NCBI RefSeq assembly: GCF_000375365.1
Contig: NZ_AQXB01000009.1
Coordinates: 1-64,000, forward strand
From: Corynebacterium mastitidis DSM 44356
GTDB taxonomy: Bacteria > Actinomycetota > Actinomycetes > Mycobacteriales > Mycobacteriaceae
DNA: 64,000 nucleotides
Reading direction: 5' to 3'
Shown: in pieces, positions 1-64,000 of the stretch
Layout of the letters: every line of letters starts with the position of its first letter
How positions within the stretch are numbered: position 1 is the stretch's first letter
Position numbers and translations under genes: made by a program
Notes under the pieces: generated by a model
Told to the model about the DNA's origin: nothing
Databases searched by the model: none
What the model saw: the letters and a program-made list of their open reading frames with translations, nothing else

Positions 1-440
1 ACCTCGCCCACGCCATAAGGCGAGAGCGTGACCGAGGCCGTGGACGCCGGGGCGATCGTAGAAAACGTGGAGGTGGACTTCTCGCCGTTGTGATCCACGG
101 CCTCGACCGTGTAGGTCCGCGCGTAGCCGAGCACCTCCGTGGTGGTCCACTTCATGCCATCGGCGGACAGGGTGGCCTCGACCTCGCGGCCCTCTTCGTT
201 GGTCATGGTCACGCTCTCGAGGCCCTCGTCCTTGGACTCCACCGTCACCGGTGTGGTGGGATCGACCTCCTCGGACTCGTCGGCCACGGAGATGTACGGG
301 GCTTCTAGCGCCTCGTCCTCGGTGTCCTGAGTACTTTCCTGGGAGGCGCCCGGATTAATCGTGCACGCCGCAAGCCCGCCCCCAAGGGAGACCACCATCA
401 GCGCCGCGACTACAGCCCGACGCCCCGAACGCACCCGCAC
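1..440 (-). CDS. Secreted lipoprotein, N-terminal part of an L,D-transpeptidase-like protein (partial)
   Basis: The gene runs off the left edge; only its first 146 codons are visible. It starts with GTG at 440, with GGAGG nine bases upstream. The protein opens MRVRSGRR, then a hydrophobic stretch and a lipobox LAAC, so it should be a lipoprotein. After an acidic linker comes an immunoglobulin-like region (PYISVADESEEVDPTTPVTV and on to YARTYTVEAVDHNG). This resembles the N-terminal Ig-like domain of actinobacterial L,D-transpeptidases of the LppS/LdtMt2 type, which cross-link peptidoglycan. The catalytic YkuD domain would lie outside the window, so the family call rests on the N-terminus and on position beside tRNA-Lys. 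It is divergent from the tRNA gene. Confidence 0.75.
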   Translation of the reverse strand, partial: MRVRSGRRAVVAALMVVSLGGGLAACTINPGASQESTQDTEDEALEAPYISVADESEEVDPTTPVTVESKDEGLESVTMTNEEGREVEATLSADGMKWTTTEVLGYARTYTVEAVDHNGEKSTSTFSTIAPASTASVTLSPYGVGE

Positions 441-726
441 GAACAACCACCTCCACACACCACAACAACTGCTCCCAGCCACGCTAGTTTCCCATCGCGG
501 CCCGGCCCCACCCAAAAGGCGCCTTTGGCCAAACCTTTACCAAAGTGAGACACAACGGGCCCGCCGGATCGGCGGCTCGACCTCCCGTCTCCTTAGCTCA
601 TCGCCGGTGCGCCGTTTTCCGTTTCACCCCACCCCAAAATCCCCCATGACCTGCCGATTTTGCGCCCGCGCACGCAGGAAGTAAAGTAAACGGACGTCGC
701 CAGGGAGCACCTGGTCAGCACGGCAA

Positions 727-799
727 GCGCCATTAGCTCAATTGGTAGAGCAACTGACTCTTAATCAGTGGGTTCGGGGTTCGAGTCCCTGATGGCGCA
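727..799 (+). tRNA. tRNA-Lys (anticodon CTT), prophage integration target
   Basis: A complete cloverleaf can be drawn: acceptor GCGCCAT (727-733) pairs with ATGGCGC (792-798), discriminator A799, anticodon stem ACTGA/TCAGT with loop CTCTTAA and anticodon CTT at 760-762. The terminal CCA is not encoded; CCG follows. The prophage is integrated in the 3' half: from 766 on the sequence is identical to the copy at 17655. The gene stays intact because the attachment core restores its 3' end. Confidence 0.96.
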
Positions 800-1070
800 C
801 CGCTTCACCCCCACCGGGATTACCCCCGGTGGGGGTTTCGCCGTTTTCAAGCCACCTTTGGTCTACGCCAGTGGCGAGCGCAATCAATTTCAAGCTAGAC
901 CGCCGGGGGGTGGTCTTGCCCTGCTCAATCTGAGCCAATCCACTCCGGGCCATTCCAGTCTCATCCGCCAACCCCTGCTGCGTAAGACCCGCATACTCAC
1001 GCGCCTTACGCACGCGATCCGCGAGATCAAACTGAGGGATAACTCCAGCAAGATGAAGTGATGTAGTCAT
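765..1070 (-). CDS. Phage immunity repressor (XRE-type HTH), 3' end formed by attL
   Basis: 101 residues. Residues about 20-75 form a Cro/CI-type helix-turn-helix (LTQQGLADETGMARSGLAQI, then EQGKTTP). The start ATG at 1070 is preferred over upstream starts because TATTAT lies seven bases before it, which fits a leaderless transcript. The last quarter is encoded inside the attL core, antisense to tRNA-Lys, and ends RTH. The stop TGA at 767-765 uses host base T765. In the excised phage the frame would continue into 17654-17633 and add CLELIAA. This resembles the repressors of integration-dependent immunity phages such as mycobacteriophage BPs. HTH family is clear; the repressor role is inferred from position and the divergent promoter. 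Confidence 0.85.
   Translation of the reverse strand: MTTSLHLAGVIPQFDLADRVRKAREYAGLTQQGLADETGMARSGLAQIEQGKTTPRRSSLKLIALATGVDQRWLENGETPTGGNPGGGEAVRHQGLEPRTH
766..838 (+). other. attL core
   Basis: 73 bases identical to 17655-17727. The core begins in the 3' strand of the tRNA anticodon stem, covers the T arm and acceptor, and continues through the downstream terminator hairpin. The first mismatches outside the core are T765 against G17654 on the left and C839 against T17728 on the right. The T765/G17654 difference decides whether the repressor frame stops here. Confidence 0.95.
808..838 (+). terminator. Intrinsic terminator of tRNA-Lys, inside attL
   Basis: An 11-bp perfect stem, CCCCCACCGGG with CCCGGTGGGGG, loop ATTACC, followed by TTT. 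It lies within the attachment core, so an identical copy exists at attR. On the minus strand the hairpin is inside the repressor reading frame but has no U tract there. Confidence 0.8.
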
Positions 1071-1077
1071 GCGACCA

Positions 1078-1107
1078 ATAATAGCCATGACCTGCACGAG
1101 TATTCAA
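1078..1107 (-). promoter_or_regulatory. Predicted repressor promoter
   Basis: On the minus strand, TTGAAT (1107-1102), an 18-base spacer, and TATTAT (1083-1078). The start codon ATG is at 1070, seven bases after the -10 box, so the transcript is probably leaderless. The -35 box overlaps the left arm of the inverted repeat CAAATGAC/GTCATTTG. Confidence 0.65.
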
Positions 1108-1145
1108 ATGACCACACATAAGATAGTCATTTGTCCACTTATGGC

Positions 1146-1175
1146 TTGACGACCACGGGGGCGACGGTCTATAAC
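1146..1175 (+). promoter_or_regulatory. Predicted early rightward promoter
   Basis: TTGACG (1146-1151), an 18-base spacer, and TATAAC (1170-1175). The ATG of the next gene is at 1183, where transcription should begin, so this is again a likely leaderless start. It is divergent from the repressor promoter, as in lambdoid-style switches. Confidence 0.7.
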
Positions 1176-1182
1176 TAATCAT

Positions 1183-1365
1183 ATGACCACTACTGAACTG
1201 ATCGGCTCGGCGGAGGCCGGACGCCTCCTCGGCCTCAGCCGAAACGGGGTAAACCGGCGCGTCGAAAACGGCACCCTCACCCCCGCCGGGCGGATCGGTC
1301 GCCGTGGCATACACGTCTTTGATCGCGCTGAGATTGAGCGCCTAGCCGAGAGTGAGGCCAAATGA
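1183..1365 (+). CDS. Small MerR/excisionase-type DNA-binding protein
   Basis: 60 residues. The sequence AEAGRLLGLSRNGVNRRVEN followed by GTLTPAGRIGRRGIHVFDRA is the AlpA/MerR-like HTH fold seen in excisionases and small phage regulators. It is the first gene of the rightward transcript, divergent from the repressor, and its ATG coincides with the predicted transcription start. By position it may be the Cro-like regulator, the excisionase, or both. Its stop overlaps the next start (ATGA at 1362). Confidence 0.75.
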   Translation: MTTTELIGSAEAGRLLGLSRNGVNRRVENGTLTPAGRIGRRGIHVFDRAEIERLAESEAK

Positions 1366-1781
1366 CCGACCGCCAGAAGTGGGGAACCACCGAAAACTTC
1401 CACCTGCCCTACCCCGCCCCCGGCGCCCCCATCCACGAGGGCGCAGCCACCATCCAAGCCCTTGCCGAGGCCATAGACCACAGCCTCACCGACCTACTAG
1501 CCCGGATTGAGCGCTTGGAAAAGAAGGTCAAAGATCTAGAGAAGCGGGCCAAAGACACGGAGACAAAGGAACTCACTAACCGAATTAAAGCCGTATTCCA
1601 GAAAGAGGAAGACAATACGACCGGCAATCCGGTAGCGATCACCCTGAAAGTCACCAAGGACGGTGATCTTTCCATCACCGCCCCTGGCTACGAGGAAGAG
1701 CAAGCACTAGACATTCTCACCGATTCCCTGTTCAAGCACCGGCGAGAACTCAGCGTCAAGCGCCGCCTCCAAGGGGATTAA
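1362..1781 (+). CDS. Protein with tail-fibre-like N-terminus and coiled coil
   Basis: 139 residues. Residues about 13-40 (FHLPYPAPGAPIHEGAATIQ, then ALAEAID) closely resemble the N-terminus of the prophage's own tail fibre at 15518 ([20 protein letters not shown]). A strongly charged coiled coil follows at about 42-72, then a short mixed region. Such N-terminal segments usually anchor phage minor tail proteins. The gene lies in the immunity region, far from the tail genes in the prophage map and translationally coupled to the HTH gene. Function unknown; see findings. Confidence 0.65.
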   Translation: MTDRQKWGTTENFHLPYPAPGAPIHEGAATIQALAEAIDHSLTDLLARIERLEKKVKDLEKRAKDTETKELTNRIKAVFQKEEDNTTGNPVAITLKVTKDGDLSITAPGYEEEQALDILTDSLFKHRRELSVKRRLQGD

Positions 1782-1906
1782 TCCTCTTCCGAGAGAGCCT
1801 TGGAGACCCCTTCAGCGTCTCCCCAGCCCACATTCTTATCAACCTCATCCCAGGCAGGCTTTTCTGGAGTCTCCGCAGGATTAGGCCACTGTTTCTCATC
1901 ATTCAT
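1778..1906 (-). CDS. Small acidic protein, unknown function
   Basis: 42 residues, starting MNDEKQWPNPAETPEKPAWD and ending SEED. It has a strong ribosome binding site, AGGAGGTGAGAGGA, just upstream of the ATG at 1906. It is convergent with the preceding plus-strand gene and the two share four bases at their stops. It is the only minus-strand gene inside the prophage other than repressor and integrase. No family recognised. Confidence 0.6.
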   Translation of the reverse strand: MNDEKQWPNPAETPEKPAWDEVDKNVGWGDAEGVSKALSEED

Positions 1907-1953
1907 TCCTCTCACCTCCTTCCCTCTCTCCATCTGAAAGTGGATCTCGTCAC

Positions 1954-2073
1954 ATGCTTACTGGAACCATCATTGTGCCGATCATCGTCTCCATTGCGGT
2001 GTTCTCGCTGATCGCGGGGCTGCATGACGTGCCGCAGCACCGCACCCGCGCTGAGGAGGCTCACCGTGGATAG
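1954..2073 (+). CDS. Small single-pass membrane protein
   Basis: 39 residues. After MLTG comes one hydrophobic segment (TIIVPIIVSIAVFSLIAGL) and a charged tail, HRTRAEEAHRG. The stop overlaps the next start by eight bases, which supports a coupled phage operon. No strong ribosome binding site is visible. Function unknown. Confidence 0.45.
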   Translation: MLTGTIIVPIIVSIAVFSLIAGLHDVPQHRTRAEEAHRG

Positions 2074-2275
2074 CCAGCCTGCCGTCACCGAGATCGATGG
2101 CGTGCGCCTCGAAACGCTCATCGACCACCACCCCAGTAGGCGCTTCGTGCTTCGCATGGAGATCGACACGGAGTGCAACATAGCCGTGGCTCTGCCTGCG
2201 GCTGTGTCCATGCTCCGCGATGCCGCTACCGCTATGGAGACGCAGACCAATGAGTACCTGGCATTCCTCCGGTAG
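2066..2275 (+). CDS. Small phage protein, unknown function
   Basis: 69 residues from GTG at 2066, with GAGGAGG eight bases upstream; this start is preferred over an in-frame ATG at 2024 that has no such site. The protein is soluble and mildly acidic (TEIDGVRLETLIDHHPSRRF and on to ATAMETQTNEYLAFLR). It overlaps both neighbours. No family recognised. Confidence 0.55.
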   Translation: MDSQPAVTEIDGVRLETLIDHHPSRRFVLRMEIDTECNIAVALPAAVSMLRDAATAMETQTNEYLAFLR

Positions 2276-2450
2276 GCCGCCGCGCCCCAATGCTGGGCGC
2301 CTGCGGTGCGCGGTATGCGAGCGGGTCTTTGCCGCTGGTCGTGTCCCAGCCGCCGAAAAGGGAGGCCCGTACGACGGCGGCCTGGTGTGCCGGGACTGCC
2401 GAGAAGTGCTCTACCGACCCCGTGAGCCTGATACCCCCGCCTTGTTCTAG
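2250..2450 (+). CDS. Small zinc-ribbon-like protein
   Basis: 66 residues from ATG 2250, with GGAGA about ten bases upstream. Two cysteine pairs, CAVC near residue 20 and CRDC near residue 48, are spaced as in a zinc ribbon. It overlaps the preceding gene by 26 bases. Short zinc-ribbon proteins are common in actinophage early regions; no specific role can be given. Confidence 0.55.
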   Translation: MSTWHSSGRPPRPNAGRLRCAVCERVFAAGRVPAAEKGGPYDGGLVCRDCREVLYRPREPDTPALF

Positions 2451-2785
2451 CCACTCCATTTCCCGCGTGCGGGCGTGATCTGGTGGCCACCACAACCCAA
2501 TAACCAATCGATTTCTAACCCCTGTGCGATCGATATGGCAGCCCCTAATGGGTTCTAACCCGTGGTGGTCACCTGATGACGCTCGGACCATCCGATGTAC
2601 GTCACACAACACAATCCCCTTTTGGGCGGTTTTACTCGTGAGTCCCCGCCCCCGACCGTAAAGGACACCTTTCCTTCCAGACCACGCCGGTATCGAGCTT
2701 TCGATGCACTTCAAGCGGCCCGGATTGACCGGACTGGGCCCGCCCCGCCACCGCCTGGCCCGTGGTAGCAGGGCGCATACGTGAA

Positions 2786-2827
2786 AGCCGTGTGGGAAGC
2801 AGCCCACACGGCTATTAGCCGTGGGCT
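2786..2827 (+). promoter_or_regulatory. Alternative hairpins, possible attenuator
   Basis: AGCCGTGTGGG (2786-2796) pairs perfectly with CCCACACGGCT (2803-2813). The same downstream arm can instead pair, with a small bulge, with AGCCGTGGGCT (2817-2827), a near copy of the first arm. Mutually exclusive hairpins ahead of a terminator-like hairpin (2885-2900) suggest attenuation. Confidence 0.35.
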
Positions 2828-2884
2828 GACGACGGAAAGCGGAAAACTGGGAAACCGGCACTGGGGGGTCAGCAGGCAGGTAAT

Positions 2885-2903
2885 CCCCCCTTTAGGGGGG
2901 TTC
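2885..2903 (+). terminator. Terminator-like hairpin before the WhiB block
   Basis: CCCCCC (2885-2890), loop TTTA, GGGGGG (2895-2900), then TTC. The U tract is short, so termination may be partial. Confidence 0.45.
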
Positions 2904-2947
2904 CTATTGGCTACACCTATCACTCATCACACCTGGAGGTAACCATC

Positions 2948-3163
2948 ATGAACCAGCCTTTCTCCTCTCTAGATACTGCTCGTCATCGAACAGTAGTAGG
3001 ACGCACGTTCGACCCTGCACCAGGTAAGGATGAGTCCACTGTCCATCACGTCCTGGAGGCTGTCCTTGTCGTGGTGTTCTCGTTGGTGGCCGTGGCGGTG
3101 ATCCTGGGCCTCGGGGCGGCTGCTGTAGCGCTGCTCGTCGCGTTTATCGGGTCGGTGCTCTAA
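2948..3163 (+). CDS. Small membrane protein, unknown function
   Basis: 71 residues. The first 35 residues are polar; the rest is one long hydrophobic segment or hairpin (VLVVVFSLVAVAVILGLGAA and on to the end). The ribosome binding site TGGAGG lies upstream of the ATG. It ends two bases before the WhiB gene and is probably co-transcribed. It could be a membrane-acting moron or a lysis helper; nothing in the sequence decides. Confidence 0.55.
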   Translation: MNQPFSSLDTARHRTVVGRTFDPAPGKDESTVHHVLEAVLVVVFSLVAVAVILGLGAAAVALLVAFIGSVL

Positions 3164-3165
3164 AG

Positions 3166-3639
3166 ATGGTGGTGCCAGCGGATTATGTGGTGCCAGAGTG
3201 GCACGAGCGGGCCCTGTGCGCGCGGACAAAGCACCCTAAGCAATGGGACGAGCCGGGGCCAGGTAATGAGCCGCGCTGGGTGAAGCTGGTGCGGGCGGTG
3301 GAGCTGTGCCAGGACTGCCCGGTAGCGGCGCTGTGTGCAGCCGAGGGGCTGGCGCATAAGGACGTCGGAGTGATCCGGGGTGGGGTGATCCTGCCAGGCT
3401 CAGGCATGACGGGTAGTACGCGCCGATCAGTGCGTACAGCGCTACAGGCTGTGGCTGAGGGGGATAGCCCCGCGCAGGCGGCTCTGGACGTCTACGGGCG
3501 GTTGAAGGGCTATGAGAAGGCGAGGGAGGCCCTGGTGGCCCTGATAGGTAGGAGGGGGCCTAGTAGGGTCCCTGGGGGGTCACGGGGTCCCGGTGGGGGT
3601 AGGGGGCCGGGTAGGGCCGTGGGGGTGGCCGGTGGGTAG
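3166..3639 (+). CDS. Phage-encoded WhiB-family regulator
   Basis: 157 residues. The four conserved cysteines are present: one near residue 18, then CQDCPVAALC, followed by the GVIRGG turn. This is the [4Fe-4S] WhiB signature. WhiB proteins regulate transcription through the housekeeping sigma factor in actinobacteria, and several actinophages carry one (for example WhiBTM4, which interferes with host WhiB2). The C-terminus is long and unusually rich in Gly, Pro and Arg. It lies at the right end of the early region, just ahead of HNH and terminase, so it could control late genes or alter the host. Confidence 0.85.
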   Translation: MVVPADYVVPEWHERALCARTKHPKQWDEPGPGNEPRWVKLVRAVELCQDCPVAALCAAEGLAHKDVGVIRGGVILPGSGMTGSTRRSVRTALQAVAEGDSPAQAALDVYGRLKGYEKAREALVALIGRRGPSRVPGGSRGPGGGRGPGRAVGVAGG

Positions 3640-3901
3640 TAGGTGGGCTGGTCGTCGTGCCACAAGGCTGACTGCTGCCACGCTCGCGGCGCATGGCACT
3701 GTGTGCCATCTGTGCGGGTTGCCTGGCGCAACGACTGCCGATCACATTGTGCCGCGTGCTGCTGGTGGTGATGACTCGCTAGAGAATCTTCGACCTGCTC
3801 ACAGCAAATGTAATTCAGCTCGTGGTGACAAGTCATTGAGTGAATGGTTTGCTGTTCATCCTTTGCGTTCATCTCGTTGTGAACCATCACGTAAATGGTG
3901 A
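3632..3901 (+). CDS. HNH endonuclease
   Basis: 89 residues from GTG 3632, the start that gives the usual VGSRWAGRRATRL opening; an in-frame ATG at 3593 is less likely. Motifs: CHLCG, then TADHIVPRAAGGDDSLENLR, then HSKCNSARGD. That is a complete HNH fold with two CxxC-type zinc ligands. Placed directly before the terminase genes it is likely the HNH partner needed for cos cleavage in HK97-type phages. It overlaps the WhiB gene by eight bases. Confidence 0.88.
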   Translation: MGSRWAGRRATRLTAATLAAHGTVCHLCGLPGATTADHIVPRAAGGDDSLENLRPAHSKCNSARGDKSLSEWFAVHPLRSSRCEPSRKW

Positions 3902-4090
3902 TCGACGCGAGGAAAAGCGATGAGTTCGGTGAGAATGATCGATGTGAGGAGTCACGGCCGGGCCGGGTCGGTGTTTTTTAAAGGCCCAGGTCGCGGGAGC
4001 CCCCGCGCCAGCCCTGCTTTTTCTCCCCGGCGCAGCCCTAGGGGGTATCCCCTACCCCTCCCCCCCCCTTAATTTTGGAAGGAATGACCA
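3902..4090. other. Candidate cos region
   Basis: 190 bases without a gene between HNH and small terminase, the usual place of cos in such phages. It contains a GC hairpin CGCGGG-AGCC-CCCGCG (3992-4007), a run of eight T/A bases near 3975, a palindromic GGGGTATCCCC near 4040 and a C-rich run at 4063-4070. The cut site itself cannot be fixed from sequence. Confidence 0.4.
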
Positions 4091-4417
4091 ATGAATGAAG
4101 CGCTGTTTGAGATACGCCGCCCGACGGGCCGCCATGCCGAGATGCTGGAAAAGGCGATCACCGCCGCCCAGGAGCAGGGCCGCGTGGAGGCCATCGACGA
4201 GGGGCTGCTCTCCCTGGCGCGGGCGAACGCCGTGGCACTCGATGACGCCGAGGCCGACCGGAAGTACTACGCAATCTCCCAGCTCACCGCGCCGTACCGC
4301 GAGGTGCTGCAAGCCCTACGGATGACCCCCCTTGATCGTGAGAATGAGGCTAATGATGAACTCAACCGCGCCCTTGCTGAGCTGTCCGCGCCCACGGTTC
4401 GCAACTCCGCGTCCTAG
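4091..4417 (+). CDS. Terminase small subunit
   Basis: 108 residues, preceded by GGAAGGA. It is a helical, charged protein (RRPTGRHAEMLEKAITAAQE near the start, LTAPYREVLQALRM in the middle) of the size of actinophage TerS proteins. Position between HNH and large terminase supports the call. Its 3' end overlaps the start of the large subunit gene in another frame. Confidence 0.75.
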   Translation: MNEALFEIRRPTGRHAEMLEKAITAAQEQGRVEAIDEGLLSLARANAVALDDAEADRKYYAISQLTAPYREVLQALRMTPLDRENEANDELNRALAELSAPTVRNSAS

Positions 4418-5792
4418 CGGGGCGACGTATGGGCCTGCGATCTGCAAGATGATGGAGTACCTGGGTACTCCGGCGATGCCGTGGCAAGAGTGGGCCGCTG
4501 ATGTGATCGGGGAGGTCACCCCGGAGGGATTACCTCGCTGGCCGATGGTTGTAATCAGCGTGCCGCGCCAGTCCGGCAAGACCACGCTGTTGCTGGCAGC
4601 CTGCATCCACCGGATGATGACTGGGCGGCGCAAAAAGGTGTGGTCTACCGCCCAGACGGGGCAAAAGGCCCGGAAAAAGTGGCTAGAGCAGGTGGAGATC
4701 ATGGAATCGGAGGTGTTTCCGCTGCGCTCTCTGTTCAAGGCGAAGAAAGCCGCCGGATCGGAGCAGCTCACGTTCACTCGCCTGAATTCGACGTTCTCTC
4801 CGCACCCGCCCAATGAGGAGTCGCTGCATGGCGAGCAGTCCGACTTGAACTTCATCGACGAGGCGTGGGTGTTTGACGACGCCGAGGCCCAGGCGCTCAT
4901 GCAGGCCATCGTTCCGACCCAGACGACGCGCCGTGGTGCGCAGACCATCGTGGTATCGACGATGGGCACCGCGCGGAGTACCTGGTTCCACGGGCTCGTG
5001 GATAAGGCCAAGCAGCCTAGCTCTGGTATCGCACTGTTGGAGTGGGGTATTGATCCTGGTGATGATCCCACCGACCTCGGCTTGGTGGCCTCGCACCATC
5101 CCGCGTTTGGGCACACGATGGACATGGCCGCGTTGGAACGCGCTGCCAAGCAGCTCGTTCCAATGGAGTTTGCGCGTGCCTATGGGAATCTGCGCACGGG
5201 AGCGAGGGATCGTTTCATTCCGCTCACGGCGTGGCAGTCTGCGGAGTCCACGGTCCCGATCCCCGACACCTGCCTGGTGGTGTTCGGCGCGGCGGTGGAC
5301 TACCAGCGCACGGAGACCGCGATAGCCGCCTGCGCTGTGGTCGATGGAGTACCCACCATCGAAATGATCGACGTGCGCCCCGGCACCGGCTGGGCTACTG
5401 ATCGGCTCATTGAGCTGCGCGAACGCCACGACACCCCGCCGCCGGTGGTAGATCCGATCGGCCCCTCTGGGCCGCTGTTCGACCAGCTCAAGCAGCGGGG
5501 CCACGAGCCGCCTGCGTTTAATGTGCGCGCGCTGACGTCCTCGTGTGCGGACCTGCTGGATCGGATCACCCGCACCGATAGCGACGGGCTGGCAGCCCCG
5601 GAGGTGCGTATACGCCCGCACCAGGCGCTTGATCTGGCTGCTGAGCTGGCCGAGCAGCGGCGTGTGGGTGACGCCTGGGCCTGGGAGCGCCGCCGCGCGG
5701 CGGGCTCCATCGCTGCATTGGAGGCCGCCACCCTCGCGCTCTACGGCGCGCTGCACCGCCCCGCTCCCCCGATCAAGCCCTTCATCTACTAG
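4356..5792 (+). CDS. terL: Terminase large subunit
   Basis: About 478 residues. Walker A SVPRQSGKTT lies near residues 68-77 and Walker B with catalytic acid (LNFIDEA) near 164-170, followed by a C-terminal nuclease-like region with AVDYQRTETAIAA. This is the ATP-driven DNA packaging motor. The start is uncertain: TTG 4332 and ATG 4344, 4353 and 4356 are all in frame. I chose 4356 because GAGG lies six bases upstream. It overlaps the small subunit gene by about 60 bases. Confidence 0.92.
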   Translation: MNSTAPLLSCPRPRFATPRPSGATYGPAICKMMEYLGTPAMPWQEWAADVIGEVTPEGLPRWPMVVISVPRQSGKTTLLLAACIHRMMTGRRKKVWSTAQTGQKARKKWLEQVEIMESEVFPLRSLFKAKKAAGSEQLTFTRLNSTFSPHPPNEESLHGEQSDLNFIDEAWVFDDAEAQALMQAIVPTQTTRRGAQTIVVSTMGTARSTWFHGLVDKAKQPSSGIALLEWGIDPGDDPTDLGLVASHHPAFGHTMDMAALERAAKQLVPMEFARAYGNLRTGARDRFIPLTAWQSAESTVPIPDTCLVVFGAAVDYQRTETAIAACAVVDGVPTIEMIDVRPGTGWATDRLIELRERHDTPPPVVDPIGPSGPLFDQLKQRGHEPPAFNVRALTSSCADLLDRITRTDSDGLAAPEVRIRPHQALDLAAELAEQRRVGDAWAWERRRAAGSIAALEAATLALYGALHRPAPPIKPFIY

Positions 5793-5800
5793 GAGAAACC

Positions 5801-6022
5801 GTGTCCTACCTGCGTATTGACCGCTCGGTGCTGTCCGTGGTGGCGATCTGCGATGAGTGCGGATGGCGCGCTACCCGCCATACCCCGGCAGCGGCGTGGA
5901 CGGCGTGCGCACTGCACGCCAAGGCCGCCCATAATGACGCTGCGGCGGTGGGCACCGCGCGCACAGCGGCGCGGATGGCAAAGCAACGCTTATTCGAGAA
6001 GCGTGACGGCCTCTCCGCCTAA
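5801..6022 (+). CDS. Small cysteine-containing phage protein
   Basis: 73 residues from GTG 5801, with AGGAGA upstream. A possible zinc-binding set is CDEC near residue 18, then a Cys and two His (TACALHAKAAH). It lies between terminase and portal, a position where many actinophages have a short unnamed gene. Function unknown. Confidence 0.6.
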   Translation: MSYLRIDRSVLSVVAICDECGWRATRHTPAAAWTACALHAKAAHNDAAAVGTARTAARMAKQRLFEKRDGLSA

Positions 6023-6030
6023 TAGGCGGT

Positions 6031-7119
6031 ATGGGATTCCTCGACCAGATACGTACCGCCCTCGGGATCGACGGGCGCCTGCACAGCAGCAGCGCCCTGG
6101 CCTCGCCGTGGGTGGAGCGGCCGACCCACCTAGAGCCCATCATCGTCAACGACTTCCTGCGGGATGAGCTCCGTCTCAAGGCCATCACGCGGGAGCAGGC
6201 CATACGAGTACCCGCGCTGTCTCGCGCCCGTGGCTTGATCGTCTCCACGATCGCCCGGCTACCGCTCGTCGCCGTCGATGAGGACGGGGAGGAAACCGGC
6301 GCAACGCCCGGCTTCATCACGGACACCACCGGCCCGTTGAGCCCGTTCCACCGAATGTTGTGGACGATCGACGACCTGTTTTTCTACGGGTGGTCGCTGT
6401 GGGCTGTCCAGCGCTCCGGCAAAACCGGCCCAGTCGTGGCCGCCGACCGGATCGCGTTTGATCGGTGGCACATCGACTCCGAGGGCACCGTGATGGTCGA
6501 TGGGAGTCCCGCACCTGCCGATAGCGTCGTGCTAATCCCCGGCGTGACCGAGGGAATCCTGACCTACGGCGCGGACACGCTGGATCAGGCTATGCGCCTG
6601 GCGGCGGCTGCTACCCGCGCAGCGGAGAATCCCGTGCCGCAGGTGGAGCTGCACCAGACCAATGACGCGCCGATGACCCGTGAGGAGATTGACGCCATCA
6701 CCGCCAGGTGGATGCAAGCGCGGCGCGGTGAAAACGGGGGCGTGGCTTTCACCTCTCAGGGTGTGCAGGTGATCGACCACGGCGATGGCATCGACGGGCA
6801 CCTGCTCATTGATGGGCGCAACGCTGCAGCCGTGGACATCGCCCGCCACGCGGGTATCCCCGCGCCGATGATCGACGCCACGCTGGCGGGATCGTCCCTG
6901 TCCTACCAAAACACCGCCAGCCGCATGTCCGAGCTGGTGACCTTTGGGCTCTCGCCGCTCATGGCTGCCGTGGCCGCGCGGCTATCCCAGGACGATGTGA
7001 CCCCGCCGGGGGTGACCCTGGCGTTCGACACCACCGACACCATCCAGCAGCTGGCTGACCTCTACCGCAAGACCGCTGACCTGTCGCATAAGGAGAACCC
7101 CGATGAGCAACGCCTTTAA
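6031..7119 (+). CDS. Portal protein (HK97 family)
   Basis: 362 residues. The N-terminus (AIRVPALSRARGLIVSTIAR) and the central segments DDLFFYGWSLWAV and RDAAAVDIARHAGIPAPMID-like (here RNAAAVDIARHAGIPAPMID) are typical of phage portal proteins. The portal forms the dodecameric vertex through which DNA passes. It overlaps the endolysin start by 17 bases, which is odd for this position. Confidence 0.88.
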   Translation: MGFLDQIRTALGIDGRLHSSSALASPWVERPTHLEPIIVNDFLRDELRLKAITREQAIRVPALSRARGLIVSTIARLPLVAVDEDGEETGATPGFITDTTGPLSPFHRMLWTIDDLFFYGWSLWAVQRSGKTGPVVAADRIAFDRWHIDSEGTVMVDGSPAPADSVVLIPGVTEGILTYGADTLDQAMRLAAAATRAAENPVPQVELHQTNDAPMTREEIDAITARWMQARRGENGGVAFTSQGVQVIDHGDGIDGHLLIDGRNAAAVDIARHAGIPAPMIDATLAGSSLSYQNTASRMSELVTFGLSPLMAAVAARLSQDDVTPPGVTLAFDTTDTIQQLADLYRKTADLSHKENPDEQRL

Positions 7120-7927
7120 GACCGATGGCACGCTACTGACCACCAACGATTCCGGTACCACCAGTACGCCGCGCCGTGTGCTGGTCGTCCACACCTTTGA
7201 GGACTCCGGCACGCTGAGCGCCGAGGGGATGGCACGCTATCAGTCCACCCCGGCGGCGGGCGGGTCGTACCACATCGTCATCGACAAGGATGGGGTGACC
7301 TACCGCGAGAACGACGACGAGTACATGCCGTGGTCGGCCATGCCCACCGGCAACCGGATCGGCTACCACTTCAGTTTGAGTGGCAAGGCCGCCTGGTCGC
7401 GGGAGCAGTGGCTCGCACGGCCTCGGCAGTTGGCCGCCCTGGCAAAGATTCTCGCTGCCTACTCCACAGCCTACGGTATCCCGCTCGTCCTGCGCACCGC
7501 TGACCAGGTGCGCGCCGGTAAGTGGGGTGTCTGCGGCCACAACGAGATCAGCCGCGCCTTTGGCGAGTCCGATCACACCGACCCGGGCCGGGAGTTCCCC
7601 TACGACTACGTGCTGGCGCTGGCCGCACGCCACCAAAAGCAGCCTGCCCCGGCTGCTGATACCTCGAAAGGAACCGCTATGACTCAGTTGACTGGCGAAA
7701 GCCGCGACGCCCTACACGACGCGAAGATGAACGCGATCTGGGCCCAGGAAGCCGCCGCCGACAACCAGGTACAGCTCCGAGGCCCCGATAAGCGCGGCTG
7801 GTCGCAGCTCGGCGGGCGCACCCTCGTAGACGCCGTGGCCGCGATCGGCGTCCACCTCGGCCTGCCGGGATTCACCGACGTCAAGACCGGCAAATCGACG
7901 CCTGTGACGCCTGCTGGAAACAATTAG
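7103..7927 (+). CDS. Endolysin, N-acetylmuramoyl-L-alanine amidase
   Basis: 274 residues. The N-terminal 170 residues match the amidase-2 fold: RRVLVVHTFEDSG, GSYHIVIDKDGVTY, YHFSLSGKAAW, VCGHNEIS and DHTDPG supply the zinc and catalytic His residues. A linker KQPAPAADTS leads to a C-terminal domain of about 80 residues (WAQEAAADNQVQLRGPDKRG) with a probable wall-binding role. An in-frame ATG at codon 193 (7679) has AAAGGA six bases upstream, so a separate C-terminal fragment may be made. The gene sits between portal and capsid instead of after the tail genes. Confidence 0.88.
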   Translation: MSNAFKTDGTLLTTNDSGTTSTPRRVLVVHTFEDSGTLSAEGMARYQSTPAAGGSYHIVIDKDGVTYRENDDEYMPWSAMPTGNRIGYHFSLSGKAAWSREQWLARPRQLAALAKILAAYSTAYGIPLVLRTADQVRAGKWGVCGHNEISRAFGESDHTDPGREFPYDYVLALAARHQKQPAPAADTSKGTAMTQLTGESRDALHDAKMNAIWAQEAAADNQVQLRGPDKRGWSQLGGRTLVDAVAAIGVHLGLPGFTDVKTGKSTPVTPAGNN

Positions 7928-8035
7928 ATGACCACGCTGGTCGCTATCGCAGCCCTGGCGCTCTCCCAGATGATCGGCACCGCGTGCGGGGTGATCCTCG
8001 CCCTGGCACTCATCACTCGACCCCCGAAGGAGTAG
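7928..8035 (+). CDS. Small membrane protein of the lysis cassette
   Basis: 35 residues: MTTLVAIAALALSQMIGTAC followed by GVILALALITRPPKE. It is one hydrophobic segment with a short basic tail. It starts right after the endolysin stop and ends three bases before the holin start, so it may be a second holin or antiholin. Confidence 0.5.
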   Translation: MTTLVAIAALALSQMIGTACGVILALALITRPPKE

Positions 8036-8038
8036 ATC

Positions 8039-8314
8039 GTGGCACCCGATAACCGCCCCACCCAAGTGCGCCGCCCTTGGCGCTCCACGGTGCGCAGCGT
8101 CTTTATCGGGGCTGTCTCGCTGCTCCCGCTGCTCCCCCAGATCGCTGACGCCGCCAACATCGACGAGATACCCGCCGTGGCCGCCGTCCTGGCCGTCACC
8201 GCCGCTGTGAGCCGCGTGCTCACGCTCCCGGCGGTGGAGGACTGGCTCCAGACGCACCTGCCGTGGCTGGCCGCAGACCCCTACCAGGGGCACCACAGAA
8301 AGGAACGCTCATGA
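8039..8314 (+). CDS. Putative holin
   Basis: 91 residues from GTG 8039, with GGAG upstream. The N-terminus is basic (RPTQVRRPWRSTVRS), then two hydrophobic stretches (VFIGAVSLLPLLPQIADA and IPAVAAVLAVTAAVSRVLTL) and a polar tail. Size, topology and position after an amidase fit an actinophage holin. The stop overlaps the start of the capsid gene by four bases. Confidence 0.7.
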   Translation: MAPDNRPTQVRRPWRSTVRSVFIGAVSLLPLLPQIADAANIDEIPAVAAVLAVTAAVSRVLTLPAVEDWLQTHLPWLAADPYQGHHRKERS

Positions 8315-9882
8315 TGCAGATGGTGGCCTCGATGGCCCCCGAGACTGCGCCGGAGTCCCGCACCATCACCGGCATGGTGCTGCCGTGGGGCAAGCCCGGC
8401 TACACCTCCACCGGCGAGGTCACAGTGACCGCAGGGGCCGTACAACTCCCCGCTGATCTGAAGCGGGTGAAGCTGCTGCGTGACCACTCCACGGAGCCGG
8501 GGTTTACCCCGGTCGGCTATGCCACCGCCGCCGAGGACACCCCCGAGGGCCTGAAGATGACGTTCAAGGTCGGTGCCACCGCCGACGGGGATACCGCGCT
8601 GACAGATGTGGCCGAGGGCATCCGCGATGCCTTGTCCGTGGAGCTGGTGGACACCGAGGTCACCGGCGGTGTGCTCACCGCTGGTGTGCTCACCGCCGTG
8701 GCGCTGGTGCCCATCCCAGCTTTTGCTGACGCCCGAGTGGAGCGCTTTACCGCCTCCAGAAAGGAACCCAAGACCATGACCAACGAGACCACCACCCCCG
8801 AAGTGGAGGATCGCCACCGCAAGGACGATCCCGCCCCGGAGACACCGGAAACCCCGGATGATCCCCGTGATGATGACGATGAGGAGAAGGAGGAAGATGT
8901 GACCACCCGCAATGACGTGTCCTATGTGACCGCCGCCCGTGTGCCCACCGGACTCACCGTAACCGGCCCCGGACGAGCACAGCTCACGTTCTCGCAGGCC
9001 GTGGAGACGATCGCCGCCGCACGTACCGGCGTGGCCTCGGCGGAGATGACCGCCGCGCTGGCCGACATCACCCGCTCCGCCAACCCGGCGATCAGCGCCC
9101 CGATGTGGCTGGGCGAGATGTGGGAGGGCGTGGAGTACAAGCGCGAGATCATCCCCACCATGACCAATAAGTCTCTGACCAAGCTCAAGGGCGTGGGCTT
9201 CCGGTGGACGAAGAAGCCCGAGGTCGGCGACTACGCCGGTGATAAGGCCGAGATTCCCACCGGCACCGTGGCCACCGAGCCGGTGGAGGTCACCGCCTCG
9301 CGCCTGGCTGCCGGGCACGACATCGACCGCGCGTACTTCGACTTCCACGAAACCGAGTTCCTCCAGGCGTTCTTCCGGGCACGCGCTAATGACTATGCGA
9401 TCAAGACCGATGAGAAGGCCGCGAAGTTCCTGGTTGCCTCGGCTAAGACCGGCACGACCATTGAAGCTGAGCCTGATCTGCTCCACGCTGCGGCTCGCGC
9501 GCGGCTGGTCATTAAGCGGCAGACCCGCGTAGAGCCCAATGCCTACCTGGTCCACCCCAACAGCCTGTTTGGGCTGTTCCAGATCACGCAGCTGGATAAC
9601 CCGGCTTATCTCGATCTCCTCGGGGTGCGCCCGGATCGGTTCATCGCCTCCGACCTGGTGCCCGAGGGCGAGATCATCGCGTATGCCAAGCAAGCCGTGA
9701 CGTGGTTCGAGCTGTCTGGGTCCCCGATCCGGGTGGACGCCGAGCGTCTGGATCACGGCGGTAAGGACTCCGGCATATTCGGCTACTGGGCCACCCTGCT
9801 CAACCAGCAGGACGGCATCGTGCGGGTGCCGTTCGGTACTAGCACCCCGGATCGTCGTGGCTCCAGCGATGAGGAGTCCTAG
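8311..9882 (+). CDS. Fused capsid maturation protease and major capsid protein
   Basis: 523 residues from ATG 8311, with GAAAGGA upstream. Residues 1-150 are an HK97-type prohead protease: ESRTITGMVLPWG, LLRDHSTEPGFTPVGYAT, GIRDALSVELVD, VALVPIPAFADARV. Residues 155-200 are an extremely acidic linker (DDPRDDDDEEKEED). From about 205 on comes the HK97-fold capsid protein (ANPAISAPMWLGEMWEGVEY and on to the end). An in-frame ATG at 8776 with AAGGA upstream could start a capsid-only product. Fusion of protease and capsid is known in small phages; here no separate scaffold gene is seen. Confidence 0.9.
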   Translation: MMQMVASMAPETAPESRTITGMVLPWGKPGYTSTGEVTVTAGAVQLPADLKRVKLLRDHSTEPGFTPVGYATAAEDTPEGLKMTFKVGATADGDTALTDVAEGIRDALSVELVDTEVTGGVLTAGVLTAVALVPIPAFADARVERFTASRKEPKTMTNETTTPEVEDRHRKDDPAPETPETPDDPRDDDDEEKEEDVTTRNDVSYVTAARVPTGLTVTGPGRAQLTFSQAVETIAAARTGVASAEMTAALADITRSANPAISAPMWLGEMWEGVEYKREIIPTMTNKSLTKLKGVGFRWTKKPEVGDYAGDKAEIPTGTVATEPVEVTASRLAAGHDIDRAYFDFHETEFLQAFFRARANDYAIKTDEKAAKFLVASAKTGTTIEAEPDLLHAAARARLVIKRQTRVEPNAYLVHPNSLFGLFQITQLDNPAYLDLLGVRPDRFIASDLVPEGEIIAYAKQAVTWFELSGSPIRVDAERLDHGGKDSGIFGYWATLLNQQDGIVRVPFGTSTPDRRGSSDEES

Positions 9883-10196
9883 TGTCACCATTGGTCACCC
9901 CGGAAGCGGTGGCGGACTACCTCGGTGAGTCCACTGCCGCGCTACCGGAGCTTGCCGAGATCACCGAGGCGGTCACCGCTCTCATCGTCGGTTACAAGGG
10001 CGTACCCTCCGACAAGTGGGGTGCGGATGTGGCCTTTGGGGCCAGGATGCTCTGTGCGCGGATCTACCGCCGTCGCAATAGTCCTGCGGGTGTGGAGGCT
10101 CTGGGCGAGCTGGGCCCGGTGTACGTCTCGCGCAACGATCCTGACCTAGCCCAACTGCTCAAGCTCGGGCGCTACGCGCCGCTCCAGGTGGGGTGA
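9882..10196 (+). CDS. Head-tail connector protein
   Basis: 104 residues from GTG 9882, whose G is the last base of the capsid stop. The pattern (LVTPEAVADYLGE, EITEAVTALIVGYKG, FGARMLCARIYRRRNSPAGV) fits the helical gp6/gp15-like adaptor that docks on the portal. It is the first of the neck genes. Confidence 0.75.
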   Translation: MSPLVTPEAVADYLGESTAALPELAEITEAVTALIVGYKGVPSDKWGADVAFGARMLCARIYRRRNSPAGVEALGELGPVYVSRNDPDLAQLLKLGRYAPLQVG

Positions 10197-10555
10197 TTAT
10201 GGTCAGCGACACCCTAGACCGCGTTGTCACAGCACTCCGCGAGGCGGGGATTACGGCCACGGTCGATCCCCCGCGCTTGAACCCACCGGCGGTGTGGGTG
10301 ACTGCGCGCCGTCTGGGCCGCAGCGTGCTGGGAGCCTGCGGCGGGTATGCCGTCGTGGTCGATCTGTACCTGATTGCCCGCGACACCGGTATCCCCCGCG
10401 CACTGGAAGCCCTGGACAAGCTGCTGACCTGGACCATCGACGTGATGGATACCCACCAGTGGGAGATGGATTCCTCCGCGCTGGATGAGACTGTCACCCT
10501 TCCCCAGGGCGGCGGGCCGCTCCCGGCCTACCGCCTGACCTACCTGATTGATTAG
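10193..10555 (+). CDS. Neck or tail completion protein
   Basis: 120 residues. The pattern TLDRVVTALREAGITATVDP, PAVWVTARRL, YAVVVDLYLIA and LTWTIDVMD is that of small tail terminator proteins. The start is GTG 10193 (overlapping the previous stop as GTGA) or ATG 10199. Position between connector and tail tube supports a tail-terminator role. Confidence 0.65.
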   Translation: MIMVSDTLDRVVTALREAGITATVDPPRLNPPAVWVTARRLGRSVLGACGGYAVVVDLYLIARDTGIPRALEALDKLLTWTIDVMDTHQWEMDSSALDETVTLPQGGGPLPAYRLTYLID

Positions 10556-10564
10556 GAGAAAAGC

Positions 10565-11008
10565 ATGGCTGTTGGAACACCTAAAGGCTTCAAGCTCGGC
10601 AAGGGCGAACTGAAGTTTGGTGAGACTGGCACCGAGGTGGACTTTGCGTGCCAAGCGACCGAGGTCAAGGTGACCTGGGACAACGATTCTGAAGATGATC
10701 TGCACACCCTGTGTGGTGGTGTGCTCGCTGGCGGGGAAACCTTCTCCGCGAAGCTGGAGGGAACCTTCATCCAGGACCTGACGGCCAAGGGAGTCATTGA
10801 CTTCACCTGGGCCAACAAGGGCCAGACCGTCAAGGTCGCTTTCAAGCCCAGGGGTAACTCGAATGCTGCGATCAAGGGCGAGGTGAAGATCATGCCGATT
10901 GATATCGGCGGCGAGGTCAATAAGACCAACACCTCCGATTTCGAGTTCCCGTTTGTCGGTGAGCCTACCTGGACTAACGGCGGCTCGACGAGCAGCGCCA
11001 ACGGCTAG
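10565..11008 (+). CDS. Major tail tube protein
   Basis: 147 residues with ribosome binding site TAGGAGA. The protein is rich in beta strands and glycine (KGFKLGKGELKFGETGTEVD, TEVKVTWDNDSEDDLHTLCG, TWANKGQTVKVAFKPRGNSN), as expected of a siphophage tube protein, and lies just before the tail chaperone genes. Confidence 0.8.
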   Translation: MAVGTPKGFKLGKGELKFGETGTEVDFACQATEVKVTWDNDSEDDLHTLCGGVLAGGETFSAKLEGTFIQDLTAKGVIDFTWANKGQTVKVAFKPRGNSNAAIKGEVKIMPIDIGGEVNKTNTSDFEFPFVGEPTWTNGGSTSSANG

Positions 11009-11404
11009 ATGGTCTACCAGGGGCTCAAGCTGGAGGGCGGCCGGAATCTCCGGCGCACCCTCAAGCAAGCCAGCAAAGACCTGACCGATCTCAAGGACGC
11101 CCACCGGGCTGCTGCTGAGATCGTCGCAGGACGTGCCAAAGGCTGGGCCCCGGTCCGCTCCGGCAAGCTCGCGGCAACAGTCCGCGCTGGGGCTACAAAA
11201 ACCGCTGGCATCGTGCGGGCTGGTAACCGGCGGCGCTCTGCCTCCGGTGTGCCGTATGCACCCCCGATTCACTGGGGGTGGAAAGCCCGCAATATCAAAC
11301 CAAACCCTTTCTTGTCGTACTCAGCCCAGGCCACAGAATCCACGTGGCTGCGGCTGTATGAGGACAAGGTGAATAAAGCACTAGATCAAATCGAAGGAGT
11401 ATAG
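11009..11404 (+). CDS. HK97 gp10-like head-tail joining protein
   Basis: 131 residues, starting directly after the tail tube stop. Motifs WAPVRSGKLAATVRAGATKT, APPIHWGW and KPNPFLSYSAQATE are typical of the HK97 gp10 family. It is located after the tail tube gene, whereas in many phages this gene precedes it. Confidence 0.75.
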   Translation: MVYQGLKLEGGRNLRRTLKQASKDLTDLKDAHRAAAEIVAGRAKGWAPVRSGKLAATVRAGATKTAGIVRAGNRRRSASGVPYAPPIHWGWKARNIKPNPFLSYSAQATESTWLRLYEDKVNKALDQIEGV

Positions 11405-11406
11405 CT

Positions 11407-11703
11407 ATGGCTTTGAAAAGCTCTGTCACTCTCGACGGCCACGACGCGCCGGTGGAGGTCACCATCACCAACCCGGATCGTGTGCGCTGGGATATGACCC
11501 GCTCCAAGCACAACTGGCCGACGTTCAACGATGCCCCGTTCCTTGGAACGACGTTTCTGGCCTGGGCGGCGCTGCGCCGCGAGGGTATCTACACCGGGAC
11601 TTTTGAGGACTTCCGCGACCGCGACGCGGTGGATGTGCAGTCCTACGAGGACACTACTGACGAGGCTGACGCGGTGGGTGATCTAGGAAACCCTACCCCG
11701 TAG
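11407..11703 (+). CDS. Tail assembly chaperone, short form
   Basis: 98 residues in the zero frame (TLDGHDAPVEVTITNPDRVR, FLAWAALRREGIYTGTFEDF). Its size and position upstream of the tape measure gene identify the G-type chaperone. It ends GNPTP at 11703. A slippery heptamer just before the stop leads to the longer form. Confidence 0.8.
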   Translation: MALKSSVTLDGHDAPVEVTITNPDRVRWDMTRSKHNWPTFNDAPFLGTTFLAWAALRREGIYTGTFEDFRDRDAVDVQSYEDTTDEADAVGDLGNPTP

Positions 11704-11846
11704 GCAGTCGTACTCGCCTACTGGTGGAGCTGGCTCATGTATGGCGTATCGCTCCACACATTCTGTTCGACTACGACGATGCCACTCTGGCGACCATGAT
11801 CCGAGTCTTGGAGGACTTGCGCGATGAGCAAAACCGCCATTCTTAG
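11407..11846 (+). CDS. Tail assembly chaperone, -1 frameshift form (join 11407-11694, 11694-11846)
   Basis: After CCT at 11692-11694 the ribosome can slip back one base and read TAC CCC GTA. The extension is about 50 residues (LLVELAHVWRIAPHILFDYD, DATLATMIRVLEDLRDEQ) and stops at 11844-11846, inside the tape measure gene. Total 146 residues. G/GT chaperone pairs made by frameshift are conserved across long-tailed phages; here the extension has no start codon of its own in a suitable place, which supports the fusion. Confidence 0.82.
11688..11694 (+). other. Programmed -1 frameshift site AAACCCT
   Basis: Read as A AAC CCT in the zero frame, this fits X XXY YYZ with X=A, Y=C. It lies seven bases before the zero-frame TAG stop. 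Slippage joins the two chaperone frames. Confidence 0.75.
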
Positions 11847-13965
11847 CGTTCGTATTATCTCAGACGCAAAGAAAGCCGTAGCCGGCTTTAATGAGGCTGG
11901 TCGCGGTCTGGATAAGCTCGAATCTGGCATGAAGAAGGCCGCCGCGGTGGGCACAGCGGCCACCGCAGCGGTCGTGGGAATGGGCAAGCAAGCCCTTGAC
12001 TCGGCAAGCAAGCTCCAGCAGTCCACCGGCGCGGTGGAGAGCGTGTTCAAGGCGCAAAGCGGAGCGATTAAGAAACTCGCCGCAGATGCGGCGAACGCTG
12101 TGGGCCTGTCTAAGAACCAATATCAGGAGTTTGCCTCCGTGATGGGCTCCCAACTGAAGAACCTGGGCGTGGCCCAGTCTGATCTGGTGCCCACCACGGA
12201 CAAGCTCATTACGATGGGCGCTGATCTGGCCTCGATGTACGGCGGCACCACCGCCGACGCCGTGGAGGCCCTGAGCGCGGCGTTCCGTGGTGAGACTGAT
12301 CCCATTGAGAAGTACGGCATCTCTATCAAGAAGTCGGACATCAACGCCCGCCTGGCGGCGCAGGGCTTGGACAAACTGGAGGGCGAAGCGCTGAAGCAGG
12401 CCGAGACTCAGGCCCTGCTGGCGATGCTCACCGAGCAGTCAGCGGACGCGCAAGGCAACTTTGCCCGTGAGACCGATACGGCAGCCGGTAGCGCCCAGAT
12501 CGCCGCCGCGCACTGGGAAAACGCGAAGGCCGCCCTCGGGGAGCAACTACTGCCCTATGCGACACAAGCGGCTGAGGCGATGGCGAAGCTGGCGCAGAAG
12601 ATCGGGGAGAATCCCGAGGCTTTCCGCAAGCTGGCTATCGCTATCGGTGTGACCACGGGAGCGCTCTATACGGGCCTGGCGGCGATTAAGGCGTGGCGCG
12701 TCGCCTCGGCTATCGCTACGGCAGTGAGTACCGCGTGGGGAGCGATGACCGGGCGGATTGTGTTCGGCAACACCGTGGCGGCGGGGTCCTCGGCCACGGC
12801 GGCGTCTACCTCGATGGCAGCGTGGCTAGGTGCAGCGGCCCGCACCGTGGCCGGATGGGTGGCTGCCGGGGCGCGGATCGTCTGGACGTGGGCGGCCACG
12901 GCTACGCAGGCGGTGATCCACGCGGGTGCGGCGGCGGGTGCGTGGATCGCCTCCGGCGTGCGCGCCGCCGGGGCGTGGGTGGCCATGCAGATACGCGCCG
13001 GTATCTCGTTCACGATGACGGCGGCCAGCGCGGCGATGTCGGCCACGATGACGGCGGCGAGCTGGTTGGCTGCCGGTGCGCGGGCTGCTGGTGCGTGGCT
13101 GGCGATGCAGGTGCGTGCTGGTATTGCTTTTGCGATGACCGCCGCGAGTGCGGTGGGCGCGGCGGCGGCCACGGCGGCGGCGTGGGTGGCGAGCAGCGCG
13201 CGGGCCATCGGGGCCTTTGTGGCTCAGCAGGCCGCGATGATGGCGGTACGCGGCGCTACGCTCGCGATGGCGGCGGCGCAGTGGGTGCTCAACGCGGCGA
13301 TGAGTGCTAACCCGATTGGTATTGTGATCGTCGCGGTGACCGCGCTCGTGGCTGCGCTGGTGCTGGCGTATCAGAAGTCGGAGACGTTCCGTAACGCAGT
13401 CAATGCGGCGGGCCGCGTGGGTAAGGCTGCCTTTGACCTGGTGGTAGGTGGTATTCGCTCGGCGGTGAGCTGGGTGGGCAACATCATATCGAAGGTCGGC
13501 GGCGTGGGTGGCGCGTTCCGGGCGGCGATGGCGGTTGCCAGCGCGGCGGTACGTATCCTGACGGCTCCATTGCGGGGCCTGATAAGCCTCATTGGCTCGG
13601 TGGTCAGCGCGATTGGGCGTATCCGGTTCCCCTCGCCGCCGTCGTGGCTCTCCAAGATGTTCGCTGCTGCGCCGTCGATGACTACAGCGCCCGGTACCCC
13701 GTTTAGGTTCATGTCTCCGCCTCCGCTGGCCTTTGGCTATCAGCCGGAACTCACAGCGGCCTCGGGGTCGCTATCCTCTCTGCGCGGTGCTATCGGCTCG
13801 TCCTCCGGGGGTGCGGTAAAGGTAGACAACTCGGTGCATATCACCGTCGATGGCTCCGGCGTGGTAGATCCCCGCGCGATCGTGGAGGCCCTGATGAAGG
13901 CGCTGAAGCAGTATGGGCGCGATCTGGGCGTGGCCTCGGGAGGAGGCGGTTTCTCATGGGCGTAG
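11824..13965 (+). CDS. Tape measure protein
   Basis: 713 residues, the longest phage gene. The N-terminus (SKTAILSVRIISDAKKAVAG) and the region GADLASMYGGTTADAVEALS are typical. Residues about 285-480 are a hydrophobic Ala/Trp-rich stretch with loose repeats (AAGARIVWTWAATATQ, RAAGAWVAMQIRAGISF, RAAGAWLAMQVRAGIAF). At the usual 1.5 angstrom per residue the tail would be about 105-110 nm long, an inference. The C-terminus overlaps the next gene by ten bases. Confidence 0.92.
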   Translation: MSKTAILSVRIISDAKKAVAGFNEAGRGLDKLESGMKKAAAVGTAATAAVVGMGKQALDSASKLQQSTGAVESVFKAQSGAIKKLAADAANAVGLSKNQYQEFASVMGSQLKNLGVAQSDLVPTTDKLITMGADLASMYGGTTADAVEALSAAFRGETDPIEKYGISIKKSDINARLAAQGLDKLEGEALKQAETQALLAMLTEQSADAQGNFARETDTAAGSAQIAAAHWENAKAALGEQLLPYATQAAEAMAKLAQKIGENPEAFRKLAIAIGVTTGALYTGLAAIKAWRVASAIATAVSTAWGAMTGRIVFGNTVAAGSSATAASTSMAAWLGAAARTVAGWVAAGARIVWTWAATATQAVIHAGAAAGAWIASGVRAAGAWVAMQIRAGISFTMTAASAAMSATMTAASWLAAGARAAGAWLAMQVRAGIAFAMTAASAVGAAAATAAAWVASSARAIGAFVAQQAAMMAVRGATLAMAAAQWVLNAAMSANPIGIVIVAVTALVAALVLAYQKSETFRNAVNAAGRVGKAAFDLVVGGIRSAVSWVGNIISKVGGVGGAFRAAMAVASAAVRILTAPLRGLISLIGSVVSAIGRIRFPSPPSWLSKMFAAAPSMTTAPGTPFRFMSPPPLAFGYQPELTAASGSLSSLRGAIGSSSGGAVKVDNSVHITVDGSGVVDPRAIVEALMKALKQYGRDLGVASGGGGFSWA

Positions 13966-15521
13966 CAATCACCCCTACCCTGACAATCGGGGGCTACGAG
14001 ATCGCGTGTACCCCGGACAAAGCCGATACGGAACCGGTGGCGGTGCGCGGCATCAAGATCGACTGGGGCCGCGCGGAGTACCACGACGCCTCCGCGACCC
14101 CGGCCACCATGACCCTGCACCTGGTGGACGCTACTGATGAGTGGGCTACCTACATCCGCCGCAACCGAGCTGTGGGCCGCGAGGTACACCTCCAAGTGGA
14201 AAGCCGCACTGTCCGCAGCCTCGACGGCGGCAACATGTCCGGTACGACGCGCCGCCTCGTGGTATTCCGGGGGCGAGTCTCGCGGGCCACAGCGAAGATC
14301 ACCCGCGCGACGGCTGGCCACGGCACGCGGCGCTGGATCATCACCTTGGTCTGCGCGGACTCCACCGCAGCGATGGGTGGAGTGCATCCTGGGCCCTCGG
14401 AGTGGCCGACGGAGGCGATGATGGATCGCGCGCTGCGTATCCGTGGCCTCTCGGAGGTCGGCACGACCAAGATCAAGAACTTTTACTTCCGCTCGGAGTA
14501 TCACATGCTCGGCGTGTCGCCCCTCGACGTCAAGGGAAAAAGCGCGCTCCAGTTGCTCACCGAGTTCTACGGGTCGATGGCAGCGGAGACCTGGGCCTTT
14601 GACCCGGACGGCAATGTAGTAAGGCAAGTGCCGCGCCTTTCGCAGGAGATGGACGTGCGCTTGCAGTCCAGCGATGAGCAGTACGGCGGCGTCAAGCCGG
14701 CGATCGACGGTGTGCGCTTCGAAGGCGTGACGTATCCCGGTATCGGTCTCGGCGGGTGCCAGATCGCCGGCGATCCCGTGATTGAGGCCGACCCGGCCAC
14801 CGCGATTAACCGGGTGGAGGTGAACTGGAAGAACAGGGTGCGCGAATGGGACGACACCATGACCGTCCACGAGAACGTGTATCCGGGCGACGCCAGGCGC
14901 GTGTACGCCTGGGATACCTGGCTCGGGGATCAGGAGAACGTGGAGCCCTCCCAGGACGCGCTGTGGGAACGCGTGCGCGAGGAAGGACGCAGGCCCCGGC
15001 ACCCTGAGTTCACCACGCCGCCGACGCATACCTTCCCGAGCTGGGACGTCGCACGGTGGCTGCTGATGACGTGGGAGAACCCGAGGCCCGCGTTTATCAG
15101 CGGGGACGCGGCGCACCAATGGCTCATGGGATCGAATCAAGAATACGGCCCCGTGGTAGCCCCTATTGGCGGCACGCTGCATTTCGACCCACAAAAAGGT
15201 TGGTCTACAAATCTCCGCACGCATTTCATACATAATCGCCGCGAATGGAGAGAGCATGTCACCTGGAACTTAATGCGACAGGAGCGGCAAAGCACAAAAG
15301 ACATAACGGTACCGTGGATGTGGGGCGCATATAAAACCCCCGATGGAGTGGAAATACGCGACCCGGAGAAAATCCGGCTGCATGGCAGTATGCCAAATCG
15401 GGACTTGGAGTGGGGCGAGCCAGGGCCCGAAACCGGGTATCGCTTCCACACCTCCGTGACCTGGGATGACATGCGCCATATCAACGCGACCGGCGCGCAA
15501 ATTAAGGATGTGTACAGATGA
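13956..15521 (+). CDS. Minor tail protein
   Basis: 521 residues, starting in the tape measure stop region. It is rich in Trp and charged residues ([20 protein letters not shown] near the start, [18 protein letters not shown] in the middle). Position after the tape measure suggests a distal-tail or tail-hub protein. It appears to replace both usual baseplate genes, since only one protein lies between tape measure and fibre. No catalytic motif recognised. Confidence 0.7.
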
Positions 15522-16777
15522 CCGGATATACCAAGAACCACCGTATTCCCTACCCGACCTCGGGTGATCCGATCCACCGTGGGGCCGCTCAGATGCAGGC
15601 GATGGCTGAGCGTATCGACGTCCTTGATCTGGGCGGGGCTGGCCAGACTGGCCCTGCCGGTCCGCAGGGTGCTAAGGGCGCGACCGGCTCCCGGGGCGCG
15701 ACCGGCCCGGCAGGCCAGCGCGGTGCGACCGGGCCCGCAGGCCCCCAAGGCCCACAGGGCGACCCTGCCTCGACATTCACGCTCGATAAAGAGGTGATTG
15801 ACGTCACGGATACCGCTACTATCGCGTACGTCGGCACTGTCAAAGAGAGAATTGTTCTTACTCGAATTGGGCCAATGGTGCAGTTGTCCATTGGGAAAAT
15901 ATCAATTCCCAGGGATCAGCAGTTTGTCGCTACAATGCTAAGAAATGTGGTACCGGCAAATCTTCGCCCTAGACAAAGCGCTTCCGGTGTACTTAAAGGA
16001 GTGGCCAACTCGCGGTATTGTCATGCGATAGTGGATACTAATGGGGGACTCCGGTTAAGTGACGCTAATCGGAATACCGAGTACGAGGGCGCGCTGACGT
16101 GGGTTGTGGACGTCCCTGTGGCGGCTCCGACCGGCCCGGCAGGTCCGCGCGGCGCGACTGGCGCAACCGGCCCCGCAGGCCCCAAGGGCGATACGGGAGC
16201 GACCGGCCCGCGCGGTGACACCGGCTCGCAAGGCCCGCGCGGCTCGACGGGGGCCACGGGGCCTCGCGGACCAGAAGGCCGCCAAGGGCCGCCCGGCCCG
16301 CGCGGCCCGGCCATAGAGTTACCCGAGTGGAGCCAGACCGGGATCAACTTGATAGCGGACGGCAACCGCAACTTGAACCTCGGCCGAGGTGGTCGATTCC
16401 GCTTCCAGTGGCGCGTTCTATGGGGCATTTTTGAGCTGCACTACCGAGTGCTGTGGGGCCGCGACGCGATCACCCCTGGCGGGCCGCTGCGTATGCGCTT
16501 GCCAGTCACGCCTGCCGAGGGATTCGAGGGCATGGGGTCCGGCTCCTACTACCTCAATCAGGGCGAACTGTGGTCTATGGACTGCAAGCCGCACGTCAAG
16601 CCCGGCACGAATGAGGTGCGGTTCCTGGTACCCGTCAACGGCGATAAGAGCACGCTGAAGTACATGCGGGTCCACGACGGATCCTCACGCTTTGGAACCG
16701 GCATACCCGCGAATCCCGACTTCCGCATAGACCAGGAATGGTCCAGCCTCCAAGGAAGCATTAGCTTTCCGGTCTAG
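15518..16777 (+). CDS. Collagen-like tail fibre, probable receptor-binding protein
   Basis: 419 residues. The N-terminus [20 protein letters not shown] should attach to the tail. Two collagen-like Gly-X-Y blocks follow (residues about 44-82 and 206-264), separated by a beta-rich domain of about 120 residues, and a C-terminal domain of 155 residues ends the protein. Collagen blocks give trimeric rods in phage fibres. The C-terminal domain likely binds the cell surface. Its stop is convergent with the integrase stop, sharing four bases. Confidence 0.8.
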
Positions 16778-17601
16778 GAGGCGATACGCCACGCCGCCGT
16801 GGCTGCCGCGTAGGAACTCTGCCCGCTCACAGCAGCGTAGACCTGGGTCGTGGAGACCGTGGCGTGCCCAAGGAGCATCTGCACCGCACGCAGGTCGTGC
16901 GAGTCGCTGTAGGCCACCGTAGCGTAGCGATGCCTGAGCTTGTGTGGCGTGTACCCCGTCGGCAGGTACCGGGAGATGCGCTTGCCCAGATACCCCGGAG
17001 AGATGTGCCCGTCCTGCCCGCCGGGGAATACCCACCCGCCGCGCGCTGCGATCTTGCGCGCCAGGTGCGGCGGGCAGGGTACCAGTCGCTCGTGCCCGCC
17101 TTTCCCCACTACCCGCAGGCACCACCCCTGCCCCACCGGCTCGACGTCACAGGCGCGCACCTGAGCACACTCTGTACGCCGCAGCCCGCAGGTTGCCATG
17201 ATCTCGATGGCGAGCTGGATGTGCGGCGGCGCTGACCTAATGGCCTCCATGATGTAGACGTCCGGCACCGGCTTAGGCACCGCACGCGGGAGCTGTACCG
17301 GCGGCAGTTCCTCCGTGACGTCCTCGGACACGTAGCCCTCGGTGTACATCCAGCGCCAGAACAGGCGCAGCGACTCGCGCGCCGAACGCCGCCCCTGCGG
17401 TCCCCAGGATTGCTCGGCCAACCACTTGACTACATCCCGCCGCCTGATCTGACGTACCGGTTTACCCACTGCTTCTATGCAGCGTCGCGCATGGGACAAG
17501 CGAAGCGAAATGGTCCCCTTCGCTCGCCCCGCCGCTTCTAGTTCCGCGCGCCACCCCCGGAGGATTTCTTGGTTCTCAACCATGAGCCCAATGTTACCCA
17601 T
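16774..17601 (-). CDS. int: Tyrosine site-specific integrase
   Basis: 275 residues. Catalytic residues are all present: R141 in GLRRTE, K167 in GKGGHER, H220 and R223 in TPHKLRH, H246 in [10 protein letters not shown] and Tyr255 in QVYA. The N-terminal 100 residues form a SAM-like core-binding domain; there is no separate arm-binding domain visible, so it is short for the family. The start at 17601 has no clear ribosome binding site, and ATG 17583 is an alternative. The gene lies 53 bases inside attR. In the excised phage it would follow the repressor by about 30 bases on the same strand. The C-terminus is WRIAS. Confidence 0.93.
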
Positions 17602-17654
17602 GTTACTGATGTGACTAATGATTTCTTGCAGCTCACGCAGCGATTAGCTCCAAG

Positions 17655-17727
17655 CAGTGGGTTCGGGGTTCGAGTCCCTGATGGCGCACCGCTTCACCCC
17701 CACCGGGATTACCCCCGGTGGGGGTTT
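17655..17727 (+). other. attR core
   Basis: Identical to 766-838. To its left, 17641-17654 still looks like a scrambled tRNA (GATTAGCTCCAAG), which is phage DNA. To its right host sequence resumes with the tail of the terminator. Confidence 0.95.
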
Positions 17728-17728
17728 T
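17697..17728 (+). terminator. Second copy of the tRNA-Lys terminator, inside attR
   Basis: Same 11-bp stem as at 808-835, followed by TTTTCTT. It faces the convergent glutaminase gene and may keep transcripts from crossing between phage and host. Confidence 0.7.
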
Positions 17729-17729
17729 C

Positions 17730-18985
17730 TTATCCCTCCACGCGCGGCGCGCGGGTGCCGTCGGAGAGCACGAGGTCGCGCAGGCGCCTCTCCGGGTCGC
17801 GGAGCGCGATCTCGTACCCGGCGCGCCGCATACGCAGCAGCGAGGCCGCCAGGAGCCTGCGGCCCGTGCGGTCCACGCGCACCACCCGCGTCACGTCGAT
17901 CACGAGCCTGCTGGCGCTGAAGTCCCGCGCGCAGATCTCGTGAAGGATGGACTCCGCCGCGGAGAAGTTGATCATCCCCTGGAGCACGATCACGGTATCC
18001 TCCCCCTGCTCCTTGATGGAGCGCACGGCGTGCACCCCCACCGGGACGGGGTTCATCAGGTGCAGGCCCATCTGCTCGGAGAGCCTCTCGAAGATCATGG
18101 TGCCGCGCACGCTGTTGCCCTCCGCGTCCAGACGCGGGGAGAACGTGGCCAGGCCGAGCTGCCCCGGCAGCGTTCCGATGAGCCCGCCGGAGACCCCGGA
18201 CTTCGCCGGTATGCCCACGCGCGCGCCATCCAGCGGCCCGCGCCGTCGTACATGCCCGCCGAGCTCATCACGGCCATCGTCAGGCGGCACACGTCCGGGT
18301 CGAGCACGCGCTCCCCCGTCACCGGCTGCACGCCGCCGTTGCCGAGGGTGGCCACCATCGCGGCGAGGTCCCTGGCGGTGGTCTCGATGGCGCACTGCCG
18401 GGTGTAGCTGAGCACCGCGTCGTGGGCGGCGTCCCGGATCACCCCGTAGCTGCGCAGCATGTGCGCGATGGAGAGGTTGCGGTCGGCGTGATCCAGCTCG
18501 GAGTAGCACAGGGACTCGTTAAAGCCCAGCTCCCGACCCGCCAGGCGGCTCATCAGGCCCCTGATGACCTCCACGCGATCCTCCACGGAGGATTCCTCGC
18601 CGTTGATGAGCTGATTGACCGCGATGGCCCCGGCGTTAATCATGGGGTTCATCGGGCGATTGGATTCCTCGTCGAGGGACAGCTCGTTGAATGCCTCGCC
18701 GGAGGGCTCCATGCCCACGGTGGACATCACGGCGTCGATCCCGCGATCCTGCAGCGCGAGGGCGTAGACGAAGGGCTTTGAGATGGATTGCAGGGTGAAG
18801 GGGACGTCGCAGTCGCCCGCGGCGTAGACGCGCCCGGAGACCATGCACATGGCCACGCCCAGGGGGTTGGGGTCCGCGCTGGCCAGCTCGGGGATGTAGT
18901 CCGCCACCTGGCCGGACTCCTCCTCGCGCACCGTCTCCAGCAGCGCCGTGAGGTACTGGGGTATGGGGGAAGTGATTTCTCGCAC
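17730..18985 (-). pseudogene. glsA: Glutaminase with C-terminal STAS domain, frameshifted
   Basis: The 5' part (18985 to about 18226) encodes a glutaminase with the Ser-X-X-Lys catalytic pair S67/K70 (QSISKPFVYA), NPMINAGAI and SLCYSELDHADRN. The frame breaks in a GC dinucleotide tract at 18218-18226. The rest (VGIPAKSGVSGGLIGTLPGQ and on) continues in another frame through a STAS domain (LVIDVTRVVRVDRTGRRLL) to 17730. Removing two bases from the tract restores MARVGIPAKSG. Unrepaired, the product is 296 residues with a foreign tail and lacks the conserved AKSG segment and the STAS domain. Could be true inactivation, strand slippage, or a sequencing error. Confidence 0.85.
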
Positions 18986-19085
18986 GGGCCCAGGCTACCC
19001 ATCCCCCGGCTCCCCGCTTCGGGTCCCCTCGCTCCCCGCAGGGCCGAAAAGATTTTGGCGCTTGAATATGCCATAATACTTATCT

Positions 19086-19667
19086 GTGAAGGCCTTGGTA
19101 ATCGTAGATGTCCAGAACGACTTTTGTGCTCTCGGCCCGCTTGCCACCGCCGACGGCGACATCGCCGCCGACAGCATCCGCTCCCTCCTCGAATGCGAGG
19201 AGACGATGAGCGACTACGCGCACGTGGTGGCCACCCAGGACTGGCACATCGACCCGGGCGATCACTTCTCCGACGCCCCCGACTTCATCGACACCTGGCC
19301 CCCGCACTGCCGGGCAGGAACCCCGGGCGCCGCGATCCACCCGGCGGTTCCCCTGGACCCCATCGAGGCCTTCTTCCTCAAGGGAAACTACAGCGTGGCC
19401 TACTCCGGCTTCGAGGGGTTCGCCGAGGGCACCTCCCTCGCCGAGTGGCTGCGCCAGCGCTCCGTGACCGCCATCGACGTGGTGGGCATCGCCACCGACT
19501 ACTGCGTGCGCGCCACCGTCCTGGACGGCCTCAAGGAGAACTTCGACGTGCGGGTGCTCTCCTACTACTGCTCCCCCGTGGACCCCAACCGAGGGCAGGC
19601 CGCCCTCGACGAGGTCGAGCTGGCCGGGGCCACCGTGGTGAACACCCCGCTTGGGGGCTGCTCCTAA
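19086..19667 (+). CDS. pncA: Nicotinamidase
   Basis: 193 residues from GTG 19086. The catalytic triad is D8 (VIVDVQNDF), K99 (FFLKGNY) and C140 (ATDYCVRAT); metal ligands are D52, H54 and H60 (TQDWHIDPGDH). It hydrolyses nicotinamide to nicotinate, which pncB, also in this window, feeds back to NAD. Divergent from the glutaminase gene. A cis-peptide motif GIATDY precedes the nucleophile. Confidence 0.94.
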   Translation: MKALVIVDVQNDFCALGPLATADGDIAADSIRSLLECEETMSDYAHVVATQDWHIDPGDHFSDAPDFIDTWPPHCRAGTPGAAIHPAVPLDPIEAFFLKGNYSVAYSGFEGFAEGTSLAEWLRQRSVTAIDVVGIATDYCVRATVLDGLKENFDVRVLSYYCSPVDPNRGQAALDEVELAGATVVNTPLGGCS

Positions 19668-19700
19668 GACCCCGGCGAGGCCGCCGACCCCGCGCGGGCG

Positions 19701-20558
19701 CTACGCGCAGCCGAGCCGGGGCGGCAGCGCCCGCGCCGCCTCCGTGAGCAGCCGCTGTGCGGACTCGTAGGAGCCGTCGGAGGGCCGGGCCGCCAGGGCC
19801 ACCGCCACGATCCCGCAGGGGGTCTCCTTCACCCCGACCTGCCTGGCGGTGTAGCGGCCCTCCTCGTCGGGCCCCCACCCGCCCTTAAAGCGCATTCCCT
19901 CGACGGCGCCCAGCCCATAGGACTGCTCCGGGGCCACCTCCCCCATCGCGTCGAGCACCGGGCCCGCGCCCGCCAGCCCCGGCAGCGCCCGCGCGAAGGC
20001 AGCCTGGTCCTCCAGGCTCCACGCGGTCTGGCCGAAGCTCGACAGGCCCGGCCGCAGCACCCGCGTCTCCACCCGCGTGCGCTCGTCGCCGCCGTCCGCG
20101 AGCACCCGCTGCACCGCGCGCCCCGCCTCCTCCGGGGAACCCAGGGCCGCCCAGAGGCGCGCGGCGGCCTCGTTGTCGGAGACGCGTATCGCCGCCCGGA
20201 CGTCGGCGGCCACCTGGGCATCCTCGGGGAAGGCCCGCAGCGCGGCGATGGCGAGGGGGATCTTGGAGGTGGACCACGCGGGCCCCTCCTCCAGCTCGCC
20301 CGCCGAGGCCACGCCCGACTCCCCCGCCAGGACCACGGCGGTGCCGGGCGGGGCGGAGAGCACCGGCAGGGCGGCGGCGCCCGAGGCACCCTCCGAGGAC
20401 TCCTCCGAGTCAGTGGGCGCGGCGGGGTGCGAGGAGGCGGTCTGCGGCGCGGGAGCGGTCGATCCGGCCTCGCCTGCTGGGTCTACCTCCCCGATGGTGC
20501 AGGCGGCCAGAACGAGGCCGCACAGCGAGGCGACGCAGGCGCAAAGGTTCCTCGTCAT
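19701..20558 (-). CDS. Lipoprotein serine hydrolase, beta-lactamase/PBP-like
   Basis: 285 residues. A signal peptide ends in lipobox LAAC (C20). After a Ser/Pro-rich linker the three penicillin-recognising motifs appear: S96-T-S-K99, SDN at 127-129, and K225-G-G. This is the fold of class A beta-lactamases, but the protein is short and its real substrate is unknown. It shares a four-base ATGA overlap with the upstream gene, so the two are probably one operon. Confidence 0.75.
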   Translation of the reverse strand: MTRNLCACVASLCGLVLAACTIGEVDPAGEAGSTAPAPQTASSHPAAPTDSEESSEGASGAAALPVLSAPPGTAVVLAGESGVASAGELEEGPAWSTSKIPLAIAALRAFPEDAQVAADVRAAIRVSDNEAAARLWAALGSPEEAGRAVQRVLADGGDERTRVETRVLRPGLSSFGQTAWSLEDQAAFARALPGLAGAGPVLDAMGEVAPEQSYGLGAVEGMRFKGGWGPDEEGRYTARQVGVKETPCGIVAVALAARPSDGSYESAQRLLTEAARALPPRLGCA

Positions 20559-21376
20559 GCGATGTACACATTCGCGTTGTTGCCGCCGGTGCAGTGGATG
20601 TACTCGCCGGTATCCCGGCAGGTCATCTCGTAGCTGCGCTGCGTGGCGGGGCTATAGGCGCGCACGGTCTGATCCGTCTGCCCGGTCTCCTGGTAGGCCT
20701 TCCACCACTCCTGGCGCACCACCTGGGCAAAGTCGTCGCTCGTGGCCCCGGAGGACCACACCTGGCTAAAGCTGCCCGCCGAGCGCCCCGAGCGGGCCGC
20801 CGAGTTCACCGGGCTGGCCGCCTCCGGCAGGTCCGGGTCCGTGGGGCGCGCCGCGCTGGTGGGCTCGCTCGTGGGGGCCGGGGTGCTCGTAGAAGGCTGC
20901 GCGCTCGCGGGGCTCGTGCTGCTCGGGGAGGGGCTGCTCGTGCTCGTGGGGCGATCGCTGGTGGGCGGCGCGCTGCTGGGGGTGGTGGGGCGCGGGGGCA
21001 CCGAGCGCGCGGTGGTGCGCACGGTGCTCGTGACGGTGGTGGTGGAGCTGGTCGAGGTCTCGGCCACCGCGGGCGCCTCGCCCTCCTCCTCGCCCCGGGA
21101 GGAAAAGAGGAAGATCCACGCCACCGCCCCCACCACCACGAGGATGATGAGCATGGCGGCAATAGCCACCACCATGCTGGCGTTGCTGCTCTCGTAGCGG
21201 GGGCGGCGCGGGGCATCGGCCTCGGGATCGTAGGCCCCCACGGACACGGGGTCGGCCTTCGGCTCGCGCCCGGGGGACACGCGCGGGGCGGGCTCCTCCG
21301 CCCACCCCGGCCCGCCCTGCACGGGGATCTCCCGGGTGATCGGTTCGCGGTCCTCGCCGCCGGGTTGGCTGTTCAT
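20555..21376 (-). CDS. Membrane-anchored secreted protein with Ser/Thr/Pro linker
   Basis: About 273 residues from ATG 21376 (MNSQPGGEDREP); an earlier in-frame start at 21394 is less likely. A cytosolic acidic and Pro-rich segment is followed by one membrane span (SMVVAIAAMLIILVVVGAVA), a long linker of Ser, Thr and Pro (about 115-200), and a C-terminal domain with a Cys pair (MTCRDTGEYIHCTGG). Coupled to the serine hydrolase gene. No enzymatic motif seen. Confidence 0.7.
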   Translation of the reverse strand: MNSQPGGEDREPITREIPVQGGPGWAEEPAPRVSPGREPKADPVSVGAYDPEADAPRRPRYESSNASMVVAIAAMLIILVVVGAVAWIFLFSSRGEEEGEAPAVAETSTSSTTTVTSTVRTTARSVPPRPTTPSSAPPTSDRPTSTSSPSPSSTSPASAQPSTSTPAPTSEPTSAARPTDPDLPEAASPVNSAARSGRSAGSFSQVWSSGATSDDFAQVVRQEWWKAYQETGQTDQTVRAYSPATQRSYEMTCRDTGEYIHCTGGNNANVYIA

Positions 21377-21489
21377 GCGCCTATGCTGCCACACCTAACT
21401 CCTGGGCTAAAAAGCCGCACCCGGCGCCACCCCCGCCTCTTTTTTAGGGGCTTGTCCTCGATCGCCTCGCCGCGCGGCCCGGCTCCCCG

Positions 21490-21768
21490 CTAGTCGCGCC
21501 CGGCCAGCAGGCGCTGCAGCTCCTTGATGTCCTTGTTCTTCTTGCGGTTGCGCACCACCGTGACCAGGATGGCCGTGGCGAACACCGCGCCCACGGCGGC
21601 CAGGATCTTCTGGGTCTGCGGGTCCTGCAGCTTGGCGGTGGCCTCGCGCTTGGCGTCGTCCACGAGGTTCTGCGGCTTGCTGCGATCCGCCAACTGATCC
21701 AGGGTGCTGGCCAACTGGCGGCGGGTGCGCTCAATGTCCCGCTGAATGTCCTCTATATTGCGTGCCAC
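21490..21768 (-). CDS. DUF3618 family membrane protein
   Basis: 92 residues: MARNIEDIQRDIERTRRQLA with LDQLADRSKPQNLVDDAK is the DUF3618 signature, followed by one membrane span (ILAAVGAVFATAILVTVV) and a basic tail. Conserved in mycolic-acid bacteria; function unknown. It may act in envelope organisation. Confidence 0.8.
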   Translation of the reverse strand: MARNIEDIQRDIERTRRQLASTLDQLADRSKPQNLVDDAKREATAKLQDPQTQKILAAVGAVFATAILVTVVRNRKKNKDIKELQRLLAGRD

Positions 21769-21944
21769 GTTTTATCTCCCAACAAAAGGTGCGTCGTCGT
21801 CATCGCGGCCCCAGGGCCGCGTCGCCTGCCTCGGGGCGCCGAGGTCCCTCTCCCCTCCCCGGGGCGCGCCGTGCGGCGCGCGGCACCGGAATGCCGGAGG
21901 AACGCCCTCGGCGCCCTTACTCCGCATTATTCTAGCCTGCCGGA

Positions 21945-22760
21945 TCAATCCGCCGCAGCGGACGCGCGCCACGCCCGGGCGGCGAGGAGCCCCGCCCCGC
22001 TGAGCAGCAGCACCACGAGCAGCACGGCCCAGTCGGAGACCCCCTCGGTGTGCCGGATCACCCAGTTCTCCATCTCCGCCTGGCGGCTGACCCCCACGAG
22101 GCCGCTCAGGCTGGTGGTGCCGCCGGTGAGCCACATGAGCACCCCCACCGCGATGGTCAGAACGCCGCCGATGACGTTGTTCCAGGAATTACTCCAGCGG
22201 CCCACGCGTACCCCGCGCGGGCGCACCAAGGTCTGCACGGCGGGCAGGCGGGACCACAGCAGGCTGAGCACCAGCAGCGGAACCACCATGCCCAAGGCAA
22301 AGACCAGCATGGTGATCCCGCCCAGCACCGCGTTGCCGCTCACCGCCGCCATCGTGAGCACCATGCCCAGCAGCGGACCGGCGCACACCCCCGCCAGGCC
22401 GTAGATCGTCCCCAGCACGTACACGGCGGCCAGGGAGCTGCCCCCGGCGGCACCGGTCTGGCCCGGCAGCGGGATCTCGATGCCCAGCAGCATGACGAGC
22501 CCCAGGGCGATCACCACGAGGGAGCCGCCCATCACAAAGGTCTCCCGGTGCTCGCTCACCAGCGCCCCCACGGAGCCCGCCAGCACGCCCATCGGCAGCA
22601 GGGTGGTAATCAGACCCACGTAGAACACCCCGGTGCTGGTGACCAGGGACGCCGGGCGGGAAAAGGCGTAGGAGAAAAAGGCCGGTAACAGCATGGCGGA
22701 GCACGGGCTGAGCAGAGTCAGCGCCCCGCCGAGGAAGGCTCCCAGCAGGCTCAGTTCCAC
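21945..22760 (-). CDS. CcdA-like thiol-disulfide membrane transporter
   Basis: 271 residues, about six to seven membrane spans. The motifs LLSPCSAMLLPAFFSYAF and GLAGVCAGPLLG hold the two conserved cysteines of the CcdA/DsbD core, which carries electrons across the membrane. The downstream partner gene starts four bases after the DsbA-like gene ends, in the same operon. It likely reduces the extracytoplasmic thioredoxin encoded beside it. Confidence 0.82.
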   Translation of the reverse strand: MELSLLGAFLGGALTLLSPCSAMLLPAFFSYAFSRPASLVTSTGVFYVGLITTLLPMGVLAGSVGALVSEHRETFVMGGSLVVIALGLVMLLGIEIPLPGQTGAAGGSSLAAVYVLGTIYGLAGVCAGPLLGMVLTMAAVSGNAVLGGITMLVFALGMVVPLLVLSLLWSRLPAVQTLVRPRGVRVGRWSNSWNNVIGGVLTIAVGVLMWLTGGTTSLSGLVGVSRQAEMENWVIRHTEGVSDWAVLLVVLLLSGAGLLAARAWRASAAAD

Positions 22761-22763
22761 GGT

Positions 22764-23528
22764 CTAGCTGGCCTCCTCGATCGCCTGATCCAGGAACTCC
22801 CGAAAGTTCTCCAGCGACTGTGCCCCGGCGATCACGTTGCCGCCCACCGCGAAGAACGGCACGCCCTGCACGCCCCACTGGCGCGCCTCCTCCGTCTCCG
22901 CCTGGGCCTCGTCCACGAGCTGAGGGTCGGTCATGTCCGCCTTGAACTGCTCCATGTCCGGCACGCCCACCTCCTTAGCGATCTCGATCAGCTCCTCGTC
23001 CGGCAGGTCCGGGTGGCCGCTCTCCGGGGCGCGCGCGTACACCGCGCGCAGGTAGTCCACGTACTTGTCCTGCCTGCCCGCGGCGCGGGCCGCCGCGGAG
23101 GCGGTGGCGGAGCGCTCACCGAAGTACACCACGTCGCGGAACTCAATGCGCACCTTGCCGGTGTCCACGTACTCCTCCTTCAGCGTGGGCAGGATCTCCC
23201 GGGAGAACAGCGCGCAGAAGGGGCAGCGCAGGTCGGTCCACTCCACCAGCACCACCGGGGCGTCCACGTCGCCCAGGGCGCGGGGATCGTTTGCCTCACG
23301 GCGCTCGATCAGGGACTTGATATGCGCGTCCGGATCGCTGGCCGCGTCGGCGCTCTGCGTCCCCGAGGCGCCTGCGGCCGCGTTGTCCCCGGCGGAGTCC
23401 TTGTTCACGAGCTGCGCGATGAGCACCACGACCAGGAAGATCGCGATCACCGCCAGCGCGATGTAAAAGGGCGCGGTTCGGTACCACGGGCGGTGTGGGT
23501 TGACGTAGGTATCGAATCGAGTCTTCAC
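22764..23528 (-). CDS. Membrane-anchored DsbA-like thioredoxin-fold protein
   Basis: 254 residues. One N-terminal membrane anchor (about 20-41), a spacer, then a DsbA-type thioredoxin domain with active site C102-P-F-C105 (TDLRCPFCALFSRE) and cis-Pro region GVPFFAVGGNVIAG. It precedes the CcdA-like gene. It should make or rearrange disulfides in secreted proteins. Confidence 0.85.
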   Translation of the reverse strand: MKTRFDTYVNPHRPWYRTAPFYIALAVIAIFLVVVLIAQLVNKDSAGDNAAAGASGTQSADAASDPDAHIKSLIERREANDPRALGDVDAPVVLVEWTDLRCPFCALFSREILPTLKEEYVDTGKVRIEFRDVVYFGERSATASAAARAAGRQDKYVDYLRAVYARAPESGHPDLPDEELIEIAKEVGVPDMEQFKADMTDPQLVDEAQAETEEARQWGVQGVPFFAVGGNVIAGAQSLENFREFLDQAIEEAS

Positions 23529-23571
23529 ACCACGCAGGATACAAGACGCCCGGGACCGCTATGGTGGTGCC

Positions 23572-24030
23572 ATGACGCTCAACATAGGAGACACCGCCCC
23601 CGAGTTCTCGCTCATCGACGACCACGGCGCCACCGTATCCCTCAAGGACTACGCCGGGAAGCGGGTGATCGTGTACTTTTACCCGCGCGCCAACACCCCC
23701 GGCTGCACCAAGGAGGCCTGCGACTTCCGCGATAGCCTGGAGCAGCTCAACGGCATGGACATCGCGGTGCTGGGCATCTCCCCCGATACCCCCGAGAAGC
23801 TCGCCGCCTTCCGCGAGGACCACCACCTGACCTTCCCGCTGCTCTCCGACCCGGACAAGACCGTGATGAAGGCCTACGGCGCCTTCGGGGAGAAGAAGAA
23901 CTACAGGCGCGTGGTGGAGGGCGTGATCCGCTCCACCTTCCTGATCGAGCCGGACGGCACCGTGGGCGTGGCCAAGTACAACGTCAAGGCCACCGGGCAC
24001 GTGGCGCGGTTCCTCCGGGACCTGGGGTAG
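23572..24030 (+). CDS. bcp: Thiol peroxidase, BCP/PrxQ type
   Basis: 152 residues. Peroxidatic Cys45 and resolving Cys50 in PRANTPGCTKEACDFRD, then GISPDTPEKLAAFREDHHLT and RSTFLIEPDG. It reduces hydroperoxides with thioredoxin. Divergent from the DsbA-like gene with a 43-base gap. Confidence 0.92.
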   Translation: MTLNIGDTAPEFSLIDDHGATVSLKDYAGKRVIVYFYPRANTPGCTKEACDFRDSLEQLNGMDIAVLGISPDTPEKLAAFREDHHLTFPLLSDPDKTVMKAYGAFGEKKNYRRVVEGVIRSTFLIEPDGTVGVAKYNVKATGHVARFLRDLG

Positions 24031-24033
24031 GCC

Positions 24034-25185
24034 CTACTCCACCCGCCGCCCCCGGCCGTCAAAGACGTGCACGGTGGGATCGGCGCCCAGCACCAGGGAG
24101 CACTCGCCGCCCACCGGCAGCTCCGCCCGGCCCTCCGCCCGCACGGCCACCGGCTCGTCTACCCCCTCCGCCTTCAGGAAGGCGTAGGACTCGTAGCCGA
24201 GGTGCTCCACGTGCTGCACCCGCGCGGCCAGCCCCTCCCCCGGCGCGCCCAGCGCCAGGTCCTCGGGGCGGATGCCCACGGCAAGCCCCCGCGCCGCCCG
24301 GCCTCCCTCCGCGCCCGGAGCCCCAGCAACCTCCGCCGCCCCCACGGCCCCAGCAGCGCCGGCCCCCGCATTCACCGCCGCCGCGCGCTGCCCGGCGGCC
24401 AGCGGCAGGCGCAGGCCGCCGATAAAGGCGCCGTCGCCGGTGACCTCGGCCCGGAAGAAGTTCATGGCCGGGGAGCCGATGAAGCCCGCCACGAAAGCGT
24501 TGGCAGGGCGCTCGTAGATCTCCCTCGGGGAGGCCACCTGCTGGAGCAGCCCGTCCTTGAGCACCGCCACCCGGTCCCCCATCGTCATGGCCTCCACCTG
24601 GTCGTGCGTCACGTACACCGTGGTGGTGCCCAGCCGCTTCTGCAGCGCGGAGATCTGCCCCCGGGTGGATACGCGCAGCTTGGCGTCCAGGTTGGAGAGC
24701 GGCTCGTCCATGCAGAACACCGCGGGCTCACGCACGATGGCGCGCCCCATGGCCACGCGCTGGCGCTGCCCGCCGGAGAGGTTGGCGGGCTTGCGGTCCA
24801 GCAGCGATTCCAGTTGGAGGATTCCGGCGGCCTCCCGCACCTTGGCGGCGATGGTGGCCTTGTCCACGCCCTGGTTGCGCAGCGCGAAGCCCATGTTCTG
24901 GGCCACCGTCATGTTGGGGTACAGGGCGTAGTTTTGAAAGACCATCGCCACGTTGCGCTCGGCGGGCGAGACCCCGGTGACGTCGCGGCCATCGATGGTG
25001 ATGTGGCCGCGATCCGTGGGTTCCAGCCCGGCGAGCATCCGCAGGCTCGTGGACTTTCCGCACCCGGAGGGGCCCACGAGGACGAGGAACTCCCCGTCCG
25101 CGATGTCGAGGTCCAGGCCGTCCACGGCCGGGGTGGCGGACTTGCCGTAGTAGCGGCTGACGCCCTCGTAGGTTACTCGTGCCAT
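24034..25185 (-). CDS. ugpC: ABC transporter ATPase, UgpC/MsmK type
   Basis: 383 residues. Walker A GPSGCGKST, signature LSGGQRQR, Walker B VFCMDEP and the H-loop YVTHDQ are intact; the C-terminal regulatory OB region (VGIRPEDL) follows. A low-complexity Ala/Gly/Glu insert lies at about 265-300. It is the last gene of a four-gene importer operon in the order permease, permease, binding protein, ATPase, the order I recall for corynebacterial ugpAEBC. The glycerol-3-phosphate assignment is by order and family, not proven. Confidence 0.82.
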   Translation of the reverse strand: MARVTYEGVSRYYGKSATPAVDGLDLDIADGEFLVLVGPSGCGKSTSLRMLAGLEPTDRGHITIDGRDVTGVSPAERNVAMVFQNYALYPNMTVAQNMGFALRNQGVDKATIAAKVREAAGILQLESLLDRKPANLSGGQRQRVAMGRAIVREPAVFCMDEPLSNLDAKLRVSTRGQISALQKRLGTTTVYVTHDQVEAMTMGDRVAVLKDGLLQQVASPREIYERPANAFVAGFIGSPAMNFFRAEVTGDGAFIGGLRLPLAAGQRAAAVNAGAGAAGAVGAAEVAGAPGAEGGRAARGLAVGIRPEDLALGAPGEGLAARVQHVEHLGYESYAFLKAEGVDEPVAVRAEGRAELPVGGECSLVLGADPTVHVFDGRGRRVE

Positions 25186-25197
25186 GGGGTTTGCCTC

Positions 25198-26541
25198 CTA
25201 GATGAGTGGTTTGACCTGGTTTTCGTAGATGCGGCTCATGATGTTGTTCAGGTTGCCCATCACTACCTCCACGTCCCTGCGCCCGGTGGCCACCATCTCC
25301 AGGGAGCCTCCGATGCGCGGGTCGGCCCCGGGCAGCGCCACGCGCGCGTTGTCCTGGGGGCGGGTGTGGGCCAGCTGGTCCACGGCGGTGCGGAAGTTGG
25401 GGTTGCGGGCCATGAACTCCTGCTGCTCGGGGTCCTCCACCCCCGTGGTGCGCACCGGCATGTAACCCACGTTGCGGGACCAGTAGGCGGTGTTCTCCTT
25501 GTTGGTGATGAAGTCGATGAACTGCGCGGCCGCGATCTTGCGCTTTTCCGGCAGGTTGCGCGGGATCGCCAGGCCCGCGCCCCCGGTGGGGCAGCCGCCC
25601 TCGCCCCGGGGGTTGGGCAGGGGCGCGGTGCCGTACTCGAAGCGCGCCTGCTTGTCGACGCCGCTGAGGTCGCCCGTGGAGAGCACGCCGCTGGCGCAGC
25701 GCCCGGAGGAGAAGTCCACGGCCAGGTCCGTGGCGATGGCGGACCACCCCGCCTCGGGGTCGGTGGCCTCCTGGAACCAGCGCACCGCGGCGAGGGTTTC
25801 CGGGGAGGTCAGGCGCAGGTCCCAGCCGTGGGAGTAGGCGCCGCCCATCGTCCACAGGGGCCCGGCGAAGGTCCAGGAGAGGTTGTTCGCGGCGTTGTAC
25901 CAGCCCAGGGGGCGCTGCCTGGGGTTTCGCTCCCGCAGCGCCTGGCCCCACTGGGCCATCTCCTCCCAGCTCTCGGGCCCGCGATGCGGCAGCCCGGCCC
26001 GCTCCCAGGATTCCTTGTTGTAGTAGAAGAGCGGCGTGGAGCGAGCGTAGGGGAAGGCAAAGTAGCGGTCCCCGATGCGGTAGTCCTCGTACAGGGAGGT
26101 CACGTAGGTGGAGGGGTCTATCCCCGCCTTATCCACGATCTCGGAGACCGGGGTGATCTGGTCGTTGAGGGCAAAATTGTACCACCAGACATCGGATAGC
26201 ACCACCACGTCGGGCACATCCGTGCCGGTCAGCGCGGCGTTGAGCTTGTTGGCCACCTCGGCGTAGTCTTTTCCGGCGTCCACCAGGTTGATGCGCACAT
26301 CCGGGCGGTGCGCCTCCCAGCGGCGGATCAGCTCCAGCTCGTGCTCCTTGGAGGAGCCGGGGTGGTTGGACCACCAGGTCAGGGAGGTCACGGGGAGGCC
26401 GTCGTCGGCGGTGTTGTCCCTGCCCGCCGTGGCCCCGGTGCCCGCGCACCCGGCGAGGGCCCCGGTCCCGGCCAGGGCGAGCCCGACTAGGGAGAGAAAG
26501 GAGCGGCGGTTCATGCCGGTTCGTGGCGTTGCGTGCGTCAT
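25198..26541 (-). CDS. ugpB: ABC transporter substrate-binding lipoprotein, probably sn-glycerol-3-phosphate
   Basis: 447 residues. The N-terminus has a twin-arginine motif (NRRSFLSLVG) and lipobox LAGC. The body is a class 1 extracellular solute-binding protein: VTSLTWWSNHPGSSKEHELE, FAFPYARSTPLFYYNK, NKENTAYWSRNVGYMPVRTT, and a C-terminus NLNNIMSRIYENQVKPLI that resembles UgpB. A start at 26514 is possible but would keep the same signal. Confidence 0.78.
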   Translation of the reverse strand: MTHATPRTGMNRRSFLSLVGLALAGTGALAGCAGTGATAGRDNTADDGLPVTSLTWWSNHPGSSKEHELELIRRWEAHRPDVRINLVDAGKDYAEVANKLNAALTGTDVPDVVVLSDVWWYNFALNDQITPVSEIVDKAGIDPSTYVTSLYEDYRIGDRYFAFPYARSTPLFYYNKESWERAGLPHRGPESWEEMAQWGQALRERNPRQRPLGWYNAANNLSWTFAGPLWTMGGAYSHGWDLRLTSPETLAAVRWFQEATDPEAGWSAIATDLAVDFSSGRCASGVLSTGDLSGVDKQARFEYGTAPLPNPRGEGGCPTGGAGLAIPRNLPEKRKIAAAQFIDFITNKENTAYWSRNVGYMPVRTTGVEDPEQQEFMARNPNFRTAVDQLAHTRPQDNARVALPGADPRIGGSLEMVATGRRDVEVVMGNLNNIMSRIYENQVKPLI

Positions 26542-26544
26542 GGT

Positions 26545-27459
26545 CTATCCCTTCACCGCGCCCGTGGTCAGGCCCTTGATCATGTACTTTTGCAGGGCCA
26601 GGAAGATCAGCAGCACGGGGATGATCGTGAGCACCGTGGCCGCCATCACCGGGCCCCAGTTGGAGACGCCGTCGTTGTTTTGCAGCATGGTCAGGCCCAC
26701 CTGCAGCGGGGCCACCTCGGCGGTATCGGCCATGAGGAAGGGCCACAGGTACTGGTTCCACTCGTTGACCAGGGTGATCACGGAGAAGGCCACCAGCGTG
26801 GGCATGGAGATGGGCAGCAGCACGCGGGTGAGCAGCCGGATGGGGCCCGCCCCGTCCATGCGCGCGGCCTCCACCAGCTCGTGGGGCAGGGAGAGGAAGT
26901 GATTGCGCATGAGGAAGGTGCCAAAGGCCACCCCGGCGAGCGGGACGATGATGCCCTGGAAGGTGTTGCGCCAGCCCAGGGCGTTGACCAGCGCGTAGTT
27001 AGAGATCACCGTGATCTCGCTGGGCACCATGAGCGCGGAGATCACCACGAGGAACACGAGGTTGCGGCCCGGGAAGCGCAGGATGGCCAGGGCGTAGGCG
27101 GAGAGCACGCCGAGCACGATCTTGAGCAGGCACAGGAAGAACGTGATGATCACGGAGTTGCGCAGGTACCGCCAGAAGGGCACGCGCGTGGTGGCCTCCC
27201 GGTAGTTCTCCGGGTACCAGGTGGGTGGCAGCCAGGAGACGGGGTCCGTGTAAATATCCGCGCGGTGCTTCAGGGAGGTCATGAGTATCCAGAAGAGCGG
27301 GACGCCGATGATGAGCAGCACCAGGGCGATGCCCAGGTATCCGGCGGCGAGCCGCCAGCGGGAGGGCCCCTCGGGGCTTCTCGACGCCCCCGCTGACCGT
27401 GTCGTCTCGGCCGTCCCTGCGGCGCGTGCGGCGCGCGGCGCCGCGTGCGAGGTTGCCAT
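26545..27459 (-). CDS. ugpE: ABC transporter permease, UgpE-like
   Basis: 304 residues with about six membrane spans. The EAA loop is ELVEAARMDGAGPIRLLTRV, the contact site for the ATPase. It begins at the stop of the upstream permease gene (one-base overlap). Carbohydrate uptake CUT1 family. Confidence 0.82.
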   Translation of the reverse strand: MATSHAAPRAARAAGTAETTRSAGASRSPEGPSRWRLAAGYLGIALVLLIIGVPLFWILMTSLKHRADIYTDPVSWLPPTWYPENYREATTRVPFWRYLRNSVIITFFLCLLKIVLGVLSAYALAILRFPGRNLVFLVVISALMVPSEITVISNYALVNALGWRNTFQGIIVPLAGVAFGTFLMRNHFLSLPHELVEAARMDGAGPIRLLTRVLLPISMPTLVAFSVITLVNEWNQYLWPFLMADTAEVAPLQVGLTMLQNNDGVSNWGPVMAATVLTIIPVLLIFLALQKYMIKGLTTGAVKG

Positions 27460-28430
27460 TATTTATTCCTCCCCTTGTCCATGTACCGCACCTGCACGAG
27501 GGTGATCCCCAGCAGGATGAGGAACAGCACGGTGGCCACGGTGGCACCGTAGCCCGCACGGAAGTTCACAAAGGTTTCCTGATACACCTGGTACACCAGG
27601 GTGGTGGTCCCCTCGATCTGGGGCCCGCCCCGCGTCATCACGTTGATGAGGTCGAACACCTGCACCGAGTTGAGCGTGACGGTGATGGAGAGGAAGAAGG
27701 TGGTGGGGCGAAGCTGCGGCAGAGTGACCCTGGTCAGGCGCGTCCACCAGCCCGCGCCGTCGATGGCCGCCGCCTCGTCGAGGTCCTTGCTCAGCCCCTG
27801 GAGCGCCGCCAGGTAGATCACAAAGGTGTAGCCCAGGTTTTTCCACACGAAGGTGGTGGTGACCATGAACATCGCCCAGCCCGGCACCTGGTAGAAGTCC
27901 GGGCTGTCTATTCCCCACCACCCCAGCACGGCCTGGATCAGGCCAAAGGAGGGGTCGAAGATGAATTGGAAGGCCACTCCGATGGCCGCCCCGGAGATGG
28001 CAAAGGGGGCAAAGACCACGGATCGGGCGATGTTTCTGCCCCTAAGTTTTTGATCCAGGAGCATGGCCAGCCCCAGGCCCAGCACCATCGAGCCGACCAC
28101 CGCGCAGAACGTGAAGGTCACGGTGTTGAGCAGGATGGTTTTTGTATCGTCCCGGCTCAGCCACTCGGCGTAGTTGTCCAGGCCGATGAACTGCGCGGTG
28201 GGGCTGGAGATGTTCCAGGCGTACAGGGAAAGCCGGATGTTATCCACCAGCGGGCGGTAGGTGAATATCCCGAGCAGGACGAGGTTCGGGGCCAGCAGGG
28301 CCAGCGCCACGAGCGCCTCCCGCCGCCGGGACGCGCCCCCCGACCTATACCTATGCCGGGGCTTTGATCCCGCCGTGGCCCGCGCCGACGCCCCGGGGCC
28401 GGGCGCGGTCTCAACTCTCGAAGGTGTCAC
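27459..28430 (-). CDS. ugpA: ABC transporter permease, UgpA-like
   Basis: 323 residues from GTG 28430. Six spans after a basic N-terminal tail; EAA loop DLDEAAAIDGAGWWTRLTRV. It is the first gene of the importer operon. GGAGGAG lies sixteen bases upstream of GTG, while a nine-codon mini-frame begins at ATG 28441 closer to that site (see rejected list). Confidence 0.82.
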   Translation of the reverse strand: MTPSRVETAPGPGASARATAGSKPRHRYRSGGASRRREALVALALLAPNLVLLGIFTYRPLVDNIRLSLYAWNISSPTAQFIGLDNYAEWLSRDDTKTILLNTVTFTFCAVVGSMVLGLGLAMLLDQKLRGRNIARSVVFAPFAISGAAIGVAFQFIFDPSFGLIQAVLGWWGIDSPDFYQVPGWAMFMVTTTFVWKNLGYTFVIYLAALQGLSKDLDEAAAIDGAGWWTRLTRVTLPQLRPTTFFLSITVTLNSVQVFDLINVMTRGGPQIEGTTTLVYQVYQETFVNFRAGYGATVATVLFLILLGITLVQVRYMDKGRNK

Positions 28431-28441
28431 GAGGAACCATG

Positions 28442-28854
28442 GTTACTCCTCCGGGTGAACGCACGGCGTCCTCGAGGTGAACATCAGCGGTACCTTTGGC
28501 AAACCTCGGTGAATCCCGCCCTCCCCCGGCCCGGTGCGGGGGTGATGTCAGAGCAGGATCCCCCTCCCCGAGGTCGTATCACGACAGTCATCATACGCCC
28601 ATACCTTAACCGCCATTGCGCCAGCATAGGGGCGGCCGTATCACGTCCGACGAGCAGACAAAAACCCTCACCCCGGGCGTTTTCCGCGCAATCCGAAAAT
28701 CCCCCCACTCCGCCGTGGGGTGAGGTAATACCTTTCTTTTTTATCACCCAATAAGAAAAATGTAGACACGCCCAATGACGTGCCCTAACATCGCTATGCA
28801 ACAAACAAAATAATCCGCCAAACAAAAAGGCGGACACGCAAATAAGGAGAAAAC
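28442..28854. other. Intergenic control region between ugpA and CAP-domain gene
   Basis: Divergent spacer of about 410 bases, so it should hold both promoters. A hairpin CCCCAC-N6-GTGGGG with TTTCTTTTTT after it lies at 28707-28741. A hairpin CCGCC/GGCGG at 28816-28834 sits in the likely leader of the plus-strand gene. No convincing gene. Confidence 0.5.
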
Positions 28855-29379
28855 ATGGAGACTTCCACCGCCGCCCAGACCGCCCTTGGTGCCACCGCGC
28901 TCGCCGCAGGCGTGGCCGCCGCTGCGGCGCCCGCGGCCAGCGCGGACATCGCAGACATCTCGGAGGAGCTGACCGCCAGCGCGGACGTGGAGATCGTGTC
29001 CGAATCCCACGAGTTCACCGAGTCCGCCGGGGCCTCCGAGGCCGCCGAGGAGAACGACGCCCAGGAGATCGTGGATAAGACCAATGACATCCGCGCCGCC
29101 CACGGGCTCGGCGAGCTTACCCCCAGCGAGGAGCTTACCGAGGGGTCCGAGCAGTGGGCGCAGGTGATGAGCTCCACCAACACCGTGGAGCACGCCGAGG
29201 GGGACTTTGGCGAGAACCTGCACTGGGCCAGCCAGAAGGTTCCCACGGATGAGGTGGTGCAGGACTGGATGGACTCCCCGGATCACCGCACCAACATCCT
29301 CGACCCGGAGGCCACCGAGATCGGCGCCGGGGTGGTGCACGACTCCAACGGTATGCACTCCGTGCAGCGCTTTATCTAG
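28855..29379 (+). CDS. CAP/SCP domain secreted protein
   Basis: 174 residues with strong ribosome binding site AAGGAG. An Ala-rich hydrophobic start ends in ASA, a likely signal peptidase site, but the first 30 residues carry no Lys or Arg, unusual for an export signal. After an acidic region comes a short CAP domain: EIVDKTNDIRAAHGLGELTP, HAEGDFGENLHWAS, VQDWMDSPDHRTNILDPEAT. Several conserved CAP His and Glu residues are visible. Function in corynebacteria unknown. Confidence 0.78.
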   Translation: METSTAAQTALGATALAAGVAAAAAPAASADIADISEELTASADVEIVSESHEFTESAGASEAAEENDAQEIVDKTNDIRAAHGLGELTPSEELTEGSEQWAQVMSSTNTVEHAEGDFGENLHWASQKVPTDEVVQDWMDSPDHRTNILDPEATEIGAGVVHDSNGMHSVQRFI

Positions 29380-29621
29380 CCACATCCCACCCTCCCCCAG
29401 GGGCCGCCGCCGCGCACAGCGTGGTGGCGGCCCTTTTTGCGCCTCCACCCCGCCCCACCCACACACGGTAAAAAACCAAGCGGTCTACTTAGATTCGGCA
29501 GCGCAGCGGGGTGGGCGGAGGAGGATGAAAAATAATCGCAGACAGCCTTGTCCACTCCATCCGCCGTGTGTAGTCTTGGTGCTCAACAAACATCGTCACG
29601 AGACCTTCGTAAGGAGCACCC

Positions 29622-30170
29622 ATGTCCGATCTGACCCCGCGCCACAAGGACGGCGAGGCCCTGGAGCCGATCGACGCCCAGAAGCTCTCCGAGCTGGCGC
29701 AGAAGAACATCGACAACCCCGAGGGCGGCCGCAAGAAGATCCGCACCCACACCGAGGCGGACGGACTCTTCCGCAACTACACCCAGGTGCGCGACCTCTC
29801 CCCGGTGCTCGTGGCCGAGCCGCCGCAGCTCCTGGGCGATAACTCCGCCCCGAACCCCACCGAGGTGGCCCAGGCGGCGCTGGCCGCCTGCATCTCCGTG
29901 GGCATCCAGGCCATCGCCACCCACCGGGGCGTGACGCTGACCAAGATCGCCATCGACATCGAGTCCGACATCGACATCTCCCCCACCTGGGGCACCGGCG
30001 ACCTCGGGGAGCACAAGCGCCCCGGCGTGTCCGACGTGCACGTCAAGATCGACCTCGAGGGCGACGCCGACCGCGCCACCCTCGACCAGATCCAGAAGGA
30101 CGCCATCGTCTGGTCCCCCGTGGTGAACACCTACACCCGGCCCGCCAACCTCACCTCGGAGCTGATATGA
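29622..30170 (+). CDS. OsmC family protein
   Basis: 182 residues, ribosome binding site AAGGAG. The fold is recognised by LAEPP-like and APNPTEVAQAALAACISVGI, where the single Cys of the OsmC core lies, then ATHRGVTLTKIAIDIESDID. OsmC proteins act on organic hydroperoxides using two cysteines; here only the second is clear, so a peroxidase role is uncertain. It overlaps the next gene by four bases. Confidence 0.8.
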   Translation: MSDLTPRHKDGEALEPIDAQKLSELAQKNIDNPEGGRKKIRTHTEADGLFRNYTQVRDLSPVLVAEPPQLLGDNSAPNPTEVAQAALAACISVGIQAIATHRGVTLTKIAIDIESDIDISPTWGTGDLGEHKRPGVSDVHVKIDLEGDADRATLDQIQKDAIVWSPVVNTYTRPANLTSELI

Positions 30171-31210
30171 GCGCCCTGACCGCCGCCGACCTGCCCCAGG
30201 ACCTGCGCGAGACCGTAGCGGGCAACGCCAAGGACGTGGATAAGGGCACCCTGGACGCCCGCTACGTGCTGCCCCTGCTGGGCGAGCGCGGGCTGATCGG
30301 CACCGGCGTGCGCGACTCCGCCCGCACCATCCGGGCGCTGTCCACCGAGGACCTCTCCGCCGGCTTCACGCTGTGGGCCACGCGCTGCACGCTGCTGTAC
30401 CTGGAGACGGCGGGCACCGAGTACGCGCTCTCCCTGACCGATAAGCTCCGCTCCGGCGAGCGCCCCGGCGTCTCCGGCATGGCGGGCTCCTTCAAGGACT
30501 TCTCCGGCGCCGGGGAGATCGCGCTGCGCGCCGAGAAGGAGGAGGGCGGCTACCGCGTCAACGGCAAGCTGAACTGGGCCTCCAACCTCTACCCGGACGC
30601 CGTGGCCGTCACCGGCGCCAAGACCGCCGAGGGGCACCGCCTGCTCTTTGCCTTCGAGGCGGGCCACGAGGGCGTGACCTTTGGCACCCCCTTCGGGCTG
30701 CTGGGCCTCAACGCCACGGCCTCGGCCTGGGTGGAGTTCCAGGACGTGTTCATCCCCGCCGAGCAGGTGCTCACCGAGGACTTCGTCAGCTTCATGCCGC
30801 GGATTCGCCCGCCCTTCGTGCTCTTCCAGATCGCGGAGTGCCTGGGCGTGGCGGAGGCCTCCGCGCAGGCCGCCGCCGAGCGCCTCACCGGCCTCAACGC
30901 CACCTTCGCAGAGGATCACGCGGCCGTGCGCGCCAGGATCAAGGACGCCATCGCCCGCCACGAGGATCTCCTGGCCCGCATCGACGCCGGGGAGAAGGCC
31001 ACCCCCGCCGAGCTGCTTCAGTTGCGTCTCGACGCCGCCCAGGCCGCCGTGGAGGCCGCCAACATCGAGGTGCGCGTGGCCGGGGGCGCGGGCTACGCCA
31101 AGAGCTCCCCCACCTCCCGCCGCTACCGCGAGGCCTCCTTCATCCCCGTGCAATCTCCCTCCGAGGCACAACTGCGCTGGGAGCTGGAGCGGGCGCGCAA
31201 GAGCGCCTGA
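30167..31210 (+). CDS. Acyl-CoA dehydrogenase-like protein
   Basis: 347 residues. Segments VSGMAGSFKDFSGAGEIALR, GYRVNGKLNWASNLYPDAVA, FGLLGLNATASAWVEFQDVF and the helical C-terminus fit the acyl-CoA dehydrogenase superfamily, closer to flavin monooxygenase-like members than to true beta-oxidation enzymes. It is shorter than the usual 380. Translationally coupled to the OsmC gene, so the two likely act together. Confidence 0.75.
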   Translation: MSALTAADLPQDLRETVAGNAKDVDKGTLDARYVLPLLGERGLIGTGVRDSARTIRALSTEDLSAGFTLWATRCTLLYLETAGTEYALSLTDKLRSGERPGVSGMAGSFKDFSGAGEIALRAEKEEGGYRVNGKLNWASNLYPDAVAVTGAKTAEGHRLLFAFEAGHEGVTFGTPFGLLGLNATASAWVEFQDVFIPAEQVLTEDFVSFMPRIRPPFVLFQIAECLGVAEASAQAAAERLTGLNATFAEDHAAVRARIKDAIARHEDLLARIDAGEKATPAELLQLRLDAAQAAVEAANIEVRVAGGAGYAKSSPTSRRYREASFIPVQSPSEAQLRWELERARKSA

Positions 31211-31223
31211 GGCAAACACCCTC

Positions 31224-31262
31224 AGCAAAGAGCGGCCGATAGCCTCGGCCGCTCTTTGCTTT
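31224..31262. terminator. Strong intrinsic terminator
   Basis: A 16-bp perfect stem, AGCAAAGAGCGGCCGA (31224-31239) and its complement (31245-31260), loop TAGCC, followed by TT. It ends the OsmC-dehydrogenase operon. Confidence 0.85.
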
Positions 31263-31320
31263 GCCCGCACCCCACCCGGGTCCCCGAGGCGCGGCGTCGC
31301 GCGCTGTTACCCTGGGCACC

Positions 31321-31518
31321 ATGACCGCGTCGCTTATCATGCTGCTGATAGTCATCGCCCTGCCGCTTGCGGCCCTCGCGTTCCTTGTCTCCGACGCCAG
31401 GCCGGGGTCGGAGACGGCGCTCTGGGCGTTGGTGATCGTGGCCGTGCCCTTCCTGGGGCCCGTTATTTATCTGCTGTGGCGCGCCAAAGGCAAGAGCGAA
31501 AGAAAAGAACGAGTCTAG
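31321..31518 (+). CDS. Small membrane protein, PLDc_N-like (copy 1)
   Basis: 65 residues: two hydrophobic segments around DARPGSETALWALVIVAVPF then LGPVIYLLWR. This pattern is that of the short PLD nuclease N-terminal-like membrane proteins. A related gene follows ten bases downstream, so the two are a tandem duplication. Confidence 0.7.
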   Translation: MTASLIMLLIVIALPLAALAFLVSDARPGSETALWALVIVAVPFLGPVIYLLWRAKGKSERKERV

Positions 31519-31527
31519 GAGAACGCC

Positions 31528-31764
31528 ATGCCCAACATAGGAATCACCGAATTACTTCTTCTCCTCCCCCTCCTGGCCGCCGTCGTCCTTCCCATCGTGG
31601 CCCTCGTGGTCCTCTTCCGGGATAAGCGGCCCGGATCGGAGACCGCGATCTGGGCGCTGGTCATCCTCGTGGCCACCTACCTGGGCCCCATCGTCTACCT
31701 GGTGTGGCGCACCAGGGAACGCCCCCGCCCCGGCGACCCCGGCACCGCCGCGCCGACCGCCTGA
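31528..31764 (+). CDS. Small membrane protein, PLDc_N-like (copy 2)
   Basis: 78 residues, with AGGAG upstream. The central segment KRPGSETAIWALVILVATYL plus LGPIVYLVWR nearly repeats copy 1 (ARPGSETALWALVIVAVPFL). The N-terminal span is different and the tail is Pro-rich. Function unknown. Confidence 0.72.
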   Translation: MPNIGITELLLLLPLLAAVVLPIVALVVLFRDKRPGSETAIWALVILVATYLGPIVYLVWRTRERPRPGDPGTAAPTA

Positions 31765-31771
31765 ATAAGAG

Positions 31772-31853
<82 letters not shown>

Positions 31854-31939
31854 GCGCAAGCGGTAACTATACCACGGGCCCGCACGCCCGCCCGGCACCG
31901 CTTGGCCGCCGCCCCGGCCCGGCGGGTACCCTGGATCGC

Positions 31940-32374
31940 ATGAGTGCGCAGCAGCCCCGGCGCGCGCGGAAAAGGGTGCGCGCGTCCCACGTCGTCTTTC
32001 TGACCCTGGCCGTCCTCGCCACCCTGGCGCTGGCCTGGTGGCAGTGGACTCGCTTCCGCTCCGGTTCCGGCACCTTCCAGAACCTCGGCTACGCCCTGCA
32101 GTGGCCCGTGTTCGGGGCCTTCTTCGTGTACGCCTACCGCAAGTTCATGGAGTACGAGAACGAGAAGATCGACGCCGAGAACTCCGCCGACGATGCCGAC
32201 TTCCTGTATCAGCGCGACGTCGAGCGCTTCGGCGCCGCCCCCGCCGATCCCCTCGGGGAGGGCGCACCCCAGCGCCCCACTATCGACGTCGCGGAGTTCA
32301 ACGAGCGCAACAGGCCCCGGCGCGGCGGCAACGCGCTCGACGGCGTGCCGGATCGCCCCCGCAGTTCCCAGTAG
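31940..32374 (+). CDS. Membrane protein, actinobacterial conserved (LprD position)
   Basis: 144 residues from ATG 31940. After a basic start there are two hydrophobic segments (VVFLTLAVLATLALAWW and LGYALQWPVFGAFFVYAY) and a polar C-terminus. It holds the place of Mycobacterium Rv1343c, next to a DUF3817 gene, rdgB and rph. Function unknown. Confidence 0.7.
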   Translation: MSAQQPRRARKRVRASHVVFLTLAVLATLALAWWQWTRFRSGSGTFQNLGYALQWPVFGAFFVYAYRKFMEYENEKIDAENSADDADFLYQRDVERFGAAPADPLGEGAPQRPTIDVAEFNERNRPRRGGNALDGVPDRPRSSQ

Positions 32375-32389
32375 AAAGAAGGTCCCCCG

Positions 32390-32854
32390 ATGACGTCCCC
32401 GTCCCCCCAGCCCAAGGTCCACCCCGAGCGCCAGCGGCGCGTGAGCGTGGCGCTGGCGCTGTTCTCCATCGCCGCCTGGGTCACCGGCGTGTTCCTCCTG
32501 GCGCTGTGCGTGGTAATGAGTCTTAAATACCTCACCCCCGTGGACGTGCCCGCCGGGGCCAAGTACGTGGCCATCTTCCACGGCTGGGTGTATATCCTCT
32601 TCGTGCTCTCCGCCTTCAACCTGGGGCTCAAGGCCCGGTGGGAGCCCAAGACCTGGATCGTCACGGCCCTGGGCGGCGTGGTGCCCTTCCTGTCCTTCTT
32701 CGTGGAGCACCAGCGCCGGGAGGACACCGTGGGCCGCTTCGCGCTGGATCGCGCGGCGCTGCGCCGGATCACGGTGCGCCTGAGCCTCATCGTCGCGGGC
32801 GTGGTGGCGGCCCTGGCCGCCGTGGTGTTCCTACTGCTCGCCCTCTTCGGCTGA
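32390..32854 (+). CDS. DUF3817 family membrane protein
   Basis: 154 residues with about four membrane spans. The motif IFHGWVYILFVLSAFNLGLK with W..K.W.... and PFLSFFVEHQRRE is typical of DUF3817. Corresponds by position to mycobacterial Rv1342c. Its 3' end overlaps rdgB tail to tail by 24 bases. Confidence 0.82.
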   Translation: MTSPSPQPKVHPERQRRVSVALALFSIAAWVTGVFLLALCVVMSLKYLTPVDVPAGAKYVAIFHGWVYILFVLSAFNLGLKARWEPKTWIVTALGGVVPFLSFFVEHQRREDTVGRFALDRAALRRITVRLSLIVAGVVAALAAVVFLLLALFG

Positions 32855-33471
32855 TCCCGCCAGCCGGGCGATGCGCCCCGTCAGCCCCGCCAGCGCCCGC
32901 GCGCGGTGGGAGCTGGCGTCCTTTTCTTCCGGGCTGAGCTGTGCGGAGGAGCGGCCGTCCCCGTCGAGGGGGGCGAAGAGGGGGTCGTAGCCAAAGCCGT
33001 TCTCCCCCACCGGCTCGCGCAGCAGGCGGCCCTCCCAGCGCCCCTCGGAGACGATCTCCTCGCCGCCGGGGAGGACCAGCGCGCACACGGAGACGAAGGC
33101 CGCCGCGCGCCGCTCGTCCGGAACGTCGCCCATCTGGGCCAGCAGCAGGCGGTTGTTGGCCTCGTCGTCCCCGTGCCCGCCGGACCACCGCGCGGAGAGC
33201 ACGCCGGGCATGCCGCCCAGCTCCTCCACCGCCAGGCCGGAATCGTCCGCCACGGTGGGCAGGCCGGTGTGGGCCACCCCGGCGCGCGCCTTGATGAGGG
33301 CGTTATCGGCAAAGGTGCGTCCGTCCTCCACCGGCTCGGGGTAGGCGTCCACCTCGGAGAGGGAGACCAGCTCCACTCCCTCCACGCCCGCGCCGTCGAG
33401 GATGCGGCGCAGCTCGCGCAGCTTCTTGGGGTTGTTGGAGGCTACGAGCAGCTTCACCGCGCTCACGCCGC

Positions 33472-33475
<4 letters not shown>
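32831..33475 (-). CDS. rdgB: XTP/dITP pyrophosphatase
   Basis: 214 residues from GTG 33475, which overlaps the rph stop (GTGA). Motifs: [50 protein letters not shown], and the C-terminal FGYDPLFAP and SHRARAL. It removes non-canonical purine nucleotides. Downstream of rph as in many actinobacteria. Confidence 0.93.
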
Positions 33476-34206
<731 letters not shown>

Positions 34207-34245
34207 GCCTGCGAGGGTACCCGGCCCGCCGACGCCTCGTACCGC

Positions 34246-35016
34246 CTACACCTCGTACACGGTGCCCGGGGTGCCAAACTCCACGGGGCCGTCGAACTCC
34301 TTGGCGGCGGCGGCCACGGATTCCTCCGGGTCCAGCCACGGGGGAACGTGCACGATCACCAGGCGCTTCGCCCCGGCCAGGCGCGCCGCGCGCCCGGCCT
34401 CCCCGCCGCTGAGGTGCATGGCGGGGGCCTTGTTGTCGGTGCTGGTGCCCCAGTTGGCCTCGCAGAGGAAGAGGTCTACCTCGCGCGCGGCGTCGATGAG
34501 GCTGCCCGTCCATGCGGTGTCCCCGGAGAAAGCGAGCGAGGCTCCCCTTCCGCGCTCCTCCACCCGCAGGGCGTAGGCCTCCACCGGGTGCACCACCTTG
34601 AAAGGGGTGACGCTGAGCCGGTCGAGGACCTCCGTCTGGCGGTCCTGCCAGGGGCTAAACGCGAAGGTATCGGAGAAGTCATCCACGCCGTCGGGTTGGT
34701 CGTCGGAGAAGAGCCGACCCAGGTGCGTGGGCGCGTAGCCGGGGGCCATGAGGTGATGGCGGCGGGTGGCCGCCTGGGTGGGGTGGTAGCGCCGCCACAC
34801 CAACAGGGAGGGGAAGTCCAGGCAGTGATCCGCGTGCAGATGGGAGAAGATCGCGTGGGCCTGGGAGGGATCGCCCACGGTTTGCAGGTTGGCCAGGGTG
34901 CCCGGGCCGAGGTCCATGATGACCCCCGGCATCCCTGGGGCCTCGATGAAGTATCCGGAAGCCGGGTTGCCGGGCGCCCCGAGGCTTCCTGAACTGCCGA
35001 GGATGGTCAACTTCAT
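34246..35016 (-). CDS. cpdA: Metallo-beta-lactamase-fold hydrolase, cAMP phosphodiesterase-like
   Basis: 256 residues. The metal motif SHLHADHCLDF is HxHxDH; other ligand regions are AFSGDTAWTG and IVHVPPW. The order with rph and rdgB matches mycobacterial Rv1339, an atypical class II cAMP phosphodiesterase, and the corynebacterial enzyme called CpdA. If so it lowers the cAMP that GlxR senses; a GlxR-like site lies downstream in this window. Substrate not proven. Confidence 0.75.
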   Translation of the reverse strand: MKLTILGSSGSLGAPGNPASGYFIEAPGMPGVIMDLGPGTLANLQTVGDPSQAHAIFSHLHADHCLDFPSLLVWRRYHPTQAATRRHHLMAPGYAPTHLGRLFSDDQPDGVDDFSDTFAFSPWQDRQTEVLDRLSVTPFKVVHPVEAYALRVEERGRGASLAFSGDTAWTGSLIDAAREVDLFLCEANWGTSTDNKAPAMHLSGGEAGRAARLAGAKRLVIVHVPPWLDPEESVAAAAKEFDGPVEFGTPGTVYEV

Positions 35017-35103
35017 GGGGTTTACAGTGCCACGAATCGCATGTTTTTACTAACCCCTGCGCGCCCCCTCCACCTATCGATTACCTGCGGAGAGAGGAAA
35101 ACC

Positions 35104-35139
35104 TTGACAAGTTGTTGTGTTTATACAACACTTTGAGTC
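35104..35139 (+). promoter_or_regulatory. Promoter and operator of the XRE-membrane-ABC operon
   Basis: TTGACA at 35104-35109, a 17-base spacer, and a weak -10 AACACT at 35127-35132 seven bases before ATG 35140 (leaderless). The inverted repeat GTGTT-TATAC-AACAC at 35117-35131 lies between and over the -10 box. The small regulator encoded next is the natural candidate to bind it. Confidence 0.5.
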
Positions 35140-35397
35140 ATGTCCCCAAAGAAAAAGCCGAAGGACCCGATCTTTAACCGGATCCGGGTCCTACGCGCGG
35201 AACGGGACATGTCGCGCAACCAGCTCGCGGAACTCATCGACGTCAACCCCCAGACCATCGGCGCCCTCGAGCGCGGGGACCACTCCCCCAGCCTCGACCT
35301 CGCCTTTCGGATCTGCGACGTCTTTAACCTCCCCGTGGAGGCCGTGTTCAGCCGCAGCGAGTTTGCCCCCATGTCCACCGCGATCTACCAGAAATGA
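35140..35397 (+). CDS. Small XRE-family regulator
   Basis: 85 residues. HTH in RNQLAELIDVNPQTIGALER then GDHSPSLDLAFRICDVFNLP, the compact YozG/PBSX type usually autoregulating membrane-protein operons. It heads an operon of three related membrane proteins and an ABC transporter. Confidence 0.85.
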   Translation: MSPKKKPKDPIFNRIRVLRAERDMSRNQLAELIDVNPQTIGALERGDHSPSLDLAFRICDVFNLPVEAVFSRSEFAPMSTAIYQK

Positions 35398-35408
35398 GGT
35401 TCCCTGCC

Positions 35409-35912
35409 ATGCCCCATTCCGCCCCTCCCCACCCCGAGGCGCCCCCGGCCAGCGTGACCACCCGACGCCGCTACCTCCTCGCCGCGCAGGCCAGCCTGGG
35501 CCTCGCCGTGGCCGCCATCCCGCTGCTCTTCGTCTCCCTCGCCCCCTCCATGCTCCTCTGGACCATCGGCATGGGCGGGTACATAGGCTGCACGGCCGTG
35601 CTCACGCGCGCCACCGGCGGGCAGTCTCAGGCCCGCCTCGATGACCTCGATGAATACCAGCTCGTACGCGTCCTACGCGCCAGGAGCCACGCCATGAGCC
35701 TCCTCCTGTGTGGCCTGTTGAGCGTGATGACGGTGCTGCTCGTCATGCCGGCGCTCATCACCGCCCTGGAACCCTCCCCGGAGGAGGCCGCCACCTGGGT
35801 CCGCGCGGTGGGCATGTCGTCCGGAACCATCGCCCTGGCCTCCACCCTCGCCATCCTGCGGGACATCGCCACCGGCATGAACCGCGATGAGACCCTGACC
35901 CCCGCCGCCTAG
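35409..35912 (+). CDS. Membrane protein, paralogue 1 of 3
   Basis: 167 residues from ATG 35409, with GAGG upstream; an ATGA overlap start at 35394 is possible. Four hydrophobic segments in two pairs, separated by LDDLDEYQLVRVLRARSHAM. The motif LDEYxxQV/LVRV is shared with the next two genes, which points to a triplicated gene family. No known family recognised. Confidence 0.7.
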   Translation: MPHSAPPHPEAPPASVTTRRRYLLAAQASLGLAVAAIPLLFVSLAPSMLLWTIGMGGYIGCTAVLTRATGGQSQARLDDLDEYQLVRVLRARSHAMSLLLCGLLSVMTVLLVMPALITALEPSPEEAATWVRAVGMSSGTIALASTLAILRDIATGMNRDETLTPAA

Positions 35913-35940
35913 CCCGCCTGCACCAACAAAGGAGCCCCGC

Positions 35941-36495
35941 ATGAAGCCCCTTGACTCCCTCCTCCACGACGCCCTCGACGTCACGCTGGGCGAGGACGAA
36001 TCCCAGGCCCGGCGCTGGCGCGATAAGCGCGCCCGCGCCCCGCGCCGCCTGGTCTCCTGGCGCAGCCCGGCCCGCCAGCGGCTGCTCATCGCCGCCTACT
36101 TCTCCGCGCTGGCGCTGGGCGTGGTCACGGCGGTGGGCTGCTTCTTCTGGAAGCCGCTGGTCTTTCTGTGGATCCCCGTTACCCTCGCGACGAGCGTCTG
36201 CTGGTTCATGATGCGCGCCACCATCGACGGCAAGGACATCGCCCCGGCGGCGGCGCTCGACGAGTACGAGAACCAGGTGCTCCACCGCTGGCGCTCCCTA
36301 GCCTACGGCCTCGCCGTATTCTTCCTTCTTCTCCTGGCGTTCGCCCTCATCACCCTAGCCGTCGGGCAACCCGCGGACCTCTCCCGGTGGATCTACTCGC
36401 TCGGTTTGTTCACCATCCTCGGCTATCTGGCCGCGGTCTCCCTGCCCGTCGTGGGCTACAGCATCACCTTCCACTCCTCCGACTCAAAGGACTAA
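35941..36495 (+). CDS. Membrane protein, paralogue 2 of 3
   Basis: 184 residues, AAAGGAG upstream. Two pairs of membrane spans around DGKDIAPAAALDEYENQVLH. The N-terminal segment is basic (ARRWRDKRARAPRRLVSWR). Aligned by eye with the neighbours at the DEYE motif and at the final span (AAVSLPVVGYSITF). Confidence 0.7.
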   Translation: MKPLDSLLHDALDVTLGEDESQARRWRDKRARAPRRLVSWRSPARQRLLIAAYFSALALGVVTAVGCFFWKPLVFLWIPVTLATSVCWFMMRATIDGKDIAPAAALDEYENQVLHRWRSLAYGLAVFFLLLLAFALITLAVGQPADLSRWIYSLGLFTILGYLAAVSLPVVGYSITFHSSDSKD

Positions 36496-36499
36496 TCCC

Positions 36500-37036
36500 A
36501 TGCTCACCACCCTCTACGCCCGCCACGAGGAGGCCCGCGCCCGCCGCTGGCGCAGGAACCAATTGCGCTCCGGGGACATGCTGCGCTCCTGGCGCCACCG
36601 CGCCCCCACCCTGCGGCTCATCGCCGCGCTCTATGGGTGCCAGGCCGTGGCGCTGATCTCCGGGGTGATCGCCCTGTGGTGGACCCCCGCCTTCCTTAGT
36701 TGCCTCGCCTTTCTCTTGCTCACCTGCGTCCCCTGGACGCTGCTGCGCCTGACCATCGACACCAAGGACGACGCCCCGGAGTCCGTACTCGACGAGTACG
36801 AGCAGCAGGTGATCGCCTCGTGGAACCGCCTCGCCCTGCGCCTGCTGGGGTACTGGGCCTCCTTATGCGCCGCCCTCCTCGCGTTCTCGGGCGCCCTGGA
36901 TTTCCCCGCTCACCTCGGGGTCTCCCACACCGGATGGAACGTGGTGTTCGGAGAGATCGTGCTCATCAGCTCGCTATCCCTGACTTCCCTGCCCGCCGTG
37001 GGCTACGCCCTGACCTTCAACACGGATAAGGAGTAA
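36500..37036 (+). CDS. Membrane protein, paralogue 3 of 3
   Basis: 178 residues. Same plan as paralogue 2: basic start (ARARRWRRNQLRSGDMLRSW), DTKDDAPESVLDEYEQQVIA between the span pairs, and final span SLTSLPAVGYALTF. It ends five bases before the ATPase gene. Confidence 0.7.
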   Translation: MLTTLYARHEEARARRWRRNQLRSGDMLRSWRHRAPTLRLIAALYGCQAVALISGVIALWWTPAFLSCLAFLLLTCVPWTLLRLTIDTKDDAPESVLDEYEQQVIASWNRLALRLLGYWASLCAALLAFSGALDFPAHLGVSHTGWNVVFGEIVLISSLSLTSLPAVGYALTFNTDKE

Positions 37037-37041
37037 CCGCC

Positions 37042-37923
37042 ATGCCCGCACTCCGCATCGAGGGACTGCACAAGTCCTACGGGGAGCACCGCGTGCTCAC
37101 CGACATGACCCTGCGCGTCAACGAGGGCGAGATCTACGGATTCGTCGGCTCCAACGGCGCCGGAAAGTCCACCACCATGCGCATCGCCCTGGGCGTGCTC
37201 GCCGCCGACTCCGGCCGGGTGCTCCTGGGTGATGCCCCGCTCGACGACGACCTGCGCCGCACCATCGGCTACATGCCGGAGGAGCGCGGCCTCTACGCCA
37301 AGGAGCGCGTGGCGGATCAGCTCGTGTTCCTGGGCCGCCTGCACGGCATGACCAAGGCCGCCGCCGCGCGCAGCACGGAGAGCCTGCTCGAACGGCTCGG
37401 CCTGGCCGAGCGCGGCGGGGATCGGCTCTCCGAGCTGTCCCTGGGCAACCAGCAGCGCGTACAGCTCGCCGCCTCCCTGGTGCACGACCCCTCCGTGCTC
37501 ATCCTGGACGAGCCCTTCTCCGGGCTCGACCCGGTGGCGGTGTCCGTGATGAGCGACCTGCTCGCGGATAGGGCCGCCGCCGGGGTGCCGGTGCTCTTCT
37601 CCTCCCATCAGCTCGACCTCGTGCAGCGCCTGTGCGATCGCGTGGGCATCATCGCCCAAGGCCGCATGCGGGCCGAGGGCACCGTGGCGGAGCTGCGCCG
37701 GCGCGGGGCCCATCGCTACGAGGTGCGCACCACCGCGCGCGGGTGGTATCCGGGCGGCACCGCCGTGGTCGAGGAATCCCCGGAGGCGGTAGTCCTCGAG
37801 CTGCACCCGGAGACGGACGAGCAAGACGTGCTGCGCGCCGCCCTGGCCGCCGGTCCCGTGCATTCCTTCGGCCCCCACGTTCCCGATCTCACCGACCTAT
37901 TCCAGGAGGTTGTGCAGGCATGA
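37042..37923 (+). CDS. ABC transporter ATPase, NatA-like
   Basis: 293 residues. Walker A GSNGAGKST, signature LSLGNQQRVQ, Walker B VLILDEPFSGLDP, H-loop LFSSHQLD. It fits ABC-2 exporters of the NatA type. It overlaps the permease by four bases and belongs to the operon led by the XRE gene. Confidence 0.88.
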   Translation: MPALRIEGLHKSYGEHRVLTDMTLRVNEGEIYGFVGSNGAGKSTTMRIALGVLAADSGRVLLGDAPLDDDLRRTIGYMPEERGLYAKERVADQLVFLGRLHGMTKAAAARSTESLLERLGLAERGGDRLSELSLGNQQRVQLAASLVHDPSVLILDEPFSGLDPVAVSVMSDLLADRAAAGVPVLFSSHQLDLVQRLCDRVGIIAQGRMRAEGTVAELRRRGAHRYEVRTTARGWYPGGTAVVEESPEAVVLELHPETDEQDVLRAALAAGPVHSFGPHVPDLTDLFQEVVQA

Positions 37924-39086
37924 GTTACTCACGCGCCACCATCATCCGCACCGTGGCGGCCCAGGAGGTCCGCACCGCCGCGCGCAACAAGGCCATTATC
38001 TTCTCCCTCGTCATCATCATGGTGGGCCTGGTGGGAGCCTGCGGGCTGTTCTCCTGGCTCAGCAACCGCGAGGCCACCACGCCCCACCTGGCGCTCGTGG
38101 GCATGACGGCCCCGGAGTTCCGGGAACTCTCCGGCACGCCGGGCGTGGAGGTCAGCGCCGCGCCCGGCCGCGAGGAGGCCCTGGGCATGGTCGAGGGGGA
38201 GGCGGATGCCGCCCTGATCTACTCCCAGGGCGCCTGGGAGCTGCTTGCCGATGGCACCCCGGACGCCACCATCGCCGCGGCCGCCGAGGCCGCCGCCCAG
38301 GCCGAGGCGCACCGCCAGGCGCTGAGCGCCCTCGACGTCTCCCCGGAGGCCTACGCGCAGGCGCTCCCCGCCGCCGAGGTCGCCCACACCAACATCGGAA
38401 CGGACAAGGACTTCTCCGCCATCGTCTCCACCGTGATCGGGCTGGCCGTGGTGTGCTACTTCATCATGCTCTTCGCCGGAAACATCGGCGGTCGCGTCAC
38501 CGAGGAGAAGTCCTCCCGCGTCATCGAGATCATCCTCGCCTCCGCCCGCCCGCTGGATTTCCTGGCGGGCAAGCTGGTGGGCAACCTCGCGGTCGGGCTG
38601 CTCAGCACCCTGTTGGTCAGCGCCGTGGGGGTGGCGTCGCTCCTGCTCACCGGCCTGGCGGACGATCTCCACTTCCGCTTCTCCCTGGTGCCGTTGTTCG
38701 CGGTCACCTACCTGCTCGGCATGCTCTTCTTCGGTTCCCTGTGGGCGGCGGCGGGGTCGCTGGTCAGCCGCACCGAGGACCTGGCCGCCACCCAGTCGCC
38801 CCTCCTCGGCCTGGTCTTTGCCACGTTCTACGCCCCCTTCATCGGGATGGACGCCACGGACTCCACCCTCATGCATGTGCTCTCCTGGGTTCCTCCCTTC
38901 TCCCTCTCCCTGGCACCCACCCAGTACGCCGCCGAGGAGATGGGGCTGCTGCAGCTCACCGCCAGCTACGCCATCCTGGCGCTGTCCGTGGTGGCGGTGC
39001 TGTGGCTGGCCGCCCGGATATACCGCCGCTCGATCCTGCGCAATGGCCAAAAGGGCACCTGGCTGGCGGCCATCCGCGGGAGGTAG
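37920..39086 (+). CDS. ABC-2 type permease, NatB-like
   Basis: 388 residues from ATG 37920, with AGGAGG upstream. One N-terminal span (AIIFSLVIIMVGLVGACGLF), a large extracytoplasmic loop, then five to six spans with EEKSSRVIEIILASARPLDF, the usual ABC-2 motif. With the ATPase it should form an exporter; substrates could be sodium, drugs or peptides. Confidence 0.86.
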   Translation: MSYSRATIIRTVAAQEVRTAARNKAIIFSLVIIMVGLVGACGLFSWLSNREATTPHLALVGMTAPEFRELSGTPGVEVSAAPGREEALGMVEGEADAALIYSQGAWELLADGTPDATIAAAAEAAAQAEAHRQALSALDVSPEAYAQALPAAEVAHTNIGTDKDFSAIVSTVIGLAVVCYFIMLFAGNIGGRVTEEKSSRVIEIILASARPLDFLAGKLVGNLAVGLLSTLLVSAVGVASLLLTGLADDLHFRFSLVPLFAVTYLLGMLFFGSLWAAAGSLVSRTEDLAATQSPLLGLVFATFYAPFIGMDATDSTLMHVLSWVPPFSLSLAPTQYAAEEMGLLQLTASYAILALSVVAVLWLAARIYRRSILRNGQKGTWLAAIRGR

Positions 39087-39148
39087 CCGCCCCGCGGCCC
39101 CCACCCCTACCCCCGCGCCGCCTCGCGTATCGCCTGCATAGGGCGCCT

Positions 39149-39174
39149 CCCCCGGCCATGTTGTTGGCCGGGGG
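39149..39174 (+). terminator. Hairpin after the ABC exporter operon
   Basis: CCCCCGGCC (39149-39157), loop of eight, GGCCGGGGG (39166-39174), followed by GGAAATTATT. Good stem, poor U tract. Confidence 0.45.
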
Positions 39175-39244
39175 GAAATTATTGCCCGAAAGAATTTTGC
39201 TTCCGTCCACGCATGTGTACACTATCCAACAATCTTGCCCATAT

Positions 39245-39260
39245 AGTGAGTTGACTCACT
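39245..39260. promoter_or_regulatory. GlxR-like (CRP-type) operator before DUF485-mctC
   Basis: AGTGAGTTGACTCACT contains GTGA-N6-TCAC, the core of the corynebacterial GlxR site (TGTGA-N6-TCACA). It extends to an 18-bp palindrome at 39244-39261, about 30 bases before the first gene, where a bound regulator would touch the promoter. Confidence 0.55.
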
Positions 39261-39290
39261 ACTTTATGTCGCACGGATAGGTCAGGAAGT

Positions 39291-39641
39291 ATGACTACTA
39301 CCACCCCCGGGGCCGCGCCCCACACCCCCACGAGCGAGGAGTTCCGGCAGGCGCACGGCAGCGCCGAGTTCGCCGAGCTGCGCTCCACCATCCGCTCCTT
39401 CGCCTTCCCCGTCACCGCCCTGGGGCTTGCGTGGTTTGGCCTCTACATCGCGCTCGCCATGTACGCGCCCGGGCTCTACGGCACCCCGGTGGCGGGCAAC
39501 ATCAACCTCGGCATCGTGCTCGGCCTGCTGCAGTTCCTCAGCACCTTCGCCATCACCTGGGCCTACGTGCGTTACGCGGACCGCAACATCGAGCCCCGCT
39601 CCAGCGCGCTGCGCGAGCGCCTCGAGAACCCCCACGCCTGA
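39291..39641 (+). CDS. DUF485 membrane protein
   Basis: 116 residues. After a polar start the DUF485 region appears: FAELRSTIRSFAFPVTALGL, two spans (LAWFGLYIALAMYAP and LNLGIVLGLLQFLSTFAITW-like), then a basic tail YVRYADRNIEPRS. This family pairs with acetate-type sodium:solute symporters, as here. Confidence 0.9.
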   Translation: MTTTTPGAAPHTPTSEEFRQAHGSAEFAELRSTIRSFAFPVTALGLAWFGLYIALAMYAPGLYGTPVAGNINLGIVLGLLQFLSTFAITWAYVRYADRNIEPRSSALRERLENPHA

Positions 39642-39668
39642 TCGCATAGCACCCAAGGAGGTATCACC

Positions 39669-41276
39669 ATGACCCACATCCTCGCCCAGTCCGATACCGG
39701 CAATCCCCTGCTCAACATCGGCGTGTTCGTGGCCTTCATCGTCGTGACCATGACGATCGTCATGCGCGTGGGCCGCACCACCACTAAGGCCTCGGACTTT
39801 TACACCGGCGGGGCCAGCTTCTCGGGCAGGCAAAACGGCCTCGCCATCGCCGGGGACTACCTCTCCGCCGCGTCCTTCCTCGGCATCGTGGGCGCCATCG
39901 CGCTCACGGGCTACGACGGCTTCCTCTACTCCATCGGCTTCTTCGTGGCCTGGCTCGTGGCGCTGCTGCTGGTGGCGGAGCCGCTGCGCAACACCGGCAA
40001 GTTCACCATGGCGGACGTGCTTTCCTTCCGCCTCAAGCAGCGCCCGGTACGCATCGCGGCGGCCCTGGCCACGCTCTTCGTCTCCCTCTTCTATCTCATC
40101 GCCCAGATGGCGGGCGCCGGGGCGCTGGTCTCCGTGCTCCTGGACATCCACGAGAAATCCGCCCAGGCCCTCGTGATCGCCGTGGTGGGCGTCATCATGA
40201 CGGCCTACGTGCTCATCGGCGGCATGAAGGGCACCACCTACGTGCAGATGATCAAGGCCGTGCTGCTGTGCAGCGGCGTGCTCATCATGACCGTCATCAT
40301 CCTGGTGATCGTCCGGGGCAACTTCTCCGAGCTGCTGCGCATGGCCGTGGACCAGCACGGCGGCAACGCCGCGATCCTGGAGCCGGGCATGAAGTACGGC
40401 GCCACGAGCACCTCCAAGCTGGACTTCATCTCCCTGGGCCTGGCCCTGGTCCTGGGCGTGGCGGGGCTGCCCCACGTCCTCATGCGCTTCTACACGGTGC
40501 CCACCGCGCGCGAGGCCCGCAAGTCCGTCACCTGGGCCATCGTGCTCATCGGCGGCTTCTACCTGCTCACCCTGCTCCTCGGGTACGGCGCCGCCGCGCT
40601 CGTGGGCCCCGAGGCCATCAAGGACGCCCCCGGCGGGGCCAACGCCGCCGCTCCCCTGCTGGCCCTGGCGCTGGCCGGGCCGATCTTCATGGCGCTCATC
40701 TCCGCCGTGGCCTTCGCCACCGTGCTGGCCGTGGTGGCGGGCCTGGCCATCACGGCCTCCGCCTCCATCGCGCACGACATTTACGACGCCGTGCTGCGCG
40801 ACGGCAAGGCCACCCCGGAGGAGCAGGTGCGCGTCTCCAGGATCACCGTGATCGTCATCGGCGTCGTCTCCACCGTCCTGGGCATCGCCGCGATGGATCA
40901 GAACGTGGCCTTCCTGGTCTCCCTGGCGTTCTGCATCGCCGCCTCCGCCAACGTCCCCACCATCCTGTTCTCCCTCTACTGGAGGCGCTTCAACACCACG
41001 GGGGCGGTGGCCTCGATGGTCACCGGCCTGGCCTCCTCGCTGATCCTCATCGCCTTCTCCCCCGCGGTATCCGGCTCGCCCACCTCCGTCATCCCCGGCG
41101 CGGACTTCGCCTGGTTCCCGCTCTCCAACCCCGGGCTGATCTCCATTCCCCTGGGCTTCCTCGCCGCCGTGGTGGGCACGTACCTCGGGCACCCGGACCA
41201 CCTGGATCACCTCCAGGCGGAGATGGAGGTGCGCTCGCTCACCGGGGTGGGCGTGGAGGCGCCCATCGAACACTAG
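39669..41276 (+). CDS. mctC: Monocarboxylate/cation symporter, MctC/ActP type
   Basis: 535 residues with about thirteen spans; AAGGAGG upstream. Sodium:solute symporter motifs: KASDFYTGGASFSGRQNGLA, IAGDYLSAASFLGIVGAIAL and GLPHVLMRFYTVPTAREAR. In Corynebacterium glutamicum the matching DUF485-mctC pair takes up pyruvate, acetate and propionate. Substrate here inferred. Confidence 0.88.
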   Translation: MTHILAQSDTGNPLLNIGVFVAFIVVTMTIVMRVGRTTTKASDFYTGGASFSGRQNGLAIAGDYLSAASFLGIVGAIALTGYDGFLYSIGFFVAWLVALLLVAEPLRNTGKFTMADVLSFRLKQRPVRIAAALATLFVSLFYLIAQMAGAGALVSVLLDIHEKSAQALVIAVVGVIMTAYVLIGGMKGTTYVQMIKAVLLCSGVLIMTVIILVIVRGNFSELLRMAVDQHGGNAAILEPGMKYGATSTSKLDFISLGLALVLGVAGLPHVLMRFYTVPTAREARKSVTWAIVLIGGFYLLTLLLGYGAAALVGPEAIKDAPGGANAAAPLLALALAGPIFMALISAVAFATVLAVVAGLAITASASIAHDIYDAVLRDGKATPEEQVRVSRITVIVIGVVSTVLGIAAMDQNVAFLVSLAFCIAASANVPTILFSLYWRRFNTTGAVASMVTGLASSLILIAFSPAVSGSPTSVIPGADFAWFPLSNPGLISIPLGFLAAVVGTYLGHPDHLDHLQAEMEVRSLTGVGVEAPIEH

Positions 41277-41306
41277 CGGCGCCCATCGACCGAAAGCACC
41301 GGCACC

Positions 41307-41354
41307 AAGGCCGGGGTTCTCCGACGCTCTACGCGCTCAGGGAGCCCCGGCCTT
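41307..41354 (+). terminator. Terminator hairpin after mctC
   Basis: AAGGCCGGGG (41307-41316) pairs with CCCCGGCCTT (41345-41354); inner TCTCC/GGGAG can extend the stem. The loop is large and the U tract weak. Confidence 0.55.
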
Positions 41355-41410
41355 ACCGCGCCGCTATCTACTCACGCCGGGAATGGCATCCACGACGCAG
41401 GAAAACATGT

Positions 41411-41686
41411 TCAGCTCCAGGTTGCCGCCGTTTTTCGTGCATCATGTCGCGGGCGATCTTCCCCGGGGGTGTCCTGCGGATACCACTCAAAAGGGGGATC
41501 TACCCGCATCGTCTGTATCCGTATCCGGCCGTTGGAAAGAGTGTGCCGCACGGCCTCCTCGACCTGATCGACGGTGGGAGGACAGCAACCCTCCTCGAAG
41601 ATCTCCATGACCTCATAGAAATTCAACCACTCCCCGGTCTCCTTGATTCTTTCGTCCAGCCTTTCCGGGAGGGACTTTTCCTCCAT
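41411..41686 (-). CDS. Hypothetical protein
   Basis: 91 residues from ATG 41686 (MEEKSLPERLDERIKETGEW). The sequence is acidic and helical in the first half, with EEGCCPPTVDQVEEAVRHTL and a WYPQDTPGEDRPRHDARK tail. Composition looks coding, but no family was recognised. GGTGAG lies just upstream. It is convergent with mctC. Confidence 0.5.
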   Translation of the reverse strand: MEEKSLPERLDERIKETGEWLNFYEVMEIFEEGCCPPTVDQVEEAVRHTLSNGRIRIQTMRVDPPFEWYPQDTPGEDRPRHDARKTAATWS

Positions 41687-41835
41687 GCTCACCACGCTCG
41701 CATCATTCGCGTCACTCGCCGCCCCGCCGGAGGCACTGTCCGGCCAAAACACGACGCCCCCAGTATGCCCCCATGCACCGCGAGCCACCCCCGGGTAGGG
41801 TTTTCTATACAGTGAACGAAAATCCGAGGAGCCCC

Positions 41836-42996
41836 ATGCACAACCGCACCTGGATACTGCTGCTCATCGTCATGGCCCCGCAGCTGGGGCTGTCCCTGGT
41901 CAACCCCGCCAACTCCACCATCGCCGCCGACCTCGGCGCGCCGCTGGGCCAGGTGGAGGCCACCCTCACCGCCTACATGGCGGGCTACGCCCTGAGCATG
42001 TTCGCCTCCGGCACCCTGGCGGATCGCTTCGACGCCCGCCGCCTGCAGTCCCTCGGCCTCGCGCTCTTCGCCCTCGGCGGGCTGCTCGCGGCCGTGGCCC
42101 CCAGCGTCGCGGCGCTGGGGGCGGGGCGCTTCCTCCAGGCCCTCGGCGGCACCTCCGCCACGGTGCTGTGCCGGATCATCGTGCAGCGCCACTACCCCGC
42201 GAGCGCCCGCGTGGGCGTGCTGGCCTCCATGTCCATGGTCATCTCGCTCACCCCGGCGCTGTCTCCCCTGGCCGGGGGCGTGCTCGCGCAGTTCGCCCCC
42301 TGGCGCGCGCTCTTCCTGCTCACCTCGGCCTTCGCCCTGGCGCTGATCCCCGCCATCGAGCTCGCGCTGAGGCCCGCCCCGCCGGAGAGCCCCGCGCTGC
42401 CCTCGCCGGGCGAGGTGGGCCGCGCCCTCGCGCAGGCCCTCCACGACCGGGGCTTTCGTTGGTACGCCTGCTGCATCTGCCTGGTGTGGATGACGTACTT
42501 TGGCTTCATCCAGTCCTCCAGCACCCTGCTGCAGCATCACCTGGGGCAGTCCGCCCTCGCCTACGGCGCGCTCATGGCCGTGCCCGCGCTGGGGTACCTG
42601 GCGGGCAGCGTGATGGTCAAGCGCGCCGCCTCGGTGGGCGCGGCGGTGGCCCGGGCCGTCCGCCTCGGGGCGGCGGGGCTGGCGGCCACGGTGGGCGCCG
42701 CCTACCTGATGCTGCCTCCCCCGGCGCTGGTGCTGTGCCTCGCGCTCGCCTTCGTGGGCGTGGGCGCCGTCATCCCCTACGCCCAGGCCGGGCTGCTGGG
42801 GCTGGACGTGGAGTACGCCGGGCTCACGGCGGGGTTCTTCTTTTTCCTCCAGATGGCCTCCGGGGCGCTGTACTCGGCCCTGCTCGGCGCGCTGCACCCC
42901 GGCACTGCCACGGCCCTCCTGTGGGCGGTGGTCCTCCCCCAGGGGGTGCTCACCGCCGCCTTCGCGCTCTCACGCCTGCGTGGTTCCGGAGTCTAG
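41836..42996 (+). CDS. MFS multidrug-type exporter
   Basis: 386 residues from ATG 41836, with GAGGAG upstream. Twelve spans expected. Motif A-like [20 protein letters not shown] and [20 protein letters not shown] resemble DHA1-family drug exporters of the Bcr/CflA and YdhP groups. Its last 27 bases overlap the murI gene tail to tail. Confidence 0.82.
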
Positions 42997-43803
42997 GTCG
43001 CCCGCGCCCGGCCCCAGGAAGCGGCTGGCGAGCCGGGCGAACAGCTCCGGGTCCCCGGTGGTCTCGAAGCGGCGCACCGGGATCCCCGGCTCGGCCGACC
43101 CCGCACCAGTGGCCAGGAGGTCGCGCTGAGAGAGCGCCTTGAGCACGTCCTTGGTGGCCTCCTCAGCGGAGGAGACCAGGGCCACGTTGTCCCCGATGGC
43201 AAGCTGGATCACGGCGGAGAGCAGCGGGTAGTGGGTGCAGCCCAGCACCAGGGTGTCCACCTCCTGCTCCCGCAGCGGGGCCAGGTACTCGCGGGCCACC
43301 TCGAGGATCTCCGGTCCGGAGGTCACTCCCTTTTCCACGAAGGGGACGAACTCCGGGCAGGCCTGGGCGGTGACGCGCACGCCGGGGTTGATGGAAAAGA
43401 GATCCTGGTAGGCGCCGGAGTTGATGGTGCCCTGGGTGCCGATCACCCCGATCCGCCCGTTGCGGGTGGTGGCCATGGCGCGGCGCACGGCGGGGTGGAT
43501 CACCTCGATCACGGGGACGTCGTAGCGCTCCCGGGCGTCGTGGAGAAAGGAGGCGGACGCCGTGTTGCAGGCGATCACCAGCATCTTGCAGCCGCGCTCC
43601 ACCAGATCGTCCGCGATGCGCGTGGCGTGGCTGCGCACCTGCGCGATGGGCAGGGGCCCGTAGGGGCCGTGGGCGGTGTCTCCGATGTAGATGATGGACT
43701 CGTGGGGCAATTGGTCCATCATGGTGCGCGCCACGGTCAGGCCGCCGAGGCCGGAGTCGAACACGCCAATGGGGGCGTTGCGTACTGAGGTATCCGTATC
43801 CAC
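42970..43803 (-). CDS. murI: Glutamate racemase
   Basis: 277 residues. [20 protein letters not shown], catalytic Cys in [10 protein letters not shown] and in [11 protein letters not shown], and [14 protein letters not shown] are all present. It makes D-glutamate for peptidoglycan. In mycobacteria murI also lies near the rhomboid gene and rph, as here. Confidence 0.95.
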
Positions 43804-43952
43804 GCCGGTTAATCCTACGCCCCGGGCCGCGCGACATGGCCTCGCCGGCAGCGGCCCCGCCGGCAGTCGTCGGCCTCAGCTCGCGGCGTCGGCCCGCGGA
43901 AGCGCCTACCATCGCTCAGAGAGACTTTTTCGTCGCTTGGAAAGGCGCACCC

Positions 43953-44906
43953 ATGAGCCACACCGTTGCCCTCCCCGGCACCGATCTCCGCGTATTCCCC
44001 CTCAACCTGGGCGGCAATACCTTCGGCTGGACGGCGGACGAGGCCGCCAGCCACGCGATCCTGGACGCCTACGCCCACGGCGGAGGGAACTTCATCGACA
44101 CCGCGGACGTCTACTCGGCCTGGGTCCCGGGCAACCGGGGCGGGGAGTCCGAGGCGATCCTGGGCTCCTGGTTGGGCGCGCTGCCCGCCCACCGGCGCGA
44201 GGAGATGGTCATCGCCACCAAGGTGGGATGCCTGGAGCCTCACTCCGGGCTGCGCTCGGCGGACATCCTCGCCGCCGCCTGTGCCAGCCTGGACCGCCTG
44301 CGCACCGAGACCATCGACCTGCTCTACCTGCACTTCGACGACGAGGACGTGCCCGTCGAGGAACAGGTGGCGGCCTGCTGCGACCTGGTCAAGCGCGGCC
44401 ACGCGCGCTACATCGGCCTGTCCAACTACTCCCCGCAGCGCATGCGCTCCTTCCTTAGCGCCGCGCGCGGCACCGAGGCGGCCCCGGTGGCGATCCAGCC
44501 GCACTACAACCTGCTGCACCGCCGCCACTACGAGCAGGCGCTGCGCCCGCTGGCCCGCGAGTACCACGCCTCGGTGTTCCCCTACTATTCCCTGGCCTCC
44601 GGGGTGCTCACGGGCAAGTTCCGCCGCCCCGAGGACGCCGCCGGGACCGCCCGCGAGTCCGCCACCGCCGGGCTGCTCACCGAGGAGGTGCGCGGCGTGC
44701 TGGACACCCTGGAGCGCCTGGCCGCGCTGCACGACGCCGCCCCGGCCACCATCGCGCTGGCCTGGCTGCGCGCCAAGGGGGTGGCCGCGCCCCTGGCCTC
44801 GGCGTCCCGCCCCGAGCAGCTCCCCGACCTCATGGCGGTGGCCGAGACGGCGCTCTCCCCCTCCGAGGTGACGCAGCTCGACGCCGCCTCCCAGCCCTTC
44901 GCCTGA
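43953..44906 (+). CDS. Aldo/keto reductase
   Basis: 317 residues from ATG 43953, with GGAAAGG upstream. Catalytic Asp-Tyr-Lys-His set: FIDTADVYSAW, VIATKVGCLEP and LLYLHFDD; NADP-binding end CASASRPEQLPDLM-like. It is the AKR11/12-like type common in actinobacteria. Substrate unknown. Confidence 0.88.
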   Translation: MSHTVALPGTDLRVFPLNLGGNTFGWTADEAASHAILDAYAHGGGNFIDTADVYSAWVPGNRGGESEAILGSWLGALPAHRREEMVIATKVGCLEPHSGLRSADILAAACASLDRLRTETIDLLYLHFDDEDVPVEEQVAACCDLVKRGHARYIGLSNYSPQRMRSFLSAARGTEAAPVAIQPHYNLLHRRHYEQALRPLAREYHASVFPYYSLASGVLTGKFRRPEDAAGTARESATAGLLTEEVRGVLDTLERLAALHDAAPATIALAWLRAKGVAAPLASASRPEQLPDLMAVAETALSPSEVTQLDAASQPFA

Positions 44907-44931
44907 GCAGGCCCCCGCACCGGGGCCGCTC

Positions 44932-45549
44932 CTAGGGCTGGACCGGGCGGGGCGCTACCTCCCGGTCCCTGGCCTCCGCGCGCGGCTGCGGGTCGTCCGA
45001 GGTAATCACCATCGCCGCCAGGATTCCGCCCAGGGCCCCGAAGAGGTGCCCCTGCCAGGACACCCCGGCCGTTCCCGGCAGCACCCCCCAGATCAGGTAC
45101 GAGTACGCCGAGCCGAGCACCACCCCCAGCAGGATCTGGCGCAGGCTGCGGTTGAACAGGCCCCGCACCACCAGATAGGAGAGCCAGCCGTAGACCAGGC
45201 CGGAGGCCCCGATGTGGGTGGTGCCCACCCCGCCGGTGAGCCACATGCCCAGGCCCGCGCAGACCACCACGATGCCGGTGACCTCCCACCAGGTGCGCGG
45301 GCCCGTGACCCCGATGAGGAAGCTAAAGATCGCGCCCGGCACCGTGTTGGACATCAGGTGGGTGGAGTCCCCGTGCACCAGCGGGGCGGTGAAGATGTGC
45401 CACAGGCTGGACACGTCGCGCGGGTGCACGCCGAGGGCAAAGAGGGTGTGGTCAAAGAGCAGGACGTTGATCGCGTGCACCGCCCAGATCGCCACCACGT
45501 AGGCGGCGCCAAAGCCCAATCCGGAGGCCAGCCGGGAGCCCGCCCTCAT
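44932..45549 (-). CDS. Rhomboid-family intramembrane protease
   Basis: 205 residues, about six spans. Catalytic Ser in HIGASGLVYGWLSYL and His in SWQGHLFGALGGILAAM; entry His in FTAPLVHGDSTHLMSNT. Matches mycobacterial Rv1337 by place, near murI. The start shares four bases with the next gene upstream. Confidence 0.9.
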   Translation of the reverse strand: MRAGSRLASGLGFGAAYVVAIWAVHAINVLLFDHTLFALGVHPRDVSSLWHIFTAPLVHGDSTHLMSNTVPGAIFSFLIGVTGPRTWWEVTGIVVVCAGLGMWLTGGVGTTHIGASGLVYGWLSYLVVRGLFNRSLRQILLGVVLGSAYSYLIWGVLPGTAGVSWQGHLFGALGGILAAMVITSDDPQPRAEARDREVAPRPVQP

Positions 45550-46487
45550 GCGCGGATCTCCGAGTAGGCGGTGACCCCGAGGTCCCCGCCGGGGGCGGCG
45601 CTGCGCACGGCGTCCACGATCGCGGCCTGCACCGCGTGCGCGGCGCCCGCGCACAGGTGCGCCAGCACGCGCGTCTCCACGCCCAGCGGCTGCCAGGCGG
45701 TGGAGAGCGCGAAGAGGGTGTCGCCGTCCATCGGCAGGTGCGCCGGGCGCACGGCCCGGGCGATGCCGTCGTGCCCGGAGATCGCCAGGCGCTTGGCCTG
45801 GGCCGCCGTCACCGGGGCGTCCGTGGCGATGACCCCGATGGTGGTGTTCAGCGCGCCCGCCGGGGCCCTGAGCTTGGAGAAGGCATCGGCGTCCACCCGC
45901 GCGGAGGGATCGCCCCACAGGGTTCCGTCCTCGGGGTTGACGGCCTCGCCCACGGGGTTGGCCACCACCAGGGCGGACACGCGGTAGTCCCCCACCCCGA
46001 TGGCGGCCTGCCCCACGCCCCCGCGCAGGCGCCCGGCCATCGCGCCGCAGCCCGCGCCCACGCTACCGCTGCGCCGCTGCGAGGCCACCCGGTAGGAGTC
46101 CTTGAGCGCCTCCACTCCCTGCGCGGCCCCCGGCAGGGTCTGCTTGCCCACGAGCAGGTCGAAGATCACCGCGCCCGGCACGATGGGTATACGGATGTCC
46201 TTGGTCGCGAGGAAACCCACCTTGCGCTGGGCCAGGCCGCGCATCACGCCGTCCGCGGCCGCCAGACCAAAGGCCGAGCCTCCCGCCAGCGTGATCGCGT
46301 GCACCCGCTCCACGGTGTTGTGCGGATCGAGCAGGTCCGTCTCCCGGGTGCCGGGCCCGCCGCCGCGCACGTCCACGGCGGCCAGGGCGCCGTCGGCGTC
46401 CAGCACGCGGATCACGGTCACCCCCGTGCTCTCCATGCCGTGATGGCCCACGGCCAGGCCGGGAACATCGGTCAACTCACCGCTCAT
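45546..46487 (-). CDS. P1-family (DmpA-type) peptidase
   Basis: 313 residues from ATG 46487. Motifs: LTDVPGLAVGHHGMESTGVT, RGGGPGTRETDLL, ITLAGGSAFGLAAADGVMRG, SVGAGCGAMAGRL and LNTTIGVIATDAPVTAAQAK, whose Thr acts as the self-processing nucleophile. It corresponds to mycobacterial Rv1333. It starts in the stop of the DUF2017 gene. Confidence 0.88.
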   Translation of the reverse strand: MSGELTDVPGLAVGHHGMESTGVTVIRVLDADGALAAVDVRGGGPGTRETDLLDPHNTVERVHAITLAGGSAFGLAAADGVMRGLAQRKVGFLATKDIRIPIVPGAVIFDLLVGKQTLPGAAQGVEALKDSYRVASQRRSGSVGAGCGAMAGRLRGGVGQAAIGVGDYRVSALVVANPVGEAVNPEDGTLWGDPSARVDADAFSKLRAPAGALNTTIGVIATDAPVTAAQAKRLAISGHDGIARAVRPAHLPMDGDTLFALSTAWQPLGVETRVLAHLCAGAAHAVQAAIVDAVRSAAPGGDLGVTAYSEIRA

Positions 46488-47041
46488 CGCTCTCCCATCA
46501 TCGCGTCCAACAAGGAATCCTGGTGGTAGGCCAGCCATTCCACCAGGCGCTCGGTGTCCGGCACCGCGTCCGGCGCCCCGTCCTGGGCAGGGTCCTGGGC
46601 GCCCGCGGCCACGTACAGGCGCAGGTCGTTGACCGCCGCCAGCCAGCGGTGCGCCTGGGGCTCCTCCAGGGTGACGTTCACCGAGCCGTCCGGGCCCAGG
46701 GCCTGCACCACCTCCTGGAGGTTGTCCAGCTTGGCGCGCACGATGTCGTTCTCGTGGAGCGAGCGCAGCAGGGAGGCGTCCCCCTCGAACTCCTCGTCGC
46801 CCGCGCGCTGGAAGTCCGGCAGCAGCCGGGCCAGCGCGGGGTCCTCGGGGGCCTCCTTGTGGCCCGCGGCCATGCCGGTCAGCTCGGCCAGCTCGTCCTT
46901 GGGCGCGGAGCGCACCCTCTCGATCAGCGCCTCGGAGACCGCCGAGGCCAGGTTGCCCAGCACCTCGCGCTCCATCGGGTCGAGCACCGTGGAATACTTC
47001 GGCGCCCGCATGAGGCTCTTCTTCCTGCGCCATTGCTGCAT
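46484..47041 (-). CDS. DUF2017 family protein
   Basis: 185 residues. Follows clpS as in mycobacteria (Rv1332). Motifs LDPMEREVLGNLASAVSEAL, LARLLPDFQR and RWLAAVNDLRLYVAAGA. Function unknown; the fixed link with clpS suggests a role in Clp proteolysis. Confidence 0.85.
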   Translation of the reverse strand: MQQWRRKKSLMRAPKYSTVLDPMEREVLGNLASAVSEALIERVRSAPKDELAELTGMAAGHKEAPEDPALARLLPDFQRAGDEEFEGDASLLRSLHENDIVRAKLDNLQEVVQALGPDGSVNVTLEEPQAHRWLAAVNDLRLYVAAGAQDPAQDGAPDAVPDTERLVEWLAYHQDSLLDAMMGER

Positions 47042-47075
47042 GGGGTGGTACCTACTCCTCGCGTGGCCGGGGCGG

Positions 47076-47393
47076 TTAGCCGGCCTGCTGCATCGTCGCC
47101 CACAGGCCCGCCACCTGGAGCTTCTTCACGTCCGCCTCGACCTTGTCGCGCTCGCCGGCGGAGACCGCCGCCTTGCCCTCGGTGTGCACCTGCATCATCA
47201 GCTCGGTGGCGCGCTTGCGGTCGTAGCCCAGCACGGTCTGGAACACGTAGGCCACGTAGCTCATCAGGTTGACGGGATCGTCCCACACCACGCACACCCA
47301 GGGCAGGTTCTCCGAGGCGGCCACGTCGACCTGGATCTCCTCATCCAATTCGGGCACGGCCATCGGGGAACTCATGGCAACGGGACAATTCAT
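47076..47393 (-). CDS. clpS: ClpS adaptor of the Clp protease
   Basis: 105 residues from ATG 47393; TAGGCT seven bases before it fits a leaderless start. ATG 47375 ([13 protein letters not shown]) is the alternative. The core [51 protein letters not shown] is the ClpS fold that binds N-end-rule substrates and ClpC/ClpA. Confidence 0.92.
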
Positions 47394-47498
47394 GCCACAC
47401 AGCCTAGTCAACGCCTCATCGCGGCGCGAGGCCGCGCCCCGGCCCCTTTCATTCCTCAAAAACTATGGGGCGCGGGGGCGGGCGGGACTAAGATAGTG

Positions 47499-48851
47499 AT
47501 GGTGATAACGACGAACACCCCCGGTACCGCCCTTCCCCGCCAGCGGTCCACCTCCCTGCTCACCGATAAATACGAGCTGACCATGCTCCAGGCCGCCCTG
47601 CTGGACGGCACCGCGCACCGCCAGTGCGCCTTCGAGGTCTTTGCCCGGCGCCTGCCCAACGAGCGCCGCTACGGGGTGGTGGCCGGCACCGCCCGCGTGC
47701 TCGAGGCCGTCTCGGACTTCATCTTTACCGAGGAGCAGCTCGCCCACCTGGACTTCCTCAACGAGGAGACCCTGGATTACCTGCGCACCTTCCGCTTCTC
47801 CGGGCACATCGACGGCTACCGGGAGGGCGAGCTGTACTTCCCGTATTCCCCCATCCTCACCCTGCGCGGCACCTTCGGGGAGTGCGTGATCCTGGAGACG
47901 GTCATCCTCTCCATCATGAACGCGGACTCCGCCGTGGCCTCCGCCGCCGCCCGCATGGTCACGGCGGCCGACGGCCGCCCGATCCTGGAGATGGGCTCGC
48001 GGCGCACCCACGAGTACGCGGCGGTCTCCGCCTCCCGCGCCGCCTACCTGGGCGGCTTCAGCGCCACCTCCAACCTTGAGGCCTCGCAGCGCTACGGCAT
48101 CCCCGCCTCGGGCACCTCGGCGCACTCCTGGACGCTGCTGCACATCGACGCCGACGGCCAGCCCAACGAGGCCGCCGCCTTCCGTGCCCAGGTGGAGGCC
48201 CTGGGCACGGACACCACGCTGCTGGTGGATACCTACGACATCACGCAGGGCGTGCGCACCGCGATCGAGGTGGCGGGCACCGATCTCGGGGCCGTGCGCA
48301 TCGACTCCGGCGACCTCGGCGTGATGACCCACCGCGTGCGCAAGCAGCTCGACGAGCTGGGGGCCTACAACACCAAGATCGTGGTCTCCTCCGACCTCGA
48401 CGAGTTCACCATCGCGGGCCTGCGCGGCGACCCGGTGGATTCCTTCGGCGTGGGCACCTCCGTGGTCACCGGCTCCGGCGCCCCCACCCCCGGCATGGTG
48501 TACAAGCTCGTGGACGTGGAGGGGCACCCGGTGGCCAAGCGCTCCCGGGGCAAGGCCATGACCGGGGGCGCCAAGCGCGCGCTGCGCACCCACCGCTCCA
48601 CCGGCACCGCCATCGAGGAGGTCGTGCTGCCCTTCCACGCCGAGGACCCGGACCTGGGCAACGTCCGTTCCCGCCCCCTGACCATCCCGCTCATGCGCGA
48701 CGGCGCGGTGGTACCCGGCCTGCCCACCCTGGAGGAGTCCCGCTCCTTCCTGGCCGAGCAGCTCATCACCCTGCCGTGGGAGGGCCTGGCGCTGTCCCGC
48801 GACGAGCCCGTGGTGCCCACCCGCTTCGTGGGCTTTCCCTCCCCGGCCTAG
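47499..48851 (+). CDS. pncB: Nicotinate phosphoribosyltransferase
   Basis: 450 residues. The start lies among GTG 47496, ATG 47499 and GTG 47502, just after TAAGAT, so a leaderless message is likely. Motifs SLLTDKYELTMLQAALLDGT, MGSRRTHEYAAVSASRAAYL, IDSGDLGVMTHRVRKQLDEL and FGVGTSVVTGSG. It turns nicotinate into its mononucleotide in NAD salvage. Divergent from clpS. Confidence 0.94.
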   Translation: MVITTNTPGTALPRQRSTSLLTDKYELTMLQAALLDGTAHRQCAFEVFARRLPNERRYGVVAGTARVLEAVSDFIFTEEQLAHLDFLNEETLDYLRTFRFSGHIDGYREGELYFPYSPILTLRGTFGECVILETVILSIMNADSAVASAAARMVTAADGRPILEMGSRRTHEYAAVSASRAAYLGGFSATSNLEASQRYGIPASGTSAHSWTLLHIDADGQPNEAAAFRAQVEALGTDTTLLVDTYDITQGVRTAIEVAGTDLGAVRIDSGDLGVMTHRVRKQLDELGAYNTKIVVSSDLDEFTIAGLRGDPVDSFGVGTSVVTGSGAPTPGMVYKLVDVEGHPVAKRSRGKAMTGGAKRALRTHRSTGTAIEEVVLPFHAEDPDLGNVRSRPLTIPLMRDGAVVPGLPTLEESRSFLAEQLITLPWEGLALSRDEPVVPTRFVGFPSPA

Positions 48852-49005
48852 CCTCCCGGCGGCGATCCGCGCCGCCACGCCCCACCCGCCGCGACCCGCT
48901 CGCTGTGATCTGACGCGGCGTCGGGAACTTTCGCCGGGGGTAGATCGGGGCGGGCCCGGCGCGCGCCGCAGGAACCCGCAGGGGGCGCGCGCCGACCTCT
49001 AGGGC

Positions 49006-50340
49006 ATGAGCACTCCCACGGATTCCCCCGAACACCCCTCTCCCCCGGCCGCGCCGCGAGCGCGCGGCGGCACGCTGCGCCCCACGCTGTACCGCATGCA
49101 TAGCTGGGCGGGCGTGCTCGTGGCCCCCTTCCTCGTGGTCGCGGCGCTGACGGGCCTGCTGTACGCGCTCTCTCCCTCCCTGGAGCAGATCGTCTACCGG
49201 GACGCGCTGACCACCTCCGCCACCGGGGAGCGCATCCCGGTCTCCCGCGCCATCGCCGCCGCCCGGGAGGTTCACCCGGACCTCGACCTGGCGGGGGTGC
49301 AGGTGGACGAGCGCGCGGACGCCACCATCCGCGTGCTCTTTGCCGATCCCTCCCTGCCCAACTCCGCCTACAAGCAGGCGGTGTTCGTGGATCCCGTGAC
49401 CGCCGAGGTGGTGGGGGACATGCCCCAGTACGCCTCCTTCGGCTCCCTGCCGCTGCGCACCCTGATCGACCAGGGCCACTCCAACCTCTGGATGGGGGAG
49501 CCCGGGCGCTTCTACTCGGAGATGGCCGCCTCCTGGCTCGGGGCTATGGCCCTGACCGGCCTGTTCCTGCTGGTGCAGCGCTGGCGGCGCTCCGTCTCCC
49601 AGAAGAACCGCCCCCGGCGCTGGCACTCCCTGGTGGGCCTCGCGTGCGTGCCCGGCTTCCTGTTCCTCACCCTGACGGGGCTCACCTGGTCCGCCACGGC
49701 GGGCGGCACCATCGGGGACCTGCGCACGCACCTGGACTGGCGCCCGCCCACTCCGGAGGTCGCCGTTGCTTCCGTGGCCTCCGGCAACCCCGCCGGGGAC
49801 GCGGGCGCGGACGCCGCCCTGGCCGGGGCTCGGGAGTCCGGGCTCACGGGCGTGCTGGACATGGTGGTCCCCGAGGAGGGGAACGTGTGGTCAGTCACGG
49901 AATCCGCCGCGCAGCCGTGGGTGTTCCGCTACGACGCCGTCTCGGTAGACGGGGCCACGGGCGCCGTGGTGGACTCGGTGCCCTTCTCCTCCTGGCCGCT
50001 GCCCGCGCAGCTCACCGAGTGGCTCATCCGCTCCCACGTGGGCAGCCTGTTCGGCCTGCTCAACCAGGTAGCTCTGGCGGCCCTGGCCCTGGGGCTGCTC
50101 GCCGCCGTGGTGCTCGGCTACGCGATGTGGTGGCGGCGTGGCAAGGGCTCGTCCTTCGGGAGGCTGCCCGCGCCGCGCAGTTGGGAGACCGTGCCGCGCC
50201 CCGCGCTGGTCTGCTTCCTGCTCGTCATGGCGGTCTACGGGGTGCTCGCGCCCTACTTCGGCCTCAGCGTGCTGGCCTTCCTGGCCGCCGACGCCCTCTA
50301 CCGCGCATTCCGGAGGCGTCGCACCCGCCCGCTACACTGA
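49006..50340 (+). CDS. PepSY-domain membrane protein
   Basis: 444 residues, four to five spans. LRPTLYRMHSWAGVLVAPFL and RRWHSLVGLACVPGFLFLTL hold the repeated membrane histidines; PepSY-like regions lie in between (ISRAIAAAREVHPDLDLAGV-like). Related to iron-regulated siderophore or heme reductases (PiuB type). Its stop is next to the dinG start. Confidence 0.82.
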   Translation: MSTPTDSPEHPSPPAAPRARGGTLRPTLYRMHSWAGVLVAPFLVVAALTGLLYALSPSLEQIVYRDALTTSATGERIPVSRAIAAAREVHPDLDLAGVQVDERADATIRVLFADPSLPNSAYKQAVFVDPVTAEVVGDMPQYASFGSLPLRTLIDQGHSNLWMGEPGRFYSEMAASWLGAMALTGLFLLVQRWRRSVSQKNRPRRWHSLVGLACVPGFLFLTLTGLTWSATAGGTIGDLRTHLDWRPPTPEVAVASVASGNPAGDAGADAALAGARESGLTGVLDMVVPEEGNVWSVTESAAQPWVFRYDAVSVDGATGAVVDSVPFSSWPLPAQLTEWLIRSHVGSLFGLLNQVALAALALGLLAAVVLGYAMWWRRGKGSSFGRLPAPRSWETVPRPALVCFLLVMAVYGVLAPYFGLSVLAFLAADALYRAFRRRRTRPLH

Positions 50341-52314
50341 GTGACCATGCCCGATGCCCCGCTGAGTCCCGCCACCGATGACCTGCTCGACGCCGCCGTT
50401 GCCGCCCTCGGCGGGGCCCGGCGCGAGGGGCAGGTGCGCATGGCCCGGGCGGTGTCCTCCGCGATGGAGCGGGAGCGCCACCTGGCGGTGCAGGCGGGGA
50501 CAGGCACCGGCAAGTCCCTGGCCTACCTGGTGCCCGCGCTGCGCCACGCCCAGGCCACCGGGGGCACCGTGATCGTCTCCACCGCCACCATCGCCCTGCA
50601 GCGCCAGCTCGTCAACCGGGACCTTCCGCGCCTGGCGGACGCCCTGGAGCCCCTGCTGGAGCACCGCCCCACCTTTGCCATCCAGAAGGGCCGCTCCAAC
50701 TACCTGTGCCTCAACAAGATCGCCCGCGAGGAGCCCGAGGAGCAGGAGGCCCTGCTGGGCGAGGAGGACCTGGGCTGGCTGGGCCGCCACATCCGCCGGG
50801 TCACGGACTGGGCGCAGGAGACCGAGACCGGCGACCGCGACGACCTCGACCCCGGCGTGCCGGACCAGGCCTGGCGCCACGTCTCCGTCTCCGCCACCGA
50901 GTGCGTGGGGGCCACCCGCTGCCCGCACGGCGAGGAGTGCTTCGCGGAGCTGGCCCGCCAGGCCACCCGCAACGTGGACGTGGTGGTCACCAACCACGCC
51001 CTGCTGGCCATCGACGCCCTCTCGGACGCCCCCGTGCTCCCCGAGCACGAGGTGGTGATCGTGGACGAGGCGCACGAGCTGGACGGGCGTATCACCGCCG
51101 TGGCCACCGACCACATCACCCCCGCCGCGCTGCACCTGGCCGCCAAGCGGGCGGGCAAGCTCGGGGCGGACGGGCAGGAGGCCAAGCTCATCGAGGCCGC
51201 AAACGCCTGGGACGACCACGTGCCCGCGCTGCCGGCGGGGCGGTGGACCGGCGTGGACGATCACACCCGCAGCCTGCTGGTGGGGTTGCGCGACGAGATC
51301 TGGGCCACCCGCTCCCGCATCGCCAAGGCCCCCGAGGGGGAATCCACCAACGCCCCGGAGACCTTTGCCGAGCGGCACAACCTCTCCGCCCACCTCCTGG
51401 AGCTGCACGACGCCCTCGTGCGCATGCTGGAGGTCTTTGAGACCTCCGACCCCGGGCAGCAGACCGACGTCGTCTGGCTCACCGTGGACGAGCGGCGGGG
51501 CGCCTCCCTCACGGTGGCACCCCTCTCCGTGGCGGGGCTGCTGCACACCCGGCTCTTCGCGGAGAACACCGTGGTACTCACCTCCGCTACCCTCTCCGTG
51601 GGCGGCAACTTCGAGGCCCTCGCCGCGTCCTGGGGCCTGCCCAAGGGAACCTGGGACGGCGTGGACGTGGGCACCCCCTTCGACCCCCGGCGCTCCGGGA
51701 TCATGTACGTGCCCACCGCCCTGCCCGACCCCGGGCGCGACGGCCCCTCGCCCGAGTCCCTCGACGAGATGGCGGACCTCATCACCGCCGCCGGGGGCCG
51801 CACCCTGGGGCTGTTCTCCTCGCGGCGGGCCGCCCAGACGGCGGCGGAAAAGCTGCGGCCCCGCCTGCCCTTCGACATCCTCGTCCAGGGCGAGGACAGC
51901 ACGGGCGCCCTGGTGGAGTCCTTCGCCCGCAACGAGAACACCTGCCTCTTTGGCACCCTCACCCTCTGGCAGGGGGTGGACGTGCCCGGGCGCTCGTGCA
52001 GCCTGGTGCTCATCGACCGCATCCCCTTCCCCCGGCCCGACGACCCCCTGCTCCAGGCCCGCAAGGAGGCCGCCGACGCCGAGGGCCGCAACGGCTTCAT
52101 GGAGATCGCCGCCACCCACGCGGCCCTGCTGCTGGCGCAGGGCGCGGGCCGCCTGCTGCGCTCCGTGGAGGACCGGGGCGTGGTGGCGGTGCTCGACCGG
52201 CGCATCGTCACCAAGCGCTACGGGGGGTTCCTGCGCGCCTCCATGCCGCCGTTTTGGCCCACGAGCGACGGGCAGAAGGTGCGCGGCGCGCTGCGCCGCC
52301 TGGTGGCCTCCTGA
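50341..52314 (+). CDS. dinG: DinG-family ATP-dependent DNA helicase
   Basis: 657 residues from GTG 50341. Walker A AGTGTGKS at 52-59, DEAH box VDEAHEL near 241, and four cysteines (123, 188, 194, 200) expected to hold a [4Fe-4S] cluster. XPD-like superfamily 2 helicase, same position as mycobacterial Rv1329c beside pncB and clpS. Likely in repair or R-loop removal. Confidence 0.92.
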   Translation: MTMPDAPLSPATDDLLDAAVAALGGARREGQVRMARAVSSAMERERHLAVQAGTGTGKSLAYLVPALRHAQATGGTVIVSTATIALQRQLVNRDLPRLADALEPLLEHRPTFAIQKGRSNYLCLNKIAREEPEEQEALLGEEDLGWLGRHIRRVTDWAQETETGDRDDLDPGVPDQAWRHVSVSATECVGATRCPHGEECFAELARQATRNVDVVVTNHALLAIDALSDAPVLPEHEVVIVDEAHELDGRITAVATDHITPAALHLAAKRAGKLGADGQEAKLIEAANAWDDHVPALPAGRWTGVDDHTRSLLVGLRDEIWATRSRIAKAPEGESTNAPETFAERHNLSAHLLELHDALVRMLEVFETSDPGQQTDVVWLTVDERRGASLTVAPLSVAGLLHTRLFAENTVVLTSATLSVGGNFEALAASWGLPKGTWDGVDVGTPFDPRRSGIMYVPTALPDPGRDGPSPESLDEMADLITAAGGRTLGLFSSRRAAQTAAEKLRPRLPFDILVQGEDSTGALVESFARNENTCLFGTLTLWQGVDVPGRSCSLVLIDRIPFPRPDDPLLQARKEAADAEGRNGFMEIAATHAALLLAQGAGRLLRSVEDRGVVAVLDRRIVTKRYGGFLRASMPPFWPTSDGQKVRGALRRLVAS

Positions 52315-52340
52315 CGCGGTGACCGCTGTCCCGCCCCGCC

Positions 52341-53627
52341 CTAGCCGCGCCCTTCCGGGCCCTCGCCCAGCGGCACGCGGCGGTAGGTTCCTGCCTCCCG
52401 CTCGGCGGCCTCGACCTCGTCCCGGGGAATGCCCAGGATGTGTAGCACCTCGTCGAGGAAGGGGTGCGTCACCGCCGTATCGGCCACCTCGCGCAGCGCG
52501 GGCTTGGCGTTAAAGGCGATGCCCAGGCCCGCGGCGGAGATCATGTCGATGTCGTTCGCGCCGTCGCCCACCGCCACGGTCTGATCCATGGCGATGTGAT
52601 TCTCCTCCGCGAAGTCGCGGAGGAAGCGCGCCTTGGCCGCGCGATCCACGATCTGCCCGATCACCCGCCCGGTGAGCTTGCCGTCCGCGATCTCCAGGGT
52701 GTTGGCCCGCACGTAGTCCACGCCCAGGCTCTCCGCCAGGTCCTCGAGCACCTGCGTGAAGCCGCCGGAGACCACCGCCACCGTGTACCCCATGCGCTTG
52801 AGGGTGCGCACCGTGGTGCGCGCCCCCGGGCTGAGCACGATGTCCCGGGCAACCTCGTCGAGAACCGACTCGTCCAGGCCGCGCAGGGCGGCCACGCGCT
52901 CGCGCAGCGACTCCTCGAAGTCGATCTCCCCGCGCATGGCACGCTCCGTCACGCGCGCCACCTCCGCCTCCCGGCCCGCGTGGGCCGCGAGCATCTCGAT
53001 GACCTCCCCGGTGATGAGGGTGGAGTCGCAGTCGAAGCAGACCAGGCGCTTGGAGCGGCGGGCCAGACCGGCGCGCTCCATCGCCACGTCCACCCCCAGC
53101 TCCGCCGTGCGCTCCGCCAGCGCCGTGCGCAGGGCGGCCACCGCCTCCGGGGAGGAGTCCCCCACCGTGATGGAGAACTCCAGGCCGGTGACCGGGTAGT
53201 CGGAGATGCCCCGGATGCGGTCGATGTTCGCCCCGTGGTCCGCCATCACGCGGCCCACGGCGGAGACGTCCCCGGCGGAGACGCGGTGCCCCAGCACCAC
53301 CACGGCGTGCGTGGAGCGGGGGCGCCCGGCGATCTCCTCGGCGCTCCTTTCCACGCTCACGCTCTGACACAGCGGGGCCAGCGCCCGGTTCAGCTCGTCC
53401 TCCAGCCCCTCCCCCGCCGCGCCCGGGAGCTCAGCGCTCGGTAGATCCACGAAGGCCGCGAGGGAGAGGCGGCCCCGGAAGTCTGACTGCTCCACGTCGA
53501 GGAGCCGGATACTCCGGGCGGCCAGGACCTGAAAGAAGGCTGCCGATACTCCGGGGCGGTTGGGGCCGGTCACGGTAATCACCGCCGGAGCGGTGTCCAA
53601 CCGGGTACTGGTGGGTTTCTTCTCCAT
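52341..53627 (-). CDS. serB: Phosphoserine phosphatase with N-terminal ACT domains
   Basis: 428 residues from ATG 53627. Two ACT-like regions (AVITVTGPNRPGVSAAFFQV and STHAVVVLGHRVSAGDVSAV) precede the HAD phosphatase with D199 in LVCFDCDSTLITGEV, then VVSGGFTQVLEDLAE and AVGDGANDIDM. Last step of serine synthesis. Downstream of ctaD as in other corynebacteria. Confidence 0.93.
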   Translation of the reverse strand: MEKKPTSTRLDTAPAVITVTGPNRPGVSAAFFQVLAARSIRLLDVEQSDFRGRLSLAAFVDLPSAELPGAAGEGLEDELNRALAPLCQSVSVERSAEEIAGRPRSTHAVVVLGHRVSAGDVSAVGRVMADHGANIDRIRGISDYPVTGLEFSITVGDSSPEAVAALRTALAERTAELGVDVAMERAGLARRSKRLVCFDCDSTLITGEVIEMLAAHAGREAEVARVTERAMRGEIDFEESLRERVAALRGLDESVLDEVARDIVLSPGARTTVRTLKRMGYTVAVVSGGFTQVLEDLAESLGVDYVRANTLEIADGKLTGRVIGQIVDRAAKARFLRDFAEENHIAMDQTVAVGDGANDIDMISAAGLGIAFNAKPALREVADTAVTHPFLDEVLHILGIPRDEVEAAEREAGTYRRVPLGEGPEGRG

Positions 53628-53641
53628 CGCTTCATTCTTGC

Positions 53642-53687
53642 ATACCAAAAGCTCCCTCCGGGGTTAAACGGAGGGAGCTTTTGGTAT
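53642..53687. terminator. Strong bidirectional terminator between ctaD and serB
   Basis: A 19-bp perfect stem (53642-53660 and 53669-53687), loop GGGTTAAA, with AAAA/TTTT inside the stem. It ends ctaD transcription and lies only 15 bases before the serB start, so the serB promoter must overlap it or lie beyond it. Confidence 0.85.
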
Positions 53688-53712
53688 TTAGTCAGCAGGC
53701 GCTAGGCGGGAA

Positions 53713-55410
53713 TTAGTGTCCGCCGCCCGTGTGGGCCTCGCTGCGCATGCGCTCCACCATGTGCGGGTAGTGCAGCTCGAACGCGGGGCGCTCGGAGCGG
53801 ATACGCGGCAGGGAGACGAAGTTGTGGCGCGGGGGCGGGCAGGAGGTAGCCCACTCCAGGGAGTTGCCGTAGCCCCAGGGATCGTCCACCGTGACGACCT
53901 CGCCGTAGCGCCAGGACTTGAACACGTTCCAGATGAAGGGAAGCACGGAGCAGCCCAGCAGGAAGGAGAAGATCGTGGAGACCTGGTTCAGCGTGGTGAA
54001 GCCGTCGGTGTCCAGGTAGTCCGCGTAGCGGCGGGGCATGCCCATGTTGCCCAGCCAGTGCTGCACCATGAAGGTGCCGTGGAAGCCCACGAAGGTGATC
54101 CAGAAGTGGATCTTGCCCAGGCGCTCGTCCAGCATGCGGCCCGTCATCTTCGGGAACCAGAAGTAGATGCCCGCGAAGGAGGCAAACACCAGGGTGCCGA
54201 AGAGGGTGTAGTGGAAGTGCGCGATGAGGAAGTAGGACTCGGAGAGCTGGAAGTCCAGCGGCGGGGAGGCCAGCATGATGCCGGTGAGGCCGCCGAAGAG
54301 GAAGGTGGAGATGAAGCCCACGGCCCACACCATCGGGGTCTCCCAGGTGATGTGGCCCTTCCACATGGTGCCCGTCCAGTTGAAGAACTTCACGCCGGTG
54401 GGCACGGAGATCAGGAAGGTCATGAAGGAGAAGAAGGGCAGTAGCACCGCGCCGGTGACGAACATGTGGTGCGCCCACACGGCCATGGACAGCGCGCCGA
54501 TGGACAGGGTGGCAAAGACCAGGCCCACGTAGCCGAACATCGGCTTGCGGGAGAACACGGGGATGACCTCGGAGACGATGCCGAAGAACGGCAGGGCCAG
54601 CACGTACACCTCGGGGTGGCCGAAGAACCAGAAGAGGTGCTGCCACAGGATGGAGCCGCCGTTAGCGGGATCGTAGATGTGGCCGCCGAGCTTGCGGTCG
54701 TAGAGGATTCCCAGGGCCGCCGCCAGGAGGAGCGGGAAGATCAGCAGCGCGATGACCGAAGCGACGAAGATGTTCCACGAGAAGATCGGCATGCGGAACA
54801 TGGTCATGCCCGGTGCGCGCATGCACAGGATGGTGGTGACCATGTTGATCGCGGAGGCCACGGTGCCCACGCCGGTGGCGCCCACGCCCACGATCCAGAA
54901 GTCCGCGCCCACGCCCGGGGTGTGGATGGCGTCCGACAGCGGGGAGTACATGGTCCAGCCGAAGTCCGCCGCACCGCCGGGGGTGATGAACCCGGCGAGC
55001 ATGGCCACGATGCCCACCTGGGTGATCCAGAAGCCGAAGGAGTTCAGGCGCGGGAAGGCCACGTCCGGGGCGCCGATCTGCAGCGGCAGCGCGTAGTTGG
55101 CAAAGCCCCACACGATGGGCGTACCAAAGGCCAGCAGCATGATGGTGCCGTGCATGGTGAACAGCTGGTTGAACTGCTCGTTGGACAGGTACTGCAGACC
55201 CGGCGTAAACAGCTCCGCGCGGATGAGCAGCGCCATCAGGCCGCCCACGAAGAACCACACCATGGACATGATGATGTACATGATGCCCAGTTCTTTGTGG
55301 TCGGTGGTGGTCAGCAGCTTCCACATCTTGGAGCCCTTGCGGGCATTGCCTGTTGGCGCGGGACGGACGGGTTCGACGTAATTGTCGAGCCGCGGTGCCA
55401 CAGCAGTCAT
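53713..55410 (-). CDS. ctaD: Cytochrome c oxidase subunit I (aa3)
   Basis: 565 residues from ATG 55410, with AGGAGGATCGA upstream; an earlier frame opening at 55434 is rejected. Twelve spans. Heme and copper ligands: HGTIMLL (low-spin heme His), [14 protein letters not shown] (CuB His and Tyr), HHMFVTG and the HFHYTLFG pair. Terminal oxidase of the bc1-aa3 supercomplex. Confidence 0.96.
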
Positions 55411-55439
55411 TCGATCCTCCTGACTATGAGACAACCCTC

Positions 55440-55769
55440 GGGAACACAGGGTTATCCAAGTTTTCTACCGCTTCATAGTAAATCACGCGCAAGCACATTT
55501 TCCAGCCGTCACACTGGCCCCAAAACCCCGCGCAACGTGGATTTTTCCCGGGCCGCTGCCAGCCATGCCAGCATCGCCCCAGCCCCACGCAGGTAGCCGT
55601 GGCACCCCCGAGGCCGTCGCGCCCGCACGGACAGTGACCTTTTACACACCGCGGGAGGCCCCGCCGCCCCACCGGCGCGCGGGCCCGCCCCGCGAAACTA
55701 CCCCCAGTGTGAATCAACCTTTAGGTTGATTCGTCCCCTCTCCCCGGCGCGCCCACCGCCGGGCGGGCC
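55440..55769. other. Intergenic region between ctaD and nrdF
   Basis: About 330 bases, ctaD promoter side on the left. One hairpin is clear: GAATCAACC (55711-55719), loop TTTA, GGTTGATTC (55724-55732), a likely terminator for nrdF though without a U tract. Nothing else recognised. Confidence 0.5.
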
Positions 55770-56792
<1,023 letters not shown>

Positions 56793-56872
56793 TTACTTCC
56801 GTGTTATTCCGCGCCCCTCACGCGCGCTTCCTCTACCCTACCGCGCGCGTCTGCGGGCCCACGCCCATCTTC

Positions 56873-56933
56873 GGCTAACCTCACATTTATTCGCCTTACC
56901 TCAGATGACAGGCTCCATTCATCGGTCTATTCT
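56873..56933 (+). promoter_or_regulatory. ftn promoter with DtxR-like half-sites
   Basis: GGCTAACCTCA (56873-56883) and GCCTTACCTCA (56893-56903) match DtxR half-sites (GGCTAACCTAA) and are 20 bases apart. TATTCT at 56928-56933 is seven bases before ATG 56941, so the message is likely leaderless. The sites are centred about 50 bases upstream of the start, a place for activation. Confidence 0.55.
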
Positions 56934-56940
56934 CTGAATC

Positions 56941-57435
56941 ATGGCTATCAACGACAAACTGGCAAAGGCATTCAACGAGCAGGTCACGATGGAGATCGAG
57001 GCCTCCCTCATCTACCTGCAGCTCTCCTACGTCCTCGACGACATGGGCCTGAGCGGCATGCGCGACTGGATGAAGAAGCAGCACGACGAGGAGCTGGAGC
57101 ACGCCGAGCGCTTCGCCCAGCACCTTCTGGATCGCGGCTACGTGCCCCAGATCCAGGACATCCCCACGCCCAAGCTCTCCGTCTCCAACGCCAAGGAGGC
57201 CTTCGAGGCGTCCCTGGAGCACGAGCGCAAGGTCTCCGCCTCCATCCGCAACCTCGCCGCACTGCAGGCCGAGGTGCAGGACTGGGATTCCCGCCCGATG
57301 ATCGACTGGTTCCTGGACGAGCAGATCGAGGAGGAGTCCACCGTCTCCGAGATCCTCGATCGCCTGGAGCTGGCCGGCACCGACGGCTCCGGCATCCTGC
57401 GTATCGACGCCGAGCTGGGCTCCCGCGGGGAGTAA
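56941..57435 (+). CDS. ftn: Ferritin
   Basis: 164 residues, four-helix ferritin. Ferroxidase residues in FNEQVTMEIEASLIYLQLSY and KKQHDEELEHAERFAQHLLD; later DWFLDEQIEEESTVSEILDR. Stores iron; neighbour genes are iron- or manganese-dependent Nrd proteins. Probably activated by the iron regulator DtxR. Confidence 0.94.
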   Translation: MAINDKLAKAFNEQVTMEIEASLIYLQLSYVLDDMGLSGMRDWMKKQHDEELEHAERFAQHLLDRGYVPQIQDIPTPKLSVSNAKEAFEASLEHERKVSASIRNLAALQAEVQDWDSRPMIDWFLDEQIEEESTVSEILDRLELAGTDGSGILRIDAELGSRGE

Positions 57436-57456
57436 AGCTCAGGCAGAACGAAACGA

Positions 57457-57500
57457 AGCGCCTGTCCCCCACCGCACGCGGCGAGGGGCAGGCGCTTTTT
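57457..57500 (+). terminator. Terminator of ftn
   Basis: GCGCCTG-T-CCCC pairs with GGGG-CAGGCGC, then TTTTT at 57496-57500. Clear intrinsic terminator. Confidence 0.85.
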
Positions 57501-57502
57501 CC

Positions 57503-57530
57503 GTCTATTCCTTATATATAAGGAATAGAC
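57503..57530. repeat. 28-base perfect palindrome between ftn and nrdE
   Basis: The 14-base arm GTCTATTCCTTATA is followed immediately by its exact complement, with no spacer. It lies between two convergent genes and right after the ftn terminator. It may serve as the nrdE terminator on the other strand or be a protein-binding site. Confidence 0.7.
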
Positions 57531-57540
57531 GCGGGCACTC

Positions 57541-59697
57541 CTAGAGCATGCAGCTCACGCAGCCCTCCACCTCGGTGCCCTCCAGGGCCACCTGACGCAG
57601 GCGGATGTAGTACAGCGTCTTGATGCCCTTGCGCCAGGCGTAGATCTGCGCCCGGTTGATGTCGCGGGTGGTCACCGTGTCCTTGAAGAAGAGCGTGAGG
57701 GAAAGCCCCTGATCCACGTAGCGGGTGGCCACCGCGTAGGTGTCGATGATCTTCTCGTAGCCGATGTCGTAGGCGTCCTCGAAGAACTCCAGGTTCTCGT
57801 TGTCCATGTGCGGGGCCGGGTAGTACACCCGCCCGATCTTGCCCTCCTTGCGGATCTCGATCTTGGAGGCGATCGGGTGAATCGAGGAGGTGGAGTTGTT
57901 GATGTATGAGATGGAGCCCGTGGGCGGCACCGCCTGCAGGTAGCGGTTGTAGATGCCGTCCTTCATCACCGCCGCCTTGAGGTCCGCCCAGTCCTGCGCG
58001 GTGGGGATGTGCGCGGAGGAGGCCTCGAAGATCTCCTTGACCCTGGGCGTGGTGGGCTGGAACTCGGCCGGGTCAAAGCGGTCGAAGTAGGAGCCGTCGG
58101 CGTACTGGGAGTCCTCGAAGCCCTCGAAGGCCTCGCCGCGCTCGCGGGCGATCTTGTTCGACGCGCGCAGCGCCGCGTACAGCACCGCCGCGAAGTAGGC
58201 GTTGGTGAAGTCCAGGCCCTCCTCGGAGCCGTAGCGGATGTGCTCGCGGCCGAGGTAGCCGTGCAGGTTCATCTGCCCCAGGCCGATGGCGTGGGCGGCG
58301 TCGTTGCCCTTACGGATGGAGGGCACGGAGTCGATGGCCGTCTGGCTGGACACCGCCGTCAGGCCGCGGATCGCCGTCTCCACGGTGCTGGCAAAGTCCG
58401 GGGAGTCCATCGTCATGGCGATGTTGAGCGAGCCGAGGTTGCAGGAGATGTCATCCCCCACCACGTCGTAGCTCAGGTCCGCGTTGAAGGTAGACGGGCT
58501 ATTGACCTGGAGGATCTCGGAGCACAGGTTGGACATGTTCACCCGGCCCGCGATGGGGTTGGCGGCGTTGGCCGTGTCCTCGAACATGATGTAGGGGTAG
58601 CCGGACTCGAACTGGATCTCCGCGAGGGTCTGGAAGAACTGCCGGGCGTTGATCTTGGTCTTGCGGATCCGGGGGTCCTCCACCATCTCGTCGTACAGCT
58701 CGGTGATGGAGACGTCCGCGAAGGGCTTGCCGTAGACCCGCTCCACGTCGTAGGGGGAGAACAGGTACATGTCGTCGTTGCGCTTGGCCAGCTCGAAGGT
58801 GATGTCCGGGATCACCACGCCCAGGGAGAGCGTCTTGATGCGGATCTTCTCGTCGGCGTTCTCGCGCTTGGTGTCCAGGAAGCTCAGGATGTCCGGGTGG
58901 TGGGCGTTGAGGTACACCGCGCCCGCGCCCTGGCGCGCGCCGAGCTGGTTGGCGTAGGAGAAGGAATCCTCCAGCAGCTTCATCACGGGGATCACGCCGG
59001 AGGACTGGTTCTCGATGTGCTTGATCGGCGCGCCCGCTTCGCGCAGGTTGCTCAGCAGCAGCGCCACGCCGCCGCCGCGCTTGGAAAGCTGCAGCGCGGA
59101 GTTGATGGAGCGCCCGATGGACTCCATGTTGTCCTCGATGCGCAGCAGGAAGCAGGACACCGGCTCCCCGCGCTGGGCCTTGCCCTCGTTGAGGAAGGTG
59201 GGGGTGGCCGGCTGGAAGCGGCCGGACATGATCTCGTCCACCAGGTGCTCGGCCAGGGACTCGTCGCCGTCGGCCAGCGCCAGGGCCACCATGGACACGC
59301 GATCCTCGAAGCGCTCCAGGTAGCGGCGCCCGTCGAAGGTCTTGAGGGTGTAGGAGGTGTAGTACTTGTACGCCCCCAGGAAGGTGCTGAAGCGGAACTT
59401 GAATCCGTAGGCGCGCTTGAACAGCTCCTTGACAAACTCGAAGTCGTACCGGGCCAGCACCTCGGGGTCGTAGTACTTGTTCTCCACCAGGTAGTCCAGC
59501 TTCTCGCGCAGGTCGTGGAAGTAGACGGTGTTCTGGTTGACGTGCTGAAGGAAGAACTGCTTGGCGGCGTCGCGGTCCTTATCGAACTGGATCCTGCCCT
59601 CCGGGTCGTAGAGGTTCAGCAGCGCGTTGAGCGCGTGGTAATCGGTCTGCTCCGCCGGTGCCACCGGCTCGGCCACGGTCTTTCCCTTATCGGTCAC
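57541..59697 (-). CDS. nrdE: Ribonucleotide reductase class Ib, alpha subunit
   Basis: 718 residues from GTG 59697. Active-site and radical regions: [46 protein letters not shown] and the C-terminal [10 protein letters not shown] pair that takes electrons from NrdH. No N-terminal ATP cone, as usual for NrdE. Third gene of nrdHIE. Confidence 0.96.
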
Positions 59698-59777
59698 TAC
59701 TGGGGGCCTTTCACAAAAACGCAGGGATATGGGTTTATCGAGTTATGTGCGCCCGCCCATCGGCGGCGCGTGTTCTG

Positions 59778-60218
59778 TTATGCCGCGCCCAGCGGGGCCT
59801 CCAGGCCCAGCGCCTCGGCGTTGCGGAGCAGTCCCTCGCGGAGGATCGTCACGTCCTCCGGGGTGCCCAGCAACTCAAAACGATACACGTAGGGCACCTT
59901 GCACTTGGCGGCGATGACCTCGCCCGCCTTGCCGTAATCGGCGCCAAAGTTGGTGTTTCCGCTGGATACCACCGCGCGGATGAGCGAGCGATTGTGCTCG
60001 TCGTTGAGGAAGCGGATCACCTGCGCGGGCACCGGGCGGACGTTCTGGCGGCTGATCGAGGCCCCTCCCCCGTAGGTGGGGCACACGAGCACGTAGGGGC
60101 GATCCACGCGCAGCGGCGGGTCGGTGCGGCGCAGCGGGATGCGCTGCGCGGGGAATCCCAGCTTGCGCACGAATCGGTGGGTGTTTTCCGTAGCCGAGGA
60201 GAAGTACACCACGAGCAC
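59778..60218 (-). CDS. nrdI: NrdI flavodoxin-like protein
   Basis: 146 residues from GTG 60218, with GGGGAG upstream. [29 protein letters not shown] and [20 protein letters not shown] are NrdI motifs. It supplies oxidant for assembly of the NrdF metallocofactor. Confidence 0.93.
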
Positions 60219-60297
60219 TTCCGCTCCCCTTCCTTCCCTAAGAACGATAAAGAGAAGGCCACCGCATAGGGTGGCCAGGACGCGCACGGCGGGATGG

Positions 60298-60531
60298 CTA
60301 GGCCACCTGGGCGACGAGGGCGCGGATGCGCTCGGGGCGGAAGCCCGACCAGTGCTCGCCGCCGACCTCCACCACGGGGGCCTGGAGGTACCCCAGGGCG
60401 AGCACGTAGTCGCGGGCCTCCTCGTCCAGGGAGATGTCCACGAGCGTGTAATCCAGGCCGGCGCGGTCCAGTGCCTTCTTGGTGGCGTTGCACTGCATGC
60501 AGGCGGGCTTGGTGTACACGGTGATAGCCAT
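60298..60531 (-). CDS. nrdH: NrdH glutaredoxin-like electron donor
   Basis: 77 residues. Redox motif C11-M-Q-C14 in [20 protein letters not shown], and C-terminal [13 protein letters not shown]. First gene of nrdHIE; delivers electrons from thioredoxin reductase. Confidence 0.95.
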
Positions 60532-60624
60532 AGTGTCCTCAACTTACGCTCGTACGGTCCGCCATGCGGGCCGATGATACTGCTCTTTGACTCAATCGCG
60601 CCGTGGTCCCGGCGACATGGAACG

Positions 60625-60672
60625 ACACTATACTTTGTGGTTATTTTCCGCAAGGAGCACAATATATAGTAG
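60625..60672. promoter_or_regulatory. Two NrdR-like boxes before nrdHIE
   Basis: ACACTATACTTTGTGG (60625-60640) and, inverted, CTACTATATATTGTGC (60672-60657). Both resemble the NrdR box (ACA-CTATATaTTGTGT type). Their starts are 32 bases apart, about three helix turns, the usual layout for NrdR repression of nrd operons. Confidence 0.65.
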
Positions 60673-60850
60673 TTACAACCCTGATATTCCCAGTTGGGCG
60701 GGGGGCGCGACCCCACATATTGAAAGGCCGCCCGCACCACCCCCGCCCGGAATGACGCCGCCGCGATGTGCCACCTGGGCTTTCCCCCGAAGCGCCCCGA
60801 AAGTAGTGACAAACGCCTCCCAACAAGCTCCGTGCACGGCACGCCACTCC

Positions 60851-60892
60851 CCTCCCCGTGCGCGAACCGGGCACGAACCGGACACGGGGAGG
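60851..60892. repeat. Inverted repeat upstream of the rpmJ terminator
   Basis: CCTCCCCGTG (60851-60860) and CACGGGGAGG (60883-60892), with GAACCGGGCACGAACCGGAC (a repeated CGAACCGG) between. No gene lies here. Possible second terminator or an RNA structure. Confidence 0.4.
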
Positions 60893-60897
60893 GCACG

Positions 60898-60934
60898 AAA
60901 AAAGCCGCCCGCCCCCATCCGGGACGAGCGGCTT
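60898..60934 (-). terminator. Terminator of rpmJ
   Basis: On the minus strand AAGCCGC pairs with GCGGCTT around a GC-rich inner part, followed by TTTTTT (60903-60898). Confidence 0.75.
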
Positions 60935-60968
60935 GGTACCTGGACGCAGCCCAGGCGCGTCGCAACAA

Positions 60969-61091
60969 TTAGCCCTGACGAGCCTTGAAGCGAGGATCCT
61001 TCTTGTTAATCACGTAGACCTTACCGTGGCGACGCACAACCTGGGCGCCCGGCTTGTTCTTCAGCGACCGAAGCGACTTGCGGACCTTCAT
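60969..61091 (-). CDS. rpmJ: 50S ribosomal protein L36, zinc-free form
   Basis: 40 residues, [20 protein letters not shown] then [19 protein letters not shown]. It has no cysteines, so it lacks the zinc finger of classical L36 and is the C-minus type. Beside the nrd genes, as in other corynebacteria. Confidence 0.95.
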
Positions 61092-61195
61092 CGGGCGCTC
61101 CTTCCTGTATGCGCTACTTTCCTGTGGCCGCCACCTCATCCCGGGAGCAAGCGCCCGGAAGCACGGCAAGCACGGCCATGACACGGAGAGAAATA

Positions 61196-62551
61196 CTACC
61201 GCACGGCGGCGGGAGCGCCAAAACGCTCCCGGAATATCTCTCCCACCTCGTCCAGGCTGCGGCCGGTGGTCTCCGGCACGCAGCGGCGCACGAAGATCAG
61301 CGCCCCCACCCCCAGCGCCGCAAAGATCGCAAAGGCCCCCGGCCCGGTCACGGCCTCCACCACCGGCAGGAAGAACTGCGCCACCGCCCAGTTGACCAGC
61401 CACAGCGCCACCCCGGCCAGGCCCATCCCCACGCCGCGCACCGGCATGGGCACCAACTCGGAGATGAGCAGCCAGGTGGTCAGGGAGACCGCCGCCTGCT
61501 GGGAGACCATGAACAGCGCCATCATGCCCAGGGAGAGCCACGCCGCCGGGACGTAGTCCTGGGCGTAGGAGTACGCCACGGCCAGCCCCGCCAGGGCGGC
61601 GACGTTGCCCGCCAGGCCCACGGTGAGCAGCCGCCTGCGCCCCACGCGGTCCACGATCCGCAGCCCCAGGTAGCAGGAGGCCACGCTCACCGCGCCGATC
61701 ACCAGGGAGGTGTGCACGGAGCTTTCCACGGGAATCCCCACGCTGTTCATCATCGTGGGGGCAAAGTACACCACCGCGTTCACCCCCGTGATCTGCTGGA
61801 TCACGCCCACCGCGAGCGCCACCCCCACGGCGGCGGCCAGCCACGGCTCGCGGCGCAGCGCGCGCCACTGCGCGCCCGCGCCGCGCGATCCCTCCTCGCC
61901 GCGCCCCACCCCCAGGTCGTCCAGCGTCAGCCCGGCGCGCGCGGCGGTGCGCTCGGCGGCGTCGATACGCCCCCGCGAGGCGTACCAGGCCGGGGTGTCC
62001 GGCAGGGCCAGCATGCCCAGCGCGAGCACCGCGCCCGGCACCGCCGCCAGCCCGAGCATGAGCCGCCAGTTGCCGGTGGCGGCCACCGAGGAGTTGACCA
62101 CGTAGGCCGAGAGCTGCCCCACCACGATCATCAGCGTGTTCAGGGAGACCATGCGCCCGCGCACGTCGGCGGGCGCCATCTCCGAGACGTACATGGGCAC
62201 CACGATGCTGACCATGCCCACCGCCAACCCCAGCACCAGGCGGGCCAGCGCCATGCTCGGCGCGCCGGTGGCCGCCGCGCAGCCCAGCGAGGCCGCCACG
62301 AAGATCACCCCGCCCAGCACCAGCGCGGCGCGCCGCCCCAGCGCCGCCGCCAGGCTTCCGGAGCCCACCGCGCCGAGGGCGGCCCCGGCCAGCAGCGCGG
62401 AGGTGACCAGCCCCTCCTGGTAGGCGGTCATGCCGAACTCCGGGGAGAGGAAGAGCAGCGCCCCGGCCATCACGCCGGTGTCATACCCAAAGAGCAGCCC
62501 GCCGAAGGCCGCCACGAGCGCTACAGTAAGCACATAAGTTTGTTCACGCAC
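61196..62551 (-). CDS. Sugar porter of the MFS (IolT-like)
   Basis: 451 residues, twelve spans. Sugar porter motifs: [57 protein letters not shown], and C-terminal [12 protein letters not shown]. Like inositol or glucose transporters IolT1/IolT2 of corynebacteria. Substrate not decidable. Confidence 0.88.
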
Positions 62552-62585
62552 CCGCCCATCCTGTCACCGAAGGAAGGCAAAGCCC

Positions 62586-63422
62586 ATGCCCGCCGCACCC
62601 CGTCCGCTCCAGGAGAAGATCGTCTCCGCCCTGCATACCCGCCCCTTGATCGATTCAGAAAAAGAGATCGAGCGGCGCGTGACCTTCCTGGTGGACTACC
62701 TCCGCGCCACCGGGGCGCGCGGATTCGTGCTGGGCATCTCCGGGGGGCAGGACTCCACCCTGGCGGGCAGGCTCGCCCAGCTCGCCGTGGAGCGCGCCCG
62801 CCCGGCGGAGTTCTGGGCCCTGCGGCTGCCCTACGGGGTGCAGGCCGACGAGGCCGACGCCCAGACGGCCCTGGACTTCATCCGCCCCGATCACCGCGCC
62901 ACCATCAACATCAAGGAGGCCGCCGACGCCGCCGCCCGGGGCGCGGCGGCCGCCCTGGGGCTCGACAGGCTGGACGACTTCCACGCGGGCAACGTCAAGG
63001 CCAGGCAGCGCATGGTGGCCCAGTACGCGGTGGCCGGGCAGCGCGGGCTGCTGGTGATCGGCACCGACCACGCGGCGGAGAACCTCACCGGCTTTTTTAC
63101 CAAGCACGGCGACGGCGCGGCGGACCTTCTCCCCCTCGCCGGGCTGACCAAGAGCCAGGGGGCGCGCCTCCTCGAAGAGCTCGGCGCCCCCTCCTCCACC
63201 TGGACCAAGGTCCCCACGGCAGACTTGGAGGAGGAGCGCCCGGCGCTGCCCGACGAGGAGGCTCTGGGGGTCAGCTACGCGCACATCGACGCCTACCTGG
63301 AGGGCCGCGCCGTGCCCGAGGAGGCCGCCGAGCGCATCGAGCGCCTGTGGCGCTCCGGCGAGCACAAGCGGCACCTGCCCGCCACCCCGGAGGACTCCTG
63401 GTGGCGCGGCTCGCCGGCCTAG
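62586..63422 (+). CDS. nadE: NH3-dependent NAD synthetase
   Basis: 278 residues. P-loop [58 protein letters not shown] and [20 protein letters not shown]. No glutaminase domain, so it uses ammonia. Completes NAD salvage with pncA and pncB elsewhere in the window. Overlaps the next gene tail to tail by four bases. Confidence 0.95.
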
Positions 63423-64000
63423 TCGCCCGGCAATAGCCCGAGCGTGGCCCGCGCCGCCGCGCACAGCTCGGGGGCGTAGCCCGGCCCGTGGGTGAGCGCG
63501 TGCACCGCGAGGGGGTGAAGCTGATGTAAGGGGAGGGAATCGCGCCAGTCCCCCGGCAGGCTCGCCTCCCCCTGATACCCGGCAAAGATCTCCTCCAGGT
63601 ACGGCGCGCCGAAGAGCGCGAGCATGGCGAGGTCCGTGACCGGGTGCCCGCCGTGGGCGGCGGGGTCGATGAACACCGGGCCATCCGCGCCAAAGAGCAG
63701 GTTGCCCGCCCAGAGGTCCCCGTGAATCCGGGCCGGGGCGCTCTCCCAGCCGCGCGCCCGCATGATCCTAGGGATCGCCGCGCACGCGCGGCGCACCAGC
63801 GCCCAGCCCTCGGCGTCGAGGTTCCCCGCAGCATACGCCCGGCGCGCGAAGGGCAGCACGCGCTGCTCGGCATAAAACCGCGCCCACGAGGCCTCCGGGC
63901 GGCACTCCTGCTCCTGGGTGCCGATGTAGTTGGGCCCCTCCCAGCCCGGCGGCGGGCAGCCGAAGGCCTCCGCCCCCGCCCGGTGGATGCGCGCCAGCTC
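63419..64000 (-). CDS. Fructosamine kinase family protein (partial)
   Basis: The C-terminal 193 residues are visible; the start lies beyond the right edge. Kinase-like motifs: [20 protein letters not shown] and [20 protein letters not shown], typical of the fructosamine/ketosamine-3-kinase fold. The fragment upstream ([32 protein letters not shown]) agrees with this family. It would phosphorylate glycated amines. Confidence 0.85.

Follow-up and report, generated by a model that had tools for sequence, protein, structure and literature searches.

The prophage at the left end of this DNA places its repressor gene across the tRNA-Lys gene into which it has integrated. The question raised by this locus is whether integration itself decides which form of the repressor is made. 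A sequence-only reading had proposed that the excised phage appends a degradation tag to its repressor, and that the prophage form escapes degradation by losing it. Here, we examine this proposal across the window, i.e. the whole 64,000-nucleotide stretch of Corynebacterium mastitidis DNA that was analysed, and among relatives of its repressor and integrase.

Results

Attachment sites and two forms of the repressor

The prophage measures 16.9 kb and is bounded by a 76-nt direct repeat (763-838 versus 17652-17727, 99% identity, start-to-start distance 16,889). The left repeat copy consists of the 3' half of the tRNA-Lys gene and a hairpin behind it (Table 1). Base-by-base comparison of the attL and attR copies revealed a single mismatch, T at 765 versus G at 17654. 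The frames between the repeats match terminase, portal, major head, major tail, neck and tape measure families, and in addition minor tail, tail fibre, endolysin and HNH families. Both repressor and integrase were found at 100% identity on one IMG/VR contig, which probably represents the same genome as the window.

In the prophage, the repressor frame runs from ATG 1070 to TGA 767-765 and encodes 101 aa with the C-terminus EPRTH. Its start is uncertain, as the frame is open up to GTG 1097, nine codons upstream of this ATG. The attP of this phage was obtained by computational rejoining of the phage sides of attL and attR, and here the same frame continues from EPRTH into Cys-Leu-Glu-Leu-Ile-Ala-Ala before it ends at TGA 17635-17633, which gives a viral form of 108 aa. 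The tail, the stop and both lengths had been read correctly to the base. As in BPs-type systems, the repressor reading frame contains the attP core, a host tRNA gene overlaps attB, and at attL a host tRNA-Lys base (T765) converts the phage Cys codon TGC into a TGA stop. According to passages of PMC9934374 and PMC9262239, such a stop conversion is a feature of BPs-type systems; in BPs itself, the third base of a Cys codon is changed to yield the stop (passage of PMC9262239). In the free phage, repressor and tyrosine integrase are adjacent and co-directional, another BPs-type feature, with 31 bp between the viral repressor stop and the integrase ATG (17601) downstream.

Table 1. Features at the two ends of the prophage (window coordinates).
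Feature	Position	Strand	Basis
Host tRNA-Lys (CTT) gene, attachment site, intact at attL	727..801	+	ARAGORN
attL common core	763..838 (identical run 766-838)		base-by-base comparison
Prophage repressor stop TGA, created by host base T765	765..767	-	frame reading, att comparison
Repressor gene, prophage form, HTH protein, 101 aa + stop	765..1070	-	HTH_3/HTH_31 (Pfam), phrog_2328
12-bp hairpin in repressor frame, candidate tRNA-Lys terminator in the lysogen	807..836	+ (tRNA strand)	fold analysis
Candidate operator, perfect 8-nt inverted repeat CAAATGAC/GTCATTTG	1105..1133	no strand	sequence only
Divergent small HTH protein, in the place of the Cro/RDF-like gene of BPs relatives	1183..1365	+	HTH_17, phrog_66
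Tyrosine integrase, 275 aa, C-terminus RIAS	16774..17601	-	PF00589, phrog_1
Viral repressor tail CLELIAA + stop, phage side of attR	17633..17656	-	rejoined frame
attR common core	17652..17727		repeat comparison

The repressor matched phrog_2328 (transcriptional repressor) at E 1.8e-26, and the divergent product matched phrog_66 (excisionase and transcriptional regulator) at E 4.3e-5. Three 15-nt direct repeats, at 1101, 1124 and 1176, lie between these two genes and are candidate operators; beside the repeats (1101-1190), one promoter-like site for the repressor was found where 0.3 were expected. A structure model of the repressor comprised five helices (residues 16-76) and had low confidence at 1-10 and 89-101. 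With pLDDT <50 for residues 89-101, the viral tail sits at the end of a low-confidence stretch that follows the five-helix domain. The host genome encodes ClpX, and its tmRNA tag, AENTQRDYALAA, ends in YALAA. We also considered whether the phage arm past the core might be a degenerate copy of the tRNA 5' half, and dropped this as too weak (score 18, reached or exceeded in 0.0496 of 5000 shuffles).

Relatives in Corynebacterium and beyond

Using tblastn, the integrase matched 483 phage records, the best at 45.8% identity (Gordonia phage SallySpecial), and the repressor matched 305 at E <= 0.01, many of them annotated as immunity repressor. Phages of Gordonia and Mycobacterium contain annotated pairs of immunity repressor and integrase that the two proteins matched, and all best places for both among phage records were below 60% identity. 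Among 242 Corynebacterium genomes, 24 held repressor matches (E <= 1e-5) and 22 held integrase matches (E <= 1e-30), which could be paired into nine prophages from eight genomes. ARAGORN placed a tRNA-Lys gene next to the repressor in all nine (8 CTT, 1 TTT) and also in G188 and G189. C. freiburgense carries two distinct prophages of this kind (G055:C1; L027/L076 and L047/L055), one at tRNA-Lys CTT and one at TTT.

Other matches within the genus looked different. Five repressor-like genes were located on G108:C1 (L028, L046, L049) with no paired integrase at E <= 1e-30; three of them were read, each ending without a tRNA core. In G146, G017, G139 and G058 (L017, L018, L023, L058 and others), the matches are confined to the repressor portion overlapping hairpin and tRNA (query from residue 62 or 76 onwards) and may represent tRNA ends followed by terminators, or else att scars.

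In an order-wide search, 18 of 397 genomes contained the integrase at E <= 1e-50. A repressor search in 29 genomes led to two co-located candidates that were examined, G271 and G184. The former, outside the genus, has a 36-nt core common to both ends at tRNA-Lys and a viral tail PRTA, and it supports the switch; the latter was rejected, having neither a tRNA nor a shared core. An integrase-alignment scan of genome contigs gave at least 80 loci, the best among the matches listed being a Sinomonas contig at 40% identity. These loci, among the matches listed mostly distant integrases from other phyla, were not used as named relatives.

A conserved ending of the viral repressor

For comparison of the endings, 27 viral forms were compiled from the nine Corynebacterium prophages, six IMG/VR contigs and 12 named phages, the latter hand-picked from the upper part of long match lists. 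Duplicate IMG/VR copies were dropped (L185 = GRU3, L192 = GMA5, L195 = L194, L007 = window, L182 = G227), and Angel was represented by Liefie. The set excludes IMG/VR contigs trimmed at the repressor stop (prophage form only), G188 and G189 (repressor found without a paired integrase), the weak matches L008-L010 and three of the five G108 genes (coreless; the remaining two were unread). Also outside it are the remaining repressor matches from the 242 genomes below E 1e-13 and the majority of the 162-305 phage records.

All 27 viral forms end in A or AS (22 and 5, respectively). In the comparison sets this ending was rarer: it occurred in 6 of 53 tails when the other two frames were read, and in 19 of 98 additional annotated CDS of these phages. 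With Ala alone counted, 22/27 viral forms compare with 5/53 other-frame tails (Fisher P 1.5e-10, an overstated value, since the set consists of related forms, some of them hand-picked). Among the nine Corynebacterium prophages, the rejoined repressor is always longer than the prophage form. Their viral forms end in LELIAA, LELVAA, LRSVPA, LNALPA, LRPVA, MAIPA, LLLVA, AIAS and GVRAA, that is, in AA (3/9), PA (3/9), VA (2/9) or AS (1/9), whereas the last residue of the prophage forms is H, R, D or N, with no ending in A or AS (0/9). Trimmed IMG/VR contigs, including copies of the same prophages, likewise had such an ending in 0 of 15 cases.

The sequence-only reading had named the lack of a conserved -AA ending in related phages as one finding that would speak against it. 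C-terminal Ala or Ala-Ser was kept in 27 of 27 forms and later a TA ending was found in G271, so the proposal withstood this comparison, although -AA itself occurs in only three of the nine Corynebacterium forms. It had also suggested a search of Corynebacterium prophages in tRNA-Lys for frames that cross attP and end in AA: nine paired prophages were obtained, of which eight end in Ala and one in Ala-Ser. In contrast, the seven-residue tail, presented as much shorter than in BPs and its relatives, is not special. Five of the nine Corynebacterium tails have seven residues (the others 6, 11, 12 and 28), and we rejected the view that this length is unusually short.

Two frames through the tRNA are in use (GLEPRT and DSNPEPTD), and the ending is kept in both; different frames through the tRNA have been described before for M. 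abscessus prophages (passage of PMC9934374). The first attL/attR mismatch past the core falls within the host-supplied stop codon in seven of nine prophages. In six of these it is the third base of TGA and in G131 the second base of TAA, while G227 departs two bases and G055b 20 bases earlier. In G147, attP has six more bases matching the tRNA after the single stop-codon change.

Integration into tRNA genes with overlapping reading frames is common to many elements. The tail could accordingly be chance sequence beyond the att core, with the 108-aa form having no special fate and its shortening being irrelevant to the lysis-lysogeny decision. Yet the ending stays constant while tail sequence, length and frame diverge, and its frequency far exceeds that in other frames (6/53) and other CDS (19/98). 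We rejected the chance tail and consider it highly improbable.

The nature of the tag is a separate matter. An ssrA-like tag on the viral repressor, with two C-terminal Ala or similar, is a feature of BPs-type systems, and CLELIAA agrees with it by sequence. Nevertheless, -IAA differs from -LAA, and relatives show PA, VA and AS. Pro-Ala (3/9) and Ala-Ser (1/9) among the Corynebacterium tails are unlike the classic ssrA Leu-Ala-Ala, so that the long form might be unstable through a protease other than ClpXP (e.g. of ClpC or Lon type), or the tail might mainly block repressor function. Relatives of BPs gp33 end in Lys-Ala-Ser, however, and are described as degraded via an ssrA-like tag; Angel gp33, a BPs sibling, has 136 aa with Cys104 just past the core and the end DKAS. 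In addition, the 136-aa and 103-aa forms of BPs are alike in DNA binding, and A135E stabilises the 136-aa form (both in passages of PMC4557955). Overall, we regard a different protease or a block of function as a possible but clearly less favoured explanation than ClpXP-type removal.

The integrases of the nine Corynebacterium prophages end in A or AS in five cases and otherwise in four, with RIAS in the window, and all six Gordonia integrases that were read end in A. A proteolysis signal at the C-terminus of the integrase as well is a further trait of BPs-type systems. Such a tag may exist on the integrase here too, which is less certain than for the repressor.

Free circular forms

Two Corynebacterium records filed as plasmids, NZ_CP047356.1 (L168) and NZ_CP063192.1 (L169), are free circular phages that are also present in the same chromosome. 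In the C. freiburgense record ('plasmid phiCFREI45254', circular, 13,965 bp), the repressor has the long form and ends in RIRRVLHGVRAA (GVRAA), and the chromosomal copy ends in KVRSSTN. An integrase frame is present in phiCFREI45254 though the gene table lists none. Joining the ends of the C. heidelbergense record ('phiDSM104638', 16,908 bp) gave LRPVA, as predicted from the chromosomal copy.

The phage of the window was not seen in free form in searches of phage records and IMG/VR, which would fit a relic whose switch no longer works. Its terminase, portal, head, tail, tape-measure and endolysin frames are nevertheless long and match phage families, its att sites are present, its repressor and integrase frames are open, and two related Corynebacterium phages do occur as free circles. 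A relic is therefore unlikely in our judgement.

A hairpin within the repressor codons

The hairpin lies 8-9 nt past the tRNA end (attR copy 17696-17725) and is made of the repressor codons that separate the HTH part from the tRNA part. In the 66 nt adjoining the core, stems of at least 10 pairs were found in 33 of 39 repressor genes versus 11 of 104 other 66-nt windows from the same genes. Folding was better than that of synonymous recodings (z < -1.5) in 32 of 39 versus 15 of 104 windows. The stem persists despite widely differing protein sequence (EricDab, Cracklewink, Barebow, G188). Shorter stems (<10) occur in Angel, Taheera, L187, L190, L193 and L194, and in L189 the stem is remote from the tRNA end. 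In the 8 nt past the hairpin, T is more frequent in the tRNA direction than in the other (mean 3.15 vs 2.03, Wilcoxon P 0.0005); the Gly-Lys/Glu-Thr-Pro codons dictate part of this run.

By the same criterion, stems with 10 or more pairs are present on the host side of attR in seven of nine prophages. In G000, G131 and G055b this stem is identical or nearly identical to the phage hairpin, and four are clearly separate. At L056 (G131), the near copy of the phage hairpin is followed by further repressor-like bases; it is perhaps the scar of another element.

We infer that the phage perhaps supplies a replacement terminator for a tRNA gene split from its own. The 3' end of the repressor gene might then hold three messages at once, namely a flexible linker that in the free phage gains a very short degron (its end having drifted to AA, PA, VA or AS) and, on the opposite strand, the 3' half of the host tRNA with an intrinsic terminator of phage origin behind it. 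Integration would move the host tRNA terminator to attR, and the tRNA would adopt the one in the repressor codons. In this way, one crossover could turn the repressor on and keep the tRNA ended, or keep tRNA transcription out of the repressor. On this joint reading, crossover role included, we are evenly divided. The text of PMC9262239 and PMC5559632 makes no mention of a terminator, stem-loop or hairpin, and that of PMC4557955 uses 'hairpin' once, for a DNA loop; Broussard et al. 2013 lay outside the scope of this comparison.

Discussion

The att sites, both frames, the stop conversion, gene order, homology and the conserved ending are all visible in the DNA and support the integration-dependent logic that had been proposed by analogy with BPs. 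Judged from these features, the prophage very probably carries a BPs-type integration-dependent immunity switch. In the free phage, an AAA+ protease of the host, most probably ClpXP, would remove the 108-aa repressor with its ssrA-like CLELIAA, and the lytic genes would run. The integrase would carry out recombination between attP and the 3' half of tRNA-Lys in the host, after which a single host base would turn TGC into TGA at attL and the tag would stay behind at attR. The resulting 101-aa repressor should be stable and confer immunity. Degradation, the identity of the protease, repressor activity and continued excision of the prophage are the presumed parts of this scheme.

The sequence-only reading knew of no such case at tRNA-Lys in Corynebacterium. 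Literature searches on the genus, as far as the retrieved texts extend, gave no report of an integration-dependent system in a Corynebacterium prophage, but the site itself has been reported for Gordonia cluster CW (passage of PMC5559632). The switch type and the tRNA-Lys site are already known from Gordonia; the genus, the tail series, the free forms among plasmids and the hairpin are, as far as the texts compared extend, new. For some cluster P mycobacteriophages, a group in which integration-dependent systems predominate, a passage of PMC9635641 predicts that Corynebacterium could serve as host. Our findings extend the BPs-type switch to Corynebacterium and show that two plasmid-filed records are free forms of such phages. 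From the natural series of tails at one site, a degron rule for the genus could be derived for testing in C. glutamicum. Should the hairpin act as a terminator, this would explain how the phage uses a tRNA gene without leaving the tRNA unended, via a device inside a protein gene.

Homologues of both repressor and integrase occur in cluster G mycobacteriophages and in small Gordonia phages. As described in passages of PMC4557955 and PMC9262239, BPs and cluster G (Angel, Liefie, Taheera) share with the window's prophage an attP inside the repressor gene with the integrase next downstream, a host tRNA base that makes the stop at the third position of a Cys codon, and a C-terminal degradation signal on the viral form, which is predicted here. 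Passages of PMC9262239 also name the lack of arm-type integrase sites as a feature of BPs-type attP. The differences lie in the tail (33 residues in BPs, with relatives ending in -AS, versus seven residues and -IAA here), in the integrase (396-398 aa versus 275 aa) and in the host gene (tRNA-Arg versus tRNA-Lys; for cluster G, passages of PMC9262239). Moreover, Angel and Taheera lack the strong hairpin found here.

Small Gordonia phages (Coeur, SallySpecial, Rahul, Emperor, EricDab, GMA5, GRU3, Jeanie) have genomes of 15.9-17.7 kb, similar to the window's prophage, and their repressors also end in -AA. Their integrases are at most 46% identical to the window's. GMA5, GRU3, Jeanie and McGonagall use tRNA-Lys with this kind of system (passage of PMC5559632). 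Unlike the window's phage they belong to another host genus, with repressor/integrase identity below 60% in every matched record; the comparison with Gordonia cluster CW covers repressor, integrase and size. The free circles phiCFREI45254 and phiDSM104638 share genus, gene order, tRNA-Lys and a viral repressor ending in A with the window's phage, but they were deposited as plasmids and their repressors are about 38% and 55% identical to that of the window.
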